In this document: positions 1-64,000 of the stretch, piece by piece
How positions within the stretch are numbered: the first letter of the stretch is position 1
How the letters are laid out: each line of letters opens with the position of its first letter
The notes under the pieces: generated by a model
Told to the model about the DNA's origin: nothing
The model's input: the letters and a program-made list of their open reading frames with translations, nothing else
The model's database searches: none
Position numbers and translations under genes: made by a program
From: Hyphomicrobium facile
GTDB taxonomy: Bacteria; Pseudomonadota; Alphaproteobacteria; Rhizobiales; Hyphomicrobiaceae
Assembly (NCBI RefSeq): GCF_900116175.1
Contig: NZ_FPCH01000001.1
Span: 250,501 to 314,500, forward strand
Length of the DNA stretch: 64,000 bases
Direction: 5' to 3'

Positions 1-2205
1 CTGGGCGCGCTGCCATCCCGGGGTATTGTAAGTCGATCTGAAGGGTTCGGATGAGCCCGGGCGATCGAAACGGCTTTGGCCGAAGCCTCCGCCATAACCG
101 AACGGATCCGGCCTGCCGCCGAATGGCGTTTCGCTTTCGACAACCTCAACAGTCGCCACGGGAAGTTCGTCGACGAAGCGAGAAGGGAGTGCCGACTGAT
201 AGAGGCCGTGCGTCCGGCGGTTCTGAGCGAACGAAATTTTCGCAAGGCGTTTTGCGCGGGTGATGCCGACGTAGGCGAGCCGCCGCTCTTCCTCGAGCCC
301 GGCTTTGCCGCTTTCGTCCATCGAGCGCTGATGGGGGAACAGACCTTCCTCCCAGCCTGGCAGGAAAACGATGCCGAATTCCAATCCTTTGGCGCCGTGA
401 AGCGTCATCAAGGAAACCCGATCGCCATCGCTGCCCTGTTCGGCGTCCATGACGAGGGAAACGTGCTCGAGGAAGCCTTGCAACGTGTCGAAATCGTGCA
501 TGAAGCGCACGAGTTCCTTGAGGTTTTCGAGGCGCGTCTGTGATTGCGGACTCTTATCCGCCTGCCACATCGCCGTGTAACCGGACTCGTCGAGGATCTG
601 TTCGGCGAGATCGGTATGGCGCATGTGCTCCAAGTTGGCGCGCCAGCGTTCGAATGACCGCGTCAGATCGAACAGCGATTTGCGCGCACGAGGCGTCAGC
701 TCATCCGTTTCGACGATTTCTCGCGCGGCCTGATAGAGAGGAATGGCGCGGGCGCGCGCCAGCTCGTGGACGCGCTTGACCGTCGTGTCGCCCAGGGCGC
801 GCTTCGGCACGTTCACGATGCGCTCGAATTTGAGATCGTTCGCCGGGTTGGCGACGACGTCGAGGTAGGCAATCGCGTCCTTGATTTCCTGGCGCTCGTA
901 GAAGCGCGGGCCGCCGATGACGCGGTAGGGAAGGCCGAGCGTGATGAAGCGGTCTTCGATGGCGCGCATCTGGGAGGATGCCCGCACCAGAACAGCCATA
1001 TCGTTCAGCCGTTCGTTCTTGCGCTTCAATCTCTCTATCGACTCGCCGATGGCGCGGGCTTCGGCCTCGTCGTCCCAGAAATTCGCGACGGTGACTTTCG
1101 ATCCGGCGGCGCCGTCCGTGAACAGGGTCTTTCCGAGCCTGCCGTCGTTCTTGGCAATGAGCCCCGATGCGGCGGCAAGAATGTTTGCCGTCGAGCGATA
1201 GTTGCGCTCGAGGCGGATGACCTTGGCTCCGGGGAAATCCTTTTCGAAGCGGAGGATGTTGTCGACCTCGGCGCCACGCCAGCCGTAAATCGATTGATCG
1301 TCGTCGCCGACGCAGCAGATGTTCGGCGATCCCTTGGCCAGGAGCCGCAGCCACAAATATTGGGCGACGTTGGTGTCCTGGTATTCGTCGACGAGGATGT
1401 AGCGGAAGCGGCGATGATAATCGGCGAGCACGTCAGGGTGATCGCGGAAAAGCCGAATACATTCGAGAAGCAGATCGCCGAAATCGCAGGCGTTGAGGTC
1501 CTTCAGCCGCGCCTGATAGGCCGCGTACAGGAGCGCGCCCTTGCCGGCGGCGAAATTGTAGGCTTCGCCTTCGGGAACTTTATCCGGGGTGAGGCCGCGA
1601 TTTTTCCAGCCGTCGATCTGGTTTGCGAGCTGACGTGCGGGCCAGCGGTCTTTGTCGACGCCATTGGCTTCGAGGACCTGCTTCAGCAGGCGCACCTGAT
1701 CATCGTCGTCGAGAATCGTGAAGCCGGGCTTCAGGCCGACGAGTTCGACATGGCGGCGCAGGATTTTGACGCCGATGGAATGGAACGTGCCGAGCCACTG
1801 CATGCCTTCGAGCGTGCCGCCGATCAGCGTGCCGATCCGCTCGCGCATTTCGCGGGCGGCTTTGTTCGTGAACGTCACGGCGAGAATTTGTGACGGGTAG
1901 GCGCGGCCGGTCGCCAGGATGTGGGCGATACGCGTCGTCAGAACCCGTGTTTTTCCGGTGCCGGCGCCAGCGAGCACCAGCAGCGGTCCTTCGGTCGTTT
2001 CGACGGCGTCCCGCTGTTCGGGATTGAGGCCATCGAGATATGTCGGCTGGCCGCGCGCCGCCGCGACAGCTCGCGCCGAAATCGACGGGCTATTCTTGTC
2101 ATCTTGGCGCGCAGCTTTGGGCGCCTCGGGGAGATCGAACGGCGGATCATCGTCGTGCGGCAAATCTCCGCTGCCGGCGGCGTTCGGCTTCTGAATTGAG
2201 ATCAT
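1..2205 (-). CDS. uvrD: UvrD/PcrA-type ATP-dependent DNA helicase (C-terminus cut by window edge)
   Basis: Superfamily 1A 3'-5' DNA helicase acting in nucleotide excision and mismatch repair. The frame is open from ATG 2205 to base 1 with no stop, so at least 735 residues are present. Visible motifs are Walker A AGAGTGKT at residues 79-86, DEYQD near 270 and QSIYGWRG near 300. The terminal YNTPGWQRAQ is the conserved region close to the UvrD C-terminus, so probably only a short tail is missing. An acidic, poorly conserved extension of about 55 residues precedes the helicase core. UvrD versus PcrA naming is arbitrary in this group. Confidence 0.93.
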   Translation of the reverse strand, partial: MISIQKPNAAGSGDLPHDDDPPFDLPEAPKAARQDDKNSPSISARAVAAARGQPTYLDGLNPEQRDAVETTEGPLLVLAGAGTGKTRVLTTRIAHILATGRAYPSQILAVTFTNKAAREMRERIGTLIGGTLEGMQWLGTFHSIGVKILRRHVELVGLKPGFTILDDDDQVRLLKQVLEANGVDKDRWPARQLANQIDGWKNRGLTPDKVPEGEAYNFAAGKGALLYAAYQARLKDLNACDFGDLLLECIRLFRDHPDVLADYHRRFRYILVDEYQDTNVAQYLWLRLLAKGSPNICCVGDDDQSIYGWRGAEVDNILRFEKDFPGAKVIRLERNYRSTANILAAASGLIAKNDGRLGKTLFTDGAAGSKVTVANFWDDEAEARAIGESIERLKRKNERLNDMAVLVRASSQMRAIEDRFITLGLPYRVIGGPRFYERQEIKDAIAYLDVVANPANDLKFERIVNVPKRALGDTTVKRVHELARARAIPLYQAAREIVETDELTPRARKSLFDLTRSFERWRANLEHMRHTDLAEQILDESGYTAMWQADKSPQSQTRLENLKELVRFMHDFDTLQGFLEHVSLVMDAEQGSDGDRVSLMTLHGAKGLEFGIVFLPGWEEGLFPHQRSMDESGKAGLEEERRLAYVGITRAKRLAKISFAQNRRTHGLYQSALPSRFVDELPVATVEVVESETPFGGRPDPFGYGGGFGQSRFDRPGSSEPFRSTYNTPGWQRAQ

Positions 2206-2841
2206 GGCACTCAGGTAAACCACCGGGGCTGATCGTACAACCGGCGCGGCGCGGCGCCGCGGCCTCGCCAACAGCGTTGCGGCAGCGATCCACAACTATT
2301 CAAGTGTTTGGAAAGCCGGACATTTCGGGTCAAGCGACGTGCGCGGGTTTCCGGCTCGGCGAGGCCTTTCCCGGGAAGGCGCGCGGGCGCTTTTGTCCAT
2401 TCCCGCACAAATCAGATCTCGCTTGTCCGGCGATTGAGAATTCGAATTCCGGAATTGCTTTTCCTGAGTATGGGAAAGGGGCGCGTTCTGGAATTGGCGC
2501 CGGCCTCCGCATTCTGAAACAAGTTGGAGGTCTTCGCGTACTCGATGCAGCTATCATGCGAGTTGCGTCGACTGCTCAAAACGACAACTTATCGCTTCGC
2601 GGTTCTCGTGACCCACTCAGTACATCCGCCGGAATTTCTAACGCATTTACAAGACATGTAAGCTTATGATCTAAGAACGCGAATTCGATTTGTCGAAACA
2701 CTGCTGCGCGCTTGTTGGAATTGAGCCAAATTTCGGGTTCAGAGTGAACTTCCGCCGTGCAATACAGGTGTACAAGGCAGGACGTTATTTCGATGTCCGC
2801 CGGTGTGCGTTGCGTTTCGGGCGCGGCTCAAAGAGACGTTC
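2206..2841. other. 636-bp intergenic region, no gene seen
   Basis: This gap lies between the divergent uvrD and AsmA genes. Open frames here are extensions of uvrD antisense frames, with no ribosome site or recognisable protein. A GC-rich palindromic patch sits at about 2247-2265. Promoters for both flanking genes must lie here, but none could be assigned with confidence. Confidence 0.5.
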
Positions 2842-5800
2842 ATGAACAACGGGCTATTATACTTTGGCGGCCTTCTCGTCGTTGTTCTTGCGGCGCTTTT
2901 CGCTGTCCCGAATTTCGTTGACTGGAACGGTTACCGCGGCGTCTTCGAGGAAGAAGCATCGAAGGTACTCGGCCGTGACGTCCGCGTCGGCGGATCGGTC
3001 AACCTGAAGCTCCTTCCGGTTCCCTACGTTCGCTTCGAAAAGGTTCGTATCGCCAACTTGACCGGTCAGACGGGCGAGCCATTCGTCCGTGCCGAGAGCT
3101 TTACGATGTGGCTTTCGGGTCCGGCAATTCTTCGCGGTGTTCTGGAAGCGAGCCAGATTGAGCTCGACAAGCCGGTTCTAACGCTCGCCGTCGACGACGC
3201 CGGTGGCGGGAACTGGACCAATATCGAGCTGAAGGCCGGCGATATGCCGTTCGTGCCACATGACGTTGCGCTCCGGTCGGTGCGGCTCACCGAGGGCGCC
3301 GTTGCCATCTACAATGCGGCCGCGGAGCGCGTCGCCCTTATCGATGGCATCGACGGTGAGCTGTCTGCCGATGGTCTCAAGGGCCCATTTCGCTTCAAGG
3401 GCTCGGTGTCGTGGGCTGGGGCCGCCCATGATGTGAAATTCGCGACCGATGTTCCGAGCGCAGACGGGGCGTTCGCGCTCAAGGTGTCCGCGCGGGGCGA
3501 TGACTCGCCGACCGTCTACATGCTGGACGGGCACGTTTCCGATTTGAGCAACAAGCCGACATTCAAAGGCCGGTGGACGGGGAAGATCGCAATTCCCGGC
3601 AGCGAAACGACCACGCCGCCCGGAAAGGCTCCGCCGCTGCTCGATCTCGTATCGGACGTGACGGCTGATCCCCTCGGCGCAAAGTTCGAGAAGCTCGCAC
3701 TTTCGCTCGACGACACTGCCGCTCCGCAAACGATCACGGGATCGGCCGTCGCGACTTGGACAGCATCGCCCCGGCTCGATATTTCGCTGCAATCGAAATG
3801 GCTCGACATCGACAGGCTTGCGGGCGCCGGGCAGGGAAGCGCGTCCTTCGAGAAGCTCAAGCAACTTACCGGCGGATTGATGCAATCCGTTGCGGGTGAC
3901 AGCACAGCGACGGCGAAGATCAGCCTCGAGCAGGTGAAGGTCGGCGGCGAAAACGCGGGTGGCCTGTCGATAGATGCGGTTCGGCAAGGCAATGTCACGC
4001 ATCTCAAAACATTCAAGGTGAGCCTGCCCGGCGGGTCGCGGCTCGATCTCGCGGGCGACCTCAAGAACAACGCAGGTAAGTTCAGTTTCGCCGGAAATGC
4101 GTTCATCGGCGGAAGCAGTTTCGGGCGATTGAAAGCGTGGGCGGAGAAATCCGGGGTTCCGATCGATTTCAATGCCGATGGTTCTTATTCGGCAGCTGGC
4201 AAGCTCGAAGTCGACGATACGCATTTCGCGCTGACGGATGCCTCGGGAGATCTATCGGGGCGGGCGCTCGCAGGCGAACTCAAGATCTTGCGCGGAGACC
4301 GCCAGCAAACGGATTTGACGTTGCAGGCCGCCGATCTCGATACGCGTGAAGTTTTCCCGAAAATTGCTGCCGCTCTCGGCAGCGAATTCCGGCGGTCGCT
4401 CGGTCTTCAGAAATTGGAGGGCGCCGAAGATCCCCGCGCCGTGTTGCCGGGTGACGTGCGGCTCCGCCTTATCGCGAGCCGGCTGACGGATGGCGACACG
4501 ACCTATCGGGATGTCGATGTCTCGTTCACGATCGAAAACCGGGAAATCAAGCTGCCGGTTGCGAGGCTGACCACGCAAAGCGGGCTTTCGATCGAACTCG
4601 AGGGACGTGTCGAGACGCGCGATAGCGGGCCTGCTGGCACGTTCGCTTTCGATCTCACTGGTGCGACGCCCGAGGCGATGCGCGACCTCGTCAGCAAGGC
4701 CGGGCTTGTGGCGGTGCTCGGCGAGGAGCGCTTCAAAGGCCTGAAGGACGGCAAAATCGCCGGGCTGATCCGGCTTGGTCTCAGGGCGCCCGGGGCGACA
4801 GACGTGACATTCGATGGAACGTTGAACGGGGCCCATCTCAACGGGACGGCGGAATTCGATGGCGGTCTCGCGGGCTGGCGCTCGCGGCCAAGCCGCATAC
4901 GAACGGCGCTCGATGCGCCATCTTTGTCGTCGCTCCTGAAGACGCTCGGACGCGCGCCGGTCGGCGAGGCACAAGCGGCACAACCCGCTCGCGCGTCGAT
5001 TGTCACTGTCGGGATCATCGGCGCAGACGCGGACGTGCGCGCCGACGTTTCGTCGTCCGATTTCAAACTAAGTTTCAATGGGCATTCGCAGTGGCCCGAC
5101 AACGCGAATTTGGCGCTTGGCGGAACGCTGGATTTCAAGGCGGCGCAATTCACCGATGCGCTGGCAGCTGCGGGCGTTTCGCTGCCGAGCGGCGCCGAAA
5201 ACGTGGCAGCGCGCGGTTCGCTCGATATCGGCCGGACTGGACCCGATTGGACGATTGCGACACGTGGCTTTTCCGTCGGCACGTCGACGCTTGCGGGTAA
5301 TGTGACCGTGAAGCCCGATGCGGACGCGATGCGGATCGACGGTAAGCTCGAGACGGATCGCGTCGCTTTTCAGAGCCTGCTCGCAGCGGTGACCGACGCT
5401 CGGCCAGCGCCGCCTGCTTCGACGCCATCCGATGCGGCCGACGATGCCGCCGCCGACGCGCAACCGATTTGGCCCGAGGGACTATTCAATTTCGCGGCGC
5501 TGGGCAACACGAATGGGACGCTCAATATCGCGTTCAAATCTCTTGAACTGAGCGGCGGTCTCGCGGCGCACGATGGCCGGATGACGCTTACGCTCGCCCC
5601 CGGGAAGCTTGTGTTGAGCGATCTCAGCGCGGTGGCTGCGGGCGGACAGTTGAGCGGCAACGCCGGTCTCGAGAAGGTGTCGAACGGCGTCGCTTTCACT
5701 TCGACGCTGAAGCTCGATCAGGCGAAGCTGGCGACCATCAGCGCGGCCGGCAAAGGCACGGCGACGATCGATCTCCATGCGGAAGCACGGGCGCAAAGTC

Positions 5801-6888
5801 CGGCGGGTCTCGTCGCGGTCATGACGGGTGGGGGCACAGCAAGGCTTGCGGACGTCGAAGTTCCCGGCCCCTCGACGTCGACGGTCGCGCAGCTCGTCGA
5901 CGATGTGCTCGGCGGAAAATTGCAAAACGAGCAGCGTGCGATATCGGCGGGTTTTGCGGGTGCGCTCAATAGTTCGAAGATGACGCTCGGCAACCGCGAA
6001 CTCGCCCTGTCGATCTCCGATGGCTCGATCAAGCTCGAGAAGTTCGTTCTCGACAGCGCCGACGGCCAGGCGGAAGGAAACGTCACGGCCGACCTCGCAA
6101 CGCTCGGCATGAACGCTGCGTTCCAACTTACGTCTGTCGTCAGACCGTTGCCGCCGCCCGCGATTCCGCTTGCCAATTGGACGCCGCCGCCACCGAAGGG
6201 AACGTTGCCTGCCGTCGTCGTGCTGTATGACGGCCAACTCGACAATCTCGCGGGCGTCACGGTCAAGACCGACGTTGCCAATCTTCAGCGTGAGCTGGTC
6301 GTCAGGCAGATGGAGCGCAACGTCGAAGAGCTTGAACAATCGCGGCGCGTCGATGAAGAGCGTGTTCGCCTCGAGAAGGAGCGCCGGAAGAAGCTTGCTG
6401 CCGAGCGCGCGGCGGCGCTCGAAGCCGCGAAGAAAAAGCAAATGGAACGATTGCCGCCGGTCATCCCAGAATCGGCCGGGACCGGGAACTCGTCGGCCCA
6501 GCCAGCGCTGCCGGACGTACCATCGGCGACGCCAGCTCAACCGCAACCGCCAGCGGCAGCCAGTCCCGGTGCTACTGCGCAGCCAGGCGCTCCATCCGAT
6601 CAGCAGGCAGAGCCGCGAGATGCGGCTAAGCCCGCGGATGCCGGCACGGGCAATACCGTGTTGACGCCAAATATATCGATTGAGCCCATCGCGCCCGAAG
6701 GCGGGAGCGCCGGAGACCCCAACACCGCGACGGGCGCCGTCGTGATCGATCCGGTAACAGGCTTGCCCATTCCGAAGCCCGAGCCCGCGGTACGGCCCTC
6801 GACTGGGCGTTCGACCGGGGCCCAGAGGCAGCCACGGCGCACCTCTTCCGACGAGGTCATGAAGAGCTTAGGCGGCGGCTTCCAGTAG
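2842..6888 (+). CDS. Large AsmA family protein with C-terminal coiled coil and Ala/Pro-rich tail
   Basis: AsmA-like envelope protein of 1348 residues. AsmA/TamB-type proteins are inner-membrane-anchored periplasmic proteins linked to outer-membrane lipid homeostasis. One N-terminal membrane segment (about residues 4-22) is followed by the FVDWNGYR...LGRDVRVGGSVNLKLLP signature of the AsmA N-terminal domain. Long repeats of beta-strand character fill the middle. A charged helix (about 1153-1205, rich in E, R and K) is followed by a Pro/Ala/Gln-rich tail to the end. The start is ATG 2842 (MNNGLL), preceded by AAGAGA. An upstream in-frame start at 2803 lacks a ribosome site. It converges on lepA with a 37-bp gap. 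The exact lipid cargo is unknown. Confidence 0.85.
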   Translation: MNNGLLYFGGLLVVVLAALFAVPNFVDWNGYRGVFEEEASKVLGRDVRVGGSVNLKLLPVPYVRFEKVRIANLTGQTGEPFVRAESFTMWLSGPAILRGVLEASQIELDKPVLTLAVDDAGGGNWTNIELKAGDMPFVPHDVALRSVRLTEGAVAIYNAAAERVALIDGIDGELSADGLKGPFRFKGSVSWAGAAHDVKFATDVPSADGAFALKVSARGDDSPTVYMLDGHVSDLSNKPTFKGRWTGKIAIPGSETTTPPGKAPPLLDLVSDVTADPLGAKFEKLALSLDDTAAPQTITGSAVATWTASPRLDISLQSKWLDIDRLAGAGQGSASFEKLKQLTGGLMQSVAGDSTATAKISLEQVKVGGENAGGLSIDAVRQGNVTHLKTFKVSLPGGSRLDLAGDLKNNAGKFSFAGNAFIGGSSFGRLKAWAEKSGVPIDFNADGSYSAAGKLEVDDTHFALTDASGDLSGRALAGELKILRGDRQQTDLTLQAADLDTREVFPKIAAALGSEFRRSLGLQKLEGAEDPRAVLPGDVRLRLIASRLTDGDTTYRDVDVSFTIENREIKLPVARLTTQSGLSIELEGRVETRDSGPAGTFAFDLTGATPEAMRDLVSKAGLVAVLGEERFKGLKDGKIAGLIRLGLRAPGATDVTFDGTLNGAHLNGTAEFDGGLAGWRSRPSRIRTALDAPSLSSLLKTLGRAPVGEAQAAQPARASIVTVGIIGADADVRADVSSSDFKLSFNGHSQWPDNANLALGGTLDFKAAQFTDALAAAGVSLPSGAENVAARGSLDIGRTGPDWTIATRGFSVGTSTLAGNVTVKPDADAMRIDGKLETDRVAFQSLLAAVTDARPAPPASTPSDAADDAAADAQPIWPEGLFNFAALGNTNGTLNIAFKSLELSGGLAAHDGRMTLTLAPGKLVLSDLSAVAAGGQLSGNAGLEKVSNGVAFTSTLKLDQAKLATISAAGKGTATIDLHAEARAQSPAGLVAVMTGGGTARLADVEVPGPSTSTVAQLVDDVLGGKLQNEQRAISAGFAGALNSSKMTLGNRELALSISDGSIKLEKFVLDSADGQAEGNVTADLATLGMNAAFQLTSVVRPLPPPAIPLANWTPPPPKGTLPAVVVLYDGQLDNLAGVTVKTDVANLQRELVVRQMERNVEELEQSRRVDEERVRLEKERRKKLAAERAAALEAAKKKQMERLPPVIPESAGTGNSSAQPALPDVPSATPAQPQPPAAASPGATAQPGAPSDQQAEPRDAAKPADAGTGNTVLTPNISIEPIAPEGGSAGDPNTATGAVVIDPVTGLPIPKPEPAVRPSTGRSTGAQRQPRRTSSDEVMKSLGGGFQ

Positions 6889-6925
6889 GCGCTTTTCGCT
6901 CAAGCTACGACGCGCTGCGCGACCG

Positions 6926-8728
6926 TCAGTTGTCGTCCATCTTGAGGGCGTTGATGAACGCCTCTTGAGGAATTTCGACCTTGCCGAATTCGCGCATCTT
7001 CTTCTTGCCGGCCTTCTGCTTGTCGAGCAGCTTTCTCTTACGTGAGATGTCGCCGCCGTAGCACTTGGCCAGCACGTCCTTCCGCAGAGCTTTGATCGTC
7101 TCGCGCGCAATGACCTTGGCGCCGATGGCGGCTTGAATCGGAATTTGGAAGAGGTGAGGAGGAATGAGCTCCTTCAACTTTTCGCACATCGAGCGGCCAC
7201 GGCTCTCGGCGCGCGCGCGGTGCACGATGATCGAGAGCGCGTCGACGGGTTCGCTGTTGACGAGAATGGACAGCTTTACGAGGTCGCCTTCCTCGTAATT
7301 CTTGATGTGATAGTCGAACGACGCGTAACCGCGCGAGACGCTCTTCAGGCGGTCGTAGAAATCGAACACCACTTCATTGAGCGGCAGCTCGTAGACCACC
7401 ATGGCGCGCGAGCCCGCGTAGGTGAGCTGTTTCTGACGGCCGCGGCGGTCCTGGCACAGCTTCAAGACGGCGCCGAGATAATCGTCGGGCACGAGGATGG
7501 TGGCTTCGATCCACGGTTCCTCGATGTGATCGATTTTGGAGATCTCCGGCATGTCGGCCGGATTGTGCATCTCGATGATCGAGCCGTCGTTCATATGCAA
7601 GTGATAGATGACGCTCGGCGCGGTCGTGATGAGATCGAGGTTGAACTCGCGCTCCAGACGCTCCGTGATGATCTCGAGATGCAAGAGCCCGAGGAAGCCG
7701 CAGCGGAAGCCGAAGCCCAACGCTGCCGAGCTTTCCGTTTCGAAGGAGAAGCTTGCGTCGTTCAGGCGAAGCCTGCCCATCGCCTCGCGCAGGTCTTCGA
7801 AATCGGCGGCGTCGACGGGGAAGAGGCCGCAGAAGACGACCGGTTGCGCCGGCTTGAAGCCGGGCAAGGCTTCAGCGGTCGGATTTTTTTCGTCCGTGAT
7901 GGTATCGCCGACGCGGGTATCGGCAACCTCTTTGATGGCGGCGGTGAAGAAGCCGACCTCTCCGGGGCCAAGCTGCTCGAGCATTTCCTGTTTCGGACGG
8001 AAAATGCCGACGCGTTCCACCTGATAGCTGCCGTCCGTCGCCATCAACTTGACGCGCTGGCCCTTCTTCAAGGTGCCGTCGATAACGCGTGCGAGCACGA
8101 TGACGCCGAGGTAGGCGTCGTACCAGCTGTCGATCAGCATCGCCTTCAACGGCTTCTTCGGGTCGCCTTTCGGGGGCGGCAGCCGCTCGACGACGGCTTC
8201 GAGCACGGCTTCGACGTTGAGCCCGCTCTTGGCGGAGACCCCGATCGCACCCGATGCGTCGATGCCGATCACGTCCTCGATCTGCTGCTTGACGCGATCC
8301 TCGTCGGCGGCCGGTAGGTCGATTTTGTTCAGAACGGGGAGAATCTCGAGGTTATTATCGAGCGCTTGATAAACGTTCGCGAGGGTCTGGGCTTCGACGC
8401 CCTGGCTCGCGTCAACGACGAGGATCGCCCCTTCGCAGGCGGCGAGCGACCGGGACACCTCGTAGGCGAAGTCGACGTGGCCGGGCGTATCCATCAGATT
8501 GAGCTGATAAAGCTCGCCGTTCTTCGCCCGGTAATCGAGGCGGACGGTCTGGGCCTTGATCGTGATGCCACGCTCGCGCTCGATGTCCATCGAGTCGAGG
8601 ATCTGCTCCTTCATTTCACGATTTGAGACGTTGCCGCAAAGCTGGATCAGCCTGTCGGAAAGCGTCGACTTGCCGTGATCAATGTGGGCGATGATCGAGA
8701 AATTTCGGATGTGTGAAATGGCTGTCAT
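6926..8728 (-). CDS. lepA: Elongation factor 4 (LepA), ribosome back-translocase GTPase
   Basis: Translational GTPase of 600 residues, the normal LepA length. The G domain shows HIDHGKST (15-22), DTPGHVDF (about 79-86) and NKIDLP (about 134). The LepA-specific C-terminal domain ends in a Lys-rich segment followed by [13 protein letters not shown]. It remodels stalled or mistranslocated ribosomes and is not essential in most bacteria. Start ATG 8728 gives the expected [19 protein letters not shown] opening. Apparently monocistronic. Confidence 0.97.
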
Positions 8729-8901
8729 GGGCGGGGCTCATAGCACCCGGAACTGACCGGCAAAAGGGGCGTTAAGCCACTGAGGGGATTATCGGGGCTG
8801 CGCGATCGCCGCATCGTCGATATAACTGGCGGGAGGACTGGCGGTGTGCGAGAAAACCCATCGCGCCCTTTGTGCTCCCCCGGCGCCCTTGGAGATCCGA
8901 T

Positions 8902-9468
8902 ATGGCGAATTCATCGTTCGAGGCGAACCCCGCTTTTACCAAGCTCGGGGAAGATGCAAAGAAGGCTGTTTTGCAGGCGTTCGACGCCATGGCCGACTGG
9001 CGGGCGGAGCTTGCCGAACTTGGCGAGAAAAACAGCAATGCCGTCTTCGACAAGATGGCGGAGGCGGCCAAAGCTCTCGGCTGGCCGACTGATTTCGTCG
9101 AATTGAGCCGCAAGCAGATGCAAAGCGCCTCCAAGCTGCAGCTACAGGCCGTGGACCAGGTTATGGACGTCTGGGAAAAGCAGGTGAAGGCGCTCGGCAA
9201 TGCCGGGCAGGCGCCGGGCTTCCCGACGTTCCCGAACTTTCCGAACGTACCTGGGTTCGGAGCCGGGTCCGGCTTCCCAGGGTTCTCGGCGACGAATGGC
9301 GGAGCTTTTCCCGACTTTGGCGGCGGGGCCGTCAATCCGATCCAGTTCTGGATGCAGGCCGCGGAGATGTGGCAGAAGGGTTGGCAGCAGGCGATGTCCA
9401 CATGGGTGGATACCCAGCAGCAGGCGATGGGCGGCAAGCCATCGGGCGGTAAAGGCAACTCGCGCTAA
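8902..9468 (+). CDS. Phasin-like protein
   Basis: 188-residue soluble protein. Residues 1-95 are predicted helical and Ala/Lys/Glu-rich. The segment around FVELSRKQMQSASKLQLQAVDQ resembles phasin (PHA-granule surface) helices. Residues about 103-140 are a Gly/Pro/Phe/Asn-rich low-complexity linker with repeated F-P units. A second amphipathic, Trp/Gln-rich helix (about 145-180) follows. Start ATG 8902 has GGAG seven bases upstream. It is followed directly by an intrinsic terminator, so it is a single-gene unit. Phasin assignment is by helix pattern only. Confidence 0.6.
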   Translation: MANSSFEANPAFTKLGEDAKKAVLQAFDAMADWRAELAELGEKNSNAVFDKMAEAAKALGWPTDFVELSRKQMQSASKLQLQAVDQVMDVWEKQVKALGNAGQAPGFPTFPNFPNVPGFGAGSGFPGFSATNGGAFPDFGGGAVNPIQFWMQAAEMWQKGWQQAMSTWVDTQQQAMGGKPSGGKGNSR

Positions 9469-9511
9469 TGCGCTGAACTCGCCTCGCAATTCGCGAATCC
9501 TACAGAGTTTC

Positions 9512-9546
9512 AAGGCGTCGATCCGTGTAGGGCCGACGCCTTTTTC
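9512..9546 (+). terminator. Intrinsic terminator of the phasin-like gene
   Basis: A perfect 9-bp stem (AAGGCGTCG at 9512-9520 with CGACGCCTT at 9534-9542) has a 13-nt loop and runs into a T-tract. It lies 44 bp after the stop codon. Confidence 0.8.
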
Positions 9547-9569
9547 ATGCGTATCTTTTTCATGCGTAT
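9541..9569. repeat. 15-bp tandem duplication overlapping a terminator T-tract
   Basis: The 14-base unit TTTTTCATGCGTAT occurs at 9541-9554 and again at 9556-9569. The first copy supplies the T-tract of the upstream terminator. It looks like a simple slippage duplication. Confidence 0.7.
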
Positions 9570-9735
9570 ATCGCAACGCCGCAACTTTTCGTGGTGTCGC
9601 CACCGTTGCGGCGGCGTCTCGCTGTGGCTATCGTCCCCGGCGTTAAATGTCGCACGCGGAGCGAAGAGTTTCGCACAAAAATAAAAAACAAATGCTGCGC
9701 GGAACATTGCTCCGCGCAAGAACGGGGAACGCTCT

Positions 9736-11331
9736 ATGACGATGTCGAGTCCGGCTTCAGCACCGGCTGCAACAAGCACATTTGGACGCGATTTTCTCGC
9801 ATCCATCGTCGTATTTCTGGTGGCCCTGCCATTGTGCATGGGCATCTCGATCGCGTCGGGCTTGCCTCCCACGACGGGCATCATCACAGGGATCGTCGGC
9901 GGTATCATCGTTGCGGCGATCTCCGGTCAGCCACTGCAGGTCAGCGGACCGGCCGCGGGTCTTACAGTTCTCGTCTATATGCTCGTCCAAGAGCATGGCG
10001 CCGCGATGCTCGGGACGATCGTGCTTTTCGCCGGACTCATTCAGATCGTGGCGGGCTATATGAAGCTCGGCCAATGGTTTCGCGCCGTCTCGCCGGCCGT
10101 CATTCACGGTATGCTCGCCGGCATCGGTGTGCTGATCTTCGCCTCGCAGTTTCACGTCATGTTCGACGGCAAGCCGCTCGGCAGCGGGGTGCAGAACCTT
10201 ATCGGGATTCCGGCAGCCTTTCTCGACGCGATACGCGGTGGCGACGCACGTCAAACGGCCGGGCTCGTCGGGCTTCTGACGATCGTCACGATTGTCGGGT
10301 GGAGTTCTTACGCGCCCAAATCCCTGAAGCTGGTGCCGGCGCCGCTCGTCGGCGTTGTCGTTGCGGTGGTCGCAGCCAAATTCCTCGGTTTGGACGCCAT
10401 CAAGTTCGTCGATGTTCCGAGCAACATCTGGGAGTGGTCGCTCCAGATGTATCCGACCACCGACAAGCTCTTCCGCATCACGGAGCCCGCAATCCTGATT
10501 GGAGCGATTTCGATCGCCTTCATCGCCAGCGCCGAGACGCTTCTCTGCGCGACGGCCGTCGATCAGATGCACACGGGGCCTCGCACAAAATACGATAAGG
10601 AGCTTTTTGCGCAGGGCGTCGGAAACTCGATCTGCGGCGTGCTCGGCGTGTTGCCGATGACGGGTGTCATCATTCGATCGGGCGCAAACGTTGCGGCCGG
10701 AGCGCAAACGAAGTGGTCGGCCATTCTGCATGGCGTTTGGCTTTTGCTTCTTGTCGCGTTCTTTCCAGCGGTTTTGAAGCTCATTCCGCTTTCCGCGCTC
10801 GCAGCCGTTCTCGTCTATACGGGCTACAAGCTCGCCTATCCGAAGATCGTGCCGACGTTGCGAACCTATGGATGGGCTGAAGTCGCGATCTACGCGATCA
10901 CAGTCATCACGATCGTGCTGACGAACCTGTTGGATGGCGTGCTCGTCGGGCTTGGACTATCGCTCCTGAAGCTCGTTTACGCGTTCTCGCATCTCGAGAT
11001 CACGAAAGAGGAAGGGCCGGACAATCGGGTCGATCTGCACCTCAAAGGTTCGGCGACACTCGTTCGATTGCCGATGCTGGCGTCCGCTCTCGAGGCGCTG
11101 AAGCCCGGTGCGAACGTTCACGTGCATATCGGAGATCTCGATTACATCGATCACGCGTGCATCGATCTGTTGTCGAACTGGGATCGACAGCATGGGTTGA
11201 GCGGCGGCTCACTTTCGATCGAGTGGGACGCGCTCAAGAACAAGTATCAGCAACGCAGCGGCAACGCGTACGAGCGGGCCGCCGCGAAAGAGAGTGCTGC
11301 CGGGGCGGCGGCGGCTGCGAACCCCGCGTGA
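9736..11331 (+). CDS. SulP family inorganic anion transporter with STAS domain
   Basis: 531-residue secondary transporter of the SulP/SLC26 family (sulfate, bicarbonate or related anions). The N-terminal 400 residues form the hydrophobic transport domain, opening with FGRDFLASIVVFLVALPLCMGI. A cytoplasmic STAS-type domain follows at about 430-505 (the VHVHIGDLDYIDHACIDLL segment). The FVALP-like first helix and the length resemble bacterial bicarbonate/sulfate SulP members. No carbonic anhydrase gene is adjacent to settle the substrate. Start ATG 9736 follows GGGGAA. An in-frame ATG six bases later is an alternative. Confidence 0.88.
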   Translation: MTMSSPASAPAATSTFGRDFLASIVVFLVALPLCMGISIASGLPPTTGIITGIVGGIIVAAISGQPLQVSGPAAGLTVLVYMLVQEHGAAMLGTIVLFAGLIQIVAGYMKLGQWFRAVSPAVIHGMLAGIGVLIFASQFHVMFDGKPLGSGVQNLIGIPAAFLDAIRGGDARQTAGLVGLLTIVTIVGWSSYAPKSLKLVPAPLVGVVVAVVAAKFLGLDAIKFVDVPSNIWEWSLQMYPTTDKLFRITEPAILIGAISIAFIASAETLLCATAVDQMHTGPRTKYDKELFAQGVGNSICGVLGVLPMTGVIIRSGANVAAGAQTKWSAILHGVWLLLLVAFFPAVLKLIPLSALAAVLVYTGYKLAYPKIVPTLRTYGWAEVAIYAITVITIVLTNLLDGVLVGLGLSLLKLVYAFSHLEITKEEGPDNRVDLHLKGSATLVRLPMLASALEALKPGANVHVHIGDLDYIDHACIDLLSNWDRQHGLSGGSLSIEWDALKNKYQQRSGNAYERAAAKESAAGAAAAANPA

Positions 11332-11347
11332 GCTGAGGTTCGGCGAT

Positions 11348-11370
11348 CAGGGAGCGGTCTGCGCTCCCTG
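11348..11370 (+). terminator. Strong hairpin after the SulP gene
   Basis: A 9-bp perfect stem, CAGGGAGCG (11348-11356) with CGCTCCCTG (11362-11370) and a 5-nt loop, lies 16 bp after the stop. There is no U-tract, so it may be a Rho-assisted terminator or a 3'-end stabiliser. Confidence 0.5.
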
Positions 11371-11436
11371 CGATATCAACAGGGGGGCGGCGCGCGGAGA
11401 GCGTGCCGCTTGCCCAATGGACCATTTCCCTCTAGA

Positions 11437-11451
11437 TTAGAATTATTCTAA
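11437..11451 (+). promoter_or_regulatory. Irr box / iron control element upstream of mbfA
   Basis: Perfect dyad TTAGAA-TTA-TTCTAA, 16 bp before the mbfA start codon. It matches the ICE/Irr-box pattern bound by the haem-responsive Fur-family regulator Irr in rhizobia. It would let Irr repress mbfA under iron limitation, as known for mbfA in Agrobacterium and Bradyrhizobium. Confidence 0.8.
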
Positions 11452-11467
11452 TTCTAGGGTGTGGTTC

Positions 11468-12424
11468 ATGCGAAAGTTCGGCGATCTTGATCAGCGCGAA
11501 ATCCTGGCGCTTGCGATCTCACTCGAGGAAGAGCACGGCCGCATCTATGCCGATTATGCGGCGGGCCTCAGCGCCGACTATCCGGCGTCGGCGAAAATCT
11601 TCTCCGAACTCGGAGAAGAGGAAAACGAGCACCGCCGCTGGCTGATCGATCTCTTCCGCCGCAAGTTCGGCGACCATATTCCGCTCATCCGTCGCCAGGA
11701 CGTGTCCGGTTTCGTCCGGCATGATCCGATCTGGATGGTCCGGCCGCTCGGCATCGAGAAGGTGCGGCGGCAGGCCGAGCAGATCGAGGCGGAGACGCGG
11801 AGTTTCTACCAATCTGCACTGGCGCGTGCGTCGGACGCCGAAATCCGCAAGCTTCTCGGCGATCTGATTGCTGCGGAAAACGAGCACATTGAAATCGCGC
11901 ACGACGTTGCGGCCGTCGAGCTGACGGACAAAGCGAAAATGCGTGAGGCCCATGCCGCGCGCCGCTCGTTTGTGCTCAAGTATGTGCAGCCCGGACTGAC
12001 GGGTCTGATCGACGGCTCGATCTCGACCCTCGCGCCGATCTTTGCGGCGGCCTTCGCGACGCATAACACTTGGCAGACATTTCTGGTCGGCATCGCTGCT
12101 TCGGTCGGCGCCGGCATATCGATGGCGTTTGCGGAAGCGCTTTCCGACGACGGGGAGATCTCTGGGCGCGGCCATCCGTGGCTGCGCGGCTCGGTCACAG
12201 GGCTGATGACCGCACTTGGCGGCATCGGACACACGCTTCCTTATCTCATTCCCGATTTTTGGACCGCGACGACAATCGCTGTCAGCGTGGTGTTCATCGA
12301 GCTTTGGATCATTGCCGGAATACGCTCCCAGTTCAGTGAGACGAAGTTCTGGAGAGCGGCTTCGGAAGTCGTCGTCGGCGGCCTGATCGTGTTTATGGTG
12401 GGCATCCTGATCGGCAGCGCGTAG
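11468..12424 (+). CDS. mbfA: Membrane-bound ferritin-like iron exporter MbfA (erythrin-VIT1 fusion)
   Basis: 318-residue fusion. Residues 1-155 are a ferritin-like four-helix domain with di-iron type glutamates (EEEHGRIY, EEENEHRRW, EAETRSFY, AENEHIEIAH). Residues 170-318 form a VIT1/CCC1-like domain with about five membrane helices and the FAEALSDDGEISGRGHP metal-binding type loop. MbfA exports iron in rhizobia and protects against iron and peroxide stress. Start ATG 11468 (MRKFGDLD) has AGGG eight bases upstream. A GTG nine bases upstream is less likely. The Irr box directly upstream supports the call. Confidence 0.95.
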   Translation: MRKFGDLDQREILALAISLEEEHGRIYADYAAGLSADYPASAKIFSELGEEENEHRRWLIDLFRRKFGDHIPLIRRQDVSGFVRHDPIWMVRPLGIEKVRRQAEQIEAETRSFYQSALARASDAEIRKLLGDLIAAENEHIEIAHDVAAVELTDKAKMREAHAARRSFVLKYVQPGLTGLIDGSISTLAPIFAAAFATHNTWQTFLVGIAASVGAGISMAFAEALSDDGEISGRGHPWLRGSVTGLMTALGGIGHTLPYLIPDFWTATTIAVSVVFIELWIIAGIRSQFSETKFWRAASEVVVGGLIVFMVGILIGSA

Positions 12425-12522
12425 ATAGGACGCCGGGAAGGCCTCACTGAAGCCATAGTCTCTTGACGCTTTGCTCGCTGCTGGCAAAAGTGCCGGCGCC
12501 CATCAACGGCCGAAGGCATCTC

Positions 12523-13764
12523 ATGCGCGCAGGTTTTCTCGTTTTCACGGTGGCATCCCTCATGCTGGCGGGTCTTTCTGCGACTGCCAATGCGGAAAGC
12601 GCGCCGCCCCCGCCACCCAACAAGCGCAATTGCCAGAACACGGTGCCGTTCAACACATGGCTCGCCGATTTCAAGCGCGAGGCGATCGCCGAAGGCATTC
12701 GTCCGGAGATCATCGAGGAAACGATCGGCGGCATGACGCCTGATCAGGGGACGATCAGCCGCGACCGGAAGCAGGGCTTCTTCTCGCAGACGTTCATCGA
12801 ATTCTACTTCAAGCTCGCCACCAAGGGCCGCGAGCAGATGGGCCGCACGTACCTGCAGCGTTATGCCGACATATTCGACCGCGCCGAGAAGGAGTTCGGC
12901 ATTCCGGGCGCGGTTATCACCGGGTTCTGGGCGCTCGAAAGCGACTTTGGTGCTGGAATGGGTAAGCTGCCCGTTCTGCACTCGCTCGTGACTTTGGCGT
13001 GGGATTGCCGTCGCGGCGATATGTTTCGCGAAGAGCTGAAAGCCGCGATGAAGATCGTCCAGCGCGGTGACCTTACTCCCGATCAGATGATTGGCTCATG
13101 GGCGGGTGAACTCGGCCAGACGCAGTTCCTGCCGCGCCACTATCTCAACCTCGGTATCGATTACGACGGCGACGGGCGCGTCGATCTTATTCGCAGCAAT
13201 GCCGACGTCATCGGATCGACGGCGAAATTCCTGTCGGAGATGGGTTGGCGCCGCGGCGAGCCGTGGATCGAGGAAGTGCGCCTCACAAAGGAACTGCCGT
13301 GGGATAAGGCCGATCTCGCGATCCAGCTGCCGCGCTCGCAATGGGCGGCGTGGGGCGTTCAAGCTGTCGGCAGCAAACAGCTCCCGGCGGATGGTCTTCA
13401 GGCTTCGCTGCTGCTGCCGATGGGCCGCAACGGCCCGGCGTTTCTCGCCTACCAGAACTTCCACGTTTACACGGATTGGAACCAGTCGCTGACCTACGCG
13501 ATGACGGCGGCGCATCTCGCTGCGCGCATGGCGGGCGCACCGAACCTCAAACGCGAGAGCGGCAGCGTGGTCTCGCTGAGCTACGAGCAGCTGAAAGAGC
13601 TGCAAAGCCTTCTAAAGCGTCGCGGCTTCGATGTAGGCGAGATCGACGGCAAGCTCGGCGCCGGTACGCGCAAGGCCGTCAAGGAAATGCAGATGAAGTT
13701 CGGTCTGCCAGCCGACAGCTATCCGACGGCGGAGCTGCTGACGGCGCTGCGCGGCCGCAGCTAG
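12523..13764 (+). CDS. Lytic murein transglycosylase, MltB family, with peptidoglycan-binding domain
   Basis: 413-residue exported muramidase that cleaves the MurNAc-GlcNAc bond forming 1,6-anhydro ends. A signal peptide (residues 1-24, ending ATANA) precedes the family-3 transglycosylase domain (about 40-320). The catalytic Glu is E139 in WALESDFGAG. The SWAGELGQTQFLP block and a Ca-binding-like DYDGDGRVDL loop also fit. A PG_binding_1 domain occupies about 345-410. Start ATG 12523 has AAGG nearby; the frame is open to 12463 without a better site. A Cys at about 37 is not in a lipobox. Confidence 0.93.
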   Translation: MRAGFLVFTVASLMLAGLSATANAESAPPPPPNKRNCQNTVPFNTWLADFKREAIAEGIRPEIIEETIGGMTPDQGTISRDRKQGFFSQTFIEFYFKLATKGREQMGRTYLQRYADIFDRAEKEFGIPGAVITGFWALESDFGAGMGKLPVLHSLVTLAWDCRRGDMFREELKAAMKIVQRGDLTPDQMIGSWAGELGQTQFLPRHYLNLGIDYDGDGRVDLIRSNADVIGSTAKFLSEMGWRRGEPWIEEVRLTKELPWDKADLAIQLPRSQWAAWGVQAVGSKQLPADGLQASLLLPMGRNGPAFLAYQNFHVYTDWNQSLTYAMTAAHLAARMAGAPNLKRESGSVVSLSYEQLKELQSLLKRRGFDVGEIDGKLGAGTRKAVKEMQMKFGLPADSYPTAELLTALRGRS

Positions 13765-13784
13765 AACTCGTTTGCTTTAAATGA

Positions 13785-13819
13785 ATTACGCCGGCTGCTC
13801 GTTGAGCGGCCGGCGTAAT
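13785..13819. terminator. Bidirectional terminator between converging mltB-type and ndh genes
   Basis: A 16-bp inverted repeat with a 3-nt loop (13785-13800 pairing with 13804-13819, one G-U pair) sits in the 93-bp gap between two converging genes. The outer arms are ATTACGCCGGC and GCCGGCGTAAT. Confidence 0.75.
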
Positions 13820-13857
13820 CGTATTCCGTCACAGAAATTCGTGCCGCTTTCGCGAGC

Positions 13858-15219
13858 CTAGTGCAGCTTGACCTGCGGTTCGGTGCGGCGCGTGAGTATG
13901 CGCGAGAGCGTGTCGAGCGCGACCTTGATATAGCCGTGCAGCGCGACTTCGTGCATCTTGTATAGCGACCGATACATCATCTTGGCGAACCAGCCTTCGA
14001 TGCGCAGCGACTTGCCTTCGATGAAGCCCATCAGGTTGCCGACGGTCGAATATTTGCCGAGCGAAACCAGCGAGCCGAAGTCGCGATATTTGAACGGCGC
14101 GAGGTCCGTCGCGCCATTCATGCGGCGCTGGATCTGTTTGACGAGATGGCTCGCTTCCTGGTGAGCCGCCTGAGCGCGGGGAGGGATCGGCGCGGTTTCA
14201 CCGTCGGGCAGCAGATACGCCGCATCGCCGATGACGAAGATGTTGTCGTCGCGCGTCGTCTGCAACGTCGGCTTGACGACCAGCGTGTTCATGCGGCTGA
14301 CTTCAAGACCGTCGAGCTTCGATAAGACATTCGGGCCTTTGACGCCCGCAGCCCAAACGACGAGCTCCGACGGAATGAACTCGCCGTTGGCGAGCGTTAC
14401 GCCTTCTGCGGTGACTTTGGTGACCGGACTGCCGACGCGGATATCGACGCCGATGCCGCTCAGAATGTCTGCGGTAGCTTGCGAAAGACGCTCGGGAAGG
14501 GCGGGCAAGATGCGCGGCGCCGCTTCAATCAGCGTGATCTTAAAGTCTTTTTCCGGATCGAGCTTATCGAGTCCGAATTCGATCAGGCCGCGAGCCGCAT
14601 GGTGCAGCTCTGCCGAAAGCTCCGAGCCCGTTGCGCCGGCTCCGATGATCGCGACATGGAGCTGGCCGTCCCTGACAGGGCCGGGCTGCGCGTAGGCGCG
14701 AACGCAGGCGTTCAACAGGCGCCTGTTGAAGCGCTCCGCCTGCTCCGGCGTGTCGAGCATGATTGCATGCTCCAACACGCCCGGCGTGCCGAAATCATGC
14801 GATACGCTGCCGATGGCGATGACGAGCGTGTCGTAGGGAAACCAACGGTCCGGCGTGATCTCGCGGCCGTCCTCGTCGTAGGTGGCGGCGAGGTGCACGC
14901 GCTTGTTGGCGCGGTCGAGGCCGATCATTTCGCCGTAGCGATAACGAAATCCGTGCCAGTGGCCCTGCGCCTGATAGGACAGTTCGTGGCGTCCGGTATC
15001 CATGCTGCCTGCCGCGATCTCGTGCAGGAGCGGTTTCCAAATGTGCGTGCGCGCACGGTCGACGAGCGTAATTTCTGCCTTGCCGGACCGGCCGAGCTTT
15101 CTGCCGAGCTGTGTCGCGAGTTCCAGTCCGCCCGCGCCACCTCCGACGATGACGATACGATAGGGCTGCTTTTCGACGGTGCCTTTGTCTGGCGATGTAG
15201 CGGGAACCTGCAAATTCAT
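13858..15219 (-). CDS. ndh: Type II NADH:quinone oxidoreductase (NDH-2)
   Basis: 453-residue FAD-dependent oxidoreductase passing electrons from NADH to quinone without proton pumping. An FAD-binding Rossmann motif GGGAGGLE lies at about 26-33. The NADH-binding motif IGAGATGSE is near 190. The NDH-2 signature GDAAYL lies in the second FAD motif, and AQAAHQEA is typical of the family. A basic amphipathic C-terminal region (about 400-453) fits the membrane-anchoring part. It lies 33 bp downstream of pheT on the same strand and may be co-transcribed. Confidence 0.92.
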   Translation of the reverse strand: MNLQVPATSPDKGTVEKQPYRIVIVGGGAGGLELATQLGRKLGRSGKAEITLVDRARTHIWKPLLHEIAAGSMDTGRHELSYQAQGHWHGFRYRYGEMIGLDRANKRVHLAATYDEDGREITPDRWFPYDTLVIAIGSVSHDFGTPGVLEHAIMLDTPEQAERFNRRLLNACVRAYAQPGPVRDGQLHVAIIGAGATGSELSAELHHAARGLIEFGLDKLDPEKDFKITLIEAAPRILPALPERLSQATADILSGIGVDIRVGSPVTKVTAEGVTLANGEFIPSELVVWAAGVKGPNVLSKLDGLEVSRMNTLVVKPTLQTTRDDNIFVIGDAAYLLPDGETAPIPPRAQAAHQEASHLVKQIQRRMNGATDLAPFKYRDFGSLVSLGKYSTVGNLMGFIEGKSLRIEGWFAKMMYRSLYKMHEVALHGYIKVALDTLSRILTRRTEPQVKLH

Positions 15220-15252
15220 ATTGGCCTCATGCGCAAAGTCATGACGGCGGCA

Positions 15253-17685
15253 TCAGGAACGCAAGTCGCCGCCGGTCGCCTTCTTAACATCCGTTACTAT
15301 TTTTTTGGTTATCGTTTCGATCGCCTGATCGGTCAGCGTTTCCGTCGCAGGCTGGATCGTTATTTCTATGGCGATGGATTTCTTGCCTTCGGCAGCGAGA
15401 CTGCCGCCTTCGAAAACGTCGAACACGTTGACGGAACGGATCAACGCCTTGTCGGCGTTTGCCGCGGCTTTTACCACATCTCCGGCGGCGACGTCCTTCG
15501 GCACGATGAATGCCAGGTCGCGCGTGAGGGGCAACAGATCGGACGCTGCAAGCGGCGGCTTCGCGCGAGATTTCTTCTTCTCCGGCGGCAGGGCGTCGAG
15601 GAAGATCTCGAAAGCGGAAACGGGGGCTTCAACGTCGAGCGCCTTGAGCGTCGCGGGGTGAATTTCGCCGAAGTAGGCGAGCACGGTTTTCGGGCCGAGC
15701 TTGAGCGCGGCTGAACGGCCCGGATGGTACCAAGCCGGGGCATCGCGCGTGATCTGCGCTTTCGAAGGGTCGAGCCCGAGCGCGGAAAGCGCGGCGAAGA
15801 CATCGGCTTTAACGTCGAAGACGCCGACGGGATTGGCGTTGCCGTCCCAGTGCCGCCCCGCGCCCGTCAGGCCCGCCGTTCCGGCGCGCACACCGGCGGC
15901 GCTCGCATATTGATCCTCGGGCCGCTCGCCGCGGTAGGCTTGGCCGAGCTCGAAAAGCGCGACATCGGCAATGCCGCGATTGCGGTTGCGCGTCACTGCG
16001 GTCAGCAGGCCAGGGAGCAATCCCGGACGCATCGACGACATTTCGACGGAGATGGGGTTTCCAAGATCGAGGGCCGGCGCACCGCCGCCGAAATGGACGG
16101 CTTGCTCTTTCGGAATGAAGCTCCACGTCACGGCTTCGACGAAGCCGCGGGCGGCAAGCAAGCGGCGTCCGCGACGGGCACGCTTCTGCTTTTCGGTGAG
16201 GACGGCGCGGGCAATTCCGTCAGCGCGCGGCAGGGGCGTCGCCGGGATGCGGTCGAGACCGGCAATGCGGACGACCTCTTCGACGAGGTCGGCAGTGCCA
16301 TGGACGTCAGGACGCCAGGTTGGAACGGTGACTTTTGCGGCGTTCGGCTTGCCATCGATGGTGAAGCCTAGCGCTTTCAGCGTGTCCGAGATCTCGTCGT
16401 TCGAGATCTTCACGCCCGAGAGCTTTTCGATGCGCGCGAAATCGAAAGAGATGACACGGTTTTCGATTGGCTCTTTGCCCGCGATCTTTGCCTTCGTCGG
16501 CTCGCCACCGCAGAACTTCAGGATCATATCCGTCGCGAGATCGAGGCCGGGGCGCACCGACGCCGGATCGACGCCGCGCTCGAAGCGATACCGGGCGTCC
16601 GTTTGCAGGCCGACCTTTCGGCCCGTCGCCGCCGTGCGGAGCGGATCGAAATAGGCGCTCTCGATGAAGACGTCGGTCGTCGTCTCGGTCGAGCCCGAGG
16701 CTTCGCCGCCCATGATGCCGCCGAGGCCGAGCGGACCAGAGTCATCGGCGATGACGCACATCGTGTCGTCGACTGCGTGCTCTTTGTCGTCGAGGCCGAG
16801 GAACTTCTCGCCTGCTTTGCCAAGACGGGCGCGAATGGCGCCCTTCAGCTTGGCCGCATCATAGACGTGCAGAGGACGTCCACGATCGAGCGAGATATAA
16901 TTCGTGACGTCGACCAGCGCGTTGATCGGGCGGAGGCCAGCTGCCTTCAACCGCGCCTGCATCCATGCTGGCGACGGTCCGTTCTTGACGCCTTTGACCA
17001 AGCGTCCGGCGAATACCGGGCAGGCGTTCGCGGTCTCCTTGGTGAAGTCCAGCTCGATGTCGATCGGGCATTCGGCCTTGCCTTCGACAGGCCCAAGCTT
17101 CGGCTCAGGCTTCAGCTTGCCCATGCCTGCCGCCGCAAGATCGCGCGCGATGCCGCGAACGCCGGTGCAGTCGGGGCGGTTCGGTGTCAGTTTGACTTCG
17201 ATGATGGGATCATTGAGGCCGACGACATCGATATAGCGGGCGCCGACGTTATCGGCCCATTCCGCGGGCAGATCGAGAATGCCGTCGCTTTCCTCGGAGA
17301 GTTCGAGCTCGGCGGCGGAGCACATCATGCCATTCGAGACGACGCCGCGAACGGGCTTTTTCTCGAGCGTGATTTTCGAGCCTGGAATGTACGTTCCGAG
17401 CGGTGCGAAGACGGAGACCATGCCAGGGCGCGCGTTCGGTGCGCCGCAGACGACTTCCATCAGCGGCTCGCCTTTGGCGACCTCGACCTGGACGATCTGC
17501 AACTTATCCGCGTTCGGATGTTTTTTGGCTTCGACGATGCGCGCGACCTTGAAGGCGCCGAGCGACTTCGCCGGGTCTTCGATGCCTTCGACCTCGAGCC
17601 CGATCGCGGACAGCGTCGTCGCGATCTCGTCGACGGATTTCTCCGTATCGAGGTGGTCCTTCAGCCAAGAGAACGTGAATTTCAT
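15253..17685 (-). CDS. pheT: Phenylalanine--tRNA ligase beta subunit
   Basis: 810-residue beta subunit of the (alpha-beta)2 synthetase that charges tRNA-Phe. Domains in order: tRNA-binding OB fold (about 40-155), B3/B4 editing domain (about 210-385), B5 domain (about 410-480), catalytic-like core, and C-terminal FDX-ACB anticodon-binding domain (about 710-805). Start MKFTFSWLKDHLDTE is typical. pheS lies upstream but is separated by a palindrome-bounded DUF559 insertion instead of the usual tight spacing. Confidence 0.98.
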   Translation of the reverse strand: MKFTFSWLKDHLDTEKSVDEIATTLSAIGLEVEGIEDPAKSLGAFKVARIVEAKKHPNADKLQIVQVEVAKGEPLMEVVCGAPNARPGMVSVFAPLGTYIPGSKITLEKKPVRGVVSNGMMCSAAELELSEESDGILDLPAEWADNVGARYIDVVGLNDPIIEVKLTPNRPDCTGVRGIARDLAAAGMGKLKPEPKLGPVEGKAECPIDIELDFTKETANACPVFAGRLVKGVKNGPSPAWMQARLKAAGLRPINALVDVTNYISLDRGRPLHVYDAAKLKGAIRARLGKAGEKFLGLDDKEHAVDDTMCVIADDSGPLGLGGIMGGEASGSTETTTDVFIESAYFDPLRTAATGRKVGLQTDARYRFERGVDPASVRPGLDLATDMILKFCGGEPTKAKIAGKEPIENRVISFDFARIEKLSGVKISNDEISDTLKALGFTIDGKPNAAKVTVPTWRPDVHGTADLVEEVVRIAGLDRIPATPLPRADGIARAVLTEKQKRARRGRRLLAARGFVEAVTWSFIPKEQAVHFGGGAPALDLGNPISVEMSSMRPGLLPGLLTAVTRNRNRGIADVALFELGQAYRGERPEDQYASAAGVRAGTAGLTGAGRHWDGNANPVGVFDVKADVFAALSALGLDPSKAQITRDAPAWYHPGRSAALKLGPKTVLAYFGEIHPATLKALDVEAPVSAFEIFLDALPPEKKKSRAKPPLAASDLLPLTRDLAFIVPKDVAAGDVVKAAANADKALIRSVNVFDVFEGGSLAAEGKKSIAIEITIQPATETLTDQAIETITKKIVTDVKKATGGDLRS

Positions 17686-17709
17686 TTCGCAGGTCTCGTA
17701 CGCAGAATT

Positions 17710-17748
17710 CCCCTCCCGAGCGGGGAGGGGGTAGGGGTGGGGCGAAGC
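17710..17748 (+). repeat. Palindrome copy A (type I)
   Basis: An 8-bp stem CCCCTCCC / GGGAGGGG (17710-17717 with 17723-17730) is followed by a tail GTAGGGGTGGGGCGAAGC at 17731-17748. Type I is defined here by the GAAGC end and is shared with copy D. It lies 25 bp beyond the pheT start codon. Confidence 0.85.
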
Positions 17749-17769
17749 AGTCGGACGGTCATAGCGGTT

Positions 17770-18120
17770 TCATTCCTGTTTCACCACCGCTCCCAATGCG
17801 GCCAGAACTTCCAAGACGACTCCGTCAAGATGGTCCGTAACGTCTCCGTTTCCGATCCGCAGCACGCGGTATCCAAGCCATTGGAGCCGTGCGTCGCGCA
17901 TAGCATCCGATCGACTGTTTTCCGGCAATTGATGCTGCGCTCCGTCGACCTCAATAATCAATTTCTGGGAGAGGCACGCAAAATCAACGATGAAGCCTTC
18001 GATCGGATGCTGCCTCCGAAAGTGATAGCCGGAGGCGCGAAGTTTACGCAGTTCGTTCCAAAGCCGTTTTTCCGAAGAAGTGGGAGTCTCGCGGAGATTG
18101 CGCGCGATCTCGTTGACCAT
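17770..18120 (-). CDS. DUF559 domain protein, Vsr/PD-(D/E)XK-like nuclease fold
   Basis: 116-residue protein matching the DUF559 family, which is related to the Vsr-type endonuclease fold. Visible features: E-x-x-LW-x-LR at about 17-26, FRRQHPIEGFIVDF with catalytic-type D at about 47, and the LIIEVDGAQH core (E57, D59) at about 54-63. The R-D-x-x-L-x-x-x-G-Y-x-V-L-R-I end is also typical. Vsr and PD-(D/E)XK nucleases use the D...E-x-D/K acidic cluster, so nuclease activity is plausible but unproven. It shares strand with pheS and pheT, yet sits between inverted palindromes. The G-rich tail of copy B lies just upstream of the ATG and may serve as ribosome site. Confidence 0.85.
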   Translation of the reverse strand: MVNEIARNLRETPTSSEKRLWNELRKLRASGYHFRRQHPIEGFIVDFACLSQKLIIEVDGAQHQLPENSRSDAMRDARLQWLGYRVLRIGNGDVTDHLDGVVLEVLAALGAVVKQE

Positions 18121-18130
18121 TCGCCTGCGT

Positions 18131-18166
18131 CCTCACCCCACCCCAGCCCCTCCCCTGAGGGGAGGG
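18131..18166 (-). repeat. Palindrome copy B (type II)
   Basis: Read on the minus strand: an 8-bp stem GGGAGGGG-like hairpin (18148-18155 with 18159-18166, loop TGA), then the tail CTGGGGTGGGGTGAGG (18146-18131). Type II is shared with copy C. It ends 10 bp upstream of the DUF559 start codon. Confidence 0.85.
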
Positions 18167-18196
18167 AAAGCGTTGGCCGATGAATTATTTCCAACC

Positions 18197-19270
18197 TCAC
18201 GTCGACAGCCCGCCGCCGAGAGTCGGCACGTCGAGCATCGAAAAGCCGTAGTGGCTCAGCCACTTCAAATCGCCGGAGAAGAACGAGCGCAGATCGGGGA
18301 TGCCGTATTTCAGCATCGTCAGCCGGTCGAGGCCGACGCCGAATGCGAAGCCTTGATACTTCTCGGGATCGAGACCGCAGTTCCGAAGCACGTTCGGGTG
18401 CACCATTCCGCAGCCCAGAATTTCGAGCCATTGGCCGGGCTTGCCGATCGCTTCGGCGCCGATATCGACTTCCATCGAAGGCTCGGTGAATGGGAAGTGC
18501 GACGCGCGGAAGCGCATCTTCACTTCATCGACCTCGAAGAACGCCTTGCAGAATTCCTGCAGCACCCATTTCAGGTGGCCCATGTGGGTCGACTCGTCGA
18601 TGACGAGGCCTTCGACCTGATGGAACATCGGCGTGTGCGTCTGGTCGCTGTCCATGCGGTAGACGCGGCCCGGCGCGATGATGCGGATCGGCGGCTTTTG
18701 CGCGACCATCGTGCGGATCTGCACGGGGCTCGTATGCGTGCGGAGCAGCAGTCGCGAGCCGTCGGGTTTCGGCGCGAAATAGAAGGTGTCGTGGTCCTGG
18801 CGCGCGGGATGCTCGGCCGGGATGTTGAGCTTGTCGAAGTTCATCTCGTCGGTCTCGATGTCCGGACCTTCGGCAACCGAGAAGCCCATATCGGCGAAAA
18901 TCTCTACGACTTCGTCGAGGACCTGGCTGACGGGATGAATGCGGCCTTCCGCAACGGGGCCGAGGCGAACCGGCAACGTGACGTCGGCGCGCTCGGTCTT
19001 GAGGCGCTCGTCGAGAGCTGCCGTTTCAAGCACCGCTTTGCGGGCGTCGAGCGCGTCGGAGACTTTCGTTTTCAGCGTATTGACGGTCTGGCCGAAGTTC
19101 TTGCGCTCTTCAGGCGGGAGCGAGCCGAGTTTGCTCATCAGCTCGGACACTCGGCCCTTCTTGCCGAGGGCCGATACGCGGACGGCGTCGAGCGATGCCA
19201 GATCACCGGCGCCGGCAATCTCGGCCAGTAGGTCTTTTTCGAGGACTGCGAGGTCGTTAGCGCCGCTCAT
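18197..19270 (-). CDS. pheS: Phenylalanine--tRNA ligase alpha subunit
   Basis: 357-residue catalytic subunit of phenylalanyl-tRNA synthetase. An N-terminal coiled-coil arm (about 1-90) precedes the class II catalytic domain with motif 2 ([14 protein letters not shown]) and motif 3 ([17 protein letters not shown]). Start ATG 19270. It is flanked on both sides by palindromic elements, one against pheT and one against rplT, so the classical rplT-pheS-pheT operon is broken up by repeats here. Confidence 0.98.
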
Positions 19271-19315
19271 AGAAATCTCCTTGAGCCGGAACCCAACATT
19301 CTTTTCCCCAGATCA

Positions 19316-19354
19316 CCCCTCCCCTCAGGGGAGGGGCTGGGGTGGGGTGAGGAT
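19316..19354 (+). repeat. Palindrome copy C (type II)
   Basis: A perfect 9-bp stem CCCCTCCCC / GGGGAGGGG (19316-19324 with 19328-19336, loop TCA) is followed by the tail CTGGGGTGGGGTGAGGAT at 19337-19354. The tail is identical over 17 bases to that of copy B on the opposite strand, apart from the last base or two. Confidence 0.85.
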
Positions 19355-19423
19355 CCAGGCGCATGGCTAGCGGCGAAACTCCACTATTGTGCCAGGAACT
19401 TGCATTGCGCCCGCTCGGTTGTG

Positions 19424-19464
19424 TGGCTTCTCCCCACCCCTGACCCCTCCCCGCCGGGGAGGGG
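19424..19464 (-). repeat. Palindrome copy D (type I)
   Basis: A perfect 9-bp stem CCCCTCCCC / GGGGAGGGG (19444-19452 with 19456-19464, loop GCC). On the minus strand it is followed by the tail TCAGGGGTGGGGAGAAGCC. The GAAGC end groups it with copy A. Confidence 0.85.
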
Positions 19465-19519
19465 ATGAAGGAATGGTCGGCAGCGGGACCGGTCGGAAAA
19501 CCGAGCGCGAAGTGGCGGA

Positions 19520-19921
19520 TTAAGCCGCCTTCTTGACCTTGTCCTGGTCGGCCTTGGCGACCGGCGAGCTGGCAGCTGCCGCAGCCTTGTCGACGAGAGC
19601 CTTGAAGCCCGCCGGATCGTTGATCGCGATATCCGACAGAACCTTGCGATCGACCTCGATGCCGAGGTTCGTCAGGCCGTTGATGAAGCGCCCGTAGGTC
19701 AGGCCGTGCTCGCGGACAGCGGCGTTGATGCGCTGGATCCAGAGCGCGCGGAAATTGCGCTTGCGACGCTTGCGATCGCGATAGGCATACTGCTGCGATT
19801 TCTCGACAGCCTGCTTGGCGACGCGGATCGTATTCTTGCGACGGCCATAAAAGCCCTTCGCGGCCTTGATTACTTTCTTGTGCTTGGCGTGGGCGGTGAC
19901 GCCACGTTTGACGCGAGCCAT
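19520..19921 (-). CDS. rplT: 50S ribosomal protein L20
   Basis: 133 residues, with the canonical L20 opening [19 protein letters not shown] and the [20 protein letters not shown] core. An Ala/Lys-rich tail of about 15 residues exceeds the usual 117-120 length and is common in alphaproteobacteria. L20 binds 23S rRNA early in 50S assembly and in several bacteria represses its own operon by binding the rpmI-rplT leader. It lies 98 bp downstream of rpmI, in one operon. Confidence 0.98.
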
Positions 19922-20019
19922 GGGAGAAAACTCCTGGAATTAGTGCTTCAAGAAGAAAGAGATTTCATTCGGGGCTTGGCGCTCCCTGAAGGGAGCCGGC
20001 CGCAAGCACCGGCGAGATC

Positions 20020-20220
20020 TCAGCGGTTGTAGGGCATGTATTTCTTGACGATCTTCGCGTCAGAATCGTTCAGCACGCCTGTGCCGCGCGCCTTCTGAAT
20101 GAATTTCGCCGTGCGCTTGATCATGCCGTGACGCTTACCGGCCTGGGCTGCAACAACCTTGCCCGTGCCGGTCATCTTGAAGCGCTTTTTGGCGCCGCTC
20201 TTGGTCTTCATCTTAGGCAT
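20020..20220 (-). CDS. rpmI: 50S ribosomal protein L35
   Basis: 66-residue basic protein [20 protein letters not shown]... ending KKYMPYNR, full length for L35. The same frame is open for 98 codons upstream, but the conserved N-terminus fixes the start at ATG 20220, with AAGGACA as ribosome site. It heads the rpmI-rplT(-pheST) transcript from a promoter at about 20545-20573 with an unusually long structured leader. Confidence 0.97.
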
Positions 20221-20538
20221 TTTGCTTGTCCTTAGTTCTCGCTCACGGGCCCGCCGGATGCTCGCGCTGGCGCGCTTCACATCCTGGCCCTCCGCGGGGG
20301 GCGGCGCTCGGCGCCGGGCCGCCTTGCGGCCCCGGACCAAAAGGTCCGAAGTGCGGAGGCGAGCTTGGAGGCGCTCAAATGCCCTGGCTCGTTTCCGAGC
20401 CGAAGTGCCGGTGCATTGCTGCTCCAGCACTCTCAGCCGTTGCGAAACGGCTGGTCCTGCGAAGGGTGCTTTTTGCGGTTTCCGCTTGTTTTTCAAAAGC
20501 ATAAGAACCGCCACGGCATGCCTCGCCGGGCGGCTCTG
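20221..20538 (-). promoter_or_regulatory. Structured 5' leader of rpmI-rplT (multi-hairpin, candidate autoregulatory RNA)
   Basis: About 320 nt of untranslated leader. Perfect hairpins in transcript order: GCGG/CCGC (20475-20485), CAGCCGTT/AACGGCTG (20434-20453), GGCTCG/CGAGCC closed by a GAAA loop (20386-20401), CGGACC/GGTCCG with UUUU loop (20333-20348), GGGCCGC/GCGGCCC (20316-20332) and GGCGC/GCGCC (20303-20315). A longer pairing AGTGC...GCACT lies near 20404-20431. Ribosomal-protein leaders bound by L20 are known in other bacteria. No match to a specific published structure is claimed. This covers the otherwise gene-free stretch 20221-20712. Confidence 0.55.
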
Positions 20539-20544
20539 AGCGGG

Positions 20545-20573
20545 GTTATAGGGGAGGCATCGGGAATTCGCAA
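20545..20573 (-). promoter_or_regulatory. Sigma-70-type promoter for rpmI-rplT
   Basis: On the minus strand TTGCGA (20573-20568) and TATAAC (20550-20545) are separated by exactly 17 bp, close to housekeeping consensus. Transcription would start near 20538 and give the long rpmI leader. Confidence 0.6.
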
Positions 20574-20712
20574 CATTTTCGGTAGCGTTGCGAAAAAAGC
20601 AACGCGCGGAAGGATTTCGCAGGAGACCCGCGAAATTCTCATTAGTTACATTAGAACTAATTACAGGGTTAATACGTTGTTAAGTGCGCCAATGCGCGAG
20701 GGGAGACGGGCC

Positions 20713-21060
20713 GTGAAGCAGATCATCGATCAGATCGTCAATTTGCTGCAACAGGGCATCACGGCCATTTTCAAGTTCGTCGAACTCGTCTGGCAGTGGT
20801 CGTTCGGTCAGATGTTCGAGATCTTTCAATCGAACTGGCAGGCTCTGCCGGTTTGGAAAATCGCAATTCTGGCGGTCGTCGTCATCGCCATCATCTACGT
20901 GCTTTACAAGGGCTTCTTCCAGCTCTGGGCGGCGGCGGAACAGATCTTCAAGGCGTTCGTCGAACTGCTGATGGTGCTCGTTTCCATCCTGCCGTACGTG
21001 CTGATCGCGGGCCTGATCGCAGCGGGCGGAAGCTACATCATTCAGCACGTGAATTTCTAA
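20713..21060 (+). CDS. Small membrane protein of unknown function
   Basis: 115 residues. An amphipathic N-terminal part (IIDQIVNLLQQGITAIFKFVELVWQ) is followed by two clear membrane segments (about 52-75 and 88-110) with no known domain. GTG 20713 is preferred because GAGGGGAG lies just upstream; ATG 20692 in the same frame is the alternative. It is divergent from rpmI and convergent with gtrA (7-bp gap). Confidence 0.6.
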   Translation: MKQIIDQIVNLLQQGITAIFKFVELVWQWSFGQMFEIFQSNWQALPVWKIAILAVVVIAIIYVLYKGFFQLWAAAEQIFKAFVELLMVLVSILPYVLIAGLIAAGGSYIIQHVNF

Positions 21061-21067
21061 GCGGGAT

Positions 21068-21508
21068 CTAGCTCGACGATACCGATTGCAATTCGGTTTC
21101 CGCGGCGGCGGGAGCGTTCGTGTTCTTGCTGAACACGACGCGGCTACGGACGTAGTAGAGCGACACGAAGCAGATCAGCACCGAGATCGTTTTCCCGTCG
21201 ATCGGCGGGAGATTCATTTCGTGCACCGTCACCCAGATCACGCCCGCCGTCAGCAGAAGACCGAGGAACGATGTCCCTGCGAATTCCATGAACACGCGAT
21301 GAGCGGATTTGTGCGACATGTCGTGATTGAAGACGAAGGTCCTCGTCAGGGCGTAGTTCACGACCATTCCGACTGAATACGCGATGACGCTTTGCAGAAT
21401 AGGCAGTCCGAAGACGTAAGTGAGCGAGAGAAAGATCGCGTAATCGACGACGGTCGAACCCAGGTTAACGCCAATGTAGAGAAGGGCGTGACGAACCTTG
21501 GGATGCAT
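21068..21508 (-). CDS. GtrA family membrane protein
   Basis: 146-residue four-helix membrane protein of the GtrA/DPMS family, whose members help flip polyprenyl-linked sugars for surface glycosylation. Typical features are RHALLYIGVNLGSTVVDYAIF at the start, NYALTRTFVF in the middle and YYVRSRVVFS at the end. Start ATG 21508 follows AAAGG; upstream in-frame codons lack a ribosome site. No glycosyltransferase is adjacent; the nearest are at 24-26 kb. Confidence 0.85.
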   Translation of the reverse strand: MHPKVRHALLYIGVNLGSTVVDYAIFLSLTYVFGLPILQSVIAYSVGMVVNYALTRTFVFNHDMSHKSAHRVFMEFAGTSFLGLLLTAGVIWVTVHEMNLPPIDGKTISVLICFVSLYYVRSRVVFSKNTNAPAAAETELQSVSSS

Positions 21509-21832
21509 TTCGAAGCCTTTTTGCGACTGATGGGCGGACGATGCGATACCTGAAGCGGACTGACAAGCGAACCGCTGTATCTTGGGAAACAGGAACGTTT
21601 TTTTGGTGCGGCCAGCTACGCGTCGACGCCAGTTTTTAGGCTGATTTGAATGTGTCCGGTCATGCGCCAAATAGACCTCAGCCGGATCTTCTCGCGCGGC
21701 GATGCCGGAATTCATCAGCAAATTCGTGTTTACCGCTGATTGCGTCTCCTTCGCCGCCGTTGACTGGCGCCGGGGCTCGATTGTGGCAAGCTCAACTCGC
21801 CCTGACCTGCGACTATCCTCAAGAGACTGCCC

Positions 21833-22033
21833 ATGAGACTGGATCCGTTCATCGTGGCGATTTTCTTTCTTGCGGCGCTGCCGACCGCTGCCATCAGCCT
21901 GCGTTCTGCCACCGGCTGGCGGGCCGGTGTCGTATTCGCGGCGTTCTATCCGGCGCTGGTCCTGCTGGTCGGCATTCTGATGATTGCGGCTTTCATCTCA
22001 CTCGCCGCACTCGGTTTGGTCGACCTCGATTGA
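21833..22033 (+). CDS. Small hydrophobic membrane protein
   Basis: 66 residues with two predicted membrane helices (about 5-22 and 30-60) and an acidic end VDLD. Not recognised. The start MRLDPFIVAI fits an inserted N-terminus. Confidence 0.45.
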   Translation: MRLDPFIVAIFFLAALPTAAISLRSATGWRAGVVFAAFYPALVLLVGILMIAAFISLAALGLVDLD

Positions 22034-22146
22034 TCTCGCCGTCAGTCGCTGAAGTTCAGGCCGCGCAAGGGTTTCGCGGGGAACAGCGTGCGAGGGCTTC
22101 GACGTGCGATGTCCGTTGCATCATCTTCAGTTCACGGATCAGAGTC

Positions 22147-22323
22147 ATGTACCACATCGTTCATGTCGGATTGAACAGCGCGGCCCTGAAGCAGCTCGAC
22201 GACCTGCGTCAGGCTTTTCCAAATCTCTACAATCGCCAGGATATTCTGTTGCAGCTTCTCGAAGAGGCGCACCAGAAATATTCGAAGAGCGCCGCGAAGC
22301 CGAAGCTGCAGATTGCAGCGTGA
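22147..22323 (+). CDS. Small conserved-looking hypothetical protein
   Basis: 58-residue soluble, helical peptide starting MYHIVHVGLNSAALKQLDDL with a basic end. Unknown family. The frame is open far upstream, but ATG 22147 is the first plausible start and the codon use of this segment fits coding DNA. It could be a small regulator; no motif supports that. Confidence 0.4.
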   Translation: MYHIVHVGLNSAALKQLDDLRQAFPNLYNRQDILLQLLEEAHQKYSKSAAKPKLQIAA

Positions 22324-22362
22324 TTCCAGTGTCTTAGAGCGCTCAATCCAATTGTTTCGTGG

Positions 22363-22403
22363 TGTGTAAACGAGGCGCCCGCTGCGTTAATGCGGTTTAC
22401 ACA
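22363..22403. promoter_or_regulatory. Inverted repeat, possible operator or hairpin
   Basis: TGTGTAAAC (22363-22371) and its exact complement GTTTACACA (22395-22403) are separated by 23 bp in the gap between two small genes, about 120 bp before the secreted peptide start. There is no T-tract, so an operator is as likely as a terminator. Confidence 0.35.
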
Positions 22404-22521
22404 AAGATTACAATTCTCCCTATGCATCCCCTCCTTATTCAGAGTTCATTCAGCCGTAGGCAACGACGGTTGCTCGCACGCTTGCTCGCGTGCTGTTCGT
22501 TTTGGATAAGCGGAGATGAAC

Positions 22522-22755
22522 ATGCGTATTGCACCACTATTGGCAGCATCCGTCGTTGCGATCGGTTTGTCTGCGGCGGGCACTTCTTCACAAGCCGCTC
22601 AGCTCGCACCGCTAAAGGGAATACAAGCAAGCCAATCACTTGCGACGCCGGTTGGCGTTCGCCGGTACTGCTGGCGCTGGCGCAATATCTGCGCGAGCCG
22701 CTGGGGTTGGGGCGGCCCGCGTTTCCGCCGCTGCATGTGGCGTCACGGATGTTGA
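22522..22755 (+). CDS. Small secreted Cys/Trp/Arg-rich peptide
   Basis: 77 residues. Signal peptide (about 1-26, ending SSQAAQ), a short spacer, then a compact Arg/Trp/Gly-rich module with four cysteines (RRYCWRW...NICASRW...FRRCMWRHGC). Resembles short exported GCG/CRPN-type peptides seen in Hyphomicrobiales. ATG 22522 has GGAG six bases upstream; ATG 22516 is too close to that site. Confidence 0.55.
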   Translation: MRIAPLLAASVVAIGLSAAGTSSQAAQLAPLKGIQASQSLATPVGVRRYCWRWRNICASRWGWGGPRFRRCMWRHGC

Positions 22756-22802
22756 GGTTCATTTGACTGGGTGCGCGGCATCAAAGGACGATGCCGCGCA
22801 TC

Positions 22803-23177
22803 TCACATTTGCTTGTTCGCCCGCCGCAGACGGGTCGCGAGAAGGCTCATGACACGGAGCGCGAATTGCGGATCGTCGCGGACGACGGCGAGAAACGCCG
22901 GCTTATCGATGGCGACGACTTCCGTCGGCTCGGCGGCCATGGCGGCCGCGCTTCGAGGTCCATCATCGATCAGCGCCATCTCGCCGAAAATGCCGCCGGT
23001 TTGGACGTTTTCCAGCACGATGCCATAGGTGATGATGTCGACACGGCCTGACCGCACCATGTACATGGTGTCACCGGGATCTTCCTCGAGGAAGATTTTT
23101 TCGCCCGCCTCGAAATGCCGGTAGGGGGCGCCAATGCGGTCGAGTATCGAGAAATCAAAAGGCCGGTCATCGCTCAT
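22803..23177 (-). CDS. Stand-alone cyclic-nucleotide-binding domain protein
   Basis: 124 residues, a single Crp-type cNMP-binding beta-roll with the phosphate-binding cassette FGEMALIDDGPRSAAA (about 65-80), including the Glu and Arg that contact the ribose-phosphate. No helix-turn-helix or kinase follows. It is presumably a sensor that acts through a partner, or a degenerate Crp. Located downstream of infC on the same strand with a 158-bp gap. Confidence 0.8.
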   Translation of the reverse strand: MSDDRPFDFSILDRIGAPYRHFEAGEKIFLEEDPGDTMYMVRSGRVDIITYGIVLENVQTGGIFGEMALIDDGPRSAAAMAAEPTEVVAIDKPAFLAVVRDDPQFALRVMSLLATRLRRANKQM

Positions 23178-23335
23178 GCGGCCGCTCCCCCGAAGACTTC
23201 CGTCAGTAGGGCAAAGCTAGAACCGTCAGTGTGCGAGAGCAAGTCTCAGAGGCGGCGCCGTAATCGGCGCGAGGGCCAACGGACAGAGGTAGACAAGGGC
23301 GGGGCGAACACCCCGCCGCAGTCATTTCATTGACG

Positions 23336-23878
23336 TCATTTGGGGGCGAGCACCATGACCATCTGCCGGCCTTCGAAGCGTGGTTCGCTTTCGACCTTGG
23401 AGATGGACTCGGTGTCGGCTTTCACGCGTTGTAGGACGGCCATGCCAAGTTGCGAGTGCGCCATTTCACGGCCGCGGAAGCGCAGCGTTATCTTGACCTT
23501 GTCGCCCTCTTCGAAGAACCGCTTAATCGCCCGCATCTTCACGTCGTAGTCATGATCATCGATGCCCGGCCGCATCTTGATCTCTTTTAGCTCAACGATT
23601 TTCTGATTTTTACGGGCCTCGGCGGCCTTCTTCTGTTCTTGGAATTTGAACTTGCCGAAGTCGAGGATTTTGCAGACCGGCGGTTCCGCGTCGGGCGAAA
23701 TTTCCACGAGGTCTAGTCCGGCCTCTTCGGCGCGGGCAAGTGCATCGAATTTTGCGATGACGCCGACGTTCTGGCCTGTCTCATCGATGAGACGGACTTC
23801 TCGGGCCCGAATTTGGTCGTTGATGCGGGGCCCTGAGTTTTCCCGGCTCTGAGGCTCGGGTCGCATTGGTTTACGGAT
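23336..23878 (-). CDS. infC: Translation initiation factor IF-3, probable AUC start
   Basis: IF-3 (about 180 residues) binds the 30S subunit and polices start-codon and initiator-tRNA choice. The N domain ([20 protein letters not shown]) and C domain ([33 protein letters not shown]) are complete. The first ATG (23866) lies 19 nt from AAGGAG, too far. In the same frame ATC (23878-23876) sits exactly 7 nt after AAGGAG and gives (M)RKPMRPEP. infC in many bacteria uses AUU/AUC/AUA for self-repression, so this start is preferred. rpmI-rplT is not adjacent but 3.1 kb downstream. Confidence 0.93.
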
Positions 23879-23891
23879 GGTTCAACTCCTT
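23876..23891 (-). promoter_or_regulatory. Ribosome site and non-canonical AUC start of infC
   Basis: Minus strand: AAGGAG (23891-23886), seven-base spacer, then ATC (23878-23876) in frame with infC. This is the only well-spaced ribosome site for the gene. IF-3 discriminates against such codons, giving autoregulation. Confidence 0.65.
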
Positions 23892-24070
23892 ATGTGGTTC
23901 CGATTATTGACCGAAGGCGGATTCCCGGCTCAGTCAGCGGCGAACATGGGAAAGAACGGGCTCTCAAGTCAAGCGTGACGCGTGAGCAAAATTGCCAAAA
24001 GGCGTGCCTTCGCCCGTTTTCCGAACACTTTCCCGGCGTCGCAGCGCTCTTTTGGCGGGCCAAATGGCCC

Positions 24071-24802
24071 TCAACGCCAGTGCTTCGCTATCCAGGGGGT
24101 CGGCAGGACGTACTTATAGGATCTCTTCCACGCCGCGTTGACGGGCCAAATTCCGTCGCGTGCTTCATCCGGATCGGGCTTGCCGTGGAACGCTACGACC
24201 TTTGCTTCGGGCGGCAGCCGGGGCGGGATGAAAAAATTCAGCGGCCAACTCGGCAGCAGCGAGTGCTTGAAGCTCAGGCACCATTCCGGGGGGAAGAAAA
24301 CGACGTCTTCGCTCTCGGCGGAAATATATTGTTGTTCAATCCGGTAGCGGCGCAGAATGGTTTCAGGGTCAGCGTTGAACGTGTCGAAGATGTGAGACAT
24401 CTTGCCGACAGGGAAGCGATAGATCGACGTATTGCCGACGCGCTCGTTGGGTTGGGTCCAGTTCTGGGCAACGCAAAAGCGGCCTGGCTCGAAGTCGAAG
24501 AAGCCGTCTATCGATCCGGTGATGACAACGTCGAGATCGAAAAACAGTACGTCGCCTTCGAGATCGTGAAGCGGGTACTGCCAGAGCGATAGCTTTCGCC
24601 ACGGCGTCGTAAATTCGCGCGCGGGCAAGTTGATCGGGGGAAGGGGTGCAATTTGCACCCACGGATCGACCCCTTTTGCATCGTCAGTGAAGCAGATGAG
24701 GCGGGTTTCCCGCTGCGTATTGCGGCGGATCATCGATGCCAAGCGATTGAGGTAATCGATGCCGTATCGCGTACCCCATTTGATACAGATTATTGTTTGC
24801 AT
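24071..24802 (-). CDS. Glycosyltransferase-like protein with DxD-type motif
   Basis: 243 residues with a nucleotide-diphospho-sugar transferase appearance. MQTIICIKWGTRYG opens a first beta-strand; FFDLDVVITGSID (near residue 105) is a D-x-D metal/sugar-nucleotide motif. VVFFPPEWCLSFKHSLLPSWP and VVAFHGKPDPDEA occur near the end. Similar proteins are annotated as glycosyltransferases in alphaproteobacteria; the sugar and acceptor are unknown. ATG 24802 starts the conserved part; an upstream in-frame start at 24889 adds only low-complexity sequence. Confidence 0.7.
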   Translation of the reverse strand: MQTIICIKWGTRYGIDYLNRLASMIRRNTQRETRLICFTDDAKGVDPWVQIAPLPPINLPAREFTTPWRKLSLWQYPLHDLEGDVLFFDLDVVITGSIDGFFDFEPGRFCVAQNWTQPNERVGNTSIYRFPVGKMSHIFDTFNADPETILRRYRIEQQYISAESEDVVFFPPEWCLSFKHSLLPSWPLNFFIPPRLPPEAKVVAFHGKPDPDEARDGIWPVNAAWKRSYKYVLPTPWIAKHWR

Positions 24803-25128
24803 CGCCTCGCTTTTGACACCTAAGGCCACGTCCCCGTGGTTTCGACCCACCCAGTCCGGTCTTTGATATCGGAAGTTTTGCGGACGCAAAAGCGCGCACA
24901 GTGAACCGTCCGATAATTAGTGTCAGTATCGGTAATAGCAGTGGAGAATTATGTCAGGCCCGCTCAACCGGGCATTGCGCAAAATGTTCTTTGCAAGACG
25001 AAGGCGTTCAATGGAGAGCTGACGGTCTCGACTTTTCCACGAAAATTTCCTGCGCGCGCCGTCACGGGGGAGGCCCCCGACGATCGATCAAAGACCCTTC
25101 GCCCCGTCGGACGAGAAGCCCAGCGGCG
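24803..25128. other. 326-bp gap between the two glycosyltransferase genes
   Basis: No plausible gene is seen; the only long frame is an antisense frame of the downstream gene. It holds one strong hairpin at 25060-25082 and presumably the promoter of the 24802 gene, which could not be picked out. Confidence 0.5.
25060..25082 (-). terminator. Hairpin downstream of the GT4 gene
   Basis: GGGGG/CCCCC core with flanking CGTC/GACG pairs (25060-25082), interrupted by a small bulge, 47 nt after the stop of the gene ending at 25129. No U-tract follows, so termination is uncertain. Confidence 0.35.
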
Positions 25129-26292
25129 TCATTTTGCGTTGATCAAGCGTTGGTAAACCGCCAGCGTTTTCGATGTCAGCTGGTCCAACGTAAAGCGGCT
25201 TCGAACGTTGGCCGCTCCTCGTTCACCATACGCCTTACGCTTCTCGGCCGGCCACTTGAGCATTGTTTCGATCGCATCGGCGACGGCGGTCGGATCGGCG
25301 TATGGGACGCGCAAACCGGACGCTTTATTGGGCGAGACGTCGGGTTCCGTCAGCGCCACTTCGCGGCCGGGGCCCGTATCCGAGACGATGATCGGCACGC
25401 CCATCGCCTGAGATTCGATGGCGACGCGCGGAAGGCCTTCCTGCTCGGAAATATTGAGGGCGATATCGCTGATGCCGTAAGCGGCCGCGATGTCGCGCAC
25501 GTGTCCGGGGAAGCGCAATTGATGCGCGACGCCGAGCTTCTGCGCCTGCGCTTCGAGTTCCGCTTTGAAGGCCGGCTTTTCGACCTCACCCGCCAAGACG
25601 CAGACGACGTCCGGCGCGCCGCGCTCCTTCAGAATTCCCAAAGCAGAGACGAGATGATGCTGGGCTTTGCGCGGCGTGATGCGGCCGGCGAGGATCAGGA
25701 CCGGCTTGCTGCCGTCTGCATCCAGCAACTTCCGGACCGTGGCCAATCTTTCGGGCGTCAGCAGCGCGGGATCAAACACAGTCCCATCGAAGGCGCGATG
25801 AATAACGGCGATGCGCTCTTCGGGGGTATGGTAGCGCGTGCGGATGAGGTGCGCCATGTAGTCCGAAACCGCGATCACGGTATCGCTGCGCGCCATGACA
25901 CTGTTGTACAAATTCTTGAGCCGGGTTTTTTCGGAATATTCGGAATGGTAGGTTGTCACGAAAGGCGTGCTGGTGCGCCGCGCAGCATAAAGGGCGCTCC
26001 AGGCCGGTGCGCGGCTTCGCGCATGAATGATCGAGACGTTTTCGCGACGGATGATGCCGGCGAGCTGGCGCGCATTCTTGAAGAGGACGAGCGGGTTCTT
26101 GGTGGCGAGCGGCATGGGAATATGCTCGCCGCCTGCGGCGACTATCTGATCGACCATCGGGCCGCCTGCGGATGCGACGAGAGCGCGATGTCCGTTTTTG
26201 ACGAGGGCGGTTGCTATCTGCAAGCAGCCGAGTTCAGCGCCGCCTGCGCGCATGCGAGGAATGACTTGCAGCACCGTCAAAGTGTTTTTCAT
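25129..26292 (-). CDS. GT4-family (GT-B) glycosyltransferase
   Basis: 387 residues, retaining GT-B glycosyltransferase likely acting in lipopolysaccharide or exopolysaccharide assembly. N-terminal domain opens VLQVIPRMRAGGAELG with the glycine loop. The C-terminal donor domain has GRITPRKAQHH and the E-x7-E motif EGLPRVAIE at about 298-306, followed by AMGVPIIVSDTGP. Divergent from the alpha/beta hydrolase with only 34 bp between start codons. Confidence 0.9.
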   Translation of the reverse strand: MKNTLTVLQVIPRMRAGGAELGCLQIATALVKNGHRALVASAGGPMVDQIVAAGGEHIPMPLATKNPLVLFKNARQLAGIIRRENVSIIHARSRAPAWSALYAARRTSTPFVTTYHSEYSEKTRLKNLYNSVMARSDTVIAVSDYMAHLIRTRYHTPEERIAVIHRAFDGTVFDPALLTPERLATVRKLLDADGSKPVLILAGRITPRKAQHHLVSALGILKERGAPDVVCVLAGEVEKPAFKAELEAQAQKLGVAHQLRFPGHVRDIAAAYGISDIALNISEQEGLPRVAIESQAMGVPIIVSDTGPGREVALTEPDVSPNKASGLRVPYADPTAVADAIETMLKWPAEKRKAYGERGAANVRSRFTLDQLTSKTLAVYQRLINAK

Positions 26293-26326
26293 TTCAGCTC
26301 ATCAATCGGAGTCGTTGAGGCCAACG

Positions 26327-27130
26327 ATGGACAGTCCCTATAAGATTCCAGCAGCGGAACCGCAAATGCTTCCTGTCGGGAGAGGCGCGCAGGCGCGGGA
26401 AATCCCCTTTATCGCGCAGCATCCGGCGAAATCCGCCGGGCCCGGTCTTTTCTGGCTCTCGGGTTTCATGTCTGAGATGTCGTCGACGAAAGCGACAGCA
26501 ATGGCTCAATGGGCGGCTGAGCATAATATCTCGTCGACGCGATTTGATTATTCCGGTCACGGAATATCTCAGGGGCGCATCGAGGATGGAACGATCGGGC
26601 GGTGGATCGAAGAAGCCGAGGCGGTCTTCTCAGAGGTCACCAGTGGTCCTCAGATCGCCATCGGTTCGAGCATGGGCGGGCACATCGCGCTGCTGCTCTT
26701 GCGAAAGCTGATGCGTGAGCGTCCTGCCGAGGCGGCGCGGATCAAAGCGCTCGTTCTCATCGCGCCCGCCTGGGACATGACTGAAGAACTGATGTGGAAG
26801 CGGTTTTCCGGTGAGGTTCGCAGCGAAATCATGGAGCGCGGATTTTTCAAGCAACCGTCGGCTTACGCGGAGCCCTATACGATCACGCGCCGCCTCATCG
26901 AGGAAGGCCGCGAACATCTTTTCGCGCGTCAGCCGTTCGATCCCGGGCGGCCGGTGGTCATTCTGCAAGGTCTGTTGGATGTCGATGTGCCAGCATCTCA
27001 CACGCGCGAACTTACGACGTTCCTGACGGGCGACAGGGTCAAGTTGATTGAGGTTGCCGACGCCGAGCACCGGCTGTCGCGGCCGCAAGACCTCGATCTG
27101 CTTTTCTCCGAGCTCGGCAAGCTGCTTTAG
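26327..27130 (+). CDS. Alpha/beta hydrolase
   Basis: 267-residue soluble serine hydrolase. Nucleophile elbow GSSMGGH with S115; oxyanion region FWLSGFMSEM at about 42-51; FDYSGHGISQG typical of the fold; candidate acid in LLDVDVP and His in DAEHRLSR near the C-terminus. Resembles ABHD10/palmitoyl-thioesterase-like hydrolases; substrate unknown. ATG 26327 has GAGG six bases upstream. Convergent with the next gene, leaving 2 bp. Confidence 0.85.
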   Translation: MDSPYKIPAAEPQMLPVGRGAQAREIPFIAQHPAKSAGPGLFWLSGFMSEMSSTKATAMAQWAAEHNISSTRFDYSGHGISQGRIEDGTIGRWIEEAEAVFSEVTSGPQIAIGSSMGGHIALLLLRKLMRERPAEAARIKALVLIAPAWDMTEELMWKRFSGEVRSEIMERGFFKQPSAYAEPYTITRRLIEEGREHLFARQPFDPGRPVVILQGLLDVDVPASHTRELTTFLTGDRVKLIEVADAEHRLSRPQDLDLLFSELGKLL

Positions 27131-27132
27131 CG

Positions 27133-28101
27133 CTATTTATCGTTGCTCGTTGAGGCGCCCGGATCGGGAAGTCCGTTCTCGATTGCCTCTTCGATACTCG
27201 AGGGTCCGGCGGACGCGGCGATGGCTTCCGGCACGACCCAAATGCGAAAGTTCTGCGTCGCGAGGCCGTTGTAGCAGACGAGGACACCGCCTTCGCTCCG
27301 GCAGCTCGTGTCAGCCGGAACCGTATAGGCTCCGGCGGAAGCGCCGCGGCTTCCGCCGACCTCGATCACTTCGATACGCGCGTCAGGATCGATCGAAACG
27401 GCGCGATAGACGCAGGCCGATTTCCCGGCACAGGAATCCGCTGTCGCTTCCTCCGTCGTCTGCAACGCGACCGCTTGAGTGCGCGGCATGCTAATCGCCG
27501 GTTCTTCGATGCCATTCGAAAGCCAGCAGCGATCGTCGATGCAAATGATCGGGTCGGGCTTGAAACCGAGGGCCGCATCGTTCGTATCGAGCACAAGCAG
27601 CACGGTGGCTGGCGCTGAGCCGGGCTTCGGAGCCTCGGCGACAATCGTCCGCTCGCTTTCCGGTTTCGATGGGACAGCTGCAGCGACGGGAACTGGCGCG
27701 GGTTGTTTTTCGGCGACCGGGGTAACAGCCGGCGGCGGCGCGGGAACGGCAACGGCTGCAGCAGCGGCGACAGGGGCAATGGGAGCGCGGGCAGCGGGCT
27801 CTACGGCAACCTGCCGGGTGCGGGCTTCCTGCTTCAGGCGATCAGCCTCTTCGGCGCCCGCTCGGCTCAGCATGTCGGCTTCATAATCGGCGTCCGGCTT
27901 AGCCGCCGCTGGCGCCAGCTTCGCCGATGGCTTCCATGCTGGTTTTTGGGCTGGTTTTGGTGCTGGCTTCGCGGCTGGTTCGTCGCTCGCACTGGAGAAT
28001 TTCTGTGCAATCGCCTGTGCCGGATCGATGGGGTCGGCATGGACGACCAGCGCGGAGGTCATCACCGCCAACGTCGCTACAAAGAGCGTTTTAATCGCCA
28101 T
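27133..28101 (-). CDS. Exported Ala/Pro-rich protein with C-terminal Cys-containing domain
   Basis: 322 residues. Signal peptide MAIKTLFVATLAVMTSALVVHA, then a Lys/Pro/Ala-rich spacer (about 30-160) of low complexity. A folded C-terminal region (about 165-310) has six cysteines in CIDDRCW, DSCAGKSACVY and SCRSEGGVLVCYNG contexts. Family not recognised. ATG 28101 is chosen for the signal peptide; a GTG 24 bases upstream is in frame. Probably periplasmic. Confidence 0.65.
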   Translation of the reverse strand: MAIKTLFVATLAVMTSALVVHADPIDPAQAIAQKFSSASDEPAAKPAPKPAQKPAWKPSAKLAPAAAKPDADYEADMLSRAGAEEADRLKQEARTRQVAVEPAARAPIAPVAAAAAVAVPAPPPAVTPVAEKQPAPVPVAAAVPSKPESERTIVAEAPKPGSAPATVLLVLDTNDAALGFKPDPIICIDDRCWLSNGIEEPAISMPRTQAVALQTTEEATADSCAGKSACVYRAVSIDPDARIEVIEVGGSRGASAGAYTVPADTSCRSEGGVLVCYNGLATQNFRIWVVPEAIAASAGPSSIEEAIENGLPDPGASTSNDK

Positions 28102-28222
28102 GGAAAAGCTCGTGGTCCCGCTCACATCGGCGCCCCGACAGGGAGCGCAGCCGCTGACGTCTTTATCCTCTATTCTGGCGGAATGGCGGAAAACGTGTGA
28201 CGGAACGCTAAAAAGCCGTTCG

Positions 28223-29086
28223 CTAAAGTCCCGCTATGGATTTCAGTCCTTCGACGTAGGTGGGATAGGCAAGTTTGACGCCCAGCTCGGCCTTCATGCG
28301 GGCGTTCGAGACCTTCTTGTTTTCGATATAGAAACTTCGCGCCGTGGACGACACATCGGCATCATCGGGATCGGTTGCGGGGGGGCAGGGCATGCCCAAC
28401 AGCTCGGCTCCATAGGCGATGACATCCTGGGGCGCTGCCGGAAGGTCATCCGTCACGTTGAAGATGTGCACGCCGGGGGCAAGATCGATGCTCGCTTCGA
28501 CCGCGGTCGCGATATCCTCAACGTGGACGCGATTGGTGAGCTGACCCGGCTTGAATATGCGCCGTGCAGTGCCTGCTTTGAGTTGATCGATGGCGCTGCG
28601 GCCAGGGCCATAAATTCCAGGCAGGCGATAGATGACGAGCGCTTTTCCGGATGCGCGCGCGAGTTCGATCCAACCGTTTTCAGCTTTGACGCGACGCTGT
28701 CCACGGATGGTTCCGGGGCGCGTCTCCGTCGTTTCGTCCACCCAGCCGCCTGCTGCGTCGCCGTAGACCCCGACGGTCGAAAAGTATCCGATCCAGCGAA
28801 TGGAAGGGCTCGCGGCAATCGCGTCGCCGTAGCATCGCAATGCCGGATCGCCATCAGCATCGGGGGGAATAGATAGCAGCACGTGCGTTGCACTTTGTAG
28901 TGCATCGGCGACGTCGTGCAGAGCTTCCCTCCCGTCGAAAATGAAGGGTTCGAAGCCCTGCTCGACGAGGCGCTCAACTTTTTCGGCGTGCGCGGTCGTG
29001 CCGGGGACCGTCCAGCCTTCCTCTATCAGCCGCCGTCCGAGTTCGGTGGCGCAGTATCCCAGTCCGAAACAGAAGAGCCGGCTCAT
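28223..29086 (-). CDS. NAD(P)-dependent extended-SDR family protein
   Basis: 287 residues. Rossmann fold start LFCFGLGYCATELGRRL with a G-x-G-x-x-A dinucleotide motif; S-T-V-G-V-Y-G-D near residue 105 corresponds to the S...Y region of SDR enzymes. IYRLPGIYGPGRSA and VHVEDIA are typical of epimerase-like members (YeeZ-type). Substrate unknown. Starts one base after the queG stop (29088), so translationally coupled to queG. ATG 29086 is chosen; longer frames overlap queG. Confidence 0.8.
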   Translation of the reverse strand: MSRLFCFGLGYCATELGRRLIEEGWTVPGTTAHAEKVERLVEQGFEPFIFDGREALHDVADALQSATHVLLSIPPDADGDPALRCYGDAIAASPSIRWIGYFSTVGVYGDAAGGWVDETTETRPGTIRGQRRVKAENGWIELARASGKALVIYRLPGIYGPGRSAIDQLKAGTARRIFKPGQLTNRVHVEDIATAVEASIDLAPGVHIFNVTDDLPAAPQDVIAYGAELLGMPCPPATDPDDADVSSTARSFYIENKKVSNARMKAELGVKLAYPTYVEGLKSIAGL

Positions 29087-29087
29087 G

Positions 29088-30236
29088 CTAGCGGAGTTCC
29101 TCAATTGGCAAATTCCATTCAGCGGCGACCTCGGCGTCGTGCTCGCGAGCCTCATAGCGCTTTCGCAGAGCATCGATCTCAGCGTCACTCGCCAGCCGGC
29201 GAGATGCCCAGATCGCCATCGCGCGGACAAGTGCGGAGTTATCTTCCATCAGTGGTTCGATAAGGGGAAGGAGGGATCGATCGCCCGAATTTCCCGAAGC
29301 GATCAGCGTATTGCGTACGACGCGGTCGCGCCCTGTCCGTTTGATCGGCGTCCCCGCAAAGCGCAATCGGAATGCTGCATCATCGAGTGCGAGCAATTCG
29401 GCGAGGGGAGGATTGTCCGTTTCGGGGCGCGCTGCGTAGCGGATCTCGGTCGCGGCGCTCGCGAACTTATTCCACGGACAGACGGCGGCGCAGTCATCGC
29501 AACCGAATACGCGGTTTCCGATGGGGCCGCGAAATTCAGGTGCGATATGGCCTTTGTGCTCGATCGTGAGGTAGGCGATGCAGCGCCTCGCGTCGAGCTG
29601 GTAGGGCGCGGGAAAGGCATTCGTCGGACAGACGTCGAGACATCGCCGGCACGAACCGCAATGGTCCTCGGTGCCTGCATCGGGTTCGAGTTCGGCCGTC
29701 GTCAATATGGCGCCGAGGAAGAGCCAGTTGCCGTGTTCGCGGGAAACGAGGATCGTGTGCTTGCCTTGCCAGCCGAGACCGGCCTTCGCGGCGAGCGGCT
29801 TTTCCATCAGCGGCGCGGTATCGACGAAGACTTTGACTTCAGCGCCCGATCGTTCGGAAAACGAACGCGCCAGCGACTTGATCTTTTTCTTTAGAACGTC
29901 GTGGTAATCGCGGCCTTTGGCATAGACCGAAATCGCAGCGTTCGAACGATCGCGAAGGGCGTCGAGTGGATTGGCCGGCGGCGCGTACGATTGTCCGAAG
30001 ATGATGGCGCTCTTCGCGTCCGGCCACAGCCGAAGCGGACCCGCGCGCCGATCGGCATGCGTTTCCATCCAATCCATATCGCCGTGGCGGTTCTCGCTCA
30101 GGAAGTGCGCGAGCCGAGCTGTCAGCTCCGCGTCGTCGGCCAATCGCGCAATGCCGACAGCGTCGAGCCCAAGCTTCGCTGCTTCAGCGCGGATCATCCC
30201 GCCAAGAGCGGAACCGGAATTTTGGGCTTCGGACAT
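29088..30236 (-). CDS. queG: Epoxyqueuosine reductase QueG
   Basis: 382-residue cobalamin-dependent iron-sulfur enzyme that reduces epoxyqueuosine to queuosine in tRNA anticodons (GUN). Shows the AKGRDYHDVLKKK region and two 4Fe-4S clusters: CGSCRRCLDVCPT (about 197-209) and CDDCAAVCPW (about 245-254). A C-terminal HEAT-like repeat domain includes RNTLIASGNSGDRSLLPLI. Middle gene of a GST-queG-SDR operon (9-bp and 1-bp gaps). Confidence 0.96.
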   Translation of the reverse strand: MSEAQNSGSALGGMIRAEAAKLGLDAVGIARLADDAELTARLAHFLSENRHGDMDWMETHADRRAGPLRLWPDAKSAIIFGQSYAPPANPLDALRDRSNAAISVYAKGRDYHDVLKKKIKSLARSFSERSGAEVKVFVDTAPLMEKPLAAKAGLGWQGKHTILVSREHGNWLFLGAILTTAELEPDAGTEDHCGSCRRCLDVCPTNAFPAPYQLDARRCIAYLTIEHKGHIAPEFRGPIGNRVFGCDDCAAVCPWNKFASAATEIRYAARPETDNPPLAELLALDDAAFRLRFAGTPIKRTGRDRVVRNTLIASGNSGDRSLLPLIEPLMEDNSALVRAMAIWASRRLASDAEIDALRKRYEAREHDAEVAAEWNLPIEELR

Positions 30237-30245
30237 ACGAGCGAT

Positions 30246-30950
30246 TTAGAAATCGAGATCGGAATAGGCAAGGGGCGGCGCCGTTCCCGGAACGCGGTCG
30301 CCGAGCAAGGCTCGGAAGGACGGCCGGGATTTCATTCGCTGATACCAGACTTTGACCGTCGGATAGTCGTTCCACGGTATCTCGCCCAGGTAGTCTACGG
30401 TCGAAATTTGAGCTGCGGCAGCAAAATCGGCAAAGCTCAGCTCGTCGCCACCGATCCAGCGCCGAGTGTCGGCGAGATAGCCCGTGTAGGAGAGATGATA
30501 TTTGAGGTTTGCACGAACGGCACGGAGGATGCCCGGATCAGGCGCGACGGGGCCCGATGGGCGCATCGAGCTGTAGACCTTCTCGATGAGAAGCTCTCTC
30601 GTCACCTCGCGATCGAACTTGCCGTGATACCAGTCGATGAGGCGGCGGATCTCCGCGCGATCCTCCCGGTTGCCCGGAATGAGCGGAGGGGGACCGGGCG
30701 CAATCGTCGTCGCGCTGGGCAGTACTTCTTCAGCGACGAATTCAGAGATCGAATACGCGCCGCATAGCGTCAGGCCGTTCTCGAATTCGAGAACCGGCAT
30801 CTCGCCTGCGGGATTCTTCGCAAGAAAACTTTGGCGCCATTCCCAGGGATTTTCATCGAGAAGCTGAACTTCGACGCCGTATTCGGCAAGCGCCAATCGA
30901 ATGGACCGAGATCGCGGGCATAGGCGGTATTGCGTAAGTCGCGGGGGCAT
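30246..30950 (-). CDS. Glutathione S-transferase family protein
   Basis: 234 residues. N-terminal thioredoxin-like domain (LTQYRLCPRSRSIRLALAEYG, NPAGEMPVLEFENG with the cis-Pro of the glutathione site) and C-terminal all-helical domain (WIGGDELSFADFAAAAQ N-cap motif). A Cys in LCPRS rather than Tyr/Ser suggests a beta/omega-like member. First gene of the operon with queG. Confidence 0.88.
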   Translation of the reverse strand: MPPRLTQYRLCPRSRSIRLALAEYGVEVQLLDENPWEWRQSFLAKNPAGEMPVLEFENGLTLCGAYSISEFVAEEVLPSATTIAPGPPPLIPGNREDRAEIRRLIDWYHGKFDREVTRELLIEKVYSSMRPSGPVAPDPGILRAVRANLKYHLSYTGYLADTRRWIGGDELSFADFAAAAQISTVDYLGEIPWNDYPTVKVWYQRMKSRPSFRALLGDRVPGTAPPLAYSDLDF

Positions 30951-31087
30951 AGGATTCCTGTGCTGCTGATGGCGATACTATACACCCGCTGTCGTCGATT
31001 CGATGGCAACTCGGCCAAACGACCTCTTTGGCATCGCCACAATTTCTGTTAACGCTCGGCCGCTTTCGAGCGCGCGAAGGAGCACTG

Positions 31088-31885
31088 ATGGAAACGTGGC
31101 AAGTCGTACTGCTCGGGCTGATCGAAGGCTTGACGGAATATCTACCCGTTTCCTCGACGGCGCACCTTCTTCTTACCGAAGAGCTCATGGGGGTCACCTC
31201 GGCAGGTCGCACCTTCGAGGTGCTGATCCAGCTCGGCGCAATTCTCGCGCTTCTCACCGTCTATGCCGGCAAACTTTGGCACATCGCGCTCGATTTTCCG
31301 ACCAGCGCGACAACGCGACGTTTCGTTTTCGCGGTGCTGGTCGCCTTCCTGCCGGCTGTTTTCATCGGTGTCTTGGCGCATCGGATCATCAAGGAAGTTC
31401 TTTTTGAATCGCCGTTGATCATGTGCACGGCGTTGGTGATTGGCGGGATCATTCTGCTTGCCGTTGACCGGATCAAGTACAAGCCGCGGTTCACCAACGT
31501 GATGGACATTCCGTGGACGACGGCGCTGATCATCGGCTTTGCCCAGTGTCTCGCCATGATCCCGGGTGTTTCGCGGTCCGGGTCGACGATCGTCTCGGCG
31601 GTGCTGCTCGGCGCCGACAAGCGTACGGCTGCGGAATTCTCGTTTTTTCTGGCGATGCCGACGATGACCGGCGCATTCGCCTACGATCTTTACAAGAACT
31701 GGTCGATTTTAACGCCTGACGACGTCAGCCACATCGTGCTCGGATTTATCGCGGCGTTTGTCACCGGCGTGATCGTGGTTCGCCACATGCTCGATTTCAT
31801 ATCGCGGCGCGGATTGTCATTCTTCGGGTGGTGGCGGCTGCTGGTCGGTGGCATTGGACTGGGCGTGATCGCAGTCCTTCACTGA
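31088..31885 (+). CDS. uppP: Undecaprenyl-diphosphate phosphatase
   Basis: 265-residue integral membrane enzyme (UppP/BacA) recycling undecaprenyl diphosphate for cell-wall and surface polysaccharide synthesis. Conserved [18 protein letters not shown] at the N-terminus and PGVSRSGST in the middle (catalytic Glu, His and Arg motifs); about eight membrane helices. ATG 31088 with AAGGAG five bases upstream. Monocistronic, ended by a strong hairpin. Confidence 0.96.
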
Positions 31886-31899
31886 CGCATTCGCTTATT

Positions 31900-31940
31900 G
31901 CCCTCGGCGACTCGCGTTCCGCGAGCCGGCCGCCGAGGGC
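31900..31940. terminator. Bidirectional terminator between converging uppP and ptsN
   Basis: A 10-bp perfect outer stem GCCCTCGGCG (31900-31909) with CGCCGAGGGC (31931-31940) encloses a second perfect hairpin CTCGCG/CGCGAG (31911-31925). Sits between two converging genes 69 bp apart. Confidence 0.75.
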
Positions 31941-31953
31941 GTCAGCGAGCATG

Positions 31954-32418
31954 TCAGGCCGCGTGTGATGTCAGTGGCTTCGTCAGAACGGTCCGGAGTC
32001 CTTCAACGTCCTTGGCGCTCCGCAGGCCTTCAAGGGTCGCCGGATCGCGGACAAGCCGGGAAATACGCGCGAGTGCCTTCAGATGGTCGGCGCCTGCGTG
32101 CTCGGGCGCCAACAGGAAGAACAGAAGATCGACGGGCTCACCGTCGTGGCTTTCGAATGCAATCGGACGCTCGAGACGCGCAAAGATGCACGTGATCTTT
32201 TTGACGGTCGGCATTTTGACGTGCGGGATCGCAATCCCACGGCCGAGGCTCGTTGAACTCAGCCTCTCCCTTTGCAGGAGGGCTGCATAGATATCGGCAG
32301 CGGAGGCGCCGGTCAGCGCTTCCGCCTTTTGTGCGAGGATGTGAAGCGCCTGCTTCTTATCTTCAGCCTCGAAACGCGGAATAATCGCGTCGGTGGCCAG
32401 CATGTCTTCGATATTCAT
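31954..32418 (-). CDS. ptsN: Nitrogen-regulatory PTS IIA protein
   Basis: 154-residue EIIA-Ntr. Phosphorylatable His in GIAIPHVKMP (H66). Acts at the end of the PtsP-NPr-EIIANtr chain and adjusts potassium uptake, nitrogen and PHB metabolism. Downstream of rpoN and hpf in the conserved order. Length and ends are complete. Confidence 0.96.
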   Translation of the reverse strand: MNIEDMLATDAIIPRFEAEDKKQALHILAQKAEALTGASAADIYAALLQRERLSSTSLGRGIAIPHVKMPTVKKITCIFARLERPIAFESHDGEPVDLLFFLLAPEHAGADHLKALARISRLVRDPATLEGLRSAKDVEGLRTVLTKPLTSHAA

Positions 32419-32513
32419 TCAGGCTCCATCCACAATGATATGGCCGTCGATGTGGCCTGCCGGGCCAAATTTGTACGGCATACACTGCATTGATTAAAAT
32501 AAATAAACTGCCC

Positions 32514-33134
32514 TCAATCCGCATGTTCCGGCGGCAAGGCGCCATTCGCCTTCGTCGCCAAAGGAAGATCGGCGTCGATCCACCCAATGTGCCCATCAGT
32601 ACGCCGATAAACGACGTTTAATCCCCCGTGGGCAGCGTTCCTAAAGATCATGAAGGACGCTTCCGACAGGTCGAGCTTCAATACAGCTTCGCTCACCGTC
32701 ATATGGCCGATGTTCCGCTGGCCTTCCGCGATGATAAGCGGATTCGCGCCGTCCTGCTCCGGCTCATCCTCATCGCTCAGGCTGACTACATAGTCCCGCG
32801 CTTCGATGTCGACCCTGCGGCGCGCTGCAGCAGCGGGGGATGTATGGTGCTTAATGCGGCTCTTATACCGCCTCACGCGCGTCTCTAAGCGGTGGGCTGC
32901 GGCATCGACGGCGCTATAGGCGTCGCCGCCTTCGCCGTGCGCTTCGAGCAGAAGGCCGCTGGAGAAATGGACCGTGCAAGAGGTTTTGAAGACTTCACGC
33001 TCGCGTTCCAAACGGATGTGACCGTCTACTTCTCGCGCCAGAAATTTTTGGAGGACACCGCGAATTTTGTCGCCAGCGTAGGTCTGGAAGGCGTCGCCGA
33101 TTTCGAGATTCTTACCAGTGATTTGGAGGGTCAT
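32514..33134 (-). CDS. hpf: Ribosome hibernation promoting factor, long form
   Basis: 206 residues, the long HPF type. N-terminal ribosome-binding domain (about 1-105, ITGKNLEIGDAFQTY...HFSSGLLLEAHGEGGDAYSAVDAA) and C-terminal dimerisation domain (about 135-190, MTVSEAVLKLDLSEASFMIFRNA). Long HPF alone forms 100S ribosome dimers in stationary phase. Located between rpoN and ptsN, as in other proteobacteria. Confidence 0.96.
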   Translation of the reverse strand: MTLQITGKNLEIGDAFQTYAGDKIRGVLQKFLAREVDGHIRLEREREVFKTSCTVHFSSGLLLEAHGEGGDAYSAVDAAAHRLETRVRRYKSRIKHHTSPAAAARRRVDIEARDYVVSLSDEDEPEQDGANPLIIAEGQRNIGHMTVSEAVLKLDLSEASFMIFRNAAHGGLNVVYRRTDGHIGWIDADLPLATKANGALPPEHAD

Positions 33135-33357
33135 GAAAATGCCTGTTCTGCACTTACCGAGGCTGAGTTTGCCGTTACCGAGCGTAATGCTCCGAGGTTC
33201 CGACCTGCCTTTCTTTAACCTCGGGTGCGTGTGACCGACACCAACCCAGGCTCTTGATCAATAAGCGATAGGCCCCCCATCGGGCCCTGTCAAATCACGC
33301 TTTGAACGCGAATGTTACGAAAATATTTCGAAGGTTCAGTGGGTTAGGGCGTGCGTT

Positions 33358-34887
33358 TCACGCGAAGTCGCCCAGACGTTCAACGAGTTTCTTGTCGCGC
33401 CGGCGCTGTACGGACGAGGGAATGCGCATCGCCTCGCGATATTTTGCGACCGTCCGCCGCGCGATCTCGATGCCCTCACCCCGCAAGCGGTCGACGAGCT
33501 GATCGTCGGAGAGCACATCATCGGCGCTTTCGGCGTCGATCAGCTGCTTGATCCGGTGACGGACGGACTCGGATGAGTGAGCTTCGCCATCGGCGGCCGA
33601 GGCAATGGCCGACGTGAAGAAGTACTTGAGCTCGAAGATGCCCCTCGGCGTCGCGATGTACTTGTTCGACGTCACGCGCGAGACGGTCGACTCGTGCATG
33701 GAGATGGCGTCAGCGATGACCTTCAGGTTGAGCGGCCGCAAATACTGGACGCCGTACATGAAGAAGCTGTCTTGCTGGCGTACGATTTGCTCGGCGACCT
33801 TGAGGATCGTGCGTGCGCGCTGATCCAAGCTCTTCACGAGCCAATTGGCCGTCTGCAGACAATCGAAGATATAGCCTTTGTCGCGCTCGTTGGTCGCCGT
33901 TTTGGCGATGCGCGTGTAATACGAGCGATTGACCAGAACGCGCGGCAGAGTGTCGCTATTCAGTTCGACGTGCCAGCCGCCGTCGGCAGCCGCCCGCACG
34001 ATGACGTCCGGCACGACCGGCTGAAGCTGGACAGAACCGAATTTGAGGCCGGGCTTCGGGTTGAGCCGTTTGATCTCGCGGATCATGTCCGCGAGCTCGT
34101 CCATATCGATGCCGATCGCCTTTTTCAGCGCGGGGATATTGCGGCTGGCAAGCAGATCAAGGTTCGCGAGGAGCTGCGCCATCAAAGGATCGTAGCGATC
34201 CTGCTCTTTGAGCTGGAGCGCGAGGCACTCGGCGAGGGACCGGGCGAAGATACCGGGCGGATCGAACGTCTGCAGTTTGCCCAGTACGCTTTCGACCAAT
34301 TCGAGCGGTGCGCCGAGGCGCAGCGAGAGTGCCTCGAGGTCCGCCGGGATGTAGCCCGCTTCGTCGACGAGATCGATCAGGTATTGCCCGATCAGCCGCT
34401 CGACGGGATCGTTAACGGTCAACGGCAATTGAGCGCTCAGGTGATCCCTGAGCGAAATCTGATTGGCGACGTAATCCTCAAGGTCGTTATCGCCGTCGCC
34501 GCCGTTGTGCATGCGTTGGGAGACGTTAGCCCAGCTCATGCCCGACGGGGGTGCCGAGGGCGATCCCGGTTCGCCTGTTCCGGGCTCCTGAAAGACGTTG
34601 CCGAAATCGACATCAAGGCCGCCGGTATGGTCGCTGACGGGCTCCCTGAGATCGAGCCAGCGGTCGTCGGCGGCGCGTTCTTCGGCGCGTTCGACGATCG
34701 CATCGTCCGCGGGCTTCGCGTTGGCGGGGTCGTCGCGCTCAAGCAGGGGATTGCGTTCGAGCTCAGTGTCGACGAATTCGGTCAGTTCGAGATTGGACAG
34801 CTGAAGTAGACGGATCGCCTGCTGCAGCTGAGGCGTCATTACCAGCTGCTGGCCTTGTCTCAGCTCTAATTTTGCTGAAAGCGCCAT
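33358..34887 (-). CDS. rpoN: RNA polymerase sigma-54 factor
   Basis: 509 residues. Region I Gln/Leu-rich activator-binding start (LELRQGQQLVMTPQLQQAIRLLQ), acidic region II (about 50-135), core-binding region and the C-terminal DNA-binding part. The diagnostic RpoN box is ARRTVAKYRE at about 477-486. Recognises -24/-12 promoters and requires enhancer-binding ATPases. Lies 46 bp downstream of lptB. Confidence 0.98.
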   Translation of the reverse strand: MALSAKLELRQGQQLVMTPQLQQAIRLLQLSNLELTEFVDTELERNPLLERDDPANAKPADDAIVERAEERAADDRWLDLREPVSDHTGGLDVDFGNVFQEPGTGEPGSPSAPPSGMSWANVSQRMHNGGDGDNDLEDYVANQISLRDHLSAQLPLTVNDPVERLIGQYLIDLVDEAGYIPADLEALSLRLGAPLELVESVLGKLQTFDPPGIFARSLAECLALQLKEQDRYDPLMAQLLANLDLLASRNIPALKKAIGIDMDELADMIREIKRLNPKPGLKFGSVQLQPVVPDVIVRAAADGGWHVELNSDTLPRVLVNRSYYTRIAKTATNERDKGYIFDCLQTANWLVKSLDQRARTILKVAEQIVRQQDSFFMYGVQYLRPLNLKVIADAISMHESTVSRVTSNKYIATPRGIFELKYFFTSAIASAADGEAHSSESVRHRIKQLIDAESADDVLSDDQLVDRLRGEGIEIARRTVAKYREAMRIPSSVQRRRDKKLVERLGDFA

Positions 34888-34933
34888 GCGCTAATCCGTT
34901 GCTCCGTTTCGATAAAATCGGAGCCAGTTATAC

Positions 34934-35794
34934 TCATCGCGCGTTAACGAACATATCGCCAAGGTAGACCCGCCGGACGTCTTCATTCGATATGATTTCA
35001 GAAGGCTTGCCCTGTGTCAGAACTTGACCATCGTAAATAATATAAGCGCGATCAATTAGGCTTAACGTTTCACGAACGTTGTGGTCAGTGATCAACACAC
35101 CAATACCGCGTTCGGTCAAGTGGCGCACCAGTTGCTGAATGTCACCGACGGCGATCGGGTCGATACCGGCGAACGGTTCGTCCAGCAACATGAACGATGG
35201 CCGAGAGGCCAGCGCGCGGGCAATTTCACAGCGCCGCCGTTCACCGCCCGAGAGCGCCATCGCTGCCGACTTTCTCAGCCGGGTGATGGAAAATTCCTCC
35301 AACAGGCTGTCGAGCTGCTCTTTGCGTGCCTTGCGGTTAGGCTCGATCAGCTCGAGGACTGCCATGATGTTCTGCTCGACCGTCAATCCGCGAAAGATCG
35401 AGGCCTCCTGCGGAAGATAACCGACGCCAAGGCGGGCCCGCTGATACATCGGCAGCTTGGTCACGTCCTCGCCGTCGATCGTGATGCGGCCTTCGTCGGC
35501 GGCGACGAGGCCGGTGATCATGTAGAAAACCGTCGTTTTGCCCGCGCCGTTCGGACCCAATAGGCCGACGGATTCGCCGCGTCCGACGGCCAGGTTCACG
35601 CCTTTGACGACCATCCGCTTGCGGTACGATTTCTTGACATCGAAGGCAGTCAGCCAACCGTCCGCACCTATGGCGTGCGGGTCGTCGGAGGGCGCGGCCG
35701 CGCGTTTGGCACTGACGCCGTTCGTGCGTTCGCTCGCGCCGTTCGCGGCCGAACCGTTCTTCGATCGCAGGCGAATTGGTAAAGCCTTAAACAC
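34934..35794 (-). CDS. lptB: LPS export ABC transporter ATP-binding protein LptB
   Basis: 286 residues. Walker A GPNGAGKTT, signature LSGGERRR, Walker B FMLLDEPFAGID and the H-loop ITDHNVRETL. Powers extraction of LPS from the inner membrane by LptFG towards LptC-LptA-LptD. An Ala/Ser-rich extension of about 45 residues precedes the conserved start (LTAFDVKKSYRKRMVVKGV); a shorter start is possible. lptC lies 66 bp upstream. Confidence 0.96.
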   Translation of the reverse strand: MFKALPIRLRSKNGSAANGASERTNGVSAKRAAAPSDDPHAIGADGWLTAFDVKKSYRKRMVVKGVNLAVGRGESVGLLGPNGAGKTTVFYMITGLVAADEGRITIDGEDVTKLPMYQRARLGVGYLPQEASIFRGLTVEQNIMAVLELIEPNRKARKEQLDSLLEEFSITRLRKSAAMALSGGERRRCEIARALASRPSFMLLDEPFAGIDPIAVGDIQQLVRHLTERGIGVLITDHNVRETLSLIDRAYIIYDGQVLTQGKPSEIISNEDVRRVYLGDMFVNAR

Positions 35795-35860
35795 CCGATA
35801 CCTCGCAGCCCTTCGTGCATTGTCGCCGCGGTTTGAAATGTGTCCAAGCCGGTCGCAACG

Positions 35861-37807
35861 TCAAGGTGACGTACGGACCTGCCAGTTGTCCGCCTGGATT
35901 TTCGATTTCTTCAATTGGCCCGGATAGAAGACGGCGCTGGGACGTTCGGCCTTGAAAACCTCGCCGTTGGCGTCGCCGTTGCGGCTCGTCATTAGCGCTC
36001 CGCTCGTGGCAGCCGGTTCGGTCTTGATCGTCGCCTCGCCGGTGTTCATGTCGATCACCAGCCTCGTCCCGTTCACGATATTCTTGCCTTGGGTCAGCAC
36101 AACGGCGCCGCCGAGCGTCGTGAGATTTTTCTTAACATCGACTTCAGCCCAGTCGCCGGTTGCTGTCTGCCCATCCTTGGCGGTCACCACGACTTTCTTC
36201 TTGGCGGTGAGGTGCGTCAAAGAAGCGGCCGCACCGCCGGCTGCCTTGTCACCGGTCGCACCGATCGCGGCGCTGCCTGTGTAGAAGGCTGTCAGTTCCT
36301 GTGACCGCATCGAGATGTTTCCCTGCACGGCTGAAACGTTGCCGGTGAACAATGCCGTCTTGGCGACGTCGTCGACGTCGAGCTTGTCGGATACGACATC
36401 ATAAGGGGAGTTTGAATCCGTCTTGAAGGCGGCGCCGAATGAAATTCCGCCGCCGCTCTCGTCCTGATCGTCATCAGCCGGCTGCGGGGATGCCTTCGCC
36501 GAGGCCCTCACGAAATGCGCGGTGATGCGCCCTGCGCTGACGCCGGACGAGACATCGGCCGGCGACGACAGCTGCATCTTGCTCGTCGTGCGATGGTAGG
36601 TCAGCCGGCGGCCGCGCAACACGTTCGCTCCCTGTGTCACGACGACAGGGCCGGTGAGAACCATCGTCTGCGCCTTCTGATCGTAATCGACGCGATCACC
36701 GACGGCTTTCTTGTCATCGCCGTGGGTCAGCACGACGTCGCCTTCAAGAACGGCGGTGTTCGAGATCGTATCGAAGAGCGCCGTGTGACTGGTTGCCGTT
36801 TCGCCGTTCGGCTGTTTCAGCACCACGGTATCCGTGGCGAGGATTTGCTTCACCTTCGTTCCGCGATCCGCGTCCCCATCGGGCGCGGCTTGGGCTGCGT
36901 TGCCGCCTTCGGGTGCAACCGCACCTTCATACGTGACGGTCATTTCGGGCGCCGTCATGGTCGCTCCGGCTTGGGTCGCGACGACTTTGCCAGTGTAGAA
37001 AGCCGTTTTCTTCACGTCGTCGATGTCGAGCCGGTTCGACGTGACTTCGACGGGCTCGCCGGGTTTGCCGAAGGGAAGCGCCTGTTGCGCGTTTTGATTG
37101 TCCGAGGCGGCAGAAGCTTCCTTCGGCTTCATGTACGTGCGCACGTTGTCGACGAAGGTATATTCTTTTGCCTTCTGGCGGATGGTCAGCTGATTGGATG
37201 TGATCGTGCCGGCGCCCATTATTATGGTCGACGGCTGATCGGACGTGATGATGTTTTCTTTCGTCTTGATGGTCGCCCGCGTCAGCTTGGCGTTCAGGCC
37301 GCCCTCGCCCGTCACGTCGATCGAATCATAGAGTTCGAGAACGTTCGAGTTGTTGTCGAACAGTCCGCGGCTCGCGACGAGATAGGTCTTCTGCTTTTTG
37401 GCATCCATCAGTTCGCCGGTGATGCCTTGCAGATGAATGGCGGTCAGCGTCTTGAGATCTTGCTGCGCCGTTTCCGCCTTCACCCAGTATTTGCCACCAT
37501 CGGCATTGAAGCCCTGGTAGTGCGGGTTGTGCATCTTGAGATTGTCGGCAACGATTTGCGGAATTTCGAGCGGCGGGATCGAAGGACTTATGCCGGCGTT
37601 GCCCAGGATGTTCGCCGTGGCGATGACGGCCGTTGCGACTGCGGTCGCCGGAAGCGCAATCTTCAGCACTCGCACGCGTCTTGAATGGCGATGAGCCGCC
37701 ATTCTGCTTTGCGTGCGATCGCCGGCTATGACGATGCTGTTGCCTGACGCGCGGGCATGCCCACCGGCTGTAGCAGAGTTATCCGTGGTGACAGCCGCGC
37801 TGGCCAT
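35861..37807 (-). CDS. lptC: LptC fused to two LptA/OstA-like domains
   Basis: 648 residues versus about 190 for ordinary LptC. A cytoplasmic tail and one membrane helix (about 48-70, VLKIALPATAVATAVIATANIL) lead into an LptC beta-jellyroll (about 80-235). Two LptA/OstA-type repeats follow. One starts VEVTSNRLDIDDVKKTAFYTG (about 249) and runs to about 420. The second starts YDVVSDKLDVDDVAKTALFTG (about 467) and runs to about 625. No separate lptA exists in the 66 bp before lptB, so this protein probably supplies both LptC and LptA functions of the periplasmic bridge. Gene symbol refers to the N-terminal domain. Confidence 0.85.
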   Translation of the reverse strand: MASAAVTTDNSATAGGHARASGNSIVIAGDRTQSRMAAHRHSRRVRVLKIALPATAVATAVIATANILGNAGISPSIPPLEIPQIVADNLKMHNPHYQGFNADGGKYWVKAETAQQDLKTLTAIHLQGITGELMDAKKQKTYLVASRGLFDNNSNVLELYDSIDVTGEGGLNAKLTRATIKTKENIITSDQPSTIIMGAGTITSNQLTIRQKAKEYTFVDNVRTYMKPKEASAASDNQNAQQALPFGKPGEPVEVTSNRLDIDDVKKTAFYTGKVVATQAGATMTAPEMTVTYEGAVAPEGGNAAQAAPDGDADRGTKVKQILATDTVVLKQPNGETATSHTALFDTISNTAVLEGDVVLTHGDDKKAVGDRVDYDQKAQTMVLTGPVVVTQGANVLRGRRLTYHRTTSKMQLSSPADVSSGVSAGRITAHFVRASAKASPQPADDDQDESGGGISFGAAFKTDSNSPYDVVSDKLDVDDVAKTALFTGNVSAVQGNISMRSQELTAFYTGSAAIGATGDKAAGGAAASLTHLTAKKKVVVTAKDGQTATGDWAEVDVKKNLTTLGGAVVLTQGKNIVNGTRLVIDMNTGEATIKTEPAATSGALMTSRNGDANGEVFKAERPSAVFYPGQLKKSKIQADNWQVRTSP

Positions 37808-37891
37808 GTAGTTCCCCCTAAGGCCCGCTAATCTCGCCTTTAATTGGGGAGACTTTGGGACCTTATGCTCCGAGCCCGGCCGCGGCCGGGT

Positions 37892-38512
37892 TCAGTGTGC
37901 GAAAATATCGTCCTCCTCGAACCCGGCGAGGTCGAGGCGGGCGCGGGTCGGAAGGAACTTGAAAGCTTCGTTGGCGAAGCCTTCCCGCCCTTCTCTCGCG
38001 AGCATCATATCGAGCTTCGTCTTGACTGCGTGAAGATGCAGCACATCGTTCGCCGCGTATGCCTTCTGGCTATCGGAAAGCTCGGACGCGCCCCAGTCGC
38101 TGCTTTGCTGCTGCTTCGACAGCTCTATTCCGAGAAGCTCGCCAACGAGATCCTTCAATCCGTGGCGGTCGGTGTAGGTGCGGGAAAGCTTCGAAGCAAT
38201 CTTCGTGCAGTAGATGGGTGCTGTTGCAACTCCGAGGTATTGCTCGAGCACGGCGATATCGAAGCGGGCGAAATGGAAAATCTTCAGAACTTTTGGATCG
38301 GTCAGAAGGGCCTTGAGGCGCGGCGCGCTATAGTCCTTGCCGTCGAATTTCACGAGATGGGCCGTGCCGTCACCGCTCGAAAGCTGCACGAGGCACAGGC
38401 GATCGCGATGGGGGTTCAGCCCTAGCGTTTCGGTGTCGATCGCGACGCCGTTCGGAAACGTCAGGCCGGCGGGCAAATCACCTTTGTGGAGCTTGGTCTT
38501 GGGCGCGGTCAT
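37892..38512 (-). CDS. nrnC: NrnC-type 3'-5' exoribonuclease (RNase D fold)
   Basis: 206 residues: a minimal DEDDy exonuclease domain without the HRDC domains of RNase D. Exo I AIDTETLGL, Exo II FHFARFDIAVL and Exo III YAANDVLHL are present. Its length and the lptC-rpoN neighbourhood match NrnC of rhizobia/Bartonella, which degrades di- and short oligoribonucleotides and can replace Orn. Older annotation would call it ribonuclease D. Confidence 0.88.
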   Translation of the reverse strand: MTAPKTKLHKGDLPAGLTFPNGVAIDTETLGLNPHRDRLCLVQLSSGDGTAHLVKFDGKDYSAPRLKALLTDPKVLKIFHFARFDIAVLEQYLGVATAPIYCTKIASKLSRTYTDRHGLKDLVGELLGIELSKQQQSSDWGASELSDSQKAYAANDVLHLHAVKTKLDMMLAREGREGFANEAFKFLPTRARLDLAGFEEDDIFAH

Positions 38513-38666
38513 TGTTTCATTCGTCCGTCGGTCGCCGCCGCAGCCGAGATAGCTCGTCGCGATGCCACGAGCCTCGCCTAAGTCATCTTGCCGGAGGCTA
38601 AATGATTGATGTTGTTACGCTCTAGGACTCGAAGCGAAATAGGTCTGTAGCATTCGGCTGCCGCCG

Positions 38667-38966
38667 TTAGCAAGGAGGCGCGTTTTTCCGAGGCGTATCC
38701 TCTAAGGTCGCTATGTAGTGCACCCTGCTGCCGCTCGCGTAGACGATGAAACACTTGTTGCCCAAGCGGTCGTTTTTGACAGTGAGCGAGGTGGTGTATC
38801 GCGGAGCGTCTCGGGGCAATGGGGTCGTGGCGACGGGTGGCAGATGGCTAGCAGCCAGCCGCCCGAGAAGCACGACTAATTGCCCTTCCGCCAGAGACTC
38901 CTCTGGGATGGAATCCTCCCATTGGTCGGGCGCCCCGTGGCGTAGAATCTTCCAAATCCGCGCCAT
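38667..38966 (-). CDS. Hypothetical protein
   Basis: 99 residues, not recognised. Composition is ordinary for a soluble protein (MARIWKILRHGAPDQWEDSI start, NKCFIVYASGSRVHYIATL near the end). Weak ribosome site. An isolated single gene between nrnC and the HlyD gene; it could be spurious. Confidence 0.4.
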   Translation of the reverse strand: MARIWKILRHGAPDQWEDSIPEESLAEGQLVVLLGRLAASHLPPVATTPLPRDAPRYTTSLTVKNDRLGNKCFIVYASGSRVHYIATLEDTPRKNAPPC

Positions 38967-39090
38967 GTGTCCGGCCCATGCTTTTCGCTAAGCATAGCAC
39001 GGAGTTCACCGCCCGTGGATTTTTGACAATGGCCTAGAAATTCAAACCGAGACACCGCCGGTTTTCAGGCATGAAGCCCATTCATCTGGC

Positions 39091-40233
39091 TTATCTGGTG
39101 GATGTAGCGGGCGGGTCGAATGTTGCTGCCGTGGCGTTTGGCGCGCCTTCCGTATCAATCGTGGCTTTGACCGACATGCCTGGCCGAACCAGCGTGCCGA
39201 AGGCCGGATTTTGATCGAGAGCGATCTTCACGGGTACGCGCTGGACGACCTTCGTGAGATTTCCCGTCGCAGCATCCTGAGCTTGAGGCGCGAAGATCTT
39301 TCCGGTTCCCGGCGCCCAACTTTCGACGTGACCCGTCAATTTCAAATCCGGAAATGCATCCACCGTGATGCGCGCGGGCTGGCCACTGCGGACGTTCGTC
39401 ATCTGCGTTTCCTTGAGATTGGCAATGACCCAGATCTCCGGCAGGGAAACGACGGAGATCACAGGCGATCCGACACTCACGAATTGACCCGGCCGAACCT
39501 GGCGCTGACCGACGATGCCGTCGGCCGGCGATAAGATGCGCGTGCTGTTCACGTTGTTCTGGGCAACGGTCGCCACAGCTTCGGCGCCGCGCACCATCGC
39601 TTCGAGCTGTCCCTGCGCAGTGTCGAGGCTCGCAAGGACTGTCTTTTGCTGATCGAGCTGAGCGCTGCTCAGCGCCATTTGAGCCGAACTGCGTCTGGCG
39701 TTGTTCACTGCCTGCTCAACGCGCTGCGTCGTTCCGATGTCGCTGGTTTTCAACAGATCGCGCTGGCGCTTCTCTTCGAGATTGAAACGCTCGAGGTCTG
39801 CTTGCGCCGCGTCAATTCCGGCTTGCGCTTGCCGTACGAGGCTCCGCTGACTTGCCTTTTGATTTGCAAGATTAGCGAGGTTCGCCTTCGCCGAGACGAC
39901 GTTCGCCTGGGCTTGCGCGAGTGCTGCGTCATAGTCCGAAGGATCGATTTCCGCGATGACGTCGCCCTTTTTCACCGGCTGGAAGTCCTTGACCGGAACC
40001 GCCTTGATGACACCAGAGACCTTGGCCGAGAGTGGCGTGACGTCACCTGCAATGAACGCGTCGTCGGTCGTTTGAAGTGCCTCGTTCGTGGTTTCGCTAT
40101 GGGCGGGGCGGGTCCAGCGATTTTCGCTTCCGGTCAACTGCCACGCCAGAAATCCTGCGCATGCAGCGGCGAGGATGCTCAGTATGGCGGCGAAGGCAGC
40201 ACGTCGTTGCTCTCCTCGCGGGCCATCGGTCAT
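39091..40233 (-). CDS. HlyD/EmrA family membrane fusion protein, orphan
   Basis: 380 residues. One N-terminal membrane helix (about 12-32), then the periplasmic adaptor: lipoyl half-motif DDAFIAGDVTPLSAKVSGVIKAV, a long alpha-hairpin coiled coil (about 100-215) and the second lipoyl half ILSPADGIVGQRQVRPGQ. It would link an inner-membrane transporter to an outer-membrane channel, but no transporter gene is adjacent on its strand. It sits beside the TetR-emrAB cluster and is related to that EmrA, so the two may share regulation. Confidence 0.88.
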   Translation of the reverse strand: MTDGPRGEQRRAAFAAILSILAAACAGFLAWQLTGSENRWTRPAHSETTNEALQTTDDAFIAGDVTPLSAKVSGVIKAVPVKDFQPVKKGDVIAEIDPSDYDAALAQAQANVVSAKANLANLANQKASQRSLVRQAQAGIDAAQADLERFNLEEKRQRDLLKTSDIGTTQRVEQAVNNARRSSAQMALSSAQLDQQKTVLASLDTAQGQLEAMVRGAEAVATVAQNNVNSTRILSPADGIVGQRQVRPGQFVSVGSPVISVVSLPEIWVIANLKETQMTNVRSGQPARITVDAFPDLKLTGHVESWAPGTGKIFAPQAQDAATGNLTKVVQRVPVKIALDQNPAFGTLVRPGMSVKATIDTEGAPNATAATFDPPATSTR

Positions 40234-40425
40234 GACTTTCTCCTGGTCTTCGTCGAAGAAGCGCTGCAGCCACTGAACACTCGCGTTACCGCTGGTCTGC
40301 GCAATCCGTTCGAACCAACTCGCCGCAGGGAGGTGGCGATCTCAACGCCGGACCGAAGCTTGTTACTTCCAGGTCACGCCGAAGTTCCGTGAGCGTCTCT
40401 CATTTGCCGTGCCAGCAGCGGCGCC

Positions 40426-41073
40426 TTAGGCGCGACAACCATCAAGGAAGAGCTTGGCGCAGATGCGGGCCCGGCTTTTGATCTCTTCGGGCGAAGGGGG
40501 CGGGCTCAGGCCGATCATGGCGGTGCGCTGCAAATCCATCACCATCATTCCGCGCAGTGCGCTGACGGTCGCGACAGGATCATCAAATTTTAGCAATCCG
40601 CGGTCGCGCTGGCGTTCGAGCCACTGCGTCATGGCTTTCGTGGTCTGCGCCACCGCGACGTCGTTGAAGGTCGCGGCAAGCTCGGGACAGCGATCTCTCT
40701 CGCTGATGACCAGCCGGAGCATGGCGATCGTTTCGCTGTCGAGCGCCAGGGCGCCGAAGGCGACGAGGAAATGCTCTACAGCATCGGCGAGCTCGTAGCG
40801 GTCGAGTTCCGAGGGATCGACTTTCAGCATGAAGCGCCCGGTCCGGTCGGCAATGACCTTCTGGAAAAGATCCGCCTTGGCCGGGATGAGCCGGTACATG
40901 GTTTTAGTCGAAATTCCGGCGCGCTGGGCGACATTTCCCATCGTCGTCGCGGCATAGCCCTTGTCGCGAAACTCAGCAGCCGCCGCTTCGACAAGGAGGT
41001 GGAGCGTCTCGTCGTCGGGCCGGATTTGAGGCCGGCCGCGGCAGCGCTTCGGGGCCACTGCATTTTGTCCCAT
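40426..41073 (-). CDS. TetR/AcrR family repressor of the divergent efflux operon
   Basis: 215 residues. N-terminal TetR helix-turn-helix (LLVEAAAAEFRDKGYAATTMGNVAQRAG, ISTKTMYRLIPAKADLF, about 22-70) and a C-terminal ligand domain of the AcrR C_7/C_39 type. ATG 41073 (MGQNAVAPKRCRGRP) is the natural start; the frame stays open upstream through the divergent emrA gene as an antisense shadow. Divergent orientation and shared operator-like repeats point to control of emrAB. Confidence 0.9.
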   Translation of the reverse strand: MGQNAVAPKRCRGRPQIRPDDETLHLLVEAAAAEFRDKGYAATTMGNVAQRAGISTKTMYRLIPAKADLFQKVIADRTGRFMLKVDPSELDRYELADAVEHFLVAFGALALDSETIAMLRLVISERDRCPELAATFNDVAVAQTTKAMTQWLERQRDRGLLKFDDPVATVSALRGMMVMDLQRTAMIGLSPPPSPEEIKSRARICAKLFLDGCRA

Positions 41074-41077
41074 GACT

Positions 41078-41127
41078 ATTTTCCAAATTCCTGTTGACAT
41101 CCAGTTTATAGTGCCTATTTTGGAAAA
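41078..41127 (+). promoter_or_regulatory. emrAB promoter with operator-like inverted repeats
   Basis: TTGACA (41094-41099) and TATTTT (41116-41121), 16-bp spacer, form a good sigma-70 promoter for emrA. Inverted arms TTTTCCAAA (41079-41087) and TTTGGAAAA (41119-41127) flank it; the second overlaps the -10 and the first lies just before the tetR start codon. Suits TetR repression of both directions. Confidence 0.55.
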
Positions 41128-41187
41128 CATCAAGTTTCCTAATGGCCGCGATGCCGGCCGAACTGCAGCGTGTTGAGGAGCAGCCCA

Positions 41188-42414
41188 ATGGGCCATCATT
41201 CCAATGCCACGATCGCGGACAGGCCGGTTACCGACGCCGAGACCGTGTTGTTTGTCCCGCCGTCCGGGCAGCACCAGCCTGCAGAGCTGAAGGCACCGGC
41301 TCCCGGCGCCAAGGCGGCCGAGCCGCAGCGGCCTGTCGCGTCCGCGTCTCCGAAAAGGTCGCGCTGGCCGCTTCTGGCCGGCGCGAGCCTCGTGGTCCTG
41401 GCAGCCGCCGCGTACGTCGGCTGGGAGTACTGGTCGGTTTGGCGTTTCCAGGTATCGACGGACGACGCATACGTTCAGGCCGACAACACGACCATCGCAC
41501 CGAAGGTATCGGGCTATCTCTCGGACGTCCTCGTCGGCGACAATGAAGTCGTGAAGGCTGGACAGGTACTGGCGCGGATCGACGATCGCGACTTCAAGGT
41601 CGCTCTCGATCAGGCGAAGGCCGACGTTCAGGGCGCCAAGGCGGCCGTCTCCAATAAGCAGGCGTCGCTCGACGCCCAGCAGTCGATCATTGATAGCGCG
41701 AAGGCGACCATCGACGTTGATCGTGCGAACGAGACGTTCGCCGCGCAGGACAATGAGCGTTTCACGCACCTCGCCACCACGGGTTACGGCAGCGTCCAGA
41801 ACGCGCAGCAGGCTACGTCTCGCATTGCGGCTGCTCGCGCTTCGATCGCGCGGGATACGGCGGCGCTCGCGAATGCAATCAAGCAGACCGATATTCTCAA
41901 AGCAGAACTTGCGCAGGCGCAGGCAACGCTGGCGCGTGACGAAGCCGTGCAGCGACAGGCCGAGTTGAATCTCTCCTACACGAACATTCTTTCACCGGTA
42001 GATGGCGTGGTCGGAAACCGGACGTTGCGCGTCGGTCAGTACGTTAACGCAGGAACGCAGTTGATGGCTGTCGTGCCGACTGCTTCCGCGTACATCGTCG
42101 CCAACTTCAAAGAAACGCAGCTCGCGGATGTTCGTCCGGGGCAGGCCGTGAACGTCGAAGTCGACATGTTCCCGGGTGTGGAGATACCGGCGCGCGTCGA
42201 TAGTCTTGCGCCTGCGAGCGGTCAGCAGTTCGCGCTTTTGCCGCCTGACAATGCGACGGGCAACTTCACGAAGATCGTCCAACGCATTCCGGTGAAGATC
42301 ACACTCGATCCGGGCAACCCGCTCGCTGGAGAACTTCGTCCGGGAATGTCGGTCTACCCGACGATAGAAACCCAGCAGCAGAGCAAATCCGGCACTTCTC
42401 TCGCCGCCAAGTGA
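41188..42414 (+). CDS. EmrA-type membrane fusion protein
   Basis: 408 residues. Pro/Ala-rich cytoplasmic N-terminus, one membrane helix (about 62-80), then the EmrA/HlyD adaptor with VSTDDAYVQADNTTIAPKV, long coiled-coil hairpin (about 140-260) and SPVDGVVGNRTLRVGQYV. Forms a tripartite pump with the DHA2 transporter encoded 37 bp downstream. ATG 41188 has GAGGAG seven bases upstream. Confidence 0.92.
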   Translation: MGHHSNATIADRPVTDAETVLFVPPSGQHQPAELKAPAPGAKAAEPQRPVASASPKRSRWPLLAGASLVVLAAAAYVGWEYWSVWRFQVSTDDAYVQADNTTIAPKVSGYLSDVLVGDNEVVKAGQVLARIDDRDFKVALDQAKADVQGAKAAVSNKQASLDAQQSIIDSAKATIDVDRANETFAAQDNERFTHLATTGYGSVQNAQQATSRIAAARASIARDTAALANAIKQTDILKAELAQAQATLARDEAVQRQAELNLSYTNILSPVDGVVGNRTLRVGQYVNAGTQLMAVVPTASAYIVANFKETQLADVRPGQAVNVEVDMFPGVEIPARVDSLAPASGQQFALLPPDNATGNFTKIVQRIPVKITLDPGNPLAGELRPGMSVYPTIETQQQSKSGTSLAAK

Positions 42415-42451
42415 TGGCAAGGGCCTAGGCCCTGAGTTGGAGTAAGCAGCT

Positions 42452-44068
42452 ATGGCAAGCGCGGATCAAACAGCGATACCGGCCGCAGATTTTCCCAACG
42501 CGGCCGGCGCCGGATCAGTCGACAAAGCAAGCCTGACGACTTGGATCGCGGTCATCGCCGGCATGATCGGCGCCTTCATGTCGATCCTGAACATCCAGAT
42601 CACCAACGCGTCTCTTCTCGATATCGAGGGCGGGATCGGAACAGGCGCCGACAACGGCGCGTGGATCTCGACGTCGTATCTGATCGGCGAAATCGTGGTC
42701 ATCCCGCTGACGGGCTATTTCAGCCGCGTCTTCGGGTTTCGCCGGTATATGATCGTCAGCACGTTCTTTTTCGCCGTCTTCTCGATGGCGTGTGCGTTCG
42801 CGCATGACCTCGGCACGATGATCGCGATGCGCGGGCTTCAGGGTTTCGCCGGGGGCGTGCTGATCCCGATGGCTTTCACGATGGTCGTGACGAAGCTGCC
42901 GAAGTCCCAGCAACCCGTCGGGTTGGCGCTGTTCGCGATTGCCGTCACGTTTGCTCCTGCCATCGGCCCGACGATCGGCGGGTATCTGACCGAGAACTAC
43001 GGCTGGCAGAAAATCTTTTTCATCAACGCCGTTCCGAGTGCGATCATGATCGTCGCGCTGTGGTTCACGCTCGAAAAGGACAAGCCGCAGCTTGGTCTTC
43101 TCAAGGAAGGCGATTGGGCTGGCATCTTTACGATGGCGATCGGTCTTTCCGCGCTTCAGACGCTGCTCGAAGAGGGAAACAAGGACGACTGGTTCGGTTC
43201 GCCATTCATCGTGAAGCTTGCAGTTATCGCGGTGGTGTTTCTGGTCGCTTTCGTGTGGATCGAGCTCAAGGTCGAAAAGCCGCTCGTCGATCTCAGGCTG
43301 CTGAAAGACAAAAATTTCGGTATCGGCACCGTTGCAAACATGCTCGTCGGCTTCGCGCTGTTCGGCACGGTTTATGTTCTGCCGCAGTATCTCGGGCAGG
43401 TGCAGGGTTATAACGCCGAGCAGATCGGGAACGTACTCGCGTGGACCGGTTTGCCGCAGCTTCTCATCATCCCCTTCGTGCCGCGGCTGATGAAGATTTT
43501 CGACGTTCGCTACATCGGCGTCGCGGGTATCGCGCTTTTTGCGCTGAGCTGTTTTATGAACATCAATATGTCGCTCGATTATTCGGGCGACCAGTTCTTC
43601 GTGCCGAACATCGTGCGTGCCGTGGGGCAGGCCCTCATCCTGACGCCGCTGACTGCAATAGCGACCTCGGGCATTGCGCCGAAGGATGCAGCCAACGCTT
43701 CGGGTCTATTCAATATGCTCCGGAATTTGGCCGGTGCCGTCGGTACCGCCGCGCTCGAAACCATCATCACGAAACGCGAGCAGTTTCACTCGAACATCAT
43801 CGGGCAATCCGTGAATGTTTATCGTGACGAGGTTCGTCAGCGGATCGACGAGATGACGAACTATTTCCTGGCGCACGGCGTTTCGGATGCGGCAACGGCG
43901 CGCCACGAGGCGATTGTCGCGCTTGGAAAGACCGTCAAGCGCCAGGCACTCGTCATGGGATTCAGCGATACCTTCGCGGTCATCGCCATCATGCTCGCGG
44001 TTGCTGCGGTGGCGCTCCTCTTTGCGCGAAAGGCGCCACCCAGCGGCGGCGCCTCAGCTGCACATTGA
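42452..44068 (+). CDS. EmrB/QacA family drug:H+ antiporter (DHA2, 14 TMS)
   Basis: 538-residue MFS transporter with the DHA2 architecture. First helix TTWIAVIAGMIGAFMSILNIQITNASL contains the motif D1-like region; motif C-like stretch ALFAIAVTFAPAIGPTIGGYL in helix 5; a long loop near the end (about 445-500) before the last helix. Partner of the upstream EmrA protein; exports hydrophobic compounds. Ends at a strong terminator inside the 3' end of ssuA. Confidence 0.93.
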   Translation: MASADQTAIPAADFPNAAGAGSVDKASLTTWIAVIAGMIGAFMSILNIQITNASLLDIEGGIGTGADNGAWISTSYLIGEIVVIPLTGYFSRVFGFRRYMIVSTFFFAVFSMACAFAHDLGTMIAMRGLQGFAGGVLIPMAFTMVVTKLPKSQQPVGLALFAIAVTFAPAIGPTIGGYLTENYGWQKIFFINAVPSAIMIVALWFTLEKDKPQLGLLKEGDWAGIFTMAIGLSALQTLLEEGNKDDWFGSPFIVKLAVIAVVFLVAFVWIELKVEKPLVDLRLLKDKNFGIGTVANMLVGFALFGTVYVLPQYLGQVQGYNAEQIGNVLAWTGLPQLLIIPFVPRLMKIFDVRYIGVAGIALFALSCFMNINMSLDYSGDQFFVPNIVRAVGQALILTPLTAIATSGIAPKDAANASGLFNMLRNLAGAVGTAALETIITKREQFHSNIIGQSVNVYRDEVRQRIDEMTNYFLAHGVSDAATARHEAIVALGKTVKRQALVMGFSDTFAVIAIMLAVAAVALLFARKAPPSGGASAAH

Positions 44069-44078
44069 TTTTATGGGC

Positions 44079-44106
44079 GTGACCCAGCCAAGTGTGACCC
44101 AGCCAA
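44079..44106. repeat. 13-bp direct repeat downstream of emrB
   Basis: GTGACCCAGCCAA occurs at 44079-44091 and 44094-44106, 15 bp apart, between the emrB stop and the terminator. Likely a local duplication. Confidence 0.75.
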
Positions 44107-44110
44107 TCGG

Positions 44111-44142
44111 GCGGCGGCGAATTAATTCGCGGCCGCTTTTTT
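44111..44142 (+). terminator. Intrinsic terminator of emrAB overlapping the ssuA stop codon
   Basis: Arms GCGGCGGCGAATT (44111-44123) and AATTCGCGGCCGC (44124-44136), one mismatch, followed by six T (44137-44142). The hairpin includes the ssuA stop codon on the other strand (44122-44124). Confidence 0.8.
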
Positions 44143-45099
44143 CGCCGGGGCCCAGATCTCGGCGTCGCTGGCCTTGATCTGTTTCGGAAGAATGCCCTCA
44201 GCGAAGAATGCGTCGGCGATCTTCTGCTCGTCAGTCAGGTTTTCGGGGCCGACGGGGCGAACATCATAGCTGCGGCGTGCATTTGCTGCGCTGACGATTT
44301 CCGAGTCGAGACCCCAGACCGGGGCCAAAAGCTGAGCGGCGGCCTCGGGGTTTTTCTTTACCCATTCGCCGGTCTCTTTCAGTTTCGCGAACACGAGATT
44401 GAGGACGTCGGGCCGTTGGGCGGCGAAAGCGGAAGATGCAAGGTAATAGCGCTGATAGTCAGCGATGCCCTTGCCATCGGCCAGTATGCGGACGTCGGAT
44501 TGCTTTTGGACGGCAGCCACGAACGGGTCCCATGTCGCCCACGCATCGACGGCGCCCTTCTCGAAGGCGGCGCGGCCGTCGGCGGGTGTCAGGTATGCGG
44601 GTTCGATGTCGTTGAACTTCAGGCCTGCTTGCGCGAGAGCGGCGATGAGCAGGTAATGGCTGCCCGACGCTTTGGCGACGGCGATTTTCTTACCCTTGAG
44701 TTCGGTGAGGGATTTGATCGGTGATTCCGACTTGACGACCAGTGCTTGCGCCGAGGGAGAGGGTGCTTCACTGGCGAGATATGTGAGCTTGGCGCCCGCG
44801 GCCTGGGCGAAAATCGGAACGGTATCGGCGACGTCTCCCGAGACGTCGATAGCGCCGACGTTCAGCGCCTCAAGCAACGGCAGGCCGCTCGGAAATTCGG
44901 ACCACGTCACGGAGACGCCAACTTCAGACAGCGCCTTTTCGAGCTCGCCGTTCGCTTTGAGTACATTGATGAGCGTCGACGACTTTTGAAATCCGATGCG
45001 CACCGTTTTTGGCGCATCGGCGCTCGCAGTGCCGCTTATTGCGGCAGTGAGCGTGAGTGCAAGGACGGCAAGGCCGCTCGAGAAATGGCGTCGGTTCAT
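44122..45099 (-). CDS. ssuA: Aliphatic sulfonate ABC transporter substrate-binding protein
   Basis: 325 residues. Tat-like/Sec signal peptide MNRRHFSSGLAVLALTLTAAISGTASA, then the SsuA/NMT1-type periplasmic binding fold (RIGFQKSSTLINVLKANGELEKAL, SEAPSPSAQALVV, WDPFVAAVQKQ). Binds alkanesulfonates for SsuBC. ATG 45099 is chosen for the signal peptide; longer in-frame starts lack support. Divergent from ssuDCB instead of within one operon. Confidence 0.92.
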   Translation of the reverse strand: MNRRHFSSGLAVLALTLTAAISGTASADAPKTVRIGFQKSSTLINVLKANGELEKALSEVGVSVTWSEFPSGLPLLEALNVGAIDVSGDVADTVPIFAQAAGAKLTYLASEAPSPSAQALVVKSESPIKSLTELKGKKIAVAKASGSHYLLIAALAQAGLKFNDIEPAYLTPADGRAAFEKGAVDAWATWDPFVAAVQKQSDVRILADGKGIADYQRYYLASSAFAAQRPDVLNLVFAKLKETGEWVKKNPEAAAQLLAPVWGLDSEIVSAANARRSYDVRPVGPENLTDEQKIADAFFAEGILPKQIKASDAEIWAPAKKAAAN

Positions 45100-45206
45100 A
45101 AGGAAGTACCCCCGATTTTCGTCGCCGCGATCCTGCCGCGCCTGCCGCGGCCGCGATGTGGCTTCCGTCGAACTATCGCGAAGCCCGCGCCGGGGACGCC
45201 AATATA

Positions 45207-45232
45207 AAAATCCGAAAAGCAAATCGGATTTT
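45207..45232. promoter_or_regulatory. Dyad in the ssuA-ssuD divergent control region
   Basis: AAAATCCG (45207-45214) and CGGATTTT (45225-45232) form a perfect 8-bp inverted repeat with a 10-bp centre, midway between the divergent starts. A candidate operator for a sulfur-starvation regulator (LysR-type CysB/Cbl-like proteins are typical for ssu genes); no such regulator gene is adjacent. Confidence 0.4.
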
Positions 45233-45353
45233 GTTGTTTGTGATGCTGCTCACGCTCGTCCAATAAAACGGAACGAGTGTCGACCCGGCGGTGGCAGAGA
45301 AAATGCCGTGGCGCGACGCTTCGCATCAACCCACAACACCGGGGAAGTTGACT

Positions 45354-46532
45354 GTGACGATCGAAGCCGCAGAACGAGCGAATATCCTTTGGTTTCTGCC
45401 GACGCATGGCGACGGGCATTATCTCGGGTCGTCGATCGGTGGCCGCCGCGTGGATCTCAGCTATTTGAAGCAGATCGCGGAAGGTTCCGACCGGCTCGGA
45501 TATTTCGGCGTGCTTTTGCCCACGGGGAGAAGCTGCGAAGACAGCTGGGTGATTGCGTCGGCGCTGCTACCGCAGACGACGCGGCTTCGCTTTCTCGTCG
45601 CCGTAAGGCCGGGCCTTCTTTCGCCCGCCGTCGCAGCGCGAATGACAGCGACGCTCGATCGCATTTCGGATGGGCGATTGCTTATCAACGTCGTGACCGG
45701 CGGCGATCCGGTCGAGAACAAGGGCGACGGCGTGTTTCTGTCGCACGACGAACGCTATGAAGTGACCAGGGAATTTCTCGACGTCTACAAGGGGCTTCTT
45801 GCGGGTGATCGCGTCGATTATCAGGGGCGGCACATCAAGGTCGAGGACGGGCGTCTGCTCTTTCAACCCATTCAGGCTCCGCATCCGCCGCTCTATTTCG
45901 GCGGTTCGTCGGATGCGGGGATCGCGGTGGCGGCGGAGACGGTCGATAAATATCTGACGTGGGGCGAGCCGCCCGGAGAGGTCGCAAAGAAAGTTCAGGT
46001 GGCTCAGGCCGCAGCTGCCGCGCGCGGGCGCAAACTTTCCTTCGGTATTCGCCTGCACGTCATCGTGCGCGAAACGAATGAGGAGGCGTGGCGCGCCGCG
46101 AGCGATCTCTTGAAGCATCTCGACGAGAAAACGGTCACGGCCGCACAAAAGACATTCGAGAGAATGGATTCCGTCGGGCAAAAACGCATGCTGGCGCTGC
46201 ACAGCGGCAGCCGCGACAAGCTTGAGGTCAGTCCCAATCTTTGGGCAGGAGTGGGACTTGTTCGTGGCGGCGCGGGAACTGCGCTCGTCGGCGATGCCGA
46301 GACCGTGGCGGAGCGCATCAAGGAGTATATGCGGGTCGGGATCGATACCTTCATTTTCTCGGGCTATCCGCACCTTGAAGAGTCCTATCGTTTCGCCGAA
46401 CTCGTTTTCCCCTTGTTGCCATTGGCCGATGGTGCGAGCGGCCAGCGGCGGCGGGAAAACGCCGGCGGGCCAATCGGTGAGACGATTGCAAATTCCATTC
46501 TTCCCGAAGAGCGGGAGCGGGGTCAGTCATGA
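45354..46532 (+). CDS. ssuD: FMNH2-dependent alkanesulfonate monooxygenase
   Basis: 392 residues, bacterial luciferase-like TIM barrel. Cleaves alkanesulfonates to aldehyde and sulfite using reduced flavin from an SsuE-type reductase (not in this window). Typical [42 protein letters not shown] and [24 protein letters not shown] 45354 with GGGGAAG seven bases upstream gives a near-normal length; a GTG at 45291 or ATG at 45303 would add about 20 residues. Stop overlaps the ssuC start (ATGA). Confidence 0.94.
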
Positions 46533-47329
46533 GCCGAATTTCTCGGGGCGAGAGCTTCGTCGATCGTCTGACGCCGTGGCTGCTGCCGGTGTCGGTGCTT
46601 GTTTTATGGGAGATCTGCACGCGGGTAGGCTTGATCGAGCAGCGCGTGCTTCCTGCGCCGAGCCAAGTCGCGGTTGCGTTCTGGGAGAACGCGAAGAGCG
46701 GCGCGCTCGCACATCATGTGATGGTCAGCTTCAATCGCGCCATTGTGGGGCTCGCGATCGGCGGCAGCATTGGATTTATTCTCGGGGTTCTCAACGGCGT
46801 ATCGAGGCCCGCCGAAAAGCTGTTCGATTCCGGGTTACAGATGCTGCGGAACGTGCCGCATCTCGCTATCATTCCGATGGTGATCCTATGGTTCGGCATC
46901 GATGAGACAGCGAAAATATTCCTGGTTGCTGTCGGCACCATGTTCCCGATCTACCTCAACACGTTTCATGGAATACGCACCGTCGACCGCGGGCTCGTCG
47001 AGATGGCGAAGGTCAACGGGCTCGGTCGTTTCGCGATTTTCTGGCGCGTGGTTTTGCCGGGCGCGATGCCTTCTGTTCTCGTCGGGCTGCGCTACGCGCT
47101 TGGTATCATGTGGCTGACGCTCATCGTTGCCGAAACGATCTCCGCATCCTCGGGTATCGGATACATGACGATGAACGCGCGGGAATTCCTGCAGACCGAT
47201 GTCGTCGTGCTCGGCATCCTCGTCTATGCGCTTCTCGGCAAGGCCGCCGACTTCGCGACGAAGCTGATCGAGCACCGTGTTCTGGCGTGGCATCCCGCCT
47301 ATCACGCTTCCGGCTCCGTCTCGGCTTAG
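46529..47329 (+). CDS. ssuC: Aliphatic sulfonate ABC transporter permease
   Basis: 266 residues, six predicted membrane helices. The EAA-loop [25 protein letters not shown] contacts the ATPase. Overlaps ssuD by four bases, so coupled. Works with SsuA and SsuB. Confidence 0.94.
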
Positions 47330-47358
47330 AACCAAATCGCATCAGGTAAATTGCAGCA

Positions 47359-48147
47359 ATGTTGAAGAGAATTGATCCACGCCGCGATCTCGTCAGCGCT
47401 GACGACGCCGTGTCCGTCGCGCCCGTAGCGCAGCCGACACCGCTCGGCAAGCGGCTGAAGCTCGAGGGGCTAAAGCGTTCATTCGGGCCGCGCAAAGTTC
47501 TCGACGGGCTCAGCCTCGATGTTCCCGCCGGGCAGTTCGTCGCGATCGTCGGGCGTTCGGGCGTCGGCAAATCGACGCTCATGCGACTTGTCGTTGGTCT
47601 CGATCAGCCGGAAGAGGGACGCGTCGTCATCGACGGCGAACCGGTCAAAGGATTGCAGAGTTCGGTGCGGCTCTTGTTCCAAGATGCGCGCTTGTTGCCG
47701 TGGCACAGCGTATTGAGCAACGTCGGTATCGCGCGTACGCCCGGCTGGCGGGAAGCGGCTATCGAGGCGCTGAGCGACGTCGGGCTTGCAGATCGCCTCA
47801 ACGAATGGCCGGCCGTGCTGTCGGGAGGGCAGCGCCAGCGCGTGGCATTGGCGCGCGTGCTTGTCGGCCGTCCGAGTGTGCTGCTTCTCGATGAACCCTT
47901 TGGCGCGCTCGATGCGATGACGCGGGTAGAAATGCACGGGCTCTTGGAAAGGCTCTGGCTCCAGCGCAAATTTACGACGCTTCTCATCACGCACGACGTT
48001 GCCGAAGCCGTGGCGTTGGCGGATCGCGTCATCGTCATCAAGGACGGCCGTCTCACGTTCGATATCGACGTTGCGGCGGAGAGGCCGCGCCATCGCGCCG
48101 ATCCGCATCTCGCCGCTTTGCAGGACAAGATTCTTGCCGAGGTGTGA
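47359..48147 (+). CDS. ssuB: Aliphatic sulfonate ABC transporter ATP-binding protein
   Basis: 262 residues. Walker A GRSGVGKST, signature LSGGQRQR, Walker B VLLLDEPFGALD, H-loop LITHDVAEAV. About 30 extra residues precede the conserved region. Last gene of ssuDCB, 29 bp after ssuC; converges with the MFS gene (5-bp gap). Confidence 0.94.
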   Translation: MLKRIDPRRDLVSADDAVSVAPVAQPTPLGKRLKLEGLKRSFGPRKVLDGLSLDVPAGQFVAIVGRSGVGKSTLMRLVVGLDQPEEGRVVIDGEPVKGLQSSVRLLFQDARLLPWHSVLSNVGIARTPGWREAAIEALSDVGLADRLNEWPAVLSGGQRQRVALARVLVGRPSVLLLDEPFGALDAMTRVEMHGLLERLWLQRKFTTLLITHDVAEAVALADRVIVIKDGRLTFDIDVAAERPRHRADPHLAALQDKILAEV

Positions 48148-48152
48148 TAACG

Positions 48153-49616
48153 CTACTCGTCGGCGAGGGACAGAGGGCGCGCAACTTGTTCGAGCGGCTT
48201 GCGTTCGGCGGCGACTGCTTTGAATGCAGCGACGCCCGCCGCCAACAGCATCAATCCCGCGCCGATGAGATAGCCGACGAATACGCTATTGCGTGATCCG
48301 GTATCGATAAGGTGGGCGAGGAAAGCAGGGCCGATAACGCCGCCGACGCCGGTTCCTACGGCATAGAAAAACGAAATGGCGAGCGCGCGAACTTCGAGCG
48401 GGAACGATTCACTGACCGTGAGGTAGGCTGCGCTCGATGCAGCCGAACCGAAGAAGAATACGATCACCCAGGCGAACGTGAGCGCCGATTCCGAAACGAG
48501 ATCGGCCGCAAACAAGTATCCGGTGAGGGCCAGCAGCACGCCGGCGACGCTATACGTCATAATGAGCATCGGCCGGCGTCCCCAAATATCGAAGAGCCGT
48601 CCGAGCAGCAGCGGTCCGAGGAAGTTTCCGGCTGCAAAGGGGAGAAGGTACCAACCAATCTTGTCGGTCGCGACGCCGTAGAACGACGAAAGAACGAGTG
48701 CGTAAGTGAAGAAAATCGCGTTGTAGAAATAGGCTTGCGCGGTCATCAGGGAAAATCCGACGATCGCGCGGTCGAGGTGCGTCTTCAGGATAGACGTCGC
48801 GACCTCGATGAGCGGCGTATGACTGCGGGTTTTGAGGCGCGTCGTTTTGAGTGCGGTATTGTCGAGAACGTGGTTGTCGTTTTCGAATCTCGCTTCTATT
48901 CCGTCCACGATCTTGTCTGCCTTTTTGGGAAGGCCATGCGTGATGAGCCACCGCGGGCTCTCGGGGATCCATAGGCGCAACAGGAAAATGAATGCGCTCA
49001 ATCCGCCGCCGATCAGGAAGGTCAACCGCCAGCCGATGTCCGCCGGTACGAGCGCGGTATTGAGCAGGACGACAGAGCCCAGGGCGCCGAGCGCTGCGCC
49101 GAGCCAGAAGCTGCCGTTGACGCTGAGATCGGTCCAGCCTCGATAGCGCGCGGGGACGAGTTCCTGGATCGTCGAATTGACGGCCGTGTACTCGCCGCCG
49201 ATGCCGGCGCCGGTCAGAAACCGGAATAGCGAAAAGCTCAGAAGGTTCCATGAGAAGGCCGTCGCGAGCGTTGCGATCATGTACGTCGTCAGCGTGATAA
49301 AAAAGAGCTTCTTGCGCCCGAGCCGGTCCGTGAGCCAGCCGAAGAATAAGCCCCCAAGCACGGCGCCGGCGAGATAAGCGCTATTCGTTATGCCAACATC
49401 GGTATTGGTGAACTGGAGTGTGGGGCTGCTCTTCAGGGCACCGGCTATGGAGCTGACGAGGGTGACCTCCAGTCCATCGAGAATCCAAGTTATGCCGAGT
49501 GCCGCGATGACGAGGACGTGAAAGCGCCCGAACGGCAAGCGATCGAGGCGTGAGGGTATCGTCGTTTCGACGACCGTCCCGCCTTCCACCTTCTCGCTTG
49601 CAGCCGGCTTTTGCAT
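48153..49616 (-). CDS. MFS transporter, sugar/aromatic-acid symporter type (12 TMS)
   Basis: 487 residues with twelve predicted membrane helices. Family motifs DRLGRKKLFFI in loop 2-3, RFLTGAGIGGEYTAVNS in helix 4, and FDIWGRRPMLI in loop 8-9. Similar to the metabolite:H+ symporter/AAHS-like group; substrate unknown. ATG 49616 (MQKPAASEK) is used; an in-frame TTG at 49673 would add 19 residues. Near the ssu genes but on the opposite strand, so a sulfur role is only a guess. Confidence 0.85.
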   Translation of the reverse strand: MQKPAASEKVEGGTVVETTIPSRLDRLPFGRFHVLVIAALGITWILDGLEVTLVSSIAGALKSSPTLQFTNTDVGITNSAYLAGAVLGGLFFGWLTDRLGRKKLFFITLTTYMIATLATAFSWNLLSFSLFRFLTGAGIGGEYTAVNSTIQELVPARYRGWTDLSVNGSFWLGAALGALGSVVLLNTALVPADIGWRLTFLIGGGLSAFIFLLRLWIPESPRWLITHGLPKKADKIVDGIEARFENDNHVLDNTALKTTRLKTRSHTPLIEVATSILKTHLDRAIVGFSLMTAQAYFYNAIFFTYALVLSSFYGVATDKIGWYLLPFAAGNFLGPLLLGRLFDIWGRRPMLIMTYSVAGVLLALTGYLFAADLVSESALTFAWVIVFFFGSAASSAAYLTVSESFPLEVRALAISFFYAVGTGVGGVIGPAFLAHLIDTGSRNSVFVGYLIGAGLMLLAAGVAAFKAVAAERKPLEQVARPLSLADE

Positions 49617-49687
49617 GGAACCGCAGGGCTCGCTCGCTTCGAAGAGAAACGCGCGAGCGGAGTTGCGGTTCAAATCGGAATGAAGGT

Positions 49688-50683
49688 TTAGGCGAAAGCT
49701 TCAGAAGGCCCGTGGGGCTCATACGGCTCTTCGAGGTAGGTGATTTCTTCGGGCGATAGCTTGACCGATACGGCTTTTATCGCGTCCTCGAGCTGATGGG
49801 GCTTGGTCGCGCCGATGATGGGAGACGTCACTGCGGGTTTCGTCAGCATCCAGGCGAGTGCGACCTGAGCCGCTGAGATGCCGCGCTTTTTGGCGACGTC
49901 GACTACGCGATCGACGATAGGCTTGTCGATCTTCTTCGTCTTTTCGTAGAGCCGCCCAGCGAAAGGATCGGCCTTGGCGCGATCTGTCTGTGGTTCATCT
50001 TGCCAGGGGCGAGCAAGGCGTCCGCGTGCCAACGGCGACCAGGGCGTGACGCCGATACCCTCGGAAAGGCAGAGCGGCAGCATATCGCGTTCTTCCTCGC
50101 GATAGAGGAGGTTGTAATAATTTTGCATCGATATGAACTGCGCCCAGCCGTGGGCGCGCTGCAGACCGATGGCTTTCATGAACTGCCATGAGTGCATCGA
50201 GGAAGCGCCGAGATAGAGCGCCTTGCCGGAGCGCACGACCTCGTCCAGTGCTTCGAGCGTTTCCTCCAGCGGCGTTTCATAATCGTAGCGATGGATGATG
50301 TAGAGGTCGACGTAGTCGGTGCCGAGGCGCATCAGGCTGTCGTCGATCTCGGAAAGGATCGCCTTGCGCGAGAGGCCCTTGCCGTTCGGTCCAGGCCGCA
50401 TGGGGGAATAGACCTTCGTGGCGATAACGACATCCTCGCGCCTGGCGAAATCGCGAAGGGCGCGGCCGAGCACGCGCTCGCTCTCGCCGTGCGAATAGAC
50501 GTTGGCGGTATCAAAGAAATTTATGCCGTGTTCCAAAACCGATTTGATGTAGGGGCGGCTGTCCTCTTCGCTCAAGGTCCACGTCCATTTCATGACGCCT
50601 GCATCGGATTGCCCGTAGCTCATGCAGCCCAGACAGATGCGGGACACCTCGAGACCAGTGTGACCGAGCTTGACGTATTCCAT
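49688..50683 (-). CDS. Aldo/keto reductase
   Basis: 331-residue NADPH-dependent oxidoreductase of the YajO/general-stress-69 type. Catalytic tetrad visible: D and Y in FFDTANVYSHGESE, K in VIATKVYSPM, H in LYIIHRYDYETPLEE. NADP-binding end IIGATKPHQLEDAIKAV. ATG 50683 follows GAGGT. Physiological substrate unknown. Confidence 0.92.
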   Translation of the reverse strand: MEYVKLGHTGLEVSRICLGCMSYGQSDAGVMKWTWTLSEEDSRPYIKSVLEHGINFFDTANVYSHGESERVLGRALRDFARREDVVIATKVYSPMRPGPNGKGLSRKAILSEIDDSLMRLGTDYVDLYIIHRYDYETPLEETLEALDEVVRSGKALYLGASSMHSWQFMKAIGLQRAHGWAQFISMQNYYNLLYREEERDMLPLCLSEGIGVTPWSPLARGRLARPWQDEPQTDRAKADPFAGRLYEKTKKIDKPIVDRVVDVAKKRGISAAQVALAWMLTKPAVTSPIIGATKPHQLEDAIKAVSVKLSPEEITYLEEPYEPHGPSEAFA

Positions 50684-50831
50684 GGATACCTCGCGGGAGT
50701 GAACGCATCGGGAAGCGTGCGGATCGGAATTCCGTGATTTGGAATAAATTTGTTCGGCACAACCGGCGGGCGCCGACAATCAAAACGGCAATGATGAAGG
50801 CAGCAATAAAGCAGGCAAAGCAGGCCGTTCG

Positions 50832-51110
50832 TCAACGCTTGTCGATAGCCTGATGCGGGCGGATTTTTTTACCGCCGTCGAGCCACAGCGCCAAAGCGGT
50901 GGCCAATGTTACGCCTGCAACGGCTCCGGTGTGGTTAGCTACGACTTCGCCAGCCGCCCATGACAAGCCGATAATCGCAAGCAACGGGACAAGGACATTG
51001 GCTCTGGATTTGGAAAGCGAGGAGGTGATGACCAAAGCGCCGAGGACAGCGCCGATGGCTCCAAAATAATAGTAACAAATGGCGCCGATGAAGACGATGA
51101 CGAGAGTCAC
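50832..51110 (-). CDS. Small membrane protein
   Basis: 92 residues, three predicted membrane segments (about 2-28, 38-58, 62-80) and a basic C-terminus. Not recognised. Start ATG 51110. Confidence 0.5.
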   Translation of the reverse strand: MTLVIVFIGAICYYYFGAIGAVLGALVITSSLSKSRANVLVPLLAIIGLSWAAGEVVANHTGAVAGVTLATALALWLDGGKKIRPHQAIDKR

Positions 51111-51391
51111 GCCGGCCGTCCCTTGGGAACCCGAATCGGTGAATGCATTCGGATTCTACATCAGGGCTATAAGAAGGCTTGACGACAATTTAGACAAAAT
51201 GCGCCGTTTATGCCGATCAATTCGGCAGATTGGCTCCAAGGACGGCGAATTCCGTGAAATGCCGAGATGGCGGTTCTTCTCGATTCCGTTGCCGTCGCGA
51301 TGATGACAATTGCACGACAGCCATCGATTTTGGCACCTTGTCTGGATATGCCGAGATAACCACGTAGCGGGAAAATGAAATGGAGGTCTCC

Positions 51392-51616
51392 GTGTCTGAC
51401 GACGCAACTCCCGTCATCTTCTTCATCGCGAGCGTGTACGCCTTCGGGATCGTAATTCTTTATGCCCTGGCGCGTGCTTGGGAGCAGGCGCTCTCGACGC
51501 GGCCGAGCAGCGATAATGCAGCGGGATATAGGAACGAGCGTTTTCCGGCGGATGGATCCGGTGAGCCGATGAATAGATTATCGCGCAGCACAAGCCGCGA
51601 TGACGTCGATCATTGA
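51392..51616 (+). CDS. Small single-pass membrane protein
   Basis: 74 residues: one N-terminal membrane helix (about 7-28) followed by a polar, Ser/Arg/Asp-rich tail. GTG 51392 is preferred because GGAGGT precedes it by about five bases; ATG 51380 overlaps that site. Unknown function. Confidence 0.5.
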   Translation: MSDDATPVIFFIASVYAFGIVILYALARAWEQALSTRPSSDNAAGYRNERFPADGSGEPMNRLSRSTSRDDVDH

Positions 51617-51749
51617 AAGCTGGAGCAAGTCTCGTGGGTTGCTGCGAAACGTTCGGTTCATCTCTTAGGTGCTGCGAGCCTCAAGCGGATATCGTTCGCA
51701 AAAGAGCGCGGCCGTTAACTTCTCGCTGTCGGATTTCTGGTATCGTACG

Positions 51750-51830
51750 TGTACCTCATATCCTCCCCCCGGATTGAGGTCTTGAGCGTGGGCACTCGGC
51801 CACCCCCTCTTCCCCCCGCCGGGTGCCCAC
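51750..51830 (+). ncRNA. Candidate small RNA with two C-rich-loop hairpins
   Basis: Hairpin 1 (51753-51780): ACCTCA-ATCC pairs with GGAT-TGAGGT around a TCCCCCC loop, one bulged T. Hairpin 2 (51788-51830): a 13-bp stem GTGGGCACTCGGC / GCCGGGTGCCCAC (one G-U) around a 17-nt pyrimidine loop with two runs of C. A TATCGT -10-like box (51741-51746) lies just upstream. Exposed C-rich loops able to pair with ribosome sites are typical of alphaproteobacterial trans-acting sRNAs. No U-tract is seen after hairpin 2, so the 3' end is uncertain; the gap 51617-51861 holds nothing else. Confidence 0.4.
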
Positions 51831-51861
51831 AACTCCATTCGAGTCGTCAGCGTGTTCGCGC

Positions 51862-52299
51862 CTACATTTCTGCGCGCAACGATCGCATGATGATGCGGCC
51901 CGAGGAATCTTCCGATGCGGCCCGTCTCGGCAGGTCTTCCGGTATCGCGCGTCTCGGAATCCGTTTCACCCAGCCGGCTACACGCGGCCGCACGACGACA
52001 CCCATCGTTTTATCTTGCTTGTTGTTCTGCTCGGCATCGTCGAGGCCTTTCGCTAGCTCGCCGAGCGCTATCGAAGGCGCTTTCGGAACGATCACATCCC
52101 TCGCTGTTGACGGGGAAGCAATGGCCTTCTGCGAAGCCAGTACAACATTCACCCGCGTCGGCCGCCGTTCCGCTGAGGGAGCAAGCGCCAACTTTGTGAG
52201 TGCTTCACGGGCAAGAGCTTCTCCGATGGTCACGACGGTCCAGGAGCTGGCCACGATCAAAGCAATATAAAACAGCGACGCGTAAAACCGATTTGACAT
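51862..52299 (-). CDS. Hypothetical membrane-anchored protein
   Basis: 145 residues with one N-terminal hydrophobic segment (about 5-25, ASLFYIALIVASSWTVV) and a basic, Ala/Arg-rich remainder. Not recognised. ATG 52299 lacks a clear ribosome site; a TTG at 52338 is in frame. Confidence 0.4.
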   Translation of the reverse strand: MSNRFYASLFYIALIVASSWTVVTIGEALAREALTKLALAPSAERRPTRVNVVLASQKAIASPSTARDVIVPKAPSIALGELAKGLDDAEQNNKQDKTMGVVVRPRVAGWVKRIPRRAIPEDLPRRAASEDSSGRIIMRSLRAEM

Positions 52300-52443
52300 G
52301 GCACAGCCAACAACCTCTGGCTTCGTGCCCCCACACAACAGCCTAGCAGAATACTCCCTGCGGCCACTGGTGTTCCCCGGTTGTGCTAAAAATCGCCTTA
52401 GCGAAGATCGCGCAGTTGTTCGCGTCGGCCGATGACGGCGCGA

Positions 52444-53226
52444 TCAAACCCTGATCGCGGCGCGGATGGCGTCGAGGCCATCTGTCAGAGCAGCGGGACC
52501 AGGTTGCAAAATGAGCGGCGATTTGATCTCGTAGATTTTGTTTTCGACAATCGCCGGTATGTCTTGCCATCCGTCCCGTGCGCGAATTTTCTCCGCTCTC
52601 ACCTTTTTGCCGCACCAGGATGCGAGAATTATTTCGGGCGACCGGTGCGCCACGTCCGCGGGGGACACGATGCGATCTTTGGCGGCGGGCTCGCTGCGCT
52701 TCTCGGGAAAGATATCATCGCCGCCCGCAATCTCGATCAACTCAGAAACCCAGCACAGGCCGGTTATCATCGGCTCGTCCCATTCCTCGAAATAGACGCG
52801 CGGACGGCGGGCTAGCGTTTGCGTTTCGCGCCGGACGTTGTCGAGGCGCTCTTCGAACGAGCGGGCCAGTGCATCGGCTTTTTCGTTGCAGCCGATCAGC
52901 GCCCCGAGTGTTCGTATCATCGCGAAGATGCCGGCCAGGTCACGTTGATTGAAAACATGAACGGCGAGGCCGGCGCGCGCGAGATCCGCCGCGATCGACG
53001 CTTGAATATCCGAGAATGCGAGAACAAGATCGGGTTTCAGGGCTTCGATTTTTGGAATGTCCGCCGAAGTGAAGGCCGACACGCGCGGCTTCTCACGCCG
53101 AACCTGCGGCGGGCGAACCGCGTATCCCGAGACGCCGACGATCCTGTGCTCTTCTCCGAGCAAATAGAGTGTTTCGACCGTCTCTTCGGTGAGGCAGACA
53201 AGCCGGCGGGCGGGAAAGTGGCGCAT
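52444..53226 (-). CDS. BtuF-like (cobalamin/siderophore-type) binding protein without signal peptide
   Basis: 260 residues of the TroA/BtuF periplasmic-binding fold: ETLYLLGEEHRIVGVSGYAVRPP, LKPDLVLAFSDIQASIAADLARAGLAVHVF, and FEEWDEPMITGLCWVSELIEIAGGDDIF. The ligand-type class is corrinoid or Fe-siderophore. Oddly no signal peptide is encoded after ATG 53226, and no ABC permease or ATPase is near. Frames upstream of 53226 overlap the divergent esterase gene. Confidence 0.75.
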   Translation of the reverse strand: MRHFPARRLVCLTEETVETLYLLGEEHRIVGVSGYAVRPPQVRREKPRVSAFTSADIPKIEALKPDLVLAFSDIQASIAADLARAGLAVHVFNQRDLAGIFAMIRTLGALIGCNEKADALARSFEERLDNVRRETQTLARRPRVYFEEWDEPMITGLCWVSELIEIAGGDDIFPEKRSEPAAKDRIVSPADVAHRSPEIILASWCGKKVRAEKIRARDGWQDIPAIVENKIYEIKSPLILQPGPAALTDGLDAIRAAIRV

Positions 53227-53262
53227 GTGATTTATGACCCTGAGCGGTCGACGCGGGGAGCG

Positions 53263-54003
53263 ATGAGTCATCATAGCGAGTTTAAGTCCGGCCGGGCGCC
53301 CAAATGGTGTTTCCTGTTTTTGCTCATGACCGTTTGGCTTGTCGCTGCCACGTACGCGCGGGCCGCGGATAGCGAGCTGACCTATCTCTTTCACGAGCCG
53401 GCGAAGCCATCTGCCCGTCCGCCTCTGATCGTCTTGCTTCACGGAAGCGGCTCGGATGAGAACGATATGATCGGTCTCTGGCCGCAATTGCCGGAAGGCT
53501 TTGTCGTCGTATCGCCCCGCGCGCCATTTGGTGATCCGGCGAGCGGTTATCGATGGTATCGCAAGGGAGCATCGATCGATGCAGACATCAGGCTCAGCTG
53601 CGATGGCATCAGCAAGCTTGTCGAAACAGCCGTCAACCGATTCCACGCCGATCCTCAGAGGGTTTTTCTAGCGGGTTTCAGTCAGGGCGCGGTGATGGTT
53701 TACCATGCCGTCCTCGGGGCGCCCGGCAGGTTTCGCGGCGCGGCAGTGCTCAGCGGCTCGCTTTACGCCTTCGACGACCGCAAGCTTTCGCCAAAGGCGG
53801 ACTTAGCGCACGAGTCGTTTTTCATCGGCCATGGAACGGCTGACGAGCGTATTCCGTTCGCGAGCGGGCGGCACGCTCATGACGTACTCGACCGGCTCGG
53901 CGTTCCGAATGCGTTTCATTCCTACGAGCGTATGCATCACGAGATCGGCGATCGCGAAATGCAGGATCTCAACGCGTGGCTGGCTGAGCGCGGCGCGTCG
54001 TGA
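53263..54003 (+). CDS. Exported carboxylesterase/phospholipase-type alpha/beta hydrolase
   Basis: 246 residues. Signal peptide about 1-36 (WCFLFLLMTVWLVAATYARAAD). Predicted catalytic triad: Ser in LAGFSQGAVM, Asp in FIGHGTADERIPF, His in MHHEIGD. LIVLLHGSGSDENDMIGL carries the oxyanion-hole HG. Similar to YpfH/carboxylesterase 2 enzymes but secreted. ATG 53263 is close behind GGGGAG. Divergent from the BtuF-like gene; ends one base before the GST stop. Confidence 0.85.
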   Translation: MSHHSEFKSGRAPKWCFLFLLMTVWLVAATYARAADSELTYLFHEPAKPSARPPLIVLLHGSGSDENDMIGLWPQLPEGFVVVSPRAPFGDPASGYRWYRKGASIDADIRLSCDGISKLVETAVNRFHADPQRVFLAGFSQGAVMVYHAVLGAPGRFRGAAVLSGSLYAFDDRKLSPKADLAHESFFIGHGTADERIPFASGRHAHDVLDRLGVPNAFHSYERMHHEIGDREMQDLNAWLAERGAS

Positions 54004-54870
54004 TTAGCCACCAGCGAGCAACTTATCCTGTGTCTTGGTCTCGAAATCGGCCGCGTCGTGGCGTTCATGCAATTGGCTCGCGGGATCGCCCGAGATGCGG
54101 TTCACCATTCGCCCACGTTGCACCGCTGGCCGCTTGCGAATGGCGTCAGCCCAGCGACGGACGTTCTTATACTCGTCGACCGAGAGGAACTCGGCCGCTC
54201 CGTAAAGTGTGCCCTGGACCAGCGCGCCGTACCAAGGCCAGATCGCGATATCCGCGATGGTATACTCATTGCCCGCAACGTACGCGTTATTGGCCAAGCG
54301 GCGGTCGAGTACGTCGAGCTGGCGCTTCACCTCCATCGCAAAGCGATTGATGGCGTATTCGATCTTCGTCGGCGCGTAGCTGTAGAAGTGGCCGAAGCCG
54401 CCGCCCAGATACGGTCCGCTTCCCACCTGCCAGAACAGCCAAGAGAGGCATTCGGCACGTGTGGCAACCTCGGCCGGCAGGAAGGCGCCGAACTTCTCGG
54501 CGAGATACAACAGGATCGCGCCTGACTCGAAGATGCGCACCGGCTCCGGTCCGCTCTGATCCATCATGGCCGGAATTTTGGAGTTGGGGTTCACCGCGAC
54601 GAAGCCGCTGCCGAACTGATCGCCATCGTTGATCTTGATCAGCCACGCATCGTATTCCGCGCCGCTCAGCCCGAGCGCCAGCAGCTCTTCGAGCATGATC
54701 GTGACCTTCACGCCGTTGGGCGTGCCTTGCGAATAGAGCTGAAGCGGATGGCGGCCGACCGGCAAATCCTTGTCGTGCGTCGGACCCGAAATCGGGCGAT
54801 TTATGCTGGCGAATTGACCGCCGCTCGGCTTATCCCAAACCCAGACCTTGGGCGGCATGTATTCCGTCAT
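54004..54870 (-). CDS. yghU: YghU-type glutathione S-transferase (disulfide-bond reductase)
   Basis: 288 residues. The long N-terminal extension (KVWVWDKPSGGQFASINRPISGPTHDKDLPVG) is diagnostic of the YghU/Nu class that binds two glutathiones and reduces disulfides. Thioredoxin-like domain follows (LYSQGTPNGVKVTIMLEEL, NPNSKIPAMMD) and then the helical domain (EYTIADIAIWPW). Converges with the esterase with no spacer. Confidence 0.92.
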   Translation of the reverse strand: MTEYMPPKVWVWDKPSGGQFASINRPISGPTHDKDLPVGRHPLQLYSQGTPNGVKVTIMLEELLALGLSGAEYDAWLIKINDGDQFGSGFVAVNPNSKIPAMMDQSGPEPVRIFESGAILLYLAEKFGAFLPAEVATRAECLSWLFWQVGSGPYLGGGFGHFYSYAPTKIEYAINRFAMEVKRQLDVLDRRLANNAYVAGNEYTIADIAIWPWYGALVQGTLYGAAEFLSVDEYKNVRRWADAIRKRPAVQRGRMVNRISGDPASQLHERHDAADFETKTQDKLLAGG

Positions 54871-54920
54871 CTCTCAAGCTCCCATTTCGGCCGCGGGGTG
54901 ATCGCATGGCCCGATCAGCA

Positions 54921-56039
54921 TTATTTCAGCGGGCCAGTCAAAAAGAGGGTAACGCGCAATCCGCCGTGCAACACCGGTCCCCCCGGCTGAGCGAACGGCA
55001 GGCCGGTCGCGTTAGCAAAGAATGCTTCGCTCGTCACCATGCCAACTCTCCAGCCGGAGAATCGTTTGAGCAAAGTTTTACCGAGAGACCGGTAGAGGGC
55101 TTGAAGTTCGTTCCGGTCGCCGAGCCGGTCGCCATAGGGTGGATTGACGATGACGAGACCCGGCGGACCTGGCGGCGGCATGACTTCGGTGAATGCGAGT
55201 TGTTGAAACTCGGTAATCCCCGTGACGCCCGCGCGTTCGGCATTGGCGCGGCTCATACGGATCGCGCCCGCATCGATATCGCTTCCGAAAAAGCGAAGCG
55301 CGGGCTTCGGCACGTCCGCTGTGCCGCGTAGGCGCTCCCAAGCTGCTTTATCGAAGGTTGCCAATTGTTCGAAGGCGAAGTGGCGCGAGCGGCCAGGCTT
55401 AAGGCCAGCCGCGATTTCTGCCGCCTCGATGACGAATGTTCCCGAGCCGCACATCGGATCCAAGACGGGCTCGGTCCCGACGAATCCACACTGGCTCAGG
55501 AAGAGGGATGCCATCGTCTCGCGCATCGGTGCCTTGGCGACGGCTTCCTTGTGGCCGCGCTTGTGTAGCGGCTCGCCGGACGTATCGACGGCAATGGTGC
55601 AGAGATCGTCATCGATGCGCACCTTGATGACGACGTCGGCCTCGGGCGAATGCCGTGCGCCGAGTTCCTCGCGGATCGCCCTTTCTATCCGTTGCGCTGC
55701 GGCGCCCGAATGATAGATGCGTGAACTCTTGCTGCAGGAAGCCTGGACGCGAAAGGGCACATCGGGGCGGAGGACTTCGCCCCAGACCAAGCGGCGGGCG
55801 CGCTTGTCCAGCTGGGCGAGATGCATGGCGCGGAACTCGTCGATGCGGGCGAGGACGCGGCCCGCTCCCCGGAGTTCGAGATTTGCGCGCCAGACCTCGG
55901 GCCAGCCGCCTTTGATCGTGACGCCGCCGGTCGTGATCTTCGGCTCTTTGAATCCTGCGGCCTCGGCCTCTTTGCCGAGCGCGGGTTCAAAGCCTGGAGT
56001 GGCCGAAAGGAAGATTTCGAAATCGCCATCTGTGGTCAT
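54921..56039 (-). CDS. THUMP-domain class I RNA methyltransferase (RlmL N-domain-like)
   Basis: 372 residues. N-terminal ferredoxin-like/THUMP RNA-binding region (about 1-160) followed by a Rossmann methyltransferase: SAM motif DPMCGSGTFVIEAAEIA (near 195) and catalytic NPPYGDRLG (near 300), the N-methyl-on-guanine type motif. Probably modifies 23S rRNA G2445 (RlmL-like) or tRNA; the RlmK half of E. coli RlmKL is absent. Confidence 0.9.
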   Translation of the reverse strand: MTTDGDFEIFLSATPGFEPALGKEAEAAGFKEPKITTGGVTIKGGWPEVWRANLELRGAGRVLARIDEFRAMHLAQLDKRARRLVWGEVLRPDVPFRVQASCSKSSRIYHSGAAAQRIERAIREELGARHSPEADVVIKVRIDDDLCTIAVDTSGEPLHKRGHKEAVAKAPMRETMASLFLSQCGFVGTEPVLDPMCGSGTFVIEAAEIAAGLKPGRSRHFAFEQLATFDKAAWERLRGTADVPKPALRFFGSDIDAGAIRMSRANAERAGVTGITEFQQLAFTEVMPPPGPPGLVIVNPPYGDRLGDRNELQALYRSLGKTLLKRFSGWRVGMVTSEAFFANATGLPFAQPGGPVLHGGLRVTLFLTGPLK

Positions 56040-56165
56040 CCCGTCTGCTTATCGGGAAGAGGCGTGCGCTTCGACAGTTTTCTCGCCGCGGCCGCGTCCC
56101 TAGGGCGAGGAGAGAAGCCACCTCTCGTTAATTCGCGCGGACTTTCCGGCTGGCATCGCCGCCTG

Positions 56166-56630
56166 CTAATTCCAGCCGAAGATCGCTTTTATGTGCATCC
56201 AAGCGTTTATCGCAGGGTTGCTCGATGTCTCTGCCTCCTTGAAGCTGGGAGGGTTAGTGACTGTGGCATCGGGGATTGCGGCGGGTTGCGGCGGTTCGCT
56301 TCGAGCTTGTCCGAGCAGGGCGTGCTTGGCATCTTTCAAGCTGACATGTTTCGGGGTTGCGCTCTTGCATGCTTCGTCGCTCGCTACCTTGCAGTGCCGG
56401 AGACCTTCCGACTTGAGCAGCTTCACGCATGCCCGTTCGACAAGTACGTGCCCGAATGGGAGCGCTTCGACTTTTGCGGAATCGTCGACCACGCAAAGCC
56501 GGATCGGCGCGGGTCCATCGCAGCGGACGCAAACGGGCGAGCTGTGGCCGCTCGAGGCCGCAGACGCGAGGATGAGGCCTGAGCTTGCGGCCACCCGCAA
56601 TGCATGAGACTGGGATTTTCCGACGGTCAA
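56166..56630 (-). CDS. Small exported-looking Cys-containing hypothetical protein
   Basis: 154 residues from a TTG start (56630) with GGGGGAAGG just upstream. Short hydrophobic N-terminal stretch (LRVAASSGLILASAASS), then a region with five cysteines (CVRC, LCVV, ERACVKLL, RHCKV, EACKS) and a polar tail. Not recognised; start uncertain. Confidence 0.45.
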   Translation of the reverse strand: MTVGKSQSHALRVAASSGLILASAASSGHSSPVCVRCDGPAPIRLCVVDDSAKVEALPFGHVLVERACVKLLKSEGLRHCKVASDEACKSATPKHVSLKDAKHALLGQARSEPPQPAAIPDATVTNPPSFKEAETSSNPAINAWMHIKAIFGWN

Positions 56631-56700
56631 AACCTTCCCCCATTCCGAGCCGAGAATCGGTCTCGGGGGCGTTCGGATTTTGGCCGCGGCGTCTCAGTCT

Positions 56701-56739
56701 CGTAATGTTGGCGCGTAATGTTGGCTCGTAATATTTAAC
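56701..56739. repeat. 13-bp tandem repeats upstream of the two-component operon
   Basis: Units cgtaatgttggcg, cgtaatgttggct and a degraded cgtaatatttaac lie end to end, 160-200 bp before the response-regulator start. OmpR-type regulators bind direct repeats, so these could be operators. Confidence 0.5.
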
Positions 56740-56822
56740 CTTGATTTTTGGGGCGATTGGGTTCGCGAGGCCCGGGGCGGACAGTCCTTACATATCCGTA
56801 GCCGTTTGGCCGCAATTCCGTC

Positions 56823-56838
56823 ACTCTCCGCGGAGAGT
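56823..56838. promoter_or_regulatory. 16-bp perfect palindrome before the response-regulator gene
   Basis: ACTCTCCG-CGGAGAGT, 62 bp upstream of ATG 56901. Either an operator or a small leader hairpin. Confidence 0.45.
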
Positions 56839-56900
56839 TCGACGCCCAATCATCGGACGTGGGCCGGCTGCTTTAGCCCGCTCGCAAACATGAAGTTGCA

Positions 56901-57578
56901 ATGCGGATTTTGATTATTGAAGACGATGCCGAGACGGCGAGGCTTGTCAGCGACAGCCTTTCGTCCAATGGGCATCAAGTCGAGATCGCTTCCGACGGCA
57001 TCAATGGCTTGAAGCAAGCGGTTGTCGGATTGTACGACGTGTTGGTCATCGACCGGATGCTTCCCGATCTCGACGGCCTCAATGTCGTCCAGAGCCTGCG
57101 CCGCGCCGAAGTCACTTCCGGCATTATATTTCTCACTGCCGTCGGCGGCATAGAAGACCGCATCGAGGGCTTCGAAAGCGGCGCCGATGATTACCTCGTC
57201 AAGCCGTTCGCGCTGGGTGAGCTTCTCGCGCGTGTGACGGCGCTCGGGCGGCGGCCGCCAAGTCCGAAGCAGGATTTTCTCTTCAGGATCGATGACCTCG
57301 AGGTCAATCTCGTCAAACACGAAGTGCGGCGCGGCGGTGAGGTCATCCATCTGCAGCCGCGCGAGTTCAGGATGCTCGAGCTTCTGATCAAAAATCGCGG
57401 GCGCGTCGTTACGAGATCGATGATTCTCGAACAAATGTGGGGGTTGGAGACGGACACCAAGACGTCCATCGTTCAAACAAACGTCAGCCGCTTGCGGTTG
57501 AAAATCGACCGGCCGGGGGATACGCCTCTGATCCGCACGGTGAGAGGCTTGGGTTACATCATTGATCAGCCGGCATAA
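56901..57578 (+). CDS. OmpR/PhoB-family response regulator
   Basis: 225 residues. Receiver domain (1-115) with acidic pocket EDD (7-9), phosphoacceptor D51 in VLVIDRMLPDLDG, T in FLTA and K in LVKPF. The winged-helix DNA-binding domain (about 130-222) has LQPREFRMLELLIKNRG and TVRGLGYII. Overlaps the histidine-kinase start. The signal is unknown; sequence resembles the QseB/CusR/MprA-type branch. Confidence 0.94.
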   Translation: MRILIIEDDAETARLVSDSLSSNGHQVEIASDGINGLKQAVVGLYDVLVIDRMLPDLDGLNVVQSLRRAEVTSGIIFLTAVGGIEDRIEGFESGADDYLVKPFALGELLARVTALGRRPPSPKQDFLFRIDDLEVNLVKHEVRRGGEVIHLQPREFRMLELLIKNRGRVVTRSMILEQMWGLETDTKTSIVQTNVSRLRLKIDRPGDTPLIRTVRGLGYIIDQPA

Positions 57579-58962
57579 GTTAACGCAACGAACGGCGTTT
57601 CGTCTGGCGGGTGTCGTCGCTGCCATCATCACGCTGACCAACGTCGTCATTTTTGCGATTTTGTTTCTCGTCATCAGTGAGCAGCTCGGCCTGCATTTGA
57701 AAGCCCACGTCGATGAGGTGCGTGAAACTCTCGTCGATGTTCAAGGCAATGAGAGCGACGGGTTTCGCGAGCTTGCGGAAACGGTCGGGCGGCATACGCT
57801 GGTCGCCCAGTCGGACGAAGACATTTATCTGCTGACGGACGAGAGCGGGAAATACATCGCGGGCAACGTCAAATCATTGGAGCGGTTCGATGGATGGCGA
57901 ACGATCCCGTGGGAGAATTTGCAACTCATCGGACAATGGTCGTCGCCGCGAGCGAGCGATGCCGTCATTGGAACCTGGACGCCCGTAAAAGGCGGCTATC
58001 TATTCGTCGGAGACGGCAACGGCGACATCAAAGACGCGCAAAAGTTGCTTCTGACGGGGTTGCTGTGGGGCATCGGCTTGTCAGTCATTTGTGCGCTCTG
58101 TGGCGGCTACCTCATTGGCCTCAAAACGCAGCGGCGCGTCGAGGAGATGGAGCAGGTGCTCGATGCCGTCGCTTCCGGAGAATTCAACCGGCGAATTCCA
58201 AGGAATGCAGCGTCTGACGACATCGATCACGTGGCGGCTCTTATCAACGTAACGCTGGACCGGCTGCAGAAGCTCATCGGCAACTTGAAGCAGGTCTCGG
58301 TCGACATCGCGCACGATCTGCGCACGCCCATCAGCCGCATGCGCCAGAAGCTCGAAGTCGTCCGGTCTGGGCCTGCCACCATCGACACTTACAAAGCTGC
58401 CGTCGATGAGTCGCTCGGCGAAATCGACAGCATCGCGGATACCTTCGATGCGCTGCTGCGCATTTCCGAAATCGAGGCGGGCGCCCGGAGGATGAAGTTC
58501 GTCGATGTCGAGTTGAACGGCCTCTTGGCAAATATCATCGATGCCTTGGAAGCGGTTGCCGAAGAGCGTCAGCATCGTTTGCGGGTGCTCGGGGGCGCGG
58601 GGAGCCCCGTGACGGTCCGCGGAGACCGTAGGCTTCTCAATCAGCTGTTCGTCAATCTCATCGAGAACGCGATCCTGCACTGCCCGCCCGCATCGGATAT
58701 CGAGGTGGAGTTGGCAGGCGACACGCCACAGCCGATCGTTCGGGTGCGCGATACGGGGCCAGGAATCCCCGCCGAAGAGCGCGAAAAAGTATTCAGACGG
58801 CTTTACCGGTTGGAAAAAAGCCGGACCACGCGCGGGAGCGGGCTCGGGCTCAGCTTGGTTGCCGCGATTGCAGAGCTTCACAGCGCCAAGGTGACGCTCG
58901 CGGATAACAAGCCGGGTCTCGTTGCTGAAATCATGTTCGATCAGGCGCCGCGCGTCGGCTAG
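57562..58962 (+). CDS. Sensor histidine kinase, partner of the upstream regulator
   Basis: 466 residues. Two membrane helices (about 12-38 and 158-180) flank a periplasmic sensor of about 120 residues. A HAMP linker follows (about 180-235). The H-box is VSVDIAHDLRTPISRM with H at about 251. N-box NLIENAILH and G-boxes DTGPGIP and GSGLGLSL complete the kinase. The only fitting start is TTG 57562, 17 bases inside the regulator gene, so translation is coupled. Confidence 0.93.
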   Translation: MISRHKLTQRTAFRLAGVVAAIITLTNVVIFAILFLVISEQLGLHLKAHVDEVRETLVDVQGNESDGFRELAETVGRHTLVAQSDEDIYLLTDESGKYIAGNVKSLERFDGWRTIPWENLQLIGQWSSPRASDAVIGTWTPVKGGYLFVGDGNGDIKDAQKLLLTGLLWGIGLSVICALCGGYLIGLKTQRRVEEMEQVLDAVASGEFNRRIPRNAASDDIDHVAALINVTLDRLQKLIGNLKQVSVDIAHDLRTPISRMRQKLEVVRSGPATIDTYKAAVDESLGEIDSIADTFDALLRISEIEAGARRMKFVDVELNGLLANIIDALEAVAEERQHRLRVLGGAGSPVTVRGDRRLLNQLFVNLIENAILHCPPASDIEVELAGDTPQPIVRVRDTGPGIPAEEREKVFRRLYRLEKSRTTRGSGLGLSLVAAIAELHSAKVTLADNKPGLVAEIMFDQAPRVG

Positions 58963-58980
58963 CGGCGAAATCACAGCCGA

Positions 58981-59718
58981 TCATACCGGTTCGCTTTTTC
59001 CAGAAATTGCCGAGAACAGCATCTGGATGAGGGCGACCGTGATGGCCATGAACACACCTGCAAAGATCACGTCGGACAGGAAGTGGCCGCCTTCAGTCAT
59101 TCGCACAAAGCCACACAGGCTTCCGAGTACGATGCCGGACACGATCCATGCGCCCGCTGCCGTCGGGAACAGGAAAGCTGCGGCGAAGCCCAAGACGTAG
59201 ATCGAAGAGGCTTCGCCCGAAAAAAACGAACAATTTCTTGGACACTCAGTCGATTTGACGAGGGGAGGCGTAAACGATTTGTCTCCTCCGAATTCGACCA
59301 CCATCTGTGGCCGGGCCCGCCCCCAATGGTCCTTGAAGCCGAGGTTCGCGACGGTCAGCGGCCCGACGAGAACGCAGACGGCGAGGAAAAGCCATTTATT
59401 CGAAGAGAGGTTCAGCCACTTGCGTCCCGTGGAAAGCGTGATCACGCAGCCTACCAGCCCAACAGCGCAACCGCTGTAGAACAAGACGTTGAACAGGAAC
59501 CGCGCGGCATTGAACGCGGGCGAGTCACGTCCGATGAATTGGTGATTTGTGAAAAGCCGTTCCGACACGGTGAGATCGAGCTTCGGATAAACCTGGAAGA
59601 GAAGTGCGCTGGCGATGGCGACCGCCAACCCGCCCAGGATAAGCGTTTTCGCCGTTCCGCGTTGGAGGTCGACCGGTGCAGCCGCCGCATATGGCGCTGT
59701 AATTTCATTTGAAACCAA
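58981..59718 (-). CDS. PAP2-family membrane phosphatase with SGE in place of SGH
   Basis: 245 residues, about six membrane helices. PAP2 motif 1 KDHWGRARP; motif 2 reads CSFFSGEASS, where the usual His of PSGH is Glu; motif 3 is R...GGHFLSDV with its catalytic His retained. Likely a lipid phosphatase (lipid A, phosphatidyl or undecaprenyl type). TTG 59718 with GAGGGGG upstream gives a clean N-terminus; a longer frame to 59943 is low-complexity and unlikely. Confidence 0.8.
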   Translation of the reverse strand: MVSNEITAPYAAAAPVDLQRGTAKTLILGGLAVAIASALLFQVYPKLDLTVSERLFTNHQFIGRDSPAFNAARFLFNVLFYSGCAVGLVGCVITLSTGRKWLNLSSNKWLFLAVCVLVGPLTVANLGFKDHWGRARPQMVVEFGGDKSFTPPLVKSTECPRNCSFFSGEASSIYVLGFAAAFLFPTAAGAWIVSGIVLGSLCGFVRMTEGGHFLSDVIFAGVFMAITVALIQMLFSAISGKSEPV

Positions 59719-59821
59719 GAACTTGCCCCCTCGAAGCTTTCGGGTTGCAATCTCGAAGGGCTTTAAGCCCTGATCTGGGCGAATTTCTCTCAAATTCGTA
59801 TGGTTTCCAACTTGGTCTCCA

Positions 59822-60628
59822 CTAGCGTGAGAGGTCTGACCGATCCGCCGGAGCAGGCGAAGACCTTCGCTCTGACGACCAGCGCATCGACACGTAAAGC
59901 ACCGTAAGCAGAATCGCCAATGTAACGAGCGACGCGTACCCACGCGACATGCTCAGGCCTCCGGCGTCGAGTGGCTTTGTCAGGAAATCTCCAAAAGTGG
60001 CGCCGAAGGGACGTGTGAAGACGAAGGCGATCCAAAACAACAGGACGTCGTTCATTTGCGTGAAGTAATGCAAGGCAGCCACTGCGAGAATGATACCGGC
60101 GGTTACCAGTGCGCCCTGGATAAAGCTAAGTCCAACGTCGTCTACGAGGTAATCGCCGAACGCGGTTCCAAGACTGTTTGAGAACAATACGGCCAGCCAG
60201 AACATCGACTCAGCGCTTGGCGCCGTGATCGGGTATACTCTGAGATTACCTACGCGGTGGTACCAGACCGCAAGGCTTAGAGCCAATCCGGTCACGAGTA
60301 TTATCGAGCCGGCGAAATAGCCTAGGCCCATCGAGCGATCCATAAAGTCGGATATTTCCGTGCCGGCAGTCGTCGTTGCGATGATCGCCGTCCAGAATAG
60401 GACGGGGTGAAATGTTTTGCTGCCGATCTGGGTCCATAGCACGATGCCCAGTACGGAGAACGTAATGGCTAGGCCGACGTAGTATCCGAGGCCAAGGGTC
60501 ATGGAGATGAAATCGCCCGCGGTCTCTCCGAGCGTCGTGGCTAGCACCTTCATAATCCAGAAGAAGATCGTGACTTGGGCGACCTTCGAATAGGTCGGCG
60601 CGCCGGGGACCACGTGCTCTCGGTTCAT
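59822..60628 (-). CDS. COG4705-like membrane protein with four-fold internal repeat
   Basis: 268 residues, about eight membrane helices. The motif T-x-x-G-x-x-x-(G/S)-D-(F/Y) recurs at about residues 31-40, 86-95, 151-160 and 206-215, each followed by a G-L-rich turn, giving four repeat units of two helices. Matches uncharacterised COG4705 membrane proteins; function unknown. ATG 60628 follows AAAGGATC. Confidence 0.7.
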   Translation of the reverse strand: MNREHVVPGAPTYSKVAQVTIFFWIMKVLATTLGETAGDFISMTLGLGYYVGLAITFSVLGIVLWTQIGSKTFHPVLFWTAIIATTTAGTEISDFMDRSMGLGYFAGSIILVTGLALSLAVWYHRVGNLRVYPITAPSAESMFWLAVLFSNSLGTAFGDYLVDDVGLSFIQGALVTAGIILAVAALHYFTQMNDVLLFWIAFVFTRPFGATFGDFLTKPLDAGGLSMSRGYASLVTLAILLTVLYVSMRWSSERRSSPAPADRSDLSR

Positions 60629-60676
60629 TCGTGATCCTTTCATTGGGAGGCTTCCCTCTGAATGGGGCCTGGCCGT

Positions 60677-61285
60677 TCATTCCAACACTTCGCATTGGCG
60701 GGCTGCGCGCAACGGCCTTCCGCGAAAATGTCTTTCGATCGCTTCGAGCGCGGATTTCCGGTCTCGATAGATCCGTTGATTGCCCAGATAGCAGTTGGCG
60801 ATCAAAACCAACGTCGGGGTTCCTACGGCTTTTGACGAACTAAGGGTCGCCAAGATCCCTTCAAACGCTTGGGCTTCGAGGGCAGGCTCCGCGAGTTGGC
60901 TCGCAACCGTCTTGACCAGATCGATATCGGCCGTCTTGAAGCGCTTGACGCTAAGGTTCGCTATTCGACGCGACGCCGAAATCTCGGCGATGAAGACGTC
61001 GATCGTCGCGCCGGGGCGGCCGGCGAACAACGTGAGGATGGCGCGAAGCGCGTTGGCCTGTTTGGTGGCGCCGAGAGCCCGGAAGCCCTGCTCGATGGCT
61101 TCCAAGCTTTCCTTGAGCCGCAACGGATAGGCGGTGGAAGGGCTCATTCGCTTCAGCCGCGTGAGGATCGTTTCCTTATGACCCTCATCAAAACAGCCCG
61201 CGAAGCGATATAATTCCTGCGACTTATCAAACTCTGCCAGTTCCGCGAACGCGCGAAGAGATCGCGCGAATTCCTTAGTGTGCAT
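60677..61285 (-). CDS. Hypothetical soluble helical protein
   Basis: 202 residues, mostly helical, Ala/Leu/Arg-rich (MHTKEFARSLRAFAELAEFD start, LEAIEQGFRALGATKQANALRAIL in the middle). No family recognised. Precedes the membrane-protein gene on the same strand with a 48-bp gap, so possibly co-transcribed. Confidence 0.6.
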   Translation of the reverse strand: MHTKEFARSLRAFAELAEFDKSQELYRFAGCFDEGHKETILTRLKRMSPSTAYPLRLKESLEAIEQGFRALGATKQANALRAILTLFAGRPGATIDVFIAEISASRRIANLSVKRFKTADIDLVKTVASQLAEPALEAQAFEGILATLSSSKAVGTPTLVLIANCYLGNQRIYRDRKSALEAIERHFRGRPLRAARQCEVLE

Positions 61286-61460
61286 GCCTTATTGCCCTAA
61301 CGATCACAGCGAAGCGGACCAACGTTCAGTCCCTTGGCGGTCACTTTGGGGCGCGATGCATACAGTTCTGTATGCCGGCGACGGTGCATCTGGGTTGGCC
61401 TTGACGATATGGGCAAGGCCAATCGCGTGCCCGCGCTCCCGCTCGGATGCCTGAAATACC

Positions 61461-61486
61461 GGAACTATCGCCCGAGGCCCCGCGTT
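61461..61486 (+). promoter_or_regulatory. EcfG-type general-stress promoter
   Basis: GGAAC (61461-61465), 17-bp spacer, CGTT (61483-61486), 36 bp before ATG 61523. Exact match to the alphaproteobacterial EcfG (sigma-EcfG/PhyR) consensus GGAAC-N16-17-CGTT. Confidence 0.75.
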
Positions 61487-61522
61487 CATGGCACGCTTGA
61501 ACACGTTATCGGGAGAGTCCCC

Positions 61523-61813
61523 ATGGGAAGACTTGACACGACGGATGAGGTCAGATCGGCCTCGCACGATCTGGCCGATAGAGCCGTGGATGCTGGATTG
61601 AGAGCCGTCGATTCGCTGGATCGCGCGGTCTCGAGCGCTCAGGATACCGGGCAAAGACTCGCTGCTCAGACATCCGAACTCAGTGATAATTTGCAGAAAG
61701 TTGCCAAGAACTTTTCGAAGGCCATCGACAAGTCTGTCGCCGAGCAGCCGATGACCACGCTCGGAATGGCCGTGGCCGCCGGTTTCATTCTCGGTGCAAT
61801 CTGGAAATCTTAA
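61523..61813 (+). CDS. ElaB/DUF883-like small membrane-anchored stress protein
   Basis: 96 residues. Polar helical body (SASHDLADRAVDAGLRAVDSLDRAVSSAQ) and a C-terminal glycine-rich membrane helix (TTLGMAVAAGFILGAIW), the layout of ElaB/YqjD ribosome- or membrane-associated stationary-phase proteins. ATG 61523 after GGGAGAG. First of three closely spaced genes (15-bp and 13-bp gaps) behind the EcfG-type promoter. Confidence 0.75.
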   Translation: MGRLDTTDEVRSASHDLADRAVDAGLRAVDSLDRAVSSAQDTGQRLAAQTSELSDNLQKVAKNFSKAIDKSVAEQPMTTLGMAVAAGFILGAIWKS

Positions 61814-61828
61814 TTTCGGAGTTATCCG

Positions 61829-62311
61829 GTGTTCGCAAGCTTATTCAAGAGAGCCGAAGCGAGTGTAGAAAATACACTTGGCGAACTCGGGAACCGAGTG
61901 TTGATCGGCATTCCGTTTATCGTGGCGCTGGGTTTTGCCGCAGCCAGTTTTTCATCGTACGCAAATCGCAACTACGGTCCCGAGATCGGCAACCTGATCG
62001 TCGCGGGAGGATTTATTCTTCTGGGATTTCTCGTTGCGCTGGTGGTGAAGTTGCGGAAGCGGCCCGGTGGCCCGGCATCCGAAGTTCATGAAGAGCCGGC
62101 ATCAGAGGAACCTCAGAGCACCGGCCCTTCTTTTCTAGAAGACGAAAAGGTGATGAGCATCGTTTCGGCTGCCGCACCGATCGTGCTTCCGGCAATGCTA
62201 CGAACGGCATCGAAGAACTGGCCGCTCATTCTGGCGGCCGCGGCTGGCCTCTACGTCTTCAGCCGCTCCGAGAGCGCGGGGAGTGCTCAGCAATCCCCGC
62301 CGCAAGCTTGA
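61829..62311 (+). CDS. Holin-like/YqjE-like small membrane protein
   Basis: 160 residues from GTG 61829. Two central membrane helices (about 24-45 and 55-76) form a Phage_holin_3_6/YqjE-like core; an acidic linker follows and a third hydrophobic segment lies at about 128-148. Commonly paired with ElaB/YqjD-type genes. Second gene of the operon. Confidence 0.65.
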   Translation: MFASLFKRAEASVENTLGELGNRVLIGIPFIVALGFAAASFSSYANRNYGPEIGNLIVAGGFILLGFLVALVVKLRKRPGGPASEVHEEPASEEPQSTGPSFLEDEKVMSIVSAAAPIVLPAMLRTASKNWPLILAAAAGLYVFSRSESAGSAQQSPPQA

Positions 62312-62324
62312 TAAGGAGAACTCA

Positions 62325-62666
62325 ATGGGATCCGCAGATATGAACAGGCCCGACGACGATACGATGGAAACTCAGGAGCACGATGAAAACGGATCGATTC
62401 TCAGCGACCCGACAGTCGCGTTGCTGGCAGCAGGGGCTATCGGCTTCGCGGTGGGGGCCGTGATCTGGCGATATCGAAAATCCAACACGTCTTCGTATGG
62501 CTCATTTGGGCGGGCCTTTGACGTGGCTCGATCCGGCGCAACTGACACGGTACAAAGACTTAGCAGGAAACTGCAGGAAGAGGGCTATTCCCCTGCCCAG
62601 ATCGAAGGCGCGGCAAAGAAGCATTTGGGCCGATTTATCGACGCGGTGCAGAGAAGGGCCTACTAG
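62325..62666 (+). CDS. Small single-pass membrane protein of the stress operon
   Basis: 113 residues: acidic N-terminus, one helix (about 31-50, VALLAAGAIGFAVGAVIW) and a basic helical C-terminus (DTVQRLSRKLQEEGYSPAQIEGAAKKHLG). ATG 62325 with AAGGAG six bases upstream. Third gene of the operon; function unknown. Confidence 0.65.
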   Translation: MGSADMNRPDDDTMETQEHDENGSILSDPTVALLAAGAIGFAVGAVIWRYRKSNTSSYGSFGRAFDVARSGATDTVQRLSRKLQEEGYSPAQIEGAAKKHLGRFIDAVQRRAY

Positions 62667-62813
62667 TTTCGCGGCGCGTTTTATGTAATCGAAATCCGGA
62701 ACAGCATCGTCGCGAGCGCCGCGCCGATGCTGTTCCGATTTTTTTGCGTCGGCCCCAGGAAAGGCCGGGTGCGGGCGAAATTTCACCGAACATGACAGGA
62801 GCGAACGCGGGAC

Positions 62814-62945
62814 ATGCAGCCGATCCAAAAGATCATTTTTCATATCGTTCTGATCGCCGGTATCGCAATTATCGTCAGTCACTATGGGCACATGGGCGAA
62901 GCGTTTTCACCTGCCGATGCGCAGGATGCGCACTCGGTGAAGTGA
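62814..62945 (+). CDS. 43-residue putative membrane peptide
   Basis: Very short open frame starting MQPIQKIIFHIVLIAGIAII, one membrane helix followed by a polar tail (HYGHMGEAFSPADAQ...). Lies between the stress operon and csbD. Ribosome site weak; kept because the hydrophobic pattern looks selected. Confidence 0.35.
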   Translation: MQPIQKIIFHIVLIAGIAIIVSHYGHMGEAFSPADAQDAHSVK

Positions 62946-63004
62946 AGAGTTTGAAGTTCAAGCACCTGCGATTTCGAGACACGTCAGCACACGTCCACTG
63001 CTCA

Positions 63005-63030
63005 GGAACTTAGTGGTTGCGCCACGCGTT
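63005..63030 (+). promoter_or_regulatory. EcfG-type promoter of the CsbD gene
   Basis: GGAAC (63005-63009), 17-bp spacer, CGTT (63027-63030), 31 bp before ATG 63062. Same consensus and spacing as the upstream stress-operon promoter. Confidence 0.75.
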
Positions 63031-63061
63031 TAAAGCCGCATCCACAAAAGGAATTACCGCT

Positions 63062-63277
63062 ATGGGCAGCACAGCTGACAAGGTTTCCGGCTACGCGAAT
63101 GAAGCTGCAGGAAACATTAAGAAGAACGTGGGCAAAGCCGTCGGTTCGGACAAGATGGAGATCGAAGGCGCTCTTCAGGAATTGAAAGGTGAAGCGCAGG
63201 TCGAGGTCGGAAAGGCGAAAGCTACCGTCAAGGACGGCGCCAACAAAGTTGCCGACGAGATCAGTCGCAAGCTCTAG
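63062..63277 (+). CDS. CsbD family general-stress protein
   Basis: 71 residues, hydrophilic and highly charged (KVSGYANEAAGNIKKNVGKAVGS, then LQELKGEAQVEVGKAKATVKDG), the CsbD/YjbJ type. Such proteins accumulate under sigma-B or EcfG stress control; molecular role unknown. ATG 63062 begins the family-typical MGSTADKV. Confidence 0.9.
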   Translation: MGSTADKVSGYANEAAGNIKKNVGKAVGSDKMEIEGALQELKGEAQVEVGKAKATVKDGANKVADEISRKL

Positions 63278-63287
63278 TCGAAAGCAC

Positions 63288-63318
63288 AAAGGCCGGTCGA
63301 CGACCGGCCTTTTCTTTT
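63288..63318 (+). terminator. Intrinsic terminator of the CsbD gene
   Basis: 12-bp perfect stem AAAGGCCGGTCG (63288-63299) and CGACCGGCCTTT (63301-63312), followed by a T-rich tract. Ten bases after the stop codon; the next gene begins at 63331. Confidence 0.85.
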
Positions 63319-63330
63319 CTGGAGGTTGCA

Positions 63331-64000
63331 ATGCGCGCTGTCGACATCAACAACAACGGTTCGACCTCAATTCGTCGGCTAAGAAAGCGCCAGGCAGCCT
63401 TTGCTGTGGGTGACGCGCCCCGCCGGCTGACGGCGATGAATGCCGCTTGCTACATGGTCATCTTCGCCGGCGCCATACTCATTCTTTACTACGGCAGCAG
63501 CGTATTAATGCCGCTCGCATTGGCGGGCCTTCTGAGTTTCGTATTGACGCCGGCAATTCGTCTGCTGAAGCAGGCCGGCGTTCCGAAAGTGCCCGCAGTG
63601 ATTGCTGTCGTCGTTATCTCAATTGCCGCCATTGGTGGCGTTGGCGTCGTCGTCGGCGGACAGATCTCGGATTTGCTCGAGCGAATCCCGTCCTATGAAT
63701 ACAACCTGCTCAAAAAGGTTTCATCGGTTCGTTCCGCGTCTGTCGAATCCGGTGTGCTGGAACGGGCAAGGAGCACGCTCAATGATCTCCAGGCGGAGCT
63801 TTCGCGATCCGACAGCGGAAAACGTTCGGCCGTCCCCGCTGCTCCGGATGGCACTGCCGCCGTCAAGCCGATCCCGGTGGAAATACACCAGCCGCCGGAG
63901 CCGGTACTCGATAAGACGGTGTCTCTGATCCGCCCGCTGATTTCGCCGCTTGCGACGACGGGGCTAATCGTTCTCTTTCTCTTTTTCATTCTCGCACAGC
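63331..64000 (+). CDS. AI-2E family (PerM-like) transporter, N-terminal part
   Basis: Open from ATG 63331 (GGAGG five bases upstream) to the window edge, about 223 residues visible. Two helices near the start (about 37-75), a third (about 88-110, VPAVIAVVVISIAAIGGVGVVVGGQISDL), then the long extracytoplasmic loop and the start of a further helix (TTGLIVLFLFFILAQ). AI-2E/PerM proteins are multi-pass exporters or channels of poorly known substrates. Right end missing. Confidence 0.8.
   Translation, partial: MRAVDINNNGSTSIRRLRKRQAAFAVGDAPRRLTAMNAACYMVIFAGAILILYYGSSVLMPLALAGLLSFVLTPAIRLLKQAGVPKVPAVIAVVVISIAAIGGVGVVVGGQISDLLERIPSYEYNLLKKVSSVRSASVESGVLERARSTLNDLQAELSRSDSGKRSAVPAAPDGTAAVKPIPVEIHQPPEPVLDKTVSLIRPLISPLATTGLIVLFLFFILAQ

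Follow-up and report, generated by a model that had tools for sequence, protein, structure and literature searches.

The window, a 64,000-nt stretch of the Hyphomicrobium facile genome (contig NZ_FPCH01000001.1, positions 250,501 to 314,500), carries a compact unit between pheS and pheT, in which a DUF559 gene occupies 351 of 458 bp and is enclosed by two palindromes that are inverted relative to each other, with their tails pointing inward. The names PheS and PheT were read from the sequence without library comparison. The features of the locus are as follows.

15253-17685, minus strand: pheT, neighbour of the element (named by inspection); its start is the junction compared in 22 genomes
17710-18167, minus strand: whole element, 458 bp, in the pheS-pheT intergenic region
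17710-17730, no strand assigned: hairpin at the 3' end of the element, CCCCTCCC-loop-GGGAGGGG
17734-17742, plus strand: putative third-strand tract GGGGTGGGG at the 3' end of the element, towards the gene; mirror 8/8, direction inward
17744-17748: inner word GAAGC, following the third-strand tract at the gene's 3' end
17770-18120, minus strand: DUF559 gene (PD-(D/E)XK, Vsr-fold nuclease family), 116 aa
18136-18144, minus strand: putative third-strand tract at the 5' end of the element, GGGGTGGGG on the minus strand; mirror 9/9, direction inward; TGAGGA lies directly inward of it (GAGGA being the inner end word)
18147-18167, no strand assigned: hairpin at the 5' end of the element, CCCTCCCC-TGA-GGGGAGGG at 18148-18166
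18197-19270, minus strand: pheS, the other neighbour (named by inspection)
19316-19464, no strand assigned: apparent gene-less miniature derivative with the same two ends, between pheS and an upstream ORF (19520-19921)
19339-19347 and 19432-19440: putative third-strand tracts of the gene-less derivative

A sequence-only reading had already placed a DUF559 gene here, between inverted palindromes with inward tails and with ends of two subtypes. This is borne out: the 116-aa ORF at 17770-18120 (minus strand) matches Pfam DUF559 (E 1.2e-32), palindromes lie at 17710-17730 and 18147-18167, and each end has its own inner word (GAGGA on the 5' side of the gene, GAAGC on the 3' side). When three mismatches are allowed, a 21-nt palindrome pattern is matched seven times in the window (at four places, strands counted separately) and never in 100 shuffles. 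Two features had gone unmentioned, namely that a 9-nt purine tract in each tail mirrors the stem, and that a second, gene-less copy lies upstream of pheS.

The gene-less copy retains both inner end words and, at one end, the start-codon region. Its first 50 nt agree with the 5' end of the DUF559 unit at 47 of 50 positions, and because this identity extends through the ATG the copy looks like an internally deleted derivative of the unit, as far as can be judged from sequence alone. As a short gene-less copy bearing both ends of a gene-bearing element, it fits the definition of a MITE- or REPIN-like derivative. Further end-bearing places in this genome are three gene-less doublets (C3, C4 and C5:634636) and a single-end place (C1). 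At dnaN-recF of the same genome (C5, about 20.2-20.96 kb, L169), only a right-hand end is found; its neighbour is an unrelated 161-aa ORF, which gives the impression of a replacement of the DUF559 gene. An RNA family at the element ends was considered and rejected, no Rfam match reaching its gathering score. The lowest Rfam E-value belongs to whalefall-1 (RF01762), with sub-threshold matches at 18129-18168 (E 0.023, 20.8 bits against a gathering score of 37) and 19313-19354 (E 0.038, 20.2 bits, same gathering score); this family might include repeats related to these ends.

The DUF559 protein (PF04480; 112.5 bits against a curated cut-off of 20.6) is the only match to its family found in the window's genome. 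An AlphaFold2 model (pLDDT 88.6) compared by Foldseek has 3hrl (5e-8) and 3r3p, the homing endonuclease I-Bth0305I (2e-5), as its nearest solved chains, followed by Vsr (1vsr, 3.6e-3). Seven residues are invariant in 23 diverse members of the family (E17, D46, E57, D59, H63, D72 and R75); among 17 DUF559 proteins of the genus, E17 is not invariant and the other six are. We take E17, D46, H63 and D72 to be the set for which the EDxHD motif is named. Model and alignment thus jointly satisfy the definition of an EDxHD/Vsr-fold protein (fold plus acidic and histidine active-site residues), and the invariant set is what would be expected of an active nuclease of this type; activity itself is inferred. 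In Caulobacter, the DUF559 protein VsrA is described, in the accessible part of the source, as responsible for the SOS response of cells lacking the methyltransferase ScmA, and is interpreted there as a mismatch-repair enzyme (PMC12907096). Such DNA-damage signalling fits a nuclease activity of DUF559 in vivo. A phage or plasmid origin was discarded because matches of the protein are few and of low identity (two phage records below 40% and 43 plasmid records all below 60%).

DUF559 is present in 16 of 22 genomes of the genus, and its surroundings there and in the order resemble those in the window. Flanking inverted repeats were scored by comparing the 250 bp upstream with the reverse complement of the 250 bp downstream. 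A control of cross pairs between loci (95% point 27.5, maximum 141.5) is inflated by shared repeat types, and shifted windows were therefore used instead. Among 86 genus and order loci, 62 exceed the 95% point of 168 shifted controls and 53 exceed the control maximum (median score 27.5 vs 12.5); 24 are not above the threshold. Within the genus, 17 of 18 testable loci pass, nine of 27 rows (fragments or contig ends) having been left out; L116 was likewise dropped from the scoring of flanks, and the order rows comprise 29 loci plus 40 chosen with the best E-values first and few per genome. Across phyla, 56 of 75 testable named loci score above 18, vs 18 of 428 controls, among the matches listed (80 listed minus five at contig ends; one of the 56, L230, is an N-run artefact and is discounted). 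Again among the matches listed, these divide into 16/25 in Hyphomicrobiales, 22/27 in other Alphaproteobacteria and 18/23 in other groups (17/22 without the artefact), with groups assigned from record titles and three of the 23 'others' being 'uncultured bacterium'. The named loci include Mesorhizobium, Brevundimonas, Sphingopyxis, Lysobacter, Cedecea, Geobacter, Desulfobacterales, Gastranaerophilales, SAR202 Chloroflexi and Patescibacteria; several come from metagenome bins, in which misassignment is possible. Hence, the expectation of the sequence-only reading that DUF559 homologues carry an excess of flanking palindromes is met in both samples.

The ends themselves follow a common design. 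G/C hairpins with the pyrimidine arm first are found on both sides at 98 of 160 loci and on at least one side at 149, vs 0 and 40 of 590 controls, respectively. Since a hairpin is identical on both strands, this count tests arm order and not direction, and the direction of an end was determined from its third strand. In 161 loci the third strand points towards the gene at 179 ends and away from it at 25, while 34 ends are of undetermined direction and 84 lack a qualifying hairpin; both ends point inward at 66 loci and outward at 3, and 16 loci have a qualifying hairpin at neither end. Sixty-five two-ended inward units (the 66 minus one) measure 398-576 bp, with a median of 459 bp (IQR 443-493), and the DUF559 ORF makes up a median fraction of 0.87 of the unit (an upper estimate, taken from the first possible start).

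In addition, the tail of an end is the mirror image of the purine arm of its hairpin. With G allowed opposite G and A or T opposite A, the mirror is perfect at 97 of 186 ends, vs 8 of 930 shuffled tails and 13 of 930 tails taken from other stem types; with one mismatch in nine it holds at 145 of 186 real, 65 of 930 shuffled and 265 of 930 swapped tails. Tails too short to score excluded 38 of 224 labelled ends. Both window ends are perfect mirrors over the positions scored (9/9 at the 5' end, 8/8 at the 3' end), and the pairing changes with the stem: GGGGAGGGG goes with GGGGTGGGG in the window type, GGGAGAGGG with GGGTGAGGG and GGGAGAAGG with GGATGAGGG in others. The GGGAGAT stem type never gives a perfect mirror (0/20 ends) and fits at 8/9 in 14. 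Where stems are asymmetric (89 ends), the mirror is better than a direct repeat at 61 ends, worse at 1 and tied at 27. One large group has a second small hairpin between stem and third strand. Many loops of the 145 well-matched ends are long; of the short ones, TTA is the most frequent (19). A third tract mirroring the purine arm is what defines the class II intrastrand purine motif, and the window ends conform to it. An intrastrand purine triplex requires such a mirror relation, which the half-sites of a dimer would not produce; the mirror tail can be read as the signature of such a triplex, with the folding of these variants inferred. For the E. coli form of the motif a triplex was demonstrated in vitro by CD and NMR, and in vivo footprinting, as far as the accessible part of that report goes, gave no support for a stable triplex (PMC4666352).

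By this arrangement of arms and tail, the ends are identified as variants of a widespread intrastrand-triplex repeat, and the 'tails' of the sequence-only reading would be the third strand of the motif. The repeat has been known in E. coli since the 1990s under the successive names BoxC, PIT and TM-ECO (PMC4666352). According to the accessible part of the 2015 survey, there are 3610 copies in 262 proteobacterial genomes and 23 in K-12, where they are intergenic without exception and include five inverted pairs, each combining two subtypes; the motif forms a stable triplex in vitro, its sites are highly variable and mark unstable loci, it has neither promoter nor terminator activity according to earlier work cited there, and no activity that could confer genetic mobility had ever come to light near it (PMC4666352). 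DUF559 and ycjD do not appear in the main text of that survey. More broadly, no paper connecting DUF559 to palindromes, to triplex repeats or to mobile elements was found in the open-licence PMC literature, and earlier publication elsewhere is possible. The window ends share with BoxC/PIT/TM-ECO the order of pyrimidine arm, loop, purine arm, 3-nt loop (often TTA) and mirror third strand, the intergenic position, the two subtypes in inverted doublets and a copy number that differs between close strains. They do not satisfy the strict formula (CCCTCNCCCN3-6GGGNGAGGGN3GGGNGAGGG, 0 matches in the window's genome); their stem is a different one (GGGGAGGGG/GGGGTGGGG) that follows the triplex rule all the same. 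The formula is matched in 57 of 104 genomes of a phylum sample with strong DUF559 matches. A further difference is that the accessible survey text reports no mobility activity for the repeat (PMC4666352), for which DUF559 is a candidate here. The suggestion that the locus represents a distinct class of repeat element is supported by the generality of the gene-repeat layout, with the correction that the palindromes are not private to it, being a BoxC/PIT variant.

Gene and repeat also co-occur between genomes. In 297 genomes of the order, DUF559 is found in 152, with 1 to 9 matches each. Repeats were counted with a pattern built from the loci described here (CTCCCN0-10GGGAGRRGN2-30TGAGGG) and average 38.1 per genome with a strong DUF559 match (E at most 1e-20; 129 genomes) vs 1.3 without any match (145 genomes). 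At least five repeats occur in 94/129 strong-DUF559 genomes vs 16/168 others, and in 79/129 vs 16/168 after subtraction of two repeats per gene copy; the observed value was never reached in 5000 within-family permutations, and the reversed pattern, which serves as a control, never exceeds one match per strand of a genome. Because this pattern was made after the loci had been seen, a second comparison, over 398 genomes of the phylum, used the TM-ECO formula as published. Here the mean is 13.4 motifs with strong DUF559 (104 genomes), 2.3 with weak (41) and 0.9 with none (253), at least five motifs are present in 33/104 strong-DUF559 genomes vs 9/294 others, and within-family permutation again gave 0/5000 (11 chosen families, 183 of 398 genomes). 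In one family, counts are 4, 17, 36, 67, 99, 184 and 273 with DUF559 and 0 (seven times), 1 and 36 without it. The window's genome, whose ends belong to a different stem type, for that reason matches neither the order pattern nor the TM-ECO pattern. Some genomes are rich in repeats but lack strong DUF559, both in the phylum sample (G436 with 121 motifs, G577 with 71 and a weak match, G360 with 36, G486 with 21) and in the order sample (G150 with 67 and a weak match, G085 with 62 and a weak match, G270 with 46, G062 with 27, G026 with 24). G436, G360, G486, G270, G062 and G026 combine many repeats with no DUF559 match of any strength in these searches. In such exceptions the gene may have been lost or left unassembled, more distant relatives may be present, or there may be other movers. 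At the other extreme, repeat numbers are very high in G230 (401), G186 (239), G253 and G311 (212 each), which makes these genomes suited to the study of recent spread.

In E. coli K-12, ycjD is a DUF559 gene. One hairpin-tail overlaps its 3' end and a BoxC lies about 165 nt beyond, with none on the 5' side. The fabI-sapF interval including ycjD (80% cover) is found in 3362 of 5426 E. coli genomes. In a sample of 60 records, 37 contain a whole 71-nt ycjD-adjacent query and have 13-28 BoxC-like places, 22 chromosomes without it have 1-16 (median 4), and the remaining row is a small record. This comparison is only suggestive of a higher BoxC number alongside ycjD, because the query stands in for ycjD by proximity and clonal structure confounds it. 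A clean empty site at ycjD was sought without success: two strains lacking ycjD carry other genes there, and therefore no boundary could be set. Other E. coli BoxC copies lie between neighbouring genes (nrdA/nrdB, L280; flgF/flgG, L281; recA/recX, L279; ytfQ/ytfR, L277), positions that resemble the intergenic setting in the window. Two BoxC doublets (L275, L282) have their tails pointing outward, whereas most ends beside DUF559 point inward; this orientation is not explained by the mobile-element model developed below.

DUF559 units occupy different places in related genomes, with at least six sites in the genus (pheS-pheT, after pheT, dnaN-recF, nuoF-nuoG, trpB-trpA and unnamed others; names by inspection). 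Among 22 genomes compared at pheS-pheT, the unit is present in two (G000, the window's genome, and G018), the stop-to-start gap is only 10-11 nt in eight, and the remaining 12, including G007 and G020, have other sequence. Hence, the gene is not fixed at this site, whereas fixation would have told against the sequence-only reading, and the occurrence of occupied and unoccupied alleles of one site agrees with what is expected of a mobile element. Occupied and short or unoccupied alleles also exist at dnaN-recF and nuoF-nuoG. Among 21 genomes at dnaN-recF, five have one stem type in one orientation (G001, G002, G004, G014, G019), four have another stem type in the opposite orientation (G008, G012, G016, G020), G009 has ends without a gene, G000 has one end, G011, G003 and G010 are short, and seven have other sequence. 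For the window copy, the sequence beside the ends does not match the short pheS-pheT alleles of relatives base for base and no target duplication is visible, so no clean insertion boundary can be drawn. At nuoF-nuoG in two genomes, the first 26 bp of nuoG stand on both sides of the insert (25/26 identical), and at glyQ-glyS in one genome the first 69 bp of glyS are duplicated (68 identical). A constant target duplication was rejected: a direct duplication exceeding every cross pair is seen at only 3 of 62 loci, with unequal lengths (26, 26 and 69 bp), and L022, which exceeds 99% of cross pairs, is not a copy of the nuoG start. The junctions also hold other material. G007 and G020 (L040, L042) have an rtcB-like gene (by inspection) plus a remnant of the element's right end at pheS-pheT, and in G015 and G017 (L056, L057) the junction is taken up by a short ORF. 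In other species, the same operon junctions contain a different family of intergenic repeats, CGTCATTCTCGGCC ... GCTGGATCCCCGAACG with its variants (pheS-pheT gaps L044, L050, L051 and L054; dnaN-recF gap L170).

These sites bear on the possibility that DUF559 is a free-standing homing endonuclease, which would cut empty operon junctions and have the unit copied in by double-strand-break repair, the palindromes being by-products. The protein shares its fold with I-Bth0305I (3r3p) and Vsr and gives a match to the PADLOC homing-endonuclease model (1.2e-5), dnaN-recF is occupied in 9/21 genomes by two stem types in opposite orientations, and copies of start codons stand beside the insert at nuoG and glyS. 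Homing would lead one to expect one cognate site, in contrast to the six or more in the genus and to the dispersed small derivatives. Unlike endonucleases of the I-Bth0305I type, the DUF559 unit is not intron-borne, is not limited to one site and owns terminal repeats and miniature derivatives. We regard homing as unlikely, if still worth keeping in mind.

Stem type was further compared with the tree of 139 DUF559 proteins. It requires 32 changes vs 69 ± 2.5 when shuffled (0/300), and 31 vs 53 (0/300) without the one clade-specific type; many forks are unresolved, and 22 of 161 loci without a stem label were left out. In the genus alone there are three changes, a number reached by 18 of 1000 shuffles, the label of L020, where ends of two kinds are nested, being doubtful for that reason. 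Some DUF559 proteins of the order lie at near-zero tree distance from Mesorhizobium DUF559. That stem type tracks the protein tree indicates a cognate pairing of ends and protein.

Passive hitch-hiking, in which the repeats spread by other means and DUF559 is carried between two of them by homologous recombination, would predict many different genes between repeat pairs. Repeats are abundant enough to serve as homology in some genomes (up to 401 copies), and these junctions also hold other genes beside a remnant end (the rtcB-like gene in G007 and G020, the 161-aa ORF at dnaN-recF in G000). Improbable as we judge it, this explanation would also have to accommodate the absence of flanking pairs from shifted windows of the same loci (0/590), the low inverted-repeat scores of the 168 shifted controls, the narrow unit length (459 bp, IQR 443-493), the agreement of stem type with the protein tree and the fact that genomes without DUF559 are mostly without repeats.

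A host role, with DUF559 as a Vsr-like repair or structure-processing nuclease near G-rich repeats that are themselves regulatory or structural, draws on the Vsr fold and on the SOS response caused by Caulobacter VsrA without ScmA (PMC12907096, accessible part). It is hard to reconcile with the patchy presence of the gene (1 to 9 matches in each of 152/297 genomes), its several insertion sites within a genus, inverted cognate ends and gene-less derivatives, or with the E. coli motif having, in the portion of the survey at hand, neither promoter nor terminator activity (PMC4666352), and we hold it to be very improbable. Finally, movement of the hairpins in trans by a RAYT/IS200-type Y1 transposase, with DUF559 as cargo, is suggested by the REP/REPIN-like look of hairpin ends and doublets but was rejected as scarcely tenable on the absence of any Y1 match (PF01797) from the window's genome and the lack of association of Y1 with repeat number in the order (19/46 vs 76/251, p=0.17, against 6e-22 for DUF559).

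The known system closest in layout is REP/BIME/REPIN with its RAYT (TnpA-REP), in which one gene is likewise flanked by an inverted, genome-wide palindromic repeat, and RAYT REPtrons are accompanied by dispersed gene-less doublets, as DUF559 units are (PMC6006769, accessible part). The DUF559 unit fulfils both of these points. It does not fulfil a third, a Y1/HUH transposase between the repeats: RAYT is a HUH/Y1 enzyme, whereas the window protein is a PD-(D/E)XK/Vsr-fold nuclease. In place of the REP foot GT[AG]G the DUF559 ends carry a mirror-repeat third strand; by reading, no such foot lies outside the window hairpins, although GTA stands in one inner loop. The view of the sequence-only reading, that the layout is of REP/RAYT kind and the transposase's place is taken by a nuclease-fold protein, is supported (62/86 and 56/75 loci, short pheS-pheT gaps in eight of 22 relatives, no Y1 found in the genome). 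That the element is nuclease-driven, as the same reading proposed, is inferred, and neither cleavage nor movement has been observed. RIME repeats resemble the DUF559 ends in being palindromic, intergenic and rhizobial, with a function described as unknown in the accessible part of the source (PMC2573895).

Taken together, we favour the reading that the window holds one copy of a widespread family of compact mobile elements with the DUF559 nuclease as mover, to which we assign a probability of about 0.72, movement and cleavage being inferred. That the DUF559 unit is the source of the repeats we consider highly probable; that the nuclease moves the unit is likely, and likewise inferred. Because the gene-repeat pairing recurs in many bacteria, DUF559 is the best candidate for the long-missing mover of the repeat. 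Comparison of sequences establishes the architecture, the mirror rule, the co-occurrence, the cognate pairing, the alleles with and without the unit and the derivative, whereas movement, nuclease dependence, single-strand or triplex recognition and nick-and-copy insertion are inferred. In this model, the DUF559 protein would recognise its cognate end once this is extruded, at a place such as a replication fork, into a hairpin of single-stranded DNA or an intrastrand triplex, and would nick the DNA at the element ends and at the target. Host replication or repair would then copy the unit into a new gap, which in the named cases would be an operon junction. Insertion may sometimes leave a long, unequal target duplication (26 bp of nuoG, 69 bp of glyS), which would reflect two separated nicks filled in by polymerase. 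Miniature copies (BoxC/PIT/TM-type repeats and 19316-19464 of the window) could be moved in trans, so that the element would work in a manner similar to a REP/RAYT 'REPtron' with unrelated chemistry. To our knowledge, no strand-transfer activity is known for a nuclease alone.

A wider reading, to which we lean only slightly, would have DUF559 nucleases define a mobile-DNA class: a single Vsr-fold nuclease would recognise an intrastrand-triplex end, and BoxC/PIT/TM repeats and many intergenic palindromes of rhizobia would be miniatures of the element. As part of the same reading, the class would span Alphaproteobacteria, Gammaproteobacteria, Desulfobacterales, Chloroflexi, Gastranaerophilales and Patescibacteria. 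A sequence link of RIME-type rhizobial repeats to DUF559 ends is our assumption and has no sequence comparison behind it.

DUF559 is a family of unknown function present in 152 of 297 genomes of the order. If gene and repeat are partners, the orphan repeat BoxC/PIT/TM gains an enzyme and the orphan DUF559 family gains a substrate; that stem and third strand have evolved to match would then be evidence for selection of the triplex structure. E. coli K-12 holds both ycjD and 23 copies of the motif (PMC4666352, accessible part), so the partnership can be tested there. If the wider reading of DUF559 nucleases as a mobile-DNA class is true, triplex DNA would be a real biological substrate.
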